Source: a virus
IMG/VR virus record: IMGVR_UViG_3300034272_001023
Location: 1-26,361 of that record
Direction: 5' to 3' (one strand)
DNA: 26,361 bases
The notes below the pieces were generated by a model that ran no database searches, was not told the DNA's origin, and saw only the letters and a program-made list of their open reading frames with translations. Numbering within the stretch: the first letter of the stretch is position 1; each line of letters opens with the position of its first letter. The position numbers and the translations under genes are program-made. Shown piece after piece: positions 1-26,361 of the stretch.

Positions 1-193
1 TTTCTGCTTCTTTGTCATCCATTGGAACTTTTTCACCTCGGACATAAAATCCATCTTTTGCTACACGAAGCATTTCTACGTTGCCACCGCCATTTAGTAC
101 AATACTGTTTGGGGGTGTATTTTCGCGAATCGAAATCATTGGAATAAGCTTGTCGTCAGGTATTGCACTGTACGGTAAATCGCTGATTCTCAT
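1..193 (-). CDS. Unknown phage protein, N-terminal part (runs off the window)
   Basis: About 64 codons are visible from an ATG at 193; the frame is open to the window edge, so the C-terminus is missing. The start is supported by an AGGA ribosome site in the end of the preceding gene, and the two genes abut (the TAA of the upstream gene is followed at once by this ATG). The visible protein has a segment reading NSIVLNGGGNVEMLRV followed by DGFYVRG, a pattern I associate with small conserved proteins of T4-like marine phages, but no function is known to me. It is probably translated from the same message as the tRNA-proximal small gene upstream. The existence of the gene is well supported; its role is not. 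Confidence 0.6.
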   Translation of the reverse strand, partial: MRISDLPYSAIPDDKLIPMISIRENTPPNSIVLNGGGNVEMLRVAKDGFYVRGEKVPMDDKEAE

Positions 194-400
194 TTAACTT
201 GTTCCTATAAGTTTCCAAAGAATGTCTGCGGCTTCATCATTTAAAATGAATTGTGCTTTAACCATTTCTTCATCAGGGTTTTTACTGTCTGCCCATTTGG
301 TTGTAAACTTTAATTCGTATTGCTGATTATTCAATGCCTCTATGGGCCTGAATTCTGCATACAGTTGAAAGCCACCAGTGTCTTGAATTAGTTTTTTCAT
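194..400 (-). CDS. Small unknown protein, 68 residues
   Basis: The open frame can be read upstream to 436, but that would place its first 12 codons inside the tRNA gene. I therefore take the ATG at 400 (protein begins MKKLIQDTGGFQLYAEF), which lies ten bases after the encoded CCA of the tRNA. No strong Shine-Dalgarno precedes it. The protein is soluble, with no signal peptide or membrane segment; the second half is acidic and helical (DEEMVKAQFILNDEAADILW). I do not recognise the family. It is probably carried on transcripts from the strong tRNA promoter or by read-through from the 484-residue protein gene further upstream, and is followed directly by another small gene. Confidence 0.55.
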   Translation of the reverse strand: MKKLIQDTGGFQLYAEFRPIEALNNQQYELKFTTKWADSKNPDEEMVKAQFILNDEAADILWKLIGTS

Positions 401-410
401 ATTTAAAATT

Positions 411-488
<78 letters not shown>

Positions 489-497
489 TATGGAGTT

Positions 498-526
498 ATT
501 ATATGCTAATCAGGAATTAATGTCAA
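498..526 (-). promoter_or_regulatory. Consensus sigma-70 promoter for the tRNA
   Basis: On the minus strand TTGACA (521-526) is separated by exactly 17 bases from TATAAT (498-503); both hexamers match the bacterial consensus perfectly. Transcription should start around 490, only one to three bases before the mature 5' end of the tRNA at 488. The -35 box lies four bases past the stop codon of the upstream gene. Confidence 0.82.
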
Positions 527-529
527 ATA

Positions 530-1984
530 TTATCTGCGGGCACGTGGTGTAGAGACGGTGGGAGTTTCTGGCGCTGGTTTTGACCGAGTTGGTTTTAGTC
601 CGGTTACTCCATGTGTTTTAGCGATTACTGCGCTAGGATCTACTTTTTGTAAAGTGGCTTTGGCTTTGCTTTTCCGAGCTCTTTCCTCTTTACCAAAAGT
701 AATCTTAGGTGCTACGCTGGGTGCATCAGTCCAATTATAAAGACCTGGATTTAATTCGAATTGAGCCCAATCTTTTTCTAATTGGGTTTTATCTTTGATA
801 TAGTTGTAAGTAAACGTAGGCTGATGTATAAAAAGAATACCGTCAAATCCTACACCTGTTTTCTTATCTACACTGGTGGCCATATAGTATTCATAGGTGA
901 GCATGAACCAACCTTTTCGAAATTCGTCGGGATTAAAACTGCCGTCCGATTGAATTGTATTCAAAACGTTGTTTCTCATCTCTGGCGTAGTCTTAGGATA
1001 GATGTGCTTAAGTGCTTCGTCGAACATTGCTTTCACTGATTTTTCACCAGGTTTAGCAACTTTCAATGCTGCACTTAATGCAGTAGTAGCCGCAGATCCA
1101 AAATGCAAAGGTTCGGAACTTAGGTCTACTCCTGTTGCATCCTGTAAGTAAGTCACTCCAGGTCTCTTAAGTAAACCAATCAGTTGCTTATTAAACTTTG
1201 GCCAATAAGTAGCACCATCTCCATAAGTGCCCTTTCCGCCGAATCCTTTAAGACGAGCACCCTGAGCTTTTACTTCTATCTCTCTGCCCAATACATTAAG
1301 ATCACCTGGGCTTAATTTATTAATCCCCGATCCTAAGATAAGAAAAAATGCTTCTCCATCACCTGTGTTAACTGCTGTAGTGCTAGGACTGACTTTAAAA
1401 TTAATAAGTTTAGTTTTAATATTATCTAAAACTACACTCTTGTAATTAATAAGTTTGTCGATACTACCACTTCCTGGTTTTAATAGTTCTTTAGTTTTAA
1501 TAACTCCAGCGCCTTCTAATTGAGCTGCCAAACTAACTTTATCTTCTAGTGTACCAGGTGCATTAATAAACAAATTTAAAATTCTGTCTTGATCATCCTG
1601 TTTAACAATATCTTTGGAAATGCACATAGGAATAATGTGATCCGCTAACATTGCCCTATTATAGAACGCCCAAACTTTATCTGCATCTTCGGGTTTAGTT
1701 CTCTTTAATAATTCATAGATTTGCAAGTCTGCACTTATAATATTAGACTGCTTGCCTGCTTCTTCTATGGGCGGTTCTGGATATTCGTTACTAGGCGGGG
1801 GAGTAGGATCTAATAGACTGACCAAGAAATGTTTTAGTTTTCCCAAAACGCTTTGGGGAACTTCCCCTTGCTTGATATCTTTTGCTATTTCTTTAATTTT
1901 GGGATCTTCTAGGCTAGAAGGTGCAGCAGTTAATTCTTCTGCTTCAGAAATAAGATTTATTAGTTTTCGTAGGTCGTTGGTCAT
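530..1984 (-). CDS. Putative head-packaged protein with PD-(D/E)XK nuclease-like core
   Basis: A long frame that can start at 1990 or, as I prefer, at the ATG at 1984 (484 residues). The late promoter just upstream would start RNA near 1986, so only the second ATG would be on the message. The N-terminus reads MTNDLRKLINLISE followed by AEE; LISE-A resembles the T4 capsid-targeting peptide and its prohead-protease cut after (L/I)XE. Around residues 213-241 (numbered from the first Met) E213 in a hydrophobic helix, D230 in SPGD and E239-V-K241 in GREIEVK fit the E...D...EXK arrangement of the PD-(D/E)XK nuclease fold. The C-terminal third is basic and proline/serine-rich. I do not recognise a named family; packaging and nuclease activity are inferences. 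Confidence 0.85.
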   Translation of the reverse strand: MTNDLRKLINLISEAEELTAAPSSLEDPKIKEIAKDIKQGEVPQSVLGKLKHFLVSLLDPTPPPSNEYPEPPIEEAGKQSNIISADLQIYELLKRTKPEDADKVWAFYNRAMLADHIIPMCISKDIVKQDDQDRILNLFINAPGTLEDKVSLAAQLEGAGVIKTKELLKPGSGSIDKLINYKSVVLDNIKTKLINFKVSPSTTAVNTGDGEAFFLILGSGINKLSPGDLNVLGREIEVKAQGARLKGFGGKGTYGDGATYWPKFNKQLIGLLKRPGVTYLQDATGVDLSSEPLHFGSAATTALSAALKVAKPGEKSVKAMFDEALKHIYPKTTPEMRNNVLNTIQSDGSFNPDEFRKGWFMLTYEYYMATSVDKKTGVGFDGILFIHQPTFTYNYIKDKTQLEKDWAQFELNPGLYNWTDAPSVAPKITFGKEERARKSKAKATLQKVDPSAVIAKTHGVTGLKPTRSKPAPETPTVSTPRARR

Positions 1985-1991
1985 GATCATA

Positions 1992-1998
1992 TATTTAT
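1992..1998 (-). promoter_or_regulatory. T4-type late promoter box for the 484-residue protein at 530-1984
   Basis: ATAAATA on the minus strand, matching the core of the T4 late promoter TATAAATA. With the usual spacing the start of transcription falls at about 1986, two bases before the ATG at 1984, giving an essentially leaderless message. Confidence 0.5.
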
Positions 1999-2036
1999 TT
2001 TTAATTCTAATATCAGTTTAGATGTTGCAACGCAAC

Positions 2037-2043
2037 ATAAATA
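2037..2043 (+). promoter_or_regulatory. T4-type late promoter box for the small plus-strand genes
   Basis: CATAAATA on the plus strand, preceded five bases upstream by TTGCAA within the inverted repeat TGTTGC-AAC-GCAACA. Expected transcription start is near 2049, giving a leader of about 38 bases to the ATG at 2087. It is divergent from the late box at 1992-1998. Confidence 0.5.
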
Positions 2044-2045
2044 CT

Positions 2046-2075
2046 AGTAGAAACACTAATAGTGGAAACACTGAT
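2046..2075 (+). repeat. Two tandem 15-base repeats in the leader of the small-gene cluster
   Basis: AGTAGAAACACTAAT is followed directly by AGTGGAAACACTGAT (13 of 15 bases identical). They fill the leader between the predicted late promoter and the ribosome site AAAGGA of the first small gene. Confidence 0.6.
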
Positions 2076-2086
2076 AAAGGAATAAC

Positions 2087-2245
2087 ATGAACTTTTTAAA
2101 ATGGATCAAAAGTCTTTTTAAAGACACATCTTATCAAGACAACATAGAATCTTATATTTTAAGTAAACAACCCAAAAGTGCAGCCGAAATAGAATTTTGG
2201 ATTAGACACTATGACTATCAAACTGCTAGGAGAAATTTTATATGA
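2087..2245 (+). CDS. Small protein of 52 residues, first of a three-gene overlap cluster
   Basis: ATG at 2087 is preceded by AAAGGA with five bases spacing, a good ribosome site. The product starts MNFLKWIKSLFKD and continues with a conserved-looking segment, SYILSKQPKSAAEIEFWIR. It has an amphipathic N-terminal helix followed by a helical body ending HYDYQTARRNFI. I associate short proteins with a 'YL..K.P....E.E.W.R.Y' pattern with aquatic phages and bacteria, but know no function. The TGA stop overlaps the next ATG (ATGA), suggesting translational coupling. Too short to prove by coding statistics alone, but the ribosome site and the chained overlaps support it. Confidence 0.65.
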   Translation: MNFLKWIKSLFKDTSYQDNIESYILSKQPKSAAEIEFWIRHYDYQTARRNFI

Positions 2246-2346
2246 AAATCGCAACCAAACTCTGGAATTTTTTAATAGGGTGGGCCGAAATAATTGCCGA
2301 AAGCAAGAAAAATGCAATCAAGCGAGGATACAATGGATACTACTAA
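2242..2346 (+). CDS. Very small protein of 34 residues
   Basis: Begins at the ATG overlapping the stop of the previous gene by four bases (ATGA), so it is probably translated by re-initiation. The product starts MKIATKLWNFLIGWAEIIAE and ends KRGYNGYY: one amphipathic helix with a basic, tyrosine-rich tail. It could associate with a membrane surface or a partner protein; no family is recognised with confidence. Its last 14 bases overlap the next gene in a different frame. Confidence 0.5.
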   Translation: MKIATKLWNFLIGWAEIIAESKKNAIKRGYNGYY

Positions 2347-2410
2347 TTGGCTTCCAATGACTGATGAAGATTGGGATTGGGTAAACTACGGTAAATTACC
2401 TAAGAAATAA
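2333..2410 (+). CDS. Very small protein of 25 residues
   Basis: ATG at 2333 has GAGGA four bases upstream, lying inside the coding region of the 34-residue gene. The product begins MDTTNWLPMTDEDWDWVNYG and is acidic and rich in tryptophan (three Trp in 25 residues). The stop at 2408-2410 is one base from the end of the convergent nucleotidyltransferase gene at 2412. The good ribosome site and the tight packing argue for a real gene; the length prevents certainty. Confidence 0.42.
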   Translation: MDTTNWLPMTDEDWDWVNYGKLPKK

Positions 2411-2411
2411 T

Positions 2412-3176
2412 TTACCGTCGTTCTATATCTTCTTCGATACAGTTTTCGCCGTATTGAATTTCAATCAACTTCAGTGGCTTATCTGTTTCATTGCACAGCA
2501 TATGCCATTCATTATTGTCGATAAATGTACTTTGATGCACTTTTAAACTACATTTTAAATCGTGATCTGTACTACTAGCGTCTAAAGTGTACACAGTAGC
2601 TTCGCCTTGGGCTACAAACCAAAATTCTGATCTTTTTTCGTGCCGTTGCATACTTAAACAAGTTTTAGGTGCAACTGTAAGCTCTTTAAGTTTGGTGCCC
2701 GGGCCGCAAGTGTGCAAAATTCTATAATAGCCCCAAGTACGAGATGTTTTAGGCGCTTTCCATTCCTCAAGAATCCAACTTGAAGAATTTAATTTGTTTT
2801 CGCCGCCTACACCAAATACAAATTCTAAATTATTGTCCTGGCAGGCCATTTCTGGAATATTATCTTTGGTTCTGTCTCCGCCATTGGCAAAAATAATTTT
2901 AGCATCCGGATATACTGATCTTACTCTTAAAATAGCATCTATACTAGATCCGTCGTCATCTTCAAATTCGTAGACAAAATCCACTACCTTTAAATTATCG
3001 ATGATAGCAGCTCGCTCTGCCCATGGCATAAATGCCCGACCTTTTTTACGCTGCAACCAAGCATCGCTGTTAACACCAACAACTAAAATGTCACCCAATG
3101 ATTTGGCAGCTTTAAAATATTCAATGTGCCCAGAATGAACTGGGTCAAATCCACCTGTTACTAATACAATATTCAT
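2412..3176 (-). CDS. Nucleotidyltransferase fused to a mannose-6-phosphate isomerase type II-like cupin
   Basis: 254 residues in two domains. Residues 1-145 form a cytidylyltransferase-like Rossmann domain with GGFDPVHSGH (HxGH at 14-17), of the kind seen in HldE/RfaE C-terminal and glycerol-phosphate cytidylyltransferase domains. Residues 148-254 resemble the C-terminal cupin of ManC/AlgA-type enzymes: WGYYRILH, SMQRHEKRSEFW, NEWHML and LIEIQYGENCIEEDI follow that family closely. The likely role is making or altering an activated sugar or polyol phosphate, for example for surface glycans; the substrate cannot be read from the sequence. It is the last gene of the gp32-uvsX-uvsY operon, starting eight bases after uvsY, with only a weak ribosome site. 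The fusion order is unusual. Confidence 0.88.
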   Translation of the reverse strand: MNIVLVTGGFDPVHSGHIEYFKAAKSLGDILVVGVNSDAWLQRKKGRAFMPWAERAAIIDNLKVVDFVYEFEDDDGSSIDAILRVRSVYPDAKIIFANGGDRTKDNIPEMACQDNNLEFVFGVGGENKLNSSSWILEEWKAPKTSRTWGYYRILHTCGPGTKLKELTVAPKTCLSMQRHEKRSEFWFVAQGEATVYTLDASSTDHDLKCSLKVHQSTFIDNNEWHMLCNETDKPLKLIEIQYGENCIEEDIERR

Positions 3177-3184
3177 ATTGTTAC

Positions 3185-3637
3185 TTATAAAGTGATATCT
3201 TCCATACCCGCGGTTCTGAGTCTGCTGACATGTCCTAACATAAAGTTTTTACTTTCCAGGCCTTTCATCAGACCCAACCACTTATTCCGAACTAACGCAA
3301 CTTCATTGATGATTGTCTCAAAATCAATGACTTCATCTTCTCCGTCTACGTATTTTTCAGCATCCCTGCTAGTTAATGCTCTTGGATAATTTTCAAGATA
3401 TTTCTGAAAATGTTTTTTTCTAATTTTTCTTAATTGCAGATTAAGATACTGTAGTACCGCTTCGATTTCTTGTAACTGATTAAATCTCTGTTCTGTAATG
3501 CCAGGCAACGATGCAACATTCTTTTCTAAGTTACCTTTAATATTGCACTCAAATTTAGCCTGTATCAACTCATCCTCATAATAATTTATGAAGGCGGGAA
3601 TATTACCCATGTCGGATACTACTTTATTATACCACAT
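3185..3637 (-). CDS. uvsY: UvsY-like recombination mediator
   Basis: 150 residues, near the 137 of T4 UvsY. The C-terminal part NKWLGLMKGLESKNFMLGHVSRLRTAG lines up by eye with the T4 UvsY end, where a Trp-containing helix is followed by a 'short helix - I.H....R' finish. The middle is basic and helical (LQLRKIRKKHFQKYLE), fitting single-strand DNA and gp32 contact. In T4, UvsY loads UvsX recombinase on gp32-covered DNA. Here it lies in the same operon as both partners, which supports the call more than sequence alone. Its ATG overlaps the stop of the small acidic protein gene (TAATG), implying coupling. Confidence 0.78.
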   Translation of the reverse strand: MWYNKVVSDMGNIPAFINYYEDELIQAKFECNIKGNLEKNVASLPGITEQRFNQLQEIEAVLQYLNLQLRKIRKKHFQKYLENYPRALTSRDAEKYVDGEDEVIDFETIINEVALVRNKWLGLMKGLESKNFMLGHVSRLRTAGMEDITL

Positions 3638-3867
3638 TATTCTTCGTAATCTTCATCGGTTTCATCTTCTTCGTAATTTCCGGCGTATTCGTCAAAACTA
3701 CGTTTAGTGTATGCATCAGTTACACTAAATTCTTTAAGCTCTATATCCCCCAATAAATCGACAAGTATGCTCATCAAATTGTCTGATGCTTCTTGTCTAT
3801 CTTTTTGAGGAATATATTGTTTTAATATAGAATAAACTTCTACTAATGTGTCTGTTTCGATTGTCAT
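3637..3867 (-). CDS. Small acidic protein of unknown function, 76 residues
   Basis: Starts MTIETDTLVEVYSILKQYIPQ with AGGA upstream of the ATG. The N-terminal two thirds are helical; the last 20 residues are strongly acidic (NYEEDETDEDYEE). The stop overlaps the uvsY start by TAATG. A short acidic partner next to uvsY could bind a DNA-binding protein of the operon, but that is a guess. I do not recognise the family. Confidence 0.7.
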   Translation of the reverse strand: MTIETDTLVEVYSILKQYIPQKDRQEASDNLMSILVDLLGDIELKEFSVTDAYTKRSFDEYAGNYEEDETDEDYEE

Positions 3868-3875
3868 TTTTATTC

Positions 3876-4790
3876 CTATTGATTAAGGGTGAATAGTTTT
3901 CTTTCCATTCGCAGATTTGCACAAGACTTTATGCATAATGGACGCGGAGTCGTTTTAATTTCATATTCTATATCCAATGGTACTGTTTCTTCAATAGTAT
4001 CAAATAAAACACTTTTATGTTCAGGGTACACAGAATCGAAGTGACAACAAAGTGTATATTTTCCCGATGCAGTAATATATAGTCCAGGTGCTTTAAGGTG
4101 AGCACAATTTTCAAAAACTAATTTTGGTGTATATTCTCTATAATTCAATTCGCTGTTCTTAGACCAAGGAATCAAATCATATTCTTGGCCGGTAATATAA
4201 TGTTTAGCAGTTATAGGATTTCTAACTCCTTCGATTATTTCGAATTTTTTAAATCCTATTTTTTTTGCTAGTTTAATACAATCTCGAATTTGATGTTCAT
4301 TGTGCTTAAAAGGAATAAACTGCCATATAGCATTTCCGCCTGCTGCAATAAATTCGCGGGCGTTTTCAATTACTTTATTAAAATCCGTTGCTTGTCTATA
4401 TAAACTGTGTGTATCTTCTAAACCGTCTAATCCAAACCAAATTTCATGTGAATAATTTGATAGTTTATTTCCTAAAGTTTTCCACCATGTTGCATTTCTT
4501 AAACTGCCATTAGTATGAATTTGTAAATGGTAAGATTTTGTAGTCAAGTCATCAATTACTTGATCAAATTGATTATGCATCAACGGATCACCAAATCTTC
4601 CACATAGTTGCACCCTATTAAGATTTGGCAATTTGTCTACTGCATAGTTTAATTTACTTAAATCTAAGTTAGTTGGATCTACTCCTGATCGTAATCCGTA
4701 ACCATTTAAATTTCTAGGGCATCCAGGACACCAAGCATTACACTTAGAGCTTAATTCTACATGCAATGTCAAAATGTCAGTCAATTTCAT
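3876..4790 (-). CDS. Radical SAM enzyme with SPASM-like C-terminal cysteines
   Basis: 304 residues. CNAWCPGC gives C17-x3-C21-x2-C24, the [4Fe-4S]/S-adenosylmethionine site of the radical SAM superfamily. QLCGRFGDPL (61-70) sits where the 'GGEP' strand is expected, and HTNGS (92-96) and the FGLDG segment (119-123) follow the TIM-barrel pattern. C-terminal cysteines C229, C248, C249, C286 and C290 (ENC, LCC, CIKSC) suggest an auxiliary cluster of the SPASM/twitch type. Such enzymes modify peptides or small molecules; the substrate is not visible. It lies seven bases after uvsX and before the small acidic gene and uvsY, in one operon. Family call firm, function open. Confidence 0.9.
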   Translation of the reverse strand: MKLTDILTLHVELSSKCNAWCPGCPRNLNGYGLRSGVDPTNLDLSKLNYAVDKLPNLNRVQLCGRFGDPLMHNQFDQVIDDLTTKSYHLQIHTNGSLRNATWWKTLGNKLSNYSHEIWFGLDGLEDTHSLYRQATDFNKVIENAREFIAAGGNAIWQFIPFKHNEHQIRDCIKLAKKIGFKKFEIIEGVRNPITAKHYITGQEYDLIPWSKNSELNYREYTPKLVFENCAHLKAPGLYITASGKYTLCCHFDSVYPEHKSVLFDTIEETVPLDIEYEIKTTPRPLCIKSCANLRMERKLFTLNQ

Positions 4791-4797
4791 TGTGTAC

Positions 4798-5853
4798 TTA
4801 TTCTTCTGCTGTGGTAGTAACTAATCTATGCGGATTGGCAACATAGTCTTGCATAACTTTGTCCAAATTACCATCGTCGTTACGCTCCCACGCTTTACGG
4901 AATTGTTTAATCACTGTACCGTCTACTAGCGTATATTTAAGACTGTTGCCTTCTTTTTGCAATAAACTTTTTCCCTCAAACATGTCAACAAGTCCGCTAT
5001 AAGGATTCATGCCAGTTTCGTAGGGTATCTTAATCTGTACACTTTCAAAAGGTTTAGCATAACGTGTTTTCATGATCTTACAACCTGCACGAATACCTTT
5101 GACCTGCGTAATCTTGTTGCCGTCTTCGTCTTCTTTCAACTTCATCTTCTTCATTGCAACAACAATAGAACTCGCATAGATAAAGCCTTGTCCGCCACTG
5201 ATCTTGTCATCTGGATCAAACATGTCTTGGCTTGCGTATGTGTGATTGGTTGCAACTAATCCAATATTCAAATCACCAAATTGGTTAACACAATTACGTA
5301 CCAGTGAAGTTAATGCCTTGGGCTTTCGGCCCATGTCGCCTTTCATATCACCTGCTTCAAATTGATTAACATCAGTTGGCGTTAACAGCATACCTAAGCT
5401 ATCCATTACAAATAAAACTTTTGGCCTTTCTGCTTCCGCTAAAGTTTTGTATTCTTTTACAAATTCGCTGATCATCTTAGCTACATCGTCGATCATAGCC
5501 ATATTAAGTTTTAGCAACTTATCGTCGGCAGTATCTACGCCAAGAGCATGTAGCCACTTTTCGTCGAGTGCATTTTCTGTATCAATCAAGATAGGAAAAA
5601 TTCCTTGTTGTTGTGCATTCTTAATTAAATTGCCGGAACAAATAAAACTTTTTCCGGCACCAGATTCGCCAGCAAATACAGTAACTTTGCCCAGGGGAAT
5701 CCCTTTATGAAAATCTCCGCTTACAAGATAGTTCAATGCATAGTTACCTGTACTGATCCATGTGTCCGGGTCTCTGAATCCAACGCTGATACCATCAATA
5801 CTTTTAGTAATATTTTTTCTAAATTTACTTACATCAAAAGGTTTTGTTGCCAT
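4798..5853 (-). CDS. uvsX: UvsX recombinase (RecA family)
   Basis: 351 residues, close to the 391 of T4 UvsX. Walker A is GESGAGKS at 62-69; Walker B is the strand VLFVMDSLGML near 145-155. NHTYASQDMFDPDDKISGGQGFIYASS fits the DNA-binding loop 2 region of phage RecA proteins, and TRYAKPFE is typical of UvsX. It carries out strand exchange for recombination-dependent replication and repair with gp32 and UvsY, both in this operon. AAGGAATAACT before the ATG is a good ribosome site. It starts two bases after the upstream gene's stop. Confidence 0.96.
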   Translation of the reverse strand: MATKPFDVSKFRKNITKSIDGISVGFRDPDTWISTGNYALNYLVSGDFHKGIPLGKVTVFAGESGAGKSFICSGNLIKNAQQQGIFPILIDTENALDEKWLHALGVDTADDKLLKLNMAMIDDVAKMISEFVKEYKTLAEAERPKVLFVMDSLGMLLTPTDVNQFEAGDMKGDMGRKPKALTSLVRNCVNQFGDLNIGLVATNHTYASQDMFDPDDKISGGQGFIYASSIVVAMKKMKLKEDEDGNKITQVKGIRAGCKIMKTRYAKPFESVQIKIPYETGMNPYSGLVDMFEGKSLLQKEGNSLKYTLVDGTVIKQFRKAWERNDDGNLDKVMQDYVANPHRLVTTTAEE

Positions 5854-5855
5854 AG

Positions 5856-6674
5856 TTATTCCTTAATTTTTATTTCTTTAATAAATTTAAACTTCTGTAT
5901 TTTACAGAAGCTATCTTTTAAATCCAATACTCTTCCCAGAGGTATTTTTCCATGTCCTAATTTTTTATCATTAGGGTCAATATTATTATTTTTTAAAAAG
6001 TCTACGTAATCCAAATTTGACAAAGGATCGTAATCGTAAAAAAATAGTGTAATGTCACCACTATAATAGTGAAGATTTTTAAATCCTTTATAATCGACGC
6101 TTAATCCATCTTTATACAAATCGTAAAAATCTTTACCTAGTTCAGCATAATTTACAAACATTACCCCGGGGTCTAATTTAAATTCACAATAATTATAATC
6201 AGACTCAATCATTGATATTCGCCTATATTGATTTTTATTAAATCTAACAGTGAATCTATTTAATTGATCTTTTTGTTTTTCAATTCGATGAACGTAAAAA
6301 TTTAATTCTCGTATTGCTTGTTTAAGTTCATCTGACGCAATAGAAAATAAACGGGTGGGCTTACCGAACTCTCCACTTAGCTGTTCGAATTTTGTATGTA
6401 GGTAATTAAAATATTCCTGCGATTGAGTCTCGAGGTCGGATCTTAACTCAATAAAATTTTTTAAATACCGATTTATCACGACACAAGCATTATATAATTT
6501 TTCACCTGCCTCACGAAGAGATAGTAAGCCCGAAAAAGATTCTTCTTGATCTATTTCACAGTTGTCTAAGCACCATTGAAATTCTTCAGTCCATTTACGG
6601 ACAAATTCATTATCAAAGAGCAGAATATCAAAAGACACCTCTCCCGAGGTGCCTAGAACAACCGTTAGTTTCAT
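5856..6674 (-). CDS. Unknown 272-residue protein between gp32 and uvsX
   Basis: The start codon overlaps the gp32 stop (TAATG), so translation is probably coupled to gp32. N-terminal residues MKLTVVLGTSGEVSFDILLFDNEFVRKW look like a beta-rich opening; the middle (70-150) is helical with a charged, possibly coiled-coil stretch (RIEKQKDQLNRFTVRFNKNQYRR), and the C-terminal half is rich in Tyr, Phe and Asp. No nucleotide-binding or catalytic motif is visible. In T4 the gp32 neighbour is gp59, the helicase loader, but I see no convincing similarity. Operon position suggests a replication or recombination accessory role. Confidence 0.8.
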   Translation of the reverse strand: MKLTVVLGTSGEVSFDILLFDNEFVRKWTEEFQWCLDNCEIDQEESFSGLLSLREAGEKLYNACVVINRYLKNFIELRSDLETQSQEYFNYLHTKFEQLSGEFGKPTRLFSIASDELKQAIRELNFYVHRIEKQKDQLNRFTVRFNKNQYRRISMIESDYNYCEFKLDPGVMFVNYAELGKDFYDLYKDGLSVDYKGFKNLHYYSGDITLFFYDYDPLSNLDYVDFLKNNNIDPNDKKLGHGKIPLGRVLDLKDSFCKIQKFKFIKEIKIKE

Positions 6675-7669
6675 TACTTTTGACGATTGCGAATCATTGC
6701 CAGAATGTCTTCGGCACGTTGACTAGCAGGTTTGGCTGCTGCCACCGGTGCAGTAACTTCTGGCTCATCTACTTCAAATGGAGGTTCGTCGTGTGTTGCC
6801 GCAGGTGCTGGACGGGATACTACAACAGGTTTCGAAACTGGAGTAGATTCGTCGTCAGACTGTTTGTTGCCAGCAGTACTAGCCATTCCAACTGGTTTGT
6901 AATAAGCACTCCACTTATCAGCATCAAATGGTTCACCATTCACACTGGCTTCAAACATTTCTTTGATAATTTTTAGTTCTGCGTCAGATGGCTTTTTAGG
7001 CAAAAAGTCATTCAGATTGTACAATCCAAATTTTTCAATGGCTTGCAGTTCTGTAGAAGTCAGTGCCGATTCTTTACGTGCCCAAGTGCTAGTATTGTAG
7101 TCAGCATATCCGCCTTTACTGGTTTTCTTAATACTGAAATCCAGACCAGCTTCGTAGTCAGTTGGCAAGTTTTCCAACTCAGGATCCATCAAAGCATTTT
7201 TAATGAGATTAAAAATCTGAGGACTGATAATGAATCGACGAATCGGATTGTCTGTGGGTTTGTCATCAGTGAGAGGATTTTCGTGTACAAATCCTTGCAT
7301 GATATAACTGCGTTTTTTCCAGTACTTACGACCCATTTCTTCAAGACTCTTGTCCTTGAACCAAGTACGAACTTCTGCAAGGATAGGACATGCTTCGCCC
7401 CACATTTCAACGCAAGGTACTTGTACAAAAGTAGGTTTGCTATCAACTTGCCCTTTTACACCAGCAAAAGGAAGTTTAATCATAAGTCGTTCGACCCAGA
7501 AAAAATCATTTTTTGTATTTGCGTCTGGAAGGAAACGTACACGAGCTGTAGTACCTTCTGGGATATTCCAATGGGCATAAATGCCATTGTCACCGCCTGA
7601 TTGGCCGCCTTGTCCCTTGTTTTCTTGTGCTTGAAGTTTTGCACGAATTTCTGCTAAAGATGTTGCCAT
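6674..7669 (-). CDS. gp32: gp32 single-stranded DNA-binding protein
   Basis: 331 residues (T4: 301). The N-terminal LAEIRAKLQAQ resembles the basic cooperativity segment. The core has RVRFLPDANTKNDFFWVERLMIKLPFAG, WKKRSYIMQGFV and NPIRRFIISPQIFNLIKNALMD, the typical OB-fold pattern. The C-terminal 60 residues are Pro/Ala/Glu-rich and acidic, like the partner-binding tail, ending RAEDILAMIRNRQK. Only two cysteines (C86, C94) sit in the zinc region, where T4 has three Cys and one His, so the zinc site appears degenerate. It is first in the recombination operon with a strong ribosome site (AGGAG) and a complex promoter region. Coats single-stranded DNA in replication and recombination. Confidence 0.95.
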   Translation of the reverse strand: MATSLAEIRAKLQAQENKGQGGQSGGDNGIYAHWNIPEGTTARVRFLPDANTKNDFFWVERLMIKLPFAGVKGQVDSKPTFVQVPCVEMWGEACPILAEVRTWFKDKSLEEMGRKYWKKRSYIMQGFVHENPLTDDKPTDNPIRRFIISPQIFNLIKNALMDPELENLPTDYEAGLDFSIKKTSKGGYADYNTSTWARKESALTSTELQAIEKFGLYNLNDFLPKKPSDAELKIIKEMFEASVNGEPFDADKWSAYYKPVGMASTAGNKQSDDESTPVSKPVVVSRPAPAATHDEPPFEVDEPEVTAPVAAAKPASQRAEDILAMIRNRQK

Positions 7670-7730
7670 AATGTTCTCCTATAAATTTAAGATGGTCTTT
7701 GTTGTGCCTAGATATATAACGCACCGTTGC

Positions 7731-7760
7731 AGTATATAACAATTGTATTTAGTCTGTCAA
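7731..7760 (-). promoter_or_regulatory. Proximal sigma-70-type promoter of the gp32 operon
   Basis: TTGACA (7755-7760) with TATACT (7731-7736) at 18 bases, or the overlapping TATATA (7733-7738) at 16 bases. The -35 box lies inside the perfect inverted repeat at 7748-7767. The leader to the gp32 ATG would be about 55 bases. Confidence 0.65.
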
Positions 7761-7767
7761 GACTAAA
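7748..7767. repeat. Inverted repeat over the proximal -35 box
   Basis: TTTAGTCT and AGACTAAA (8 bp, perfect) are separated by four bases, TGAC on the minus strand. The TTGACA box is inside, so a bound protein could block this promoter; as RNA from the distal promoter it would form a hairpin. There is no T-run, so a terminator is unlikely. Confidence 0.5.
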
Positions 7768-7784
7768 AGTGAAATTTTTGTTTA

Positions 7785-7807
7785 GCACAATTAAAGTATA
7801 ACTGTGC
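7785..7807. repeat. Operator-like palindrome over the distal -10 box
   Basis: GCACAATTA and TAACTGTGC flank five bases; eight of nine positions pair. The dyad covers the TATACT element, a layout typical of repressor sites, though no cognate regulator is visible in the window. Confidence 0.4.
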
Positions 7808-7823
7808 CGGAGACAGAATTCAA
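7795..7823 (-). promoter_or_regulatory. Distal sigma-70-type promoter of the gp32 operon
   Basis: TTGAAT (7818-7823) is 17 bases from TATACT (7795-7800) on the minus strand, starting right at the end of the upstream 484-residue gene (stop at 7825). The imperfect palindrome at 7785-7807 covers the -10 box. Confidence 0.55.
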
Positions 7824-7824
7824 G

Positions 7825-9279
7825 TTATTTGGTAATGCCGGCTAATTGTTTGAGAAGATTAGTTCCCAACTCTTCCATTACACCATTACTGTAACTGCCA
7901 ATTTCTCTATCCGCTGTGGTACTACCGTATTTTCCGTATCCGTATCCGTATACGCCCATGCGGGGAAATTTGAAATCTGGATTCCAAGCTGCGATTATAT
8001 CTTTTGCTCGTTCGACTTCTTCTTTGCTTTCGAAGTAATAAACACTGTTTTGGAATTTGAATTCAAATCCGTTATTTTTCAATAAATTATCTAAATTAGA
8101 ATCAATGATATCGTTATCAAATTGATCTTCATCATCCCGTGGATTGCTTAATTGGTTTGCAAATGGGCTGGGATTCTCATCTTCTTCCTCGATGTCCTGG
8201 CCCTTATGAGCATGTTTTTTATTTTGAACATCGATGGGATTAGTTTCTAGTGTTTCCAACATTTCGTTGGCCCACGACTCAAATTCTTCTCCGACACGAT
8301 TTTTATATTTGCTATAAGCTTTATACACAACTGGTAGAGCATCCATAAGTCTATCATCGAAAATTTTTCTTGTGAAACGTTCCCTCAGTGAGTTCAAGTC
8401 AATTTCATCTTCGTCAATAATTTCAGGTTGCCATAATGCTTTGTATTGGTCGTATCCACGTTGGCTGCGAAGTGAATGCAAGTCTCTGTGCAATCTACCA
8501 TAATGATCTATTGCACTGTTGACCATTTGTGTAGTTTCTATGTCTTCAAAAGTTCGGCCGCGCATATTTCTTGTAAATGTTTTAAGTGCATTCATTTCAC
8601 TTAAAATTTTATTAATATGTTTTCCGAAATCATCATTGAGTTGGCCGCCGTTTTTGACATGTCTTGCCAAGGCACGTGCGCCATTTATTGTAGTGCCTTC
8701 GGGACAACGATAACGTTCTCCCAAGGAATTTTCGATGTAGAACGATTCGATATTTCGACTTCTTGCACCAGGAATAGTTTCATCTACAATAGGTTTACTA
8801 TGACGAACAATTAGCTTTACGTTTTCAAGTTTCTGGTAACTACTTCTTCTTGTTCCGTAAAGTTTACTTTCTGTTACCTTAATATCGTCTTTATCTAATA
8901 TTTCTGCATTTTTATTTGCGTGTTTCAGATCTCTAAGATTAAGGCCGCTTTTTGCAATATCCCTAACATCAAAGCTTAACATATTTCTTTTTGCAAACAA
9001 TCTCAATGACTTTAAAAAGTTATACCATACTGCTTTTTCTTCTGGTGACATTTCACTGTCGATATCTTTGTCGAAGAATACTTTTAAGTTGTTTGAATCA
9101 ACCAAACTTATAGTAATATTGCCTAAATTTCTGTCGTTTATGACATAATCAAAATTAAAAAATCTAGCCTGTGTAGGATCTAACGTGGCTTTGGCATTTT
9201 CGTCGCCAATGTTTACCGCGTCGAATCGACTGCGAATTTTATCAAATAAGTTTTCAGCTACTTTTTCAATTTCTATCAT
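7825..9279 (-). CDS. Conserved unknown T4-like phage late protein, 484 residues
   Basis: Starts MIEIEKVAENLFDKIRSRFDAVN. Recognisable features are FFNFDYVINDRNLGNITISL (41-60), WYNFLKSLRLFAKRNMLSFDVRDI (85-108), and ESKLYGTRRSSYQKL followed by RHSKPIVDE and GARALARHVKNGG. I recall this arrangement from other marine T4-like myoviruses, always without a function. The C-terminal third is acidic and asparagine-rich, then aromatic and glycine-rich (GVYGYGYGKYGS), and ends LLKQLAGITK, a motif also seen in two neighbouring head-block proteins. A late box ends eight bases before the ATG, suggesting a leaderless late message and hence a structural or assembly role. The promoter overlaps the end of gp17. 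Confidence 0.88.
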   Translation of the reverse strand: MIEIEKVAENLFDKIRSRFDAVNIGDENAKATLDPTQARFFNFDYVINDRNLGNITISLVDSNNLKVFFDKDIDSEMSPEEKAVWYNFLKSLRLFAKRNMLSFDVRDIAKSGLNLRDLKHANKNAEILDKDDIKVTESKLYGTRRSSYQKLENVKLIVRHSKPIVDETIPGARSRNIESFYIENSLGERYRCPEGTTINGARALARHVKNGGQLNDDFGKHINKILSEMNALKTFTRNMRGRTFEDIETTQMVNSAIDHYGRLHRDLHSLRSQRGYDQYKALWQPEIIDEDEIDLNSLRERFTRKIFDDRLMDALPVVYKAYSKYKNRVGEEFESWANEMLETLETNPIDVQNKKHAHKGQDIEEEDENPSPFANQLSNPRDDEDQFDNDIIDSNLDNLLKNNGFEFKFQNSVYYFESKEEVERAKDIIAAWNPDFKFPRMGVYGYGYGKYGSTTADREIGSYSNGVMEELGTNLLKQLAGITK

Positions 9280-9286
9280 AGTATTA

Positions 9287-9293
9287 TATTTAT
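9287..9293 (-). promoter_or_regulatory. Late promoter box for the 484-residue protein at 7825-9279
   Basis: GATAAATA on the minus strand, overlapping the gp17 stop codon. Expected RNA start is 9281, two bases before the ATG at 9279. Confidence 0.55.
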
Positions 9294-10858
9294 CAAATCA
9301 TTATGAAGGGCATGGGCATCAAAATTTCATCGCTGGAATCTTTGAGCTTTTCATCTAAGTTGGGATCAAACTCTCGCAAGAACATAGACATTCGAACAGC
9401 TAACAACATAGACATTACTAAATCGTCTGTTTCCCCTATTTTGGCTGCATATCCGCTGCCTGCTGCTATAAAAGTTTTTAACTCACTTACTAATGCTTTA
9501 CTTGCAATGTGCAATTTTCGAGTTTCTATTAGATTTTTAAATTTAGAACAAGCAGATAATTTTGATTTATTAGTTGTTGTGAATCCTTTTCTATAAGTTC
9601 TATTCGATCCTACTTTTTTTGGCTCACTTAAAAATATACCTTTTATATTTTCTTCCCCGTATTCGCTAATTGCTACCAGTGCTGCTTCACCGAGGGTATT
9701 GTTTTCTACACTGTAATAAACATCATTATTTGATTTTGTAGTTTCCGCTAATGTCTTTGTTATCTCAGATAATATCTTTACCTGTGTTTGCACTGATGTT
9801 TTATTATGCTGCCATTCTGCTATTTGTTTCATGCTGGGCATTTCTAATACTTGGATAGCAGCAGGGTCTCCTCCTGTACCTAAACTAGGATCTAGCGCAA
9901 CTATGTAAACATTTCCTTGTTCTGGTTTTTTATACCAGCGAACCTGTCCTTGTTTAATCAACGGATCTATTCCCGACATTTCAGTTAAAAAGATAGGGTT
10001 AATCAGTGTTTCGTCGTGAATAATAAATTCGCATTCCATTTCTCGGCGAAAACGTTCTTCTCCTAATTGAGCACGCATTTCTGCTGCCCATTTTTCATCC
10101 CTGTCAGGATGCTCTTGCCATTTACTTCTATATGCCCTAAATCCGTTAACACCTAACTCTGTTTCATTGCCATATTCGTCAATGCGTTTATTTGCTTGAC
10201 GCCAAATTTGTGCAAACTGATCTTCATCACTGTTTGGTGTGCTGGTTATAATGCACTTACCGCCTGTTGCTAGTGTTGGACTAATCGACGTCCAGAATTC
10301 GCTGGCAATACTGGGTCGCACAAACGCAAACTCATCGCAATACAATAAGGATATACTCATACCACGACCAGTATTTTCTGTTGTGGTAGCACTTACTATT
10401 CGACTACCGTTGTCAAAATCTATGCTGCCCTTATTATAACTAGTTACACCTGCTCGAATATAATCCGGAACACTTTCGTATGCATATCGGATACGCTGCA
10501 TAATTTCCTGAGATCCAGTATATTTGTGAGCTGCAACAAGAACAGTGCTGTCAGGCACAAACATAGCATACCATAGCAGATATCCCGCGGCTGTTGTTGA
10601 CTTGCCCGTCTGTCGAGGCATCAATGATATTGAATATCTGTAATTATGATACGTTTCTACTAGTCTAGATTGATACTCAAATGGTTGATATCGTAATCTT
10701 CCTTTGGTAGGATGCTGAATATAAAAATAGTTTTCTAAAAAATATTGAGGACCATTTATCGGATCTGCACATTTAATGACCTCATGAATCTGTTCCTCAG
10801 TAAACGACTGTTTAACATTTGGTTTTTTAACGAGAACAGATTCTAGTGGTTTAGACAT
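9293..10858 (-). CDS. gp17: Terminase large subunit, DNA-packaging motor
   Basis: 521 residues (T4 gp17: 610). ATPase domain: MPRQTGKST (80-88) is Walker A, LLYCDEF (171-177) Walker B with the catalytic acid, IITSTPN (203-209) the coupling motif. Nuclease domain: VALDPSLGTGGDP with D323, SVENN with E385, and ETDDLVMS with D478/D479 give the RNase H-like metal site. It cuts concatemeric DNA and pumps it into the prohead through the portal. The shorter length reflects a missing N-terminal extension. It lies downstream of its own late box and is separated from the likely small subunit (16056-16541) by about 5 kb, unlike T4. All catalytic residues are present. Confidence 0.97.
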   Translation of the reverse strand: MSKPLESVLVKKPNVKQSFTEEQIHEVIKCADPINGPQYFLENYFYIQHPTKGRLRYQPFEYQSRLVETYHNYRYSISLMPRQTGKSTTAAGYLLWYAMFVPDSTVLVAAHKYTGSQEIMQRIRYAYESVPDYIRAGVTSYNKGSIDFDNGSRIVSATTTENTGRGMSISLLYCDEFAFVRPSIASEFWTSISPTLATGGKCIITSTPNSDEDQFAQIWRQANKRIDEYGNETELGVNGFRAYRSKWQEHPDRDEKWAAEMRAQLGEERFRREMECEFIIHDETLINPIFLTEMSGIDPLIKQGQVRWYKKPEQGNVYIVALDPSLGTGGDPAAIQVLEMPSMKQIAEWQHNKTSVQTQVKILSEITKTLAETTKSNNDVYYSVENNTLGEAALVAISEYGEENIKGIFLSEPKKVGSNRTYRKGFTTTNKSKLSACSKFKNLIETRKLHIASKALVSELKTFIAAGSGYAAKIGETDDLVMSMLLAVRMSMFLREFDPNLDEKLKDSSDEILMPMPFIMI

Positions 10859-10863
10859 TTCGA

Positions 10864-10892
10864 TTGCAAAAATAGATTAAATATGTTATACT
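10864..10892 (+). promoter_or_regulatory. Extended -10 sigma-70 promoter for the HNH gene
   Basis: TTGCAA (10864-10869), 17-base spacer, then TGTTATACT (10884-10892), which is TGn plus a -10 hexamer one base from consensus. RNA would start near 10899, 25 bases before the ATG at 10924. Confidence 0.72.
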
Positions 10893-10893
10893 A

Positions 10894-10900
10894 TATTTAT
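10894..10900 (-). promoter_or_regulatory. Late promoter box for gp17
   Basis: CCATAAATA on the minus strand; expected RNA start near 10888 and a leader of about 30 bases. It overlaps, on the opposite strand, the -10 region of the HNH gene promoter. No strong Shine-Dalgarno is seen before the gp17 ATG. Confidence 0.55.
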
Positions 10901-10923
10901 GGTATTAACTTTGTGAGTTCAAA

Positions 10924-11448
10924 ATGTCTGACGTACTGCTGTTGAACAGTGATTACAATCCAATTTCAGTTTTACCTCTAAGTGTTATCGGTTGGCAACA
11001 TGCTGTCAAACTATATTTCTTGGATCGCATCACTGTGGTTGAAGAATATGAAAACTGGGTAATTCGTAGTGAAAAATTCAGCATGAATGTGCCCTGTGTT
11101 GCAGTTACCAAAGAATACTTCCACTTTAAAAAGTCAGCGAAGTTTTCTCGCAGTAACATGTTCTTGCGAGATATGTACCAATGCCAGTACTGTGGTGAAG
11201 TTTTCGAGCATAAAGAACTTACTCTGGATCACGTAATCCCACGTGCTCAAGGAGGTAAGACTACCTGGGAAAACAGTGTAACAGCCTGTAAAAATTGTAA
11301 TCACAAAAAAGGACACAAGCTGATTAAACCACTACGCACACCATATAAGCCGGATCACTTCCAATTAATTAAAAAATGGAAGGAACGGTCTGTACAAGTG
11401 CGACACGAGAGTTGGTATCAATATTTGGGCATTAAGCCAAAGTCTTAG
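10924..11448 (+). CDS. HNH endonuclease
   Basis: 174 residues on the strand opposite to its neighbours. The HNH site is intact: C87-x2-C90, D102-H103 in LDHVIPRAQGG, N117 in WENSVTACKNC, C122-x2-C125 and H127. The N-terminal 85 residues (VLLLNSDYNPISVLPLSVIGWQHAVKLYF) match the usual domain before HNH in a widespread bacterial and phage group. It cuts DNA, metal-dependently. It may be a free-standing homing-type nuclease, a packaging helper (HNH proteins next to terminases do this in some phages), or a host-DNA nuclease. The host-type promoter suggests early expression, which favours a role other than packaging. Its stop overlaps the convergent 69-residue gene. Confidence 0.93.
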   Translation: MSDVLLLNSDYNPISVLPLSVIGWQHAVKLYFLDRITVVEEYENWVIRSEKFSMNVPCVAVTKEYFHFKKSAKFSRSNMFLRDMYQCQYCGEVFEHKELTLDHVIPRAQGGKTTWENSVTACKNCNHKKGHKLIKPLRTPYKPDHFQLIKKWKERSVQVRHESWYQYLGIKPKS

Positions 11449-11654
11449 ATAGGTTTTTCGCCAGTAAGATAAGGCTTACTGAACCAAAGTTTGAACCAAG
11501 CATCAGTGCCCGGTTTGATGTCGTTTTTACGCATCAGCTGGGCTTTTTCATTTCCGGTAACGCTGATGTTACTGCCAGAGTAACCTTGATATGCAGTCCA
11601 ATTTGGTCTGTTAGTTATGCCGGCTAACAGTTTTAATTCTTGAAGCGGATCCAT
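11445..11654 (-). CDS. Small protein with LAGI motif, 69 residues, last of the head-protein block
   Basis: Starts MDPLQELKLLAGITNRPNW; the ELKLLAGI segment resembles LLKQLAGI at the end of the 484-residue late protein (7825-9279) and MLRIAGI/MLKLAGM in the 771-residue protein. The second half, GTDAWFKLWFSKPYLTGEKP, is aromatic and looks conserved. Its ATG overlaps the stop of the upstream gene (TAATG) and its end overlaps the convergent HNH gene by three bases. No function is known to me; position suggests a head component. Confidence 0.75.
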   Translation of the reverse strand: MDPLQELKLLAGITNRPNWTAYQGYSGSNISVTGNEKAQLMRKNDIKPGTDAWFKLWFSKPYLTGEKPI

Positions 11655-12037
11655 TATACACCAAATTTATTTTTCTTTGGTTTAGATACAGGGCTTACTT
11701 TGTTAGTGCTTTCTAGTTCTCGACTTTTCAAATCGCCATTGTTTAAATCTTGGTAATGACTGCCCACTGCATCAAACGCATGTACTAACATCCTTTGTTC
11801 TTCTGGGGTATACGGAAAAGCTAAATTATTTCTGCCTGCCCAAGATTCTGAATCAACTGTGGGTGCCAGTGGGTCGATTCCGTCGGCTGCGGCCACAGCC
11901 ATCATAACACGATTTAACTCATATACTCTGTCAGCAAACTTCTCATCTCGAAATTTATCGAGACCCACTGTTGCTTGTTGGAGTCGCGAAGGAAGTTTTC
12001 CCTCTTTGTCTTCTAAGATTATATCTTTTATTTTCAT
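11654..12037 (-). CDS. Conserved unknown protein with capsid-targeting-like N-terminus, 127 residues
   Basis: Begins MKIKDIILE followed by DKEGK; ILE-D fits the T4 prohead-protease rule of cutting after (L/I)XE, and the short hydrophobic/basic leader resembles the T4 capsid-targeting peptide. The body, FADRVYELNRVMMAVAAADGIDP and SESWAGRNNLAFPYTPEEQRML, looks highly conserved and I recall similar proteins in other T4-like phages without a function. The C-terminus is basic (SKPKKNKFGV), compatible with DNA contact. The gene starts immediately after the stop of the 342-residue gene. Confidence 0.82.
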   Translation of the reverse strand: MKIKDIILEDKEGKLPSRLQQATVGLDKFRDEKFADRVYELNRVMMAVAAADGIDPLAPTVDSESWAGRNNLAFPYTPEEQRMLVHAFDAVGSHYQDLNNGDLKSRELESTNKVSPVSKPKKNKFGV

Positions 12038-13066
12038 TTACCAAGCCCTGCAAGACCAATAACGTGCTTTCCATCTCGGCCCTGGGTTAGCGCAGTTATG
12101 TCTGGCTCTAAAGCTCTTACGGCGTTTAGGATTAGATTTTTTAATTTTCATCTTTTTATCGCCAAAGTTTACCTTAACGACATTCCCTTTCGGACCGCGA
12201 ACATATACTTTAGATTTTTTAACATCGCCTTGCATGGGCTTACCCAACGACACTTCACGACCCTGATATTTTGCCTCATTATAAACTTGATCAGGGTCAT
12301 CGGTTAAGTATTCTTCTGCCAATTGATCAGCAATTATATCAATAATTTGTTCAAAGTCATCATCCGGGTGTAGTCTAAAATCTATCGAAGCATTATCGTA
12401 CATATCTTGCAATTTTTCCGATACATATGCTTCTTCTGCACCTTGGGGATTAGTTAACACTTGATAAATGTCTTTATCTCCTGATGCTAGATCTCTGAAA
12501 ATCATATCTACTTCGGCCATTCTACTTTCTTCGATGTCAGTTTTATCATCAGCAGGATTTTTTGTTAAAAGTATTTTTCCCTGTAATTCTGGTCGATTTT
12601 TTATAATAGCTAAAGCGTAATTATTGGCTCCGTTCTTCCAATCAAAAACTTTAGGCTGGCCTTTTTGCGAATAAATTTTTCCATCAATCTTAATGTACCA
12701 AGGCCCGCGATCTCTATCCATTTGTTGTTGGCGAAGTTTGCGTTCAAAGTCGGGATCATCTTCGTGGCCTAGCTCATGTTGAAGTTCTTGACGTTTAAAT
12801 TCACGTTTGCTCAGATCCATTTGGCGTTGTTGATCTCTTTCATAGTCCATGGGATTATAATAATTTGCCTCATTTAAATTAACTGATTCAAATAATGCTC
12901 CACTAACATTTAATAGTGCCATAGCTTTTTCATCAGCTTCTACAATGACGCCATCTGGCATGAAACCAACAATACCAGTTTCAATTACTAAATTGCCTAA
13001 CTCAATATCAAAACTATCTCCTAGTTTAATAATATTTTGTTCGATGATGACATCACGTATTTTCAT
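12038..13066 (-). CDS. Putative internal head protein with basic Cys/His C-terminus, 342 residues
   Basis: Starts MKIRDVIIE followed by QNI, again a capsid-targeting-like leader with an (I/L)XE end. Residues 65-120 are charged and glutamine-rich (DYERDQQRQMDLSKREFKRQELQ), probably coiled coil. Residues 122-170 (PWYIKIDGKIYSQKGQPKVFDW) form a small beta-rich domain. Residues 180-260 are acidic. The last 55 residues are very basic, with KRRKSFRARHNC and ARYWSCRAW; H323, C325 and C339 could bind metal. I recall this ending in structural proteins of marine T4-like phages. It overlaps the 771-residue gene by four bases (ATGA) with AAGG upstream. Confidence 0.85.
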   Translation of the reverse strand: MKIRDVIIEQNIIKLGDSFDIELGNLVIETGIVGFMPDGVIVEADEKAMALLNVSGALFESVNLNEANYYNPMDYERDQQRQMDLSKREFKRQELQHELGHEDDPDFERKLRQQQMDRDRGPWYIKIDGKIYSQKGQPKVFDWKNGANNYALAIIKNRPELQGKILLTKNPADDKTDIEESRMAEVDMIFRDLASGDKDIYQVLTNPQGAEEAYVSEKLQDMYDNASIDFRLHPDDDFEQIIDIIADQLAEEYLTDDPDQVYNEAKYQGREVSLGKPMQGDVKKSKVYVRGPKGNVVKVNFGDKKMKIKKSNPKRRKSFRARHNCANPGPRWKARYWSCRAW

Positions 13067-15378
13067 TTTTTTACCTTAATAGTTTCGTATTCTTTAATCA
13101 ACTTTAAACTCATGCTTTCTTTCATAGCTTGAGGATTGTCACCAAATTGATAACCACGGGGAGTCATTTTCTTTTCTTTACCAGCCACATCCCCATCTCC
13201 GCCTTTTGTTTGTGCCTGCACAGGCATTACATGTTCATCCGGCGTAGTGTTTGCATGATAACGTTCGTCCTTGGCTTCTTTAGTAGCTATAGGATCTTTT
13301 TCTCCAGGAGGAGCAGGCATCATTGAACCTAATTTTTTGGCTTGATCTGCACTGCTAGCAGTGCTTGGATTTGGAACTACTTTTAAATTTTCTTTAGTAG
13401 CGATAGGATCTTTTTCTCCAGCTGGAGCAGGCATCATTGACCCTAATTTTTTGGCTTGATCTGCACTGCTAGCAGTGCTTGGATTTGGAACTACTTTTAA
13501 ATTTTCCTCGACGTCTTCTTCGCCTATTTTATATGCTAGATTAGGTTCTTTTCCATTTTGTTGTGGGAATTGGGCGCCAATTTTTTTTGCCTGTTCAATA
13601 CTAGATGCCCCAGCTGGGTTTGCACGAACTTCTAAATTTTCCTCAACTTCTTCATCGTCGTCTGTACTAACAACCAGTACACCTTCTGGTTCGGTCCGAT
13701 CAGCTTCGTGATTTCCGCCCATACCTGCTAATTTTAACATTTGCATTAGTTCTGTTGCAGAATTTCCGTCAGCAGTAATAGTGACACTCTTAGTACCATC
13801 GCTGCTCATATTGGTACTGACATTCATTCGACCTTCTTGTTCATGTTGTCCCATCATGCCGTTGCCCATTGCACTCATACCGCATTCATCTAGTTGTGTG
13901 TCTTCTAATACTTTAATGCCAGCAATGCGAAGCATTTGTAATAGTTCTTCACCTTCTTTAACAGGATAAGTTTTGCCATTTACTTTAAATGTCTCTTCGC
14001 CTGAATCTCTAGCAGCATCTAAAGCACCACTAAATTCATTGCCTTCTTCCATATCAGCTTCGTCAACTGGAACTGGAACCGGTACTCCTTTTTCACCTGG
14101 TTTAGGTGGTGTACTGGTCCATACACCGCCTTTAATAGACCCCATTGGGGGTTCTGATTTAGATGGTGCTGGCTTTGACGGTGTTTTAGGAGCAGGGGAT
14201 ACGCTTCCTCCGTCTATGTTTTGCGGAACCGGTACGTTAGGTTGTCCTTTTTTTGGAGGATTACTTGTCCATACTCCACCTTGAATACTACCTTCAATAA
14301 TATCTCTGAATGTTTCAACAATCATTTTATTAATAGTAGTAGAATCTTTCGACACACTTTCAAATTGTGATTTCTTAGGACGACCGCGACTGCGCTTTAC
14401 TTGCTCACCATCGCTGCCTGTTTCTGTTTCACCAGTTTTACGATCGTACCGGCGTGTATGCTTTATACCGCTGGCAGTTTTTTCAATTTCACCTTTAGCA
14501 CCTTGACGTTTTTCGCCTGTCTTCATATCATTACTACGATTGGCAACAGCCTTCATCATATCGTCCCAACCTTCAACGATTTGTTCTTTGGTAAAGCCTG
14601 CTTCCATCATGGCTTTTATTGCTTCTTCTACTTTGCCTTTGTTATGTGCTTTCCAAGCAGCACCATATGCTTTACTTTTTTCTGTCTTAGTTACTTTACC
14701 GTCTTTGGCATAACCTTTTTTGATATGCTTGACCATACGCTCTGCTTTAGCTCCTGGCGGTGCAACTTCTTGTACTTTCTTAGACTTAGCATCTTTAGCA
14801 GCTTTTTTCATTGGCTCATCTTTGTTGCCATCTTTGTCTAAGTCGATATAGTCTGGTTTAGCAGCTTCGTCCATCTTGTCGTGTTTAGCACGAATCTTAG
14901 CCATTGTTTCTTTACTGGCACCATCGCGGCCTGCTTTGCGTAACGCATCCATACCTTCTTTACCATACTTCTTATTACCTAAGTAAGCTTGTAATGCAGA
15001 TTCATCCACATCGATATCTTTGACATAGCCGCCTGTGCCATCTCCTGGAGGAAGATCGCGTTCAATATCTTTATCGGCCATTGATTGCAAACTACTAGTT
15101 TCACCTAATTTTTTACCAGCGGCAGCAGCTTTTTGAAATTTTTCTTTGCCGTACTTCTTGCGACCGATACTGGCAGCAACTGCTTCAGAATTGTCTGCTC
15201 CGCCTTTTTTAACAGCAGCTACAGTTTTTTTGAATCCCATGTACTTTTCTGATAGTACTTGATCCATATTTTCTTGTAATCGTGTCTTGGCCTTAGGCTG
15301 TGTTTGTGTAGCAGGCTGTTGTGGCTCTTGAGCTACTTTATTAAAATTATTTAGAATAGTATAAATGTTATTGCTCAT
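13063..15378 (-). CDS. Repeat-rich mosaic protein with AT-hook, probable internal/core head protein, 771 residues
   Basis: Starts MSNNIYTILNNFNKVAQE. It is a string of short modules: KKYGKE-type repeats near 74-92 and 136-153; an EF-hand-like DLDKDGNKDE (179-188); a KAERMVKHIKKGYAKDG...AYGAAWKAHNKGK segment (211-248); the AT-hook RGRPKK (331-336) in a basic stretch; two copies of GSI(Q/K)GGVWTS (363-372 and 413-422) with proline linkers; MLRIAGI (482-488) and MLKLAGM (547-553); and two nearly identical 38-residue repeats plus a worn third (579-700). Many (L/I)XE sites occur (LQE36, LSE44, IVE269, IIE362, IKE763), as expected if a prohead protease cuts it. Largely disordered and charged. DNA binding in the head is an inference. 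Confidence 0.88.
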   Translation of the reverse strand: MSNNIYTILNNFNKVAQEPQQPATQTQPKAKTRLQENMDQVLSEKYMGFKKTVAAVKKGGADNSEAVAASIGRKKYGKEKFQKAAAAGKKLGETSSLQSMADKDIERDLPPGDGTGGYVKDIDVDESALQAYLGNKKYGKEGMDALRKAGRDGASKETMAKIRAKHDKMDEAAKPDYIDLDKDGNKDEPMKKAAKDAKSKKVQEVAPPGAKAERMVKHIKKGYAKDGKVTKTEKSKAYGAAWKAHNKGKVEEAIKAMMEAGFTKEQIVEGWDDMMKAVANRSNDMKTGEKRQGAKGEIEKTASGIKHTRRYDRKTGETETGSDGEQVKRSRGRPKKSQFESVSKDSTTINKMIVETFRDIIEGSIQGGVWTSNPPKKGQPNVPVPQNIDGGSVSPAPKTPSKPAPSKSEPPMGSIKGGVWTSTPPKPGEKGVPVPVPVDEADMEEGNEFSGALDAARDSGEETFKVNGKTYPVKEGEELLQMLRIAGIKVLEDTQLDECGMSAMGNGMMGQHEQEGRMNVSTNMSSDGTKSVTITADGNSATELMQMLKLAGMGGNHEADRTEPEGVLVVSTDDDEEVEENLEVRANPAGASSIEQAKKIGAQFPQQNGKEPNLAYKIGEEDVEENLKVVPNPSTASSADQAKKLGSMMPAPAGEKDPIATKENLKVVPNPSTASSADQAKKLGSMMPAPPGEKDPIATKEAKDERYHANTTPDEHVMPVQAQTKGGDGDVAGKEKKMTPRGYQFGDNPQAMKESMSLKLIKEYETIKVKK
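13277..13504 (-). repeat. 114-bp tandem duplication inside the 771-residue gene
   Basis: Two adjacent 114-base units (13277-13390 and 13391-13504) differ at about four positions and keep the frame (38 codons each). A third, diverged unit lies next to them on the upstream-codon side, about 13505-13645. Encodes a repeat containing NPSTASSADQAKKLGSMMPA. Confidence 0.9.
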
Positions 15379-15380
15379 GA

Positions 15381-16013
15381 TTATTTTCCGTTTCCTGCTT
15401 TCATACCACGTGGGTTAATTATTTTATTTTTGTGTGTACCGATTGGACTTGCGCTGCCTTGCGGCAATTCGTTGGTTGTTTTTGCTACAGGTGTTTTGCC
15501 TCCAGCAGTTTCGGGATATTGGTATTTTCTAGTTTCTTCTAATTCTTTAATTAAATTAGGTATACGTGCATCACCTACTAAAGCTTCCCCATCTTTGCCG
15601 GGGCGCTCTCTTTCCATGTTATCTTGTAATAACACAGATTCTCCTGGTTTACCGCCAATGTTACTTTGCTCTAACCCTTCTTTGGCAGCTTCATACGGAC
15701 TATTTTTAGGAGTAACTTTAATACAAGATAAATTGATTCCTGCACGTTCTGCAATTAATACTTTGACTTGTTCGTCATTACAAGGATAGTGAAAACTTGC
15801 ATCCATGATATGAATTTCAACAGGTCCCATATTAGGAAATTCTGGATTTTCTTGAATTGGCAAACGCTTAGGTTTGGTGATAGAATCTAATTTATATGCC
15901 TCTAAAACAGTTTTAATTTTTCCTATCAGATCGTCTGGAAGTTCGCAGGCCAATCTGATTCTGAAATCAAACGTTTTATGACTTTCTGTGAGATAAGCTT
16001 TAAACGATTTCAT
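15381..16013 (-). CDS. Putative internal head protein with T4-like capsid-targeting peptide, 210 residues
   Basis: The frame opens at 16052, but the promoter elements lie between 16024 and 16052, so I choose the ATG at 16013, preceded by GGGA. The protein then begins MKSFKAYLTE followed by SHKTF, strikingly like the T4 internal-protein leader MKTYQEFIAE-A. Residues 15-110 form a compact domain (FDFRIRLACELPDDLIGKIKTVLEAY, then PVEIHIMDASFHYPC), and the last 100 are Gly/Pro/Lys-rich and probably disordered, ending INPRGMKAGNGK. No catalytic motif is seen. It is the first gene of the head block behind the small terminase. Confidence 0.85.
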   Translation of the reverse strand: MKSFKAYLTESHKTFDFRIRLACELPDDLIGKIKTVLEAYKLDSITKPKRLPIQENPEFPNMGPVEIHIMDASFHYPCNDEQVKVLIAERAGINLSCIKVTPKNSPYEAAKEGLEQSNIGGKPGESVLLQDNMERERPGKDGEALVGDARIPNLIKELEETRKYQYPETAGGKTPVAKTTNELPQGSASPIGTHKNKIINPRGMKAGNGK

Positions 16014-16023
16014 TTTAATTCCC

Positions 16024-16052
16024 ATTATACGATATTTATTAAAATTTGGCAA
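16024..16052 (-). promoter_or_regulatory. Overlapping sigma-70-type and late promoters before the head-protein block
   Basis: TTGCCA (16047-16052), 17-base spacer, TATAAT (16024-16029). Inside the spacer is the late box AATAAATA (ATAAATA at 16033-16039). Late RNA would start near 16027 with a 14-base leader including GGGA; sigma-70 RNA near 16017 would be almost leaderless. Confidence 0.6.
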
Positions 16053-16055
16053 TTA

Positions 16056-16541
16056 TTACTTGGGTTTGTTTAATATCTGGGCCAGTAAAGCATTTCGATC
16101 TAATACTACACCTTGCCCGTCAATTGATTCGCCCACAGCACCATCTTGTTTTAATTGATGGTCCAGCCTCATTTTTTTAAGTTGCAAATCGACCATTTTT
16201 AATTTTTTATCCAATTTGGCTTGTTTTGCTGTAATTGCATGACCCAGTAACACGCCAGCTGTTTGAAACACCTGTCCACTGAATCTTGCTTCCATGTTCA
16301 TCCCTAAATCCATTAGATCATTGAACTTGTCTTTAGCAAGAGTGGCCAGCTCATCCATTTCTTGATCACTGGCATCTAATCCTTTAACATGTGGCAATGC
16401 TTCATCTATTTTGTCGATGGCTTTGTCAATATCTGCAAATACTGCTTTTTTTTCTTCAAGAGCAGCCGAAGCTTGTTCCTGAGTTAAATCTTCGGGAATG
16501 TTATCTGGCAGATTGAATAATTCTTCTAATTTTCGTGTCAT
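16056..16541 (-). CDS. gp16: Small terminase subunit candidate
   Basis: 161 residues (T4 gp16: 164), almost wholly helical, as in the T4 small terminase. LAKDKFNDLMDLGMNMEARFSGQVFQTAGVLLGHAITAKQAKLDKKLKMVDLQLKKM gives a central pair of helices like the oligomerisation core, then a basic helix. It would recognise or hold DNA and stimulate gp17. The call rests on length, helical pattern, resemblance to cyanophage gp16 as I recall it and position among gp4 and tail genes; individual residues are weakly conserved in this family. The start has no clear Shine-Dalgarno and lies next to an inverted repeat. Confidence 0.68.
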   Translation of the reverse strand: MTRKLEELFNLPDNIPEDLTQEQASAALEEKKAVFADIDKAIDKIDEALPHVKGLDASDQEMDELATLAKDKFNDLMDLGMNMEARFSGQVFQTAGVLLGHAITAKQAKLDKKLKMVDLQLKKMRLDHQLKQDGAVGESIDGQGVVLDRNALLAQILNKPK

Positions 16542-16544
16542 AGT

Positions 16545-16560
16545 AACGGTATTTACCGTT
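16545..16560. repeat. Inverted repeat at the gp4 stop / gp16 start
   Basis: AACGGT and ACCGTT (6 bp) enclose four bases; on the minus strand the gp4 stop TAA is in the loop side and the gp16 ATG follows three bases after the repeat. On the plus strand it is followed by six T, so it could weakly end antisense transcription. Confidence 0.45.
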
Positions 16561-16987
16561 TTTTACTACCAGCAAAAATATCGGTTTCGTTGACTACTCT
16601 GAATGTTAACCCTTGTGCGGCACAGAATTTTCTTGCGGCGTCCCATTTATACATATTAAGAGCCACTGCTGCTTTATCTCTTATACTCTTTGCAGCTTCC
16701 ATTGTTGTTTCCTTAGTTGGCTTAACTTCAATTACTTCACCATGTCTTTTACCGTTTTTATCAACATAAATGATTAAAAAATCAGGAACATAAATTGTAT
16801 TTTTTCCAGTAAATGGATTTTTATAATTAACATGGATAGCTTCGCTGGCCCATTGTACTACTGCGGGATTGTTATCACAAAATCTCATAAAAGCAAATTC
16901 CCAACTTGACCTATATGTTGGCTCTCGCTTTCCAACATATTTGGTAGGATTTTGTACTGTGTATTTTCCCTGACTGTACTTGCTCAT
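16553..16987 (-). CDS. gp4: Head completion protein, TnsA-like nuclease fold
   Basis: 144 residues, close to T4 gp4. YRSSWEFAFMRFCDNNPAVVQWASE, VPDFLI and EVIEVKP are the family signatures. E30, D69 and E87-V-K89 form a PD-(D/E)XK (TnsA-type) active-site pattern. In T4 the protein acts after packaging, finishing the head before tail joining. It follows the 136-residue gene with a four-base ATGA overlap, and is followed by gp16. Confidence 0.92.
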   Translation of the reverse strand: MSKYSQGKYTVQNPTKYVGKREPTYRSSWEFAFMRFCDNNPAVVQWASEAIHVNYKNPFTGKNTIYVPDFLIIYVDKNGKRHGEVIEVKPTKETTMEAAKSIRDKAAVALNMYKWDAARKFCAAQGLTFRVVNETDIFAGSKKR

Positions 16988-17394
16988 GACACTATAGATC
17001 TAGTTACATAAGAATTCGTTGTCGGTTGCTGCTTTATTCCAAGATAGCTGGTGTTGACTCTAGAAATATTTAGATATAAAGCCAGTGCCGCCGATAAGTC
17101 CGCCGAGGACATGCTTTGAAAAGAACTAAGAACTGTTAACGGATCTTCTCTCTGTGCCTGTGCAGTTTCAATTACTGCTTGCACAAGTATTTTTGCACTT
17201 TCAATATTATCAGTCTGTTGTTGAAAATAACTCAATATAGCATCATTGATATTTTGATTTAATTCCAAAGAAGGGTCAAAATAATTGTTAAAATATTTTG
17301 TAGTTTTAGTCAATCCCGAACTATTAAGATTTGTCGGGCCCGACACTTGTAATTGACTTAATTGATCCATACTGTTATTATCCAAAGAAATCAC
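16984..17394 (-). CDS. Unknown 136-residue protein between the tube-like protein and gp4
   Basis: Starts MISLDNNSMDQLSQLQVSG. It is helical in the middle (NQNINDAILSYFQQQTDNIESAKILVQAVIETAQAQ), then has SFQSMSSADLSAALALYLNISRVNTSYLG. No transmembrane segment or catalytic motif. It overlaps the end of the upstream structural gene by 17 bases and the gp4 start by four, so it belongs to the same late operon, suggesting a small virion or assembly protein. Family not recognised. Confidence 0.75.
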   Translation of the reverse strand: MISLDNNSMDQLSQLQVSGPTNLNSSGLTKTTKYFNNYFDPSLELNQNINDAILSYFQQQTDNIESAKILVQAVIETAQAQREDPLTVLSSFQSMSSADLSAALALYLNISRVNTSYLGIKQQPTTNSYVTRSIVS

Positions 17395-19843
17395 CTAAAC
17401 TTTTTTGATATTCCAAAATATCTAAATCACTGGGGCCGCTTAAATCGACACCATTTGCCACGTCTTGTGCCACTATATCATTTACGCCATCAATTGCTAA
17501 TTTATTCATTTCATTCCATTGATCTTCTGTGAGTGCTGCAGGTTGAAGCGACGGGTCTCCATAGTACACATATTCTCCCGAACCAGTGTATATTGGATTT
17601 CCGCTACCATCTGTCCATATACCACCATACGGTGCCTCCACAGCAGCCGAGTCTATATTTTGTCCTGGCGGCTTGTTGAAGAAACTTAGTAAACCAGAAT
17701 CATTTGATCCCGGAGTCAATGTTTGTTTACCGTCTGAATCAATAGCCCGAACCGTTCCATCTTTATATACAAACAACGAAGACCCGTCATCGAATTTTTG
17801 TACAGATACAGTATTATCCAACGGTTTAGTTGCATCATATCCGCCTGATCCGGTCCATGTACTTGCAACGTTTCTAATTTGTCCTGATGCGGGGTCAAAT
17901 CCTTGTGTTATTGCGCCTGTTGCTTTATTAATTACAACTTGTAATCCGTTATTAACCGCACGACCCACGGCTGCCCCTGTTGCGGTAGCCACTGCGCCAG
18001 ACACAACCCGACCAATAATAGAATTTCCTAGTCCGGTTTTATTCAATGCATTATTTAAGCTCTGACCTGCATATAATCCTACACCAGCGCCAGTTGCCCC
18101 TGCAAGAGTATTAGTAAATAGTGCAGTTGTGCTATTTCCCACAGTGTATATTAACCCAGTTCTAGGATCTGTTCTATATTGAACACTGTTTGCCGGTGAT
18201 ACAACTCCCTGTGCTGCTAGAGTTCGCGAGTCAATTGGATTTGTATTAATATTTTGATTTGGTAATCCTATGACGTTATTACTGTTTGAACCTGGAATAA
18301 CTTGTAAAGTGTTACCTGTTACTGAATCATATCTGACTTGTGTTCCGTCGCGATATTGATTAACAATAATTTCTTGACCTGATGGATCTGTAACTGTTTG
18401 TGCATACAATAAATTTTCACTTAAGTTGCTGGGATTATAGCTGCCTGACTGTGTACCAGATACCTGTATCCTGGATATTGGATTACCTTGACTATCATAA
18501 TAAACAGCAGTAGAAGTTCCGGTAATTGGCTGCAATGAAGAAGAATTTACAATCACTCGACCTGTATTGTCTACCACGTCTGTTACCGCAGTGCTGCCGA
18601 CAGTTGGGGGGAATATGCCACTTACTGCGTTATCGATTCCTCGATTTATTTGAGAACTTACATAGTTTATTCCGCCATTTACTGCATTAACAGCAGCTCC
18701 TGTTACTGCACCAACAGCACTGCCTGCTATAGTTGCGCCAAAATTAGGCACAGTGCTAGCATAAGGATAATTTCCTATTGCTCCGCCAGATACAACTCCT
18801 GACCCGTTAATACCGGCTGGGCCGCCACCTAATGTAGGAAATACATAATTCAATCCTTGATTAACTGCACTGTTAAGAATACCAACACCCGCTGAGCCCA
18901 AAGTTGTTCCAACCACTGTTTTAAGATTTACATTTTTTAAATTATTATATAATCTAAACATAGACAATAGACTAGACAACGGACCGCCAGCACCATTTGA
19001 TCCATCTGGTTTTCTAAGATCTTTGGGAACTGAATCAACTACACCTAAAAATCCTGCATCTGTGTAGATATTAGTTACACTGGTGCTAATTGGGCTACTA
19101 GCATTATCATAATGCAATAACGAAAAACCGTCTACGCTAACTGGGTTTACGAACCCTGTAAAATATTTGACTGTTTCATATGTCACCGTCATTTTGTTTT
19201 CCATTAAACTTCTATCATTTGAAGAATCATGTTCACCGTGTTGCCAACCTGTTATGATAGGATTGACTAAAAGGTACTCAGTAAATCGTTTATTGTGTAA
19301 ACTAAAAATTCTGATATTTTTTATAAAATTCGGTAACGAACTATTTCTTGGGCTATACCCCCAACCAATTTTGTTTCTTGGCGCATACTTCTCTGGTCGA
19401 GAATAATCATTTACACCATAATCACTGTCTCTGTAGTAATACGTATAATAATCATTCCAAAAATTTGTAATTACATCTGCTGCATCATCATGAAAAGTAA
19501 AGTTAACTGGTTCATATTGAATATTAGTTTGTACAATATTTTTTCTATTATATGCATTAAGAGTCTTAGTACCTATGCTAAATTTTGGTAATTCAACTCT
19601 TTTAACTAACATCCCAGTTTCTAAATTTTGGAATCTATCAGCAAAACTTAAAACTCCCCCAAGAAACCCACTACCTAACTGAGTTTGACTTGGATCTATA
19701 TTAATTACAACATAATATAAAAAACTTTGCTTGGGTGCCAATCTATATGTATCTGTAACAAACAATTTAGTTGCATGATCATACGGATGTGTGAACGTCC
19801 CTTTAGCTAAAGGTTTTAAATCAGCGTTATATAATGAAGCCAT
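17378..19843 (-). CDS. Large tail-tube-like / baseplate structural protein with glycine-zipper segments
   Basis: 821 residues. Residues 75-240 resemble the tube fold shared by gp19, gp48 and gp54: VKRVELPKFSIGTKTLNAYNRK, YEPVNFTFHDDAADVITNFWNDYY, and NPIITGWQHGEHDSS with METVKY-like strands. After a linker, two Gly/Ala-rich helices with G-x3-G-x3-G spacing occur (373-390, GSAVGAVTGAAV; 577-632, SGAVATATGAAVGRAV). The rest is Thr/Ser/Gly-rich, with short DGT and DSQGNP turns. It could be a tube initiator/cap or a baseplate protein that also touches membranes; no T4 counterpart of this size exists. It has its own late promoter placed exactly so that RNA starts at the ATG, and a terminator separates it from gp19. 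Confidence 0.85.
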   Translation of the reverse strand: MASLYNADLKPLAKGTFTHPYDHATKLFVTDTYRLAPKQSFLYYVVINIDPSQTQLGSGFLGGVLSFADRFQNLETGMLVKRVELPKFSIGTKTLNAYNRKNIVQTNIQYEPVNFTFHDDAADVITNFWNDYYTYYYRDSDYGVNDYSRPEKYAPRNKIGWGYSPRNSSLPNFIKNIRIFSLHNKRFTEYLLVNPIITGWQHGEHDSSNDRSLMENKMTVTYETVKYFTGFVNPVSVDGFSLLHYDNASSPISTSVTNIYTDAGFLGVVDSVPKDLRKPDGSNGAGGPLSSLLSMFRLYNNLKNVNLKTVVGTTLGSAGVGILNSAVNQGLNYVFPTLGGGPAGINGSGVVSGGAIGNYPYASTVPNFGATIAGSAVGAVTGAAVNAVNGGINYVSSQINRGIDNAVSGIFPPTVGSTAVTDVVDNTGRVIVNSSSLQPITGTSTAVYYDSQGNPISRIQVSGTQSGSYNPSNLSENLLYAQTVTDPSGQEIIVNQYRDGTQVRYDSVTGNTLQVIPGSNSNNVIGLPNQNINTNPIDSRTLAAQGVVSPANSVQYRTDPRTGLIYTVGNSTTALFTNTLAGATGAGVGLYAGQSLNNALNKTGLGNSIIGRVVSGAVATATGAAVGRAVNNGLQVVINKATGAITQGFDPASGQIRNVASTWTGSGGYDATKPLDNTVSVQKFDDGSSLFVYKDGTVRAIDSDGKQTLTPGSNDSGLLSFFNKPPGQNIDSAAVEAPYGGIWTDGSGNPIYTGSGEYVYYGDPSLQPAALTEDQWNEMNKLAIDGVNDIVAQDVANGVDLSGPSDLDILEYQKSLGDFFG

Positions 19844-19848
19844 ACTAA

Positions 19849-19855
19849 TATTTAT
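19849..19855 (-). promoter_or_regulatory. Late promoter box for the tube-like protein
   Basis: GAATAAATA on the minus strand, just past the terminator. With T4 spacing the RNA start is 19843, the A of the start codon, so the message would be leaderless. Confidence 0.6.
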
Positions 19856-19857
19856 TC

Positions 19858-19885
19858 AATAAAAAAGCTCGCCGAAGCGAGCTTT
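19858..19885 (-). terminator. Rho-independent terminator after gp19, UUCG loop
   Basis: Perfect 9-bp stem AAAGCTCGC/GCGAGCTTT with loop TTCG read on the minus strand (the very stable C-UUCG-G tetraloop), followed by a run of T. It ends the gp18-gp19 transcript 20 bases after the gp19 stop. Confidence 0.92.
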
Positions 19886-19904
19886 GTGTGTAAAGTATTT
19901 CTTT

Positions 19905-20522
19905 TTATCCTGTGATAGCAGCAGTGTTAAACTGTGTTATACCAGGAGTGCCCACTCCGCCACCTGTTGTTTGTATAGCATTATCGTAACGTATACTCAT
20001 AGTTATAGTAACCATGTCATTGCTACCATAATCAACGTCATTATAATTTACATCTGTTAAGAAACATCCGTATAGCTGCCATGTTTCTAGCACTATTGGC
20101 TCAACTGTACCGTTTGCACCATCTAACATTTCTAGTGTAGTCATGAACTTGTAATCAATTCCAGAACTTGCACTTGCTTGTTCCATAAAGTCGAATTGCT
20201 TCTGTAACTGTTCCCCCACTAGTCTAGAAACATTGCCGCCGGCATCATCACGCAATGATACCGCAACTGCATTCCAAGTTGGGCGACCAGCCAAATAAAC
20301 TCGGCTGTTGTACACAGGAACTTCAATTGGATCAAATGTTACTTGCGGACGAGCAAACGTCATAATTTGTTTTGTTAATTCTGTCTTAGGATTACTTACA
20401 CCAAAATTATCAAATGTAGCTCTAAATCTAAATTTAAGTTTTGGCATTAATAAGCCTTGGTTGGTAGCACTTTGGTTACCACCCAATGGAACTGTGAATC
20501 TTGTTAACGATGAAACTGCCAT
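19905..20522 (-). CDS. gp19: Tail tube protein
   Basis: 205 residues (T4 gp19: 163). The pattern TKQIMTFARPQVTFDPIEVPVYNSRVYLAGRPTWNAVAVSLRDDAGG is characteristic of the myovirus tube family, followed by LEMLDGANGTVEPIVLETWQLYGCFLTDVNYNDVDYGSNDMVTITMSIRYDNA. Hexamer rings of it form the inner tube through which DNA passes. It directly follows the sheath gene, with AGGAGC as ribosome site at the end of gp18, the standard order in T4-like phages. Confidence 0.95.
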   Translation of the reverse strand: MAVSSLTRFTVPLGGNQSATNQGLLMPKLKFRFRATFDNFGVSNPKTELTKQIMTFARPQVTFDPIEVPVYNSRVYLAGRPTWNAVAVSLRDDAGGNVSRLVGEQLQKQFDFMEQASASSGIDYKFMTTLEMLDGANGTVEPIVLETWQLYGCFLTDVNYNDVDYGSNDMVTITMSIRYDNAIQTTGGGVGTPGITQFNTAAITG

Positions 20523-20523
20523 A

Positions 20524-23500
20524 TTATGCTCCTGTTCCTACTGCTGATGCACTTGCTAAATTACCATCCTGTATTTCGCCAGGATTCTTAAGTCTGATAG
20601 GAATGTAAATAAATTCAACATCTTTAGTTGGTTGAACTGCTACATCTACATACAACTCATTTCTGGCAATACGCTCAGGCGTGTTGTTTGTTGTGTCACA
20701 CACTACTAAGTAGTCTGTTACACCTCGTTTTGCTACTAAATCGTTTAGTAAACTGTTTACTACTGCAAGAATTGCATTTCTTGTAATAGGATCGTTTGGT
20801 TCAAACACAAACGGTCTACTAATAGTATTTAAAGTCTGTCTTAGATAGTTAACCAGACGGGCAACATTAATTCTGTCCAGTGAGCTAGGAGTAGAACTCA
20901 GTGTCTTTTGTCCATAAATCAACAATCCATTTCCTGGAAGGAAAGTAAGTGGATTAATTTTATTAGTGTAAAGTACATCTCTTAGACCCTGAGTTACACC
21001 TATATTAATAAATTGACCACTTGCACTATCAATGTATCCTATAGCATTAAGGTTATCAATTAAACCCCTGCGTGTTCCAGCTGGTGCTAACCAAGGATAA
21101 CTAATGTTATCACTCTTAATAATTGCTCTTATAACAGCATGACTTGCTGGCACTACCACTGGATTACCACTTAAATCGTTGGTTTGTCCTTGCGGATAAT
21201 AAATTCCAACATAAGGATTGATTGTAACTAAACCACTTTCACTGGTTGTTGTTGCTCCTTCAGAATTTTGTGCCCAAGCTTGAATTGATGTTCCTGTTCC
21301 TTGTAAACGTAATGGAGTATCTCCAATTATGAATGCTGTATTATCACGATCTTCGTTTAGAGCAGTCATGTTTTGAATTAATTCTGGATACCCTGGACAT
21401 GAAATTAAATTGAAGTTATTAGCATCTTCTCTCAGTGCTGTGCTACTGTCAATAGCAGATTTTAAAGCTGCAACTACTACCCCACGCGGAGCTTTTCTAC
21501 CAAAATTTGGAACTCCGCTAGAATCGAATCCACTTGCTGTTACCCATGCATCTTTTTGAGTAGGCAAGGATTCATTTGGATACGAAGTACTATTAAAATA
21601 GTTTACTCTATATTCTTTTACATTATATCCGCTAGCCCTTGTATTGAATATCAGCATGCCACGTGGATATAATGTAGCATCTGGTGCATCTAAATCAACG
21701 TAGTTGCTGTTAGATAACGCTGCGATAGTTGGAATAGCATCCAATGACGGACTTGTAGTCCCACTTGTTGCCCAACGAGCATCTGCAAAAATAATTCCGT
21801 TTTGACTAACTGAATCTGTATTATCTAATAATACCCACTGATCAACCCCGGTTACATTTTGCCATCTATAAATTTTTGGATAATTTTCTAAATCACCTGT
21901 GTCCAACCACAAATCACCGTACACTAACGCTGTGTTGTCATCTTGCCTAGTCGGAGCCTCTGTAGAAAGTATAGGCCCTGTTGAGTTTGTTTGAGTTAGA
22001 TTATACCCGCGAATATCTGAACTTAATGTTCTGTATCCTACCCAAGCAGATCCATTGCTTACCATGATATCTGCTCTGGTTGGAGTATTGTAGTACCATA
22101 ATGAATTATTGACTGGTGCTACATAAGGTTGAGTAGCACTGGCTGTATAAGTTACATCTTCCAACGGTTTCCAATTTGTGCCTACTAGTGCGGTGTCCCC
22201 AACTTCTGGGCTTGCATAAACTCTTGTTGCTGTAGAATTAATACCTACATTCGCTAACGGAGTTCCTGCTCCATCAACAAACACCATATCACCACCTTGG
22301 GTGTGTGTTAATCTTACTGCACCTGAATCATCTTGGTCTGCTGTTACGTTAGGGATAGCAGCAGCAAGTACAGCCTGTACAAATCCAACTACAGTACCTG
22401 TAGTAACTGTTACATTGTATGAAGTGACTGTTCCTAATGTTGCATTAGCTCTTGTTTGCAATGTAAAACTACTACCAACGCCTGGTGCAACCACCGAATT
22501 AGTATTAGCTACAACAACTGTAGAACCTGTGCTAACACGTTGCCATAGATAGTTTGTGCAAGTTAGATTTCCAAATGCATTATATTGACTAAAAACTGTA
22601 CCTTGAGCAATATTTAAACCACCACCTGTAGGATCTAATCCGTAAGTTGCGGTGAACACATTTGCATAATTGTTTACAGTTCTTGCTGTCCATACGCCTG
22701 TTGTACTGTTATATTCCTTAACAGACATATTCATTCCACTGCCTAATGTACTGGCTTTTTGCCAAACAGATCCAGATGGTTTTCCAACGAATGCATTTCC
22801 TTGCCATTCCGGAATTTGATTATAAGGTGCTATAGCTGTTACAGCAGCTGGATAAATTCCAGCAGTGATACCCAATGTGGTCAACGCTGTTCCACTTGCA
22901 TTTACAATGTTACATGCAGAATTGGTGGCGTCTGCTGTAGCACTGATAACAATCTGTCCGTTTAAAACACGAGATTGAATTCCTGTTATACTTGCAGAAT
23001 TAATTGCAGAATTAACGGAAGAAACATTAGAAGAACCAGACAATGTTACGTTAGTACTATTAATACTAATGATACTGGTGTTTGCAATTACTGGATTAGT
23101 TGCAGTTCCTGTAACTGCTGGTATAGCTGCTTGCCAACCTTTACTACCCACTAGCTGCCATGTATTATCAAATCTTTTGTAAAAAACTGGATTATTTACA
23201 TCATATGCGTTAACTGTGTAATCACCAATTTGTCCAATGTTTGCTGTTGGAGTAAAGTTATCTCCTTGCAAATATGTTGTATTTGTAATCACCGAAGTTG
23301 ATTTTTTAGAGAACGATTGAGTACTAGAAACCCATTCGTATACGCCCCAGTCACTACTAGAAACATCTAGCCATAAGTTACCGTTACTTGGATTTGCCAA
23401 TGGTCTAGAAGTTGTTCCGCCCAACGCACCTAAATCAACGTTAGCTCTTTGTACATAAATTACATTGCTGACCCCTAATGCACTGTATGCTGCCAGCAGG

Positions 23501-23778
23501 CCATATTCGTTTTGTTCGTCCCCATTTATAGGTGCACCACCAGATGTTGTTTTAAAAATGGGTGTACCAAATGTGGTTACTAGATCTCTTTGACTAGTTA
23601 TAGTATAAATCTTGCCTGCATTTTCTTGTAAGGTACCAGCAGCTAATGCGGTACCACCTGGGGCAACTTTATTTTGGGCGGTTGCCACAAGAAGGTAAGC
23701 TACCGATCCTAATGCAGTTGGTGCATAATTGCTTTGATCTGTAACTGTAACTTGTACGCCTGGTGAAACTAATGCCAT
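20524..23778 (-). CDS. gp18: Tail sheath protein, greatly enlarged
   Basis: 1084 residues against 659 in T4. The N-terminus MALVSPGVQVTVTDQSNYAP and the C-terminal 350 residues (ALNEDRDNTAFIIGDTPLRL, AIIKSDNISYPWLAPAGTRRGLI, LRQTLNTISRPFVFEPND) are typical contractile sheath domains. The extra length is a large insert at about 125-680, containing repeated 'LWLD...Y.W' units (134-150, 559-580, 622-650) and two modules (about 227-305 and 424-513) that look like the Flagellin IN domain. The insert is Thr/Ser/Asn-rich and should lie on the outside of the sheath. Contracts to drive the tube through the envelope. GAGGAA precedes the ATG; a late promoter lies upstream. Confidence 0.95.
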   Translation of the reverse strand: MALVSPGVQVTVTDQSNYAPTALGSVAYLLVATAQNKVAPGGTALAAGTLQENAGKIYTITSQRDLVTTFGTPIFKTTSGGAPINGDEQNEYGLLAAYSALGVSNVIYVQRANVDLGALGGTTSRPLANPSNGNLWLDVSSSDWGVYEWVSSTQSFSKKSTSVITNTTYLQGDNFTPTANIGQIGDYTVNAYDVNNPVFYKRFDNTWQLVGSKGWQAAIPAVTGTATNPVIANTSIISINSTNVTLSGSSNVSSVNSAINSASITGIQSRVLNGQIVISATADATNSACNIVNASGTALTTLGITAGIYPAAVTAIAPYNQIPEWQGNAFVGKPSGSVWQKASTLGSGMNMSVKEYNSTTGVWTARTVNNYANVFTATYGLDPTGGGLNIAQGTVFSQYNAFGNLTCTNYLWQRVSTGSTVVVANTNSVVAPGVGSSFTLQTRANATLGTVTSYNVTVTTGTVVGFVQAVLAAAIPNVTADQDDSGAVRLTHTQGGDMVFVDGAGTPLANVGINSTATRVYASPEVGDTALVGTNWKPLEDVTYTASATQPYVAPVNNSLWYYNTPTRADIMVSNGSAWVGYRTLSSDIRGYNLTQTNSTGPILSTEAPTRQDDNTALVYGDLWLDTGDLENYPKIYRWQNVTGVDQWVLLDNTDSVSQNGIIFADARWATSGTTSPSLDAIPTIAALSNSNYVDLDAPDATLYPRGMLIFNTRASGYNVKEYRVNYFNSTSYPNESLPTQKDAWVTASGFDSSGVPNFGRKAPRGVVVAALKSAIDSSTALREDANNFNLISCPGYPELIQNMTALNEDRDNTAFIIGDTPLRLQGTGTSIQAWAQNSEGATTTSESGLVTINPYVGIYYPQGQTNDLSGNPVVVPASHAVIRAIIKSDNISYPWLAPAGTRRGLIDNLNAIGYIDSASGQFINIGVTQGLRDVLYTNKINPLTFLPGNGLLIYGQKTLSSTPSSLDRINVARLVNYLRQTLNTISRPFVFEPNDPITRNAILAVVNSLLNDLVAKRGVTDYLVVCDTTNNTPERIARNELYVDVAVQPTKDVEFIYIPIRLKNPGEIQDGNLASASAVGTGA

Positions 23779-23806
23779 GTTTCATTTCCTCATTATTCTG
23801 TAAAGA

Positions 23807-23813
23807 TATTTAT
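23807..23813 (-). promoter_or_regulatory. Late promoter box for gp18-gp19
   Basis: GATAAATA on the minus strand; expected RNA start 23801 with a 23-base leader carrying the GAGGAA ribosome site. Conventional arrangement. Confidence 0.65.
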
Positions 23814-23845
23814 CGAAAGAAATAAAATATGGGCTGTTTGGTTGC

Positions 23846-23868
23846 CCTTTGCAAAGGTTTCATAAATA
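23846..23868 (+). promoter_or_regulatory. Palindrome and late box before the plus-strand zinc protein
   Basis: CCTTTGCAAAGG (23846-23857) is a perfect 12-base palindrome. CATAAATA follows (box ATAAATA at 23862-23868), putting the RNA start at about 23873-23874, at the start codon. The TTGCAA plus CATAAATA layout (six bases apart) repeats the one at 2025-2043. Confidence 0.45.
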
Positions 23869-23872
23869 TATG

Positions 23873-24223
23873 ATGCAAAGACCTTTATGTGTAGTCTGTA
23901 ATTCTAATCCAGCCGCAATAAATTATATAAAAGAAGGACAACATCATTATAGGAAACTATGCGATAGTTGTATTCGTAAAGGCAAAAAGTTGAAGCCGAT
24001 ACCCCCAAATTGGTTTAAGTCAGGGTATCGAAAAAAATCTGTGTGCGAAAAATGTGGGTATCGAGGTAAGTACCCAGAAAAACAAATGACAGTTTTTCAC
24101 ATAGACGGCAATCTTAAAAATACTTCTACGCTAAATTTAAAAACCTTATGTTTAAATTGTAGGGTAGAAGTGGCGGCCAGCAGGTTGCCTTGGAAGGAAA
24201 GTCCCCTTACACCAGATTTTTAA
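23873..24223 (+). CDS. Small four-CxxC zinc protein, HNH-like
   Basis: 116 residues from the ATG at 23873 (another ATG is directly before it). Four Cys pairs: C6-C9, C30-C33, C58-C61, C93-C96, enough for two zinc sites. VFHIDGNLKN followed by NLKTLCLNC resembles the HNH core 'HHIDGN..N...NL..LC..C', but the terminal His is Arg here (CLNCR), so activity is doubtful. I recall very similar proteins starting MQRP in many marine T4-like phages. It lies on the opposite strand between gp18 and dNMP kinase, and its 3' end overlaps the kinase gene end by 17 bases. It could be a DNA-binding or nuclease-related accessory protein. Confidence 0.82.
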   Translation: MQRPLCVVCNSNPAAINYIKEGQHHYRKLCDSCIRKGKKLKPIPPNWFKSGYRKKSVCEKCGYRGKYPEKQMTVFHIDGNLKNTSTLNLKTLCLNCRVEVAASRLPWKESPLTPDF

Positions 24224-24803
24224 GTTGATTGTATAAATCTTCGATTGATCCGTTATTGTCTACAATTAGATCGAAATTAGTAGATGCCCAACTGTATTCG
24301 CTTGCATGAATTGTTGGATATATTTTTTGCATTTCATTTGGTGCAATACGTGCTAGATTAAACCAGTCTGGATCTGGGCCGCGGGCAATACGTATTACGC
24401 GGCCGCCTGCATTACGAATACTTTGAATTTCATTGGGAAATCGACAATCACTGATAACAATGTTATCTTTGGCCAGTCGTATTTTGTTTTCAACGCTGGC
24501 AATCCAGATATCATCATGGAACCCTTTTCGACAAACTTCTGTGCCCCACAACTGTAGTACAAGTCTGGGCGTTAATTGGGGCATGTTCAAACGATTAGAC
24601 CACCAAGGGTCTATTTGTTCTCTCCATTCCCTGGCGTTTTTAGTACGACCTTCTAGTAACTCTCTGTCCCACCCAAACACTGATGCTACTGCATCTTTAA
24701 GAGTAGCTGCAAAGCTATCTCGTCGAAAGCCATAAAAATTTACCAAATAATCTGCGGCAGTGTCTTTGCCTGCACCAATAAGACCACAAATACCAATAAT
24801 CAT
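24207..24803 (-). CDS. gp1: Deoxynucleoside monophosphate kinase
   Basis: 198 residues. P-loop GLIGAGKDT at 7-15; VISDCRFPNEIQSIRNAGGRVIRI and the HASE segment (HASEYSW) are typical of the T4 gp1 / phage dNMP kinase family. Phosphorylates dNMPs to dNDPs for phage DNA synthesis in the cytoplasm. The start codon follows directly on the T-run of the terminator after gp13, and the only Shine-Dalgarno candidate (GGAG) is inside that hairpin. It is shorter than T4 gp1 (241). Confidence 0.93.
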   Translation of the reverse strand: MIIGICGLIGAGKDTAADYLVNFYGFRRDSFAATLKDAVASVFGWDRELLEGRTKNAREWREQIDPWWSNRLNMPQLTPRLVLQLWGTEVCRKGFHDDIWIASVENKIRLAKDNIVISDCRFPNEIQSIRNAGGRVIRIARGPDPDWFNLARIAPNEMQKIYPTIHASEYSWASTNFDLIVDNNGSIEDLYNQLKNLV

Positions 24804-24827
24804 AAAAAAGGACTCCCAGGAGTCCTT
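24804..24827 (-). terminator. Terminator after gp13 that also hides the gp1 ribosome site
   Basis: Perfect 8-bp stem AAGGACTC/GAGTCCTT, loop of four, then six T and immediately the ATG of gp1. The 3' arm contains GGAG nine bases before the ATG. Confidence 0.85.
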
Positions 24828-24835
24828 ATTTTACA

Positions 24836-25987
24836 TTAACCTATGACCCATGTCAACGGTTCTGATCCATCAACATAATTTGCCAAATCTTTTTCTAACT
24901 GTTCCATTTCGGCTTGAGCTTCTGCCAATAATGCTGCTCCATTCAACTGAGTGCCCGACTGTGGTCCTGCAATACTGGCAAATTTTCCTCTAGCTTGTCC
25001 TAATATACTTTTACAAAATGCTAAAGAATATTCCTGTAACCAGGGATAAACTTGTGGATCACTTAATAGCATACTGTCCGGTTTATAATTGTAAATCCAA
25101 AGAAGAACACCTTCAAAATTATCATTTTCAGGGTCTAAATTTGGTATCATAAACTGAGTTTTTTGTAAGTCAGTTCCTGTAACGCTGGTAGCCCCCAGAG
25201 TTTGATTTGCCAAAACTGTAATTTGTGTCCCGGCTGGATTAATTGTCTGTATTCGATATTGCGAGTTATATCCTTGAACGGGACATTTTTGAATATAAAC
25301 ACTGTCCCCAATCTTAAGTTGGGTCTGTGGTCTCTGAAGAACTATTTGTATTTCAGCGCCCACTGCTACCAAAGAATTAAGATTAATTACAGTGCCGTCG
25401 TCGTACGGAATTTTTCTTACTAATGTAAGCTTTTTGGTGACTTTGTTCCAGGTATAGTTAATATATCCCCCAAACATCATCATTGCCAATTCTTGATACT
25501 GTGCAAATAATTCATAATTTGTCAGTCCACCAACACGACCAGCTACCAACATATAAGTGTTTAAATAGCCCGATGCAAACGGTTCAAATTGGCTGGCTGT
25601 TGTGCCTGTTGTACTACCTATACCGCGTCGAAAAATCTGTCTAACTTCCATAATATTATTTGGAAGAATGTATTCTTGAACGTTCGGAATTAAATCCAGG
25701 AATGCATAACTTTCTTCTACACTGTTTTGTGCTTTTTGTCTGTATTTTGTAAGTGCTTGTTTAATAGCAAGATCGTAATGTTCTTTGTCTAATTCTACAT
25801 CAACTATTTGATCGCCTAAACGAAGCCTTATATAGTCAATCATTTCGTTGCGTAACTGAGCTAATGTCTGAATTTGCTCATTTACTGCCATGGCACTTTC
25901 TTGGCTAATAAAGCCGGGGCCGCCTAAATTTTTAGTTCTTAAACTAAGATCCCCTTTTAAATCTGGTTGTATTACAACATCGGTCAT
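24836..25987 (-). CDS. gp13: Neck protein
   Basis: 383 residues (T4 gp13: 309). The start of the homologous part, LRNEMIDYIRLRLGDQIVDVELDKEHYDLAIKQALTKYRQKA, and the end, SLAFCKSILGQARGKFASI followed by LNGAALLAEAQAEMEQLEKDL and SEPLTWVIG, line up by eye with T4 gp13 (LKDVILRRLGAPIINVEL at the start; the QRLIEEARLEKEALREEL and GILVG end). It joins the DNA-filled head to the tail. The first 35 residues are an extension relative to T4. The start codon lies at the 3' side of a strong hairpin with a late promoter in its loop. Confidence 0.88.
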   Translation of the reverse strand: MTDVVIQPDLKGDLSLRTKNLGGPGFISQESAMAVNEQIQTLAQLRNEMIDYIRLRLGDQIVDVELDKEHYDLAIKQALTKYRQKAQNSVEESYAFLDLIPNVQEYILPNNIMEVRQIFRRGIGSTTGTTASQFEPFASGYLNTYMLVAGRVGGLTNYELFAQYQELAMMMFGGYINYTWNKVTKKLTLVRKIPYDDGTVINLNSLVAVGAEIQIVLQRPQTQLKIGDSVYIQKCPVQGYNSQYRIQTINPAGTQITVLANQTLGATSVTGTDLQKTQFMIPNLDPENDNFEGVLLWIYNYKPDSMLLSDPQVYPWLQEYSLAFCKSILGQARGKFASIAGPQSGTQLNGAALLAEAQAEMEQLEKDLANYVDGSEPLTWVIG

Positions 25988-26025
25988 AAAAATAGTCCTG
26001 TTAGCAATATTTAGCTAACAGGACT
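25988..26025 (-). promoter_or_regulatory. Hairpin combining terminator, late promoter and gp13 ribosome site
   Basis: Perfect 12-bp inverted repeat AGTCCTGTTAGC/GCTAACAGGACT (25994-26005 and 26014-26025) with an 8-base loop, followed by ATTTTT and the gp13 ATG. Read on the minus strand the loop is TAAATATT, a late box (TAAATA, 26008-26013). Late RNA from it would start near 26002, losing the 5' arm and leaving AGGA free eight bases before the ATG. Confidence 0.8.
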
Positions 26026-26043
26026 GAACGACACATTATGAAA

Positions 26044-26361
26044 TTAACTGGCTTTTAACAGCAGTATATCTATGCCAATTCTACCATTGAGTTTGGTTTC
26101 CACTGCTTTGATATCTTTCATAAAAGTTCGCAGTGCTATTTTGCCGGCTTTTGCAAACTCTTTAAGTTGTTCCTCGGGTTTTCTTAGAGTCTTGCTCACA
26201 GATTTATCTGCATCAAATCCAATTATAGTAGTCCCTTTGACTGACAACGTTTGATATGAAGCAGCCACATATTTTCCAAGTTTTCTAGTTTTATTATTAT
26301 AAATCCACAGTTCCGCTGAGCCCACAATATCTGCAGGATTAATGGGCACAATTTTTAAGAG
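26044..26361 (-). CDS. Unknown late protein, N-terminus beyond the window
   Basis: At least 105 codons. A GTG at 26349 could be a start, but the frame stays open to the edge (reading LLKI before VPINPADIVGSAELWIYN), there is no Shine-Dalgarno before it and the next genes use ATG, so I treat the gene as cut by the window edge. Visible features are SAELWIYNNKTRKLGKYVAAS, SVKGTTIIGFD and SKTLRKPEEQLKEFA, a compact beta-rich then helical protein ending NGRIGIDILLLKAS. The ending GR...D.LLLK looks familiar from genes near the neck genes of marine T4-like phages; function unknown. A strong terminator follows. Confidence 0.75.
   Translation of the reverse strand, partial: LLKIVPINPADIVGSAELWIYNNKTRKLGKYVAASYQTLSVKGTTIIGFDADKSVSKTLRKPEEQLKEFAKAGKIALRTFMKDIKAVETKLNGRIGIDILLLKAS

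Follow-up and report, generated by a model that had tools for sequence, protein, structure and literature searches.

What use would a T4-like phage have for a protein that begins like a packaged head protein and continues like a DNA-cutting enzyme? The question is raised by a gene near the first nucleotide of a viral DNA stretch of 26,361 nucleotides (IMG/VR record IMGVR_UViG_3300034272_001023, positions 1 to 26,361), called the window here. An earlier reading, made from the sequence alone, had placed the protein at 530-1984 without naming a strand. It corresponds to a genuine ORF of the minus strand, the plus strand across the region being full of stops. The frame runs from 530 to 1990 including its stop codon (530-532) and offers two starts, ATG 1990 for a protein of 486 amino acids and ATG 1984 for one of 484. 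Residues are numbered here on the 484-residue form, so that the numbers of the sequence-only reading, taken from the 486-residue form, are two higher. The protein has one confident nuclease region behind a set of helices and no significant Pfam domain; its parts are as follows.

530-1990, minus strand: leader-tagged nuclease ORF (the ORF itself and its 93-100% identical copies in other viral contigs).
1943-1984, minus strand: leader resembling the T4 capsid targeting sequence, residues 1-14, MTNDLRKLINLISE (enriched among slot proteins; also found in front of unrelated C-terminal domains).
1406-1732, minus strand: helical region, residues 85-193, lying between the linker and the nuclease core (AlphaFold, pLDDT mostly >90).
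695-1402, minus strand: predicted PD-(D/E)XK nuclease domain, residues 195-430 (invariant residues, model, weak HinP1I match).
1352-1354, minus strand: E211, formerly E213, in helix 211-217 (invariant in 46 sequences; DSSP helix).
1301-1303, minus strand: D228, formerly D230, opening strand 228-231 (invariance and model).
1274-1276, minus strand: E237, formerly E239, in strand 234-239 (invariance and model).
1268-1270, minus strand: K239, formerly K241, in strand 234-239 (invariance and model).
533-676, minus strand: low-confidence C-terminal tail, residues 437-484, ending in PRARR (pLDDT <50; RxRR-type ends enriched).

Searches with the single protein sequence gave nothing useful in Pfam, PHROG, NCBIfam or the PDB, and tblastn against named phages gave no match. 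Viral contigs yielded the near-identical copies and one relative at 56%, and more distant relatives were recovered by core-based scans; the contigs analysed are mostly metagenomic fragments. Scans of bacterial and archaeal genomes with alignments A6 (no conserved stretch) and A5 (no relative) revealed no cellular homologue at that sensitivity.

Iterated searching led to a large family that includes gp078 of Flavobacterium phage immuto. In an alignment of 46 homologues (14-100% identity), the only invariant columns are G208, E211, G227, D228, E237 and K239, and the same residues are kept in five further distant members from the window's own lineage (nine-sequence alignment). The four residues that the sequence-only reading had picked out as a catalytic set are thus all invariant, joined by two glycines. 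An AlphaFold model computed with the 46-homologue alignment (pLDDT 76.7, pTM 0.68) is mostly above pLDDT 90 at residues 85-430 and mostly below 60 in the leader, the linker and the tail; a model from only seven near-identical sequences (pLDDT 40) was discarded. The retained model predicts a confident alpha-beta domain with the order helix 211-217, strands 221-223, 228-231 and 234-239, helix 257-284, in which E211 lies on the helix, D228 starts one strand and E237-x-K239 occupies the adjacent strand. PD-(D/E)XK enzymes place their catalytic residues on a helix and adjacent strands in a similar arrangement. The nuclease assignment made from the letters alone is therefore borne out both by catalytic residues that no homologue among the 46 lacks and by a predicted helix-strand-strand-strand core in which they are rightly placed.

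The model was also compared with known structures. Foldseek against the PDB returned nothing at E<=0.001, and the only domain-spanning PDB match in VIA-align is HinP1I (1ynm and 2fkc), aligned to model residues 171-432 and 207-434 over 139-151 residues at ~10% identity, a weak match whose Z of 2.8 and 2.7 falls within the range of unrelated helical matches. BPSL2520, reached at E 0.084 only when the profile of the window protein's type (type A, see below) was run against the PDB, was not used. The nuclease call is founded on conservation and topology and not on the HinP1I match, and on these grounds of sequence and model we consider the window protein very probably a nuclease.

The N-terminus of the 484-residue form reads MTNDLRKLINLISE/AEE, the slash marking a possible prohead-protease cut after E14. 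In T4, a hydrophobic-x-Glu cleavage site closes a short N-terminal leader. The corresponding form M..[LIVFM]xE begins 36 of the 39 ORFs with nuclease homology that occupy the genomic slot described below, compared with 66 of the 407 remaining ORFs of >=200 aa from those loci. This statistic is partly circular, a leader-like N-terminus having been one ground for choosing 27 of the 39 as seeds; the fair figure is that of the other 12, found by core or C-terminal homology alone, every one of which carries the leader (12/12). So short a pattern also begins ~16% of other ORFs, and three G-type proteins miss its strict form. At the other end, RxRR-type C-termini are found in 18 of 33 slot proteins and in 26 of 418 others. 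A 231-kb contig from the window's lineage encodes a gp21-type prohead protease (Peptidase_S77, PF03420, E 5.8e-27), the 26-kb window itself being a fragment, and Peptidase_S77 of gp21 type also occurs in four contigs of the immuto lineage. With this enrichment in slot proteins, the capsid-targeting-like leader claimed by the sequence-only reading stands as a sequence feature. In T4, the capsid targeting sequence (CTS) can package a foreign staphylococcal nuclease, and the T-even internal proteins are highly diverse, only their CTS being conserved (PMC3012670). By analogy and context, we regard head packaging of the nuclease as likely because: (i) it carries the tag, (ii) the slot of the immuto lineage has a head-gene setting, (iii) a protease gene is encoded and (iv) T4 offers a precedent.

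What could not be seen from the gene itself is that it occupies a hypervariable slot, where related phages carry other tagged nuclease types. In the window, the slot is flanked by a syntenic block:

2412-3176, minus strand: nucleotidyltransferase-like gene, flanking the slot upstream (residues 1-114 match PHROG 7878; synteny).
3185-3637, minus strand: uvsY, anchor for sampling the slot in other phages (phrog_231).
4798-5853, minus strand: uvsX, lineage marker (phrog_97; closest cultured relatives).
6674-7669, minus strand: single-strand DNA-binding protein (phrog_1192).
7825-9279, minus strand: virion structural protein (phrog_13484).
9293-10858, minus strand: terminase large subunit (phrog_36964).

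Window-lineage loci with enough flank share the order terL, structural protein, ssb, uvsX, uvsY, (nucleotidyltransferase), nuclease. When the slot was sampled in other phages by anchoring on uvsY, it was found to hold leader-bearing proteins with different C-terminal domains; many of the loci so sampled stop short of the slot or carry other genes there. Judged by UvsX, the nearest named phages are jumbo phages, among them Atu_ph07, CBB and GAP32 (~67%), and in four regions of the closest cultured jumbo phages the syntenic block is kept with no annotated or recognisable nuclease of this kind in that place.

Several other genes of the window may be recorded here. Leader-like starts occur in a 342-aa protein (12038-13066, minus strand; MKIRDVIIEQ), which has an odd C-terminus, RRKSFRARHNCANPGPRWKARYWSCRAW, and matches phrog_7595 (unknown function), and in two ORFs of the same strand that perhaps encode further internal head proteins (11654-12037, MKIKDIILED; 15381-16052, MKSFKAYLTES at an internal ATG). 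Two HNH-like ORFs, recognised by eye from CxxC..H..H, lie on the plus strand (10924-11448 and 23849-24223), opposite to the late genes, and one of them stands beside the terminase. A tRNA-Met gene (411-488, minus strand) overlaps the end of a small ORF of the same strand (194-436).

A comparable slot exists in the lineage of immuto. Its neighbours are the gp079 and gp077 families, and it is found two to three genes upstream of the terminase and near the portal and the prohead protease, within a head-gene cluster in which the flanking gene products begin with similar leaders. The constant part of the slot proteins is here an N-terminal 'KGYPD' module (MSVVDKIVxEWAFRCKKGYPDMNNPDDMKILKEIYSEYG), to which one of at least five domain types is joined; it is unlike the T4-like leader, and a targeting role for it is our guess. 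Immuto gp078 itself (YP_010114605.1, annotated as hypothetical) has an A-type nuclease with GKGE..GDV..EIK. Both lineages of T4-like phages thus have one locus at which a constant N-terminal tag is joined to one of ~8 sequence-distinct domains, a count that rests on motifs, the fold being predicted for type A alone. All types show E..D..(E/S)xK with 9-19 residues from D to E/S, the acid of the (E/D)xK motif being Ser in several types other than the window's. Types A and E are shared by the two lineages, with a different tag in each (hhalign E 8.5e-15 and 5.6e-14), and types F and G are weakly related (77%); a kinship of F with B, which look alike by eye, received no hhalign support.

Two further observations concern loci of this kind. 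A variant KGYPD module (MVNIDALLSEWAYRCKKGYPD) precedes mostly A-type nucleases at L092, L096, L099-L102 and L105-L113, where the sampled flank shows no immuto synteny. The gp077 family (L036-L104, the gene after the nuclease) has a constant start, MADNFNLRxFLTENKLTKNA, after which its members diverge strongly in length (~250-610 aa), so that here too a variable body stands behind a constant leader.

How readily are the types exchanged? Among immuto-lineage pairs whose terminases are >=97% identical, 122 of 235 differ in nuclease type, near-copies included in the count. Over 34 dereplicated loci, the similarity of the nucleases shows no relation to that of the terminases (rho -0.01); that of gp077 tracks it (rho 0.38). 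In the A-type tree, the two lineages form separate groups (97/96), which does not bear out the suspicion of a recent exchange of the A-type domain between them, so that swapping is, as far as shown, a matter within the immuto lineage and extends across lineages by type only. Exchange between phages with near-identical terminases points to an arms race, and type exchange among such close relatives is better explained by a conflict with host or rival DNA than by a housekeeping role.

The most serious competitor of a packaged weapon is a nuclease that acts in the same infected cell that produces it and is never packaged, its N-terminal pattern having another role and the slot being a recombination-prone place. 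The window gene does stand next to uvsY and uvsX, and leaderless relatives exist in settings of DNA metabolism: E-type relatives among DNA replication genes in KVP40-like Vibrio phages (L203, 4923-5768; L204, 3947-4846) and an H-type relative directly before a DNA methyltransferase gene in the cyanophage Synechococcus phage ACG-2014f (L205, 4716-6952), which suggests a phage restriction-modification pair. Relatives in such settings indicate that the domains can serve as intracellular enzymes. The same comparison also supports the leader as an added tag, the domains carrying it in the slot and lacking it elsewhere; in addition, the tag is kept on unrelated domains, and the immuto-lineage slot belongs to a head-gene cluster whose products flanking the nuclease have similar leaders. 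We therefore leave the purely intracellular role a minor, if real, chance.

A nuclease that does enter the head could instead be a housekeeping enzyme, trimming or releasing packaged DNA in the manner of the T4 gp4 head-completion nuclease. The position of the slot near the terminase in immuto's lineage would suit such a role, and a REase-fold head nuclease required for packaging is found in T4-like phages (PMC7824862). The window, however, already has a gp4 homologue (16553-16987, minus strand; phrog_218, E 3e-40), cultured relatives with the syntenic block have no such gene at the slot, and a housekeeping enzyme should track the terminase, whereas the domain is exchanged between terminase-identical phages; we find this role improbable. 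Even less probable is a selfish, free-standing endonuclease for which the slot is the homing site. It would account for allelic exchange at one site (the sampled immuto-lineage loci being filled slots by construction) and would have company in the two HNH-like ORFs of the window and in an intron endonuclease reported to mediate interference between co-infecting phages (PMC11620839), but it is the catalytic domain that is exchanged here, the N-terminal tag staying in place, and homing would not call for a tag of this sort. That the fold merely persists in a non-catalytic structural or DNA-binding head protein, as the Ser in several other slot types might hint, is scarcely credible for the window type, whose only invariants are the catalytic set and two glycines, a pattern hard to explain without catalysis.

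A nuclease delivered by its own phage raises the matter of self-protection. No immunity or methylase gene was found beside the nuclease in the window or in the immuto-lineage slot. In that slot, the next gene belongs to the gp077 family in nearly all loci, usually 28-52 nt away and whatever the nuclease type; it was rejected as an immunity gene, its similarity following the terminase, as given above, and not the nuclease type (rho 0.05). The small ORF at 194-436 was considered for that role and set aside, not being found beside near-identical nucleases in three other loci (L002, L003 and L005). The DNA-methylase families PF01555 and PF02086 are absent from seven large contigs. With no immunity gene found, the candidates are that the nuclease stays latent in the head, that its target sites are rare or that the phage DNA carries modified bases. 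The last is a possible shield in the immuto lineage, since immuto encodes a DNA guanine transglycosylase of DpdA type along with related genes, and relatives of DpdA are present in all four large contigs of its lineage tested, two of them weakly similar (29% identity); no DpdA homologue was found in the window-lineage contig searched.

Returning to the packaged nuclease, we narrowly favour the proposal that a T4-like phage carries a PD-(D/E)XK endonuclease as head-packaged, injected cargo with an exchangeable warhead; the active-site conservation, the modelled core, the tag, the slot and the swapping of types among close relatives are observed, and its packaging, cleavage, injection, target and sparing of the phage's own DNA are inferred. 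The N-terminal leader would direct the nuclease into the prohead core, and the phage's gp21-like protease would probably cut it off after E14. The mature nuclease would then be packed with the genome, enter the next cell with the DNA and cut whatever DNA is unprotected there, be it the chromosome of the host or the DNA of plasmids and rival phages. The slot would keep the tag constant while its catalytic part is swapped between phages, which is what shifting targets or counter-defences would lead one to expect. The presence of the same tag on quite different nucleases at the same place suggests that related phages probably package and inject interchangeable DNA-cutters, which to our knowledge has not been shown before; a literature search largely outside subscription journals found no report of an injected PD-(D/E)XK nuclease or of a leader-tagged slot with type exchange. 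On the wider generalization, that at least two T4-like lineages reserve a slot for an injected, head-targeted nuclease of ~8 exchangeable PD-(D/E)XK-like types, with the tag kept and without a cognate immunity gene, our judgement is evenly balanced.

If the proposal is true, certain virions bring a DNA-cutting enzyme into the cell along with the genome, and infection could open with an attack on the DNA of the host or of rivals. T4-style tagged internal proteins would then extend from defence against host nucleases to attack with a nuclease of the phage's own. The reading would also assign a function to proteins that mostly have no database match or are annotated as unknown, and it raises direct questions: which DNA does each type spare, and does the type predict the outcome of a co-infection?

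The proposal may be set beside known systems. The window protein resembles the type II restriction endonuclease HinP1I in its predicted PD-(D/E)XK fold (the weak match at Z 2.7-2.8), but unlike type II restriction-modification it has no cognate methyltransferase beside it, either in the window or in the immuto-lineage slot. The T4 gp4-like nuclease is likewise of REase-fold kind, gp4 being a head protein with a TnsA-like nuclease domain, but the window has the two as separate genes of separate families. Immuto gp078 shares the A-type nuclease with the window protein, the KGYPD module replacing the T4-like leader. Attack on DNA by phage-encoded nucleases has been suggested in other settings: for the Mom-coupled nucleases of jumbo phages, the proposed targets are host or superinfecting phage DNA (PMC7824862), and polyvalent proteins are predicted to be packaged and injected, an attack on host or rival DNA having been proposed for their ParB-like DNases (PMC5512222). 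Polyvalent proteins are multidomain and their ParB DNase is not displaced by other DNases (PMC5512222), whereas in the slot a single nuclease domain is replaced by other types and the window protein does not gather several effector domains in one long polypeptide. The pairing of a constant delivery end with an exchangeable, often nuclease, toxic end recalls polymorphic toxin systems (PMC3482391), the slot tag being the presumed delivery end. It differs from them in that delivery, if it occurs, would be by the virion, and in that no adjacent immunity gene was found, gp077 in the immuto lineage not covarying with the nuclease. Finally, the slot proteins are like IPI-IPIII and Alt of T4 in that a short leader ending in hydrophobic-x-Glu stands before diverse payloads as a conserved tag and a gp21-type protease is encoded; but IPI protects phage DNA from a host nuclease and Alt modifies host proteins, whereas the payload of the slot is itself a predicted nuclease.
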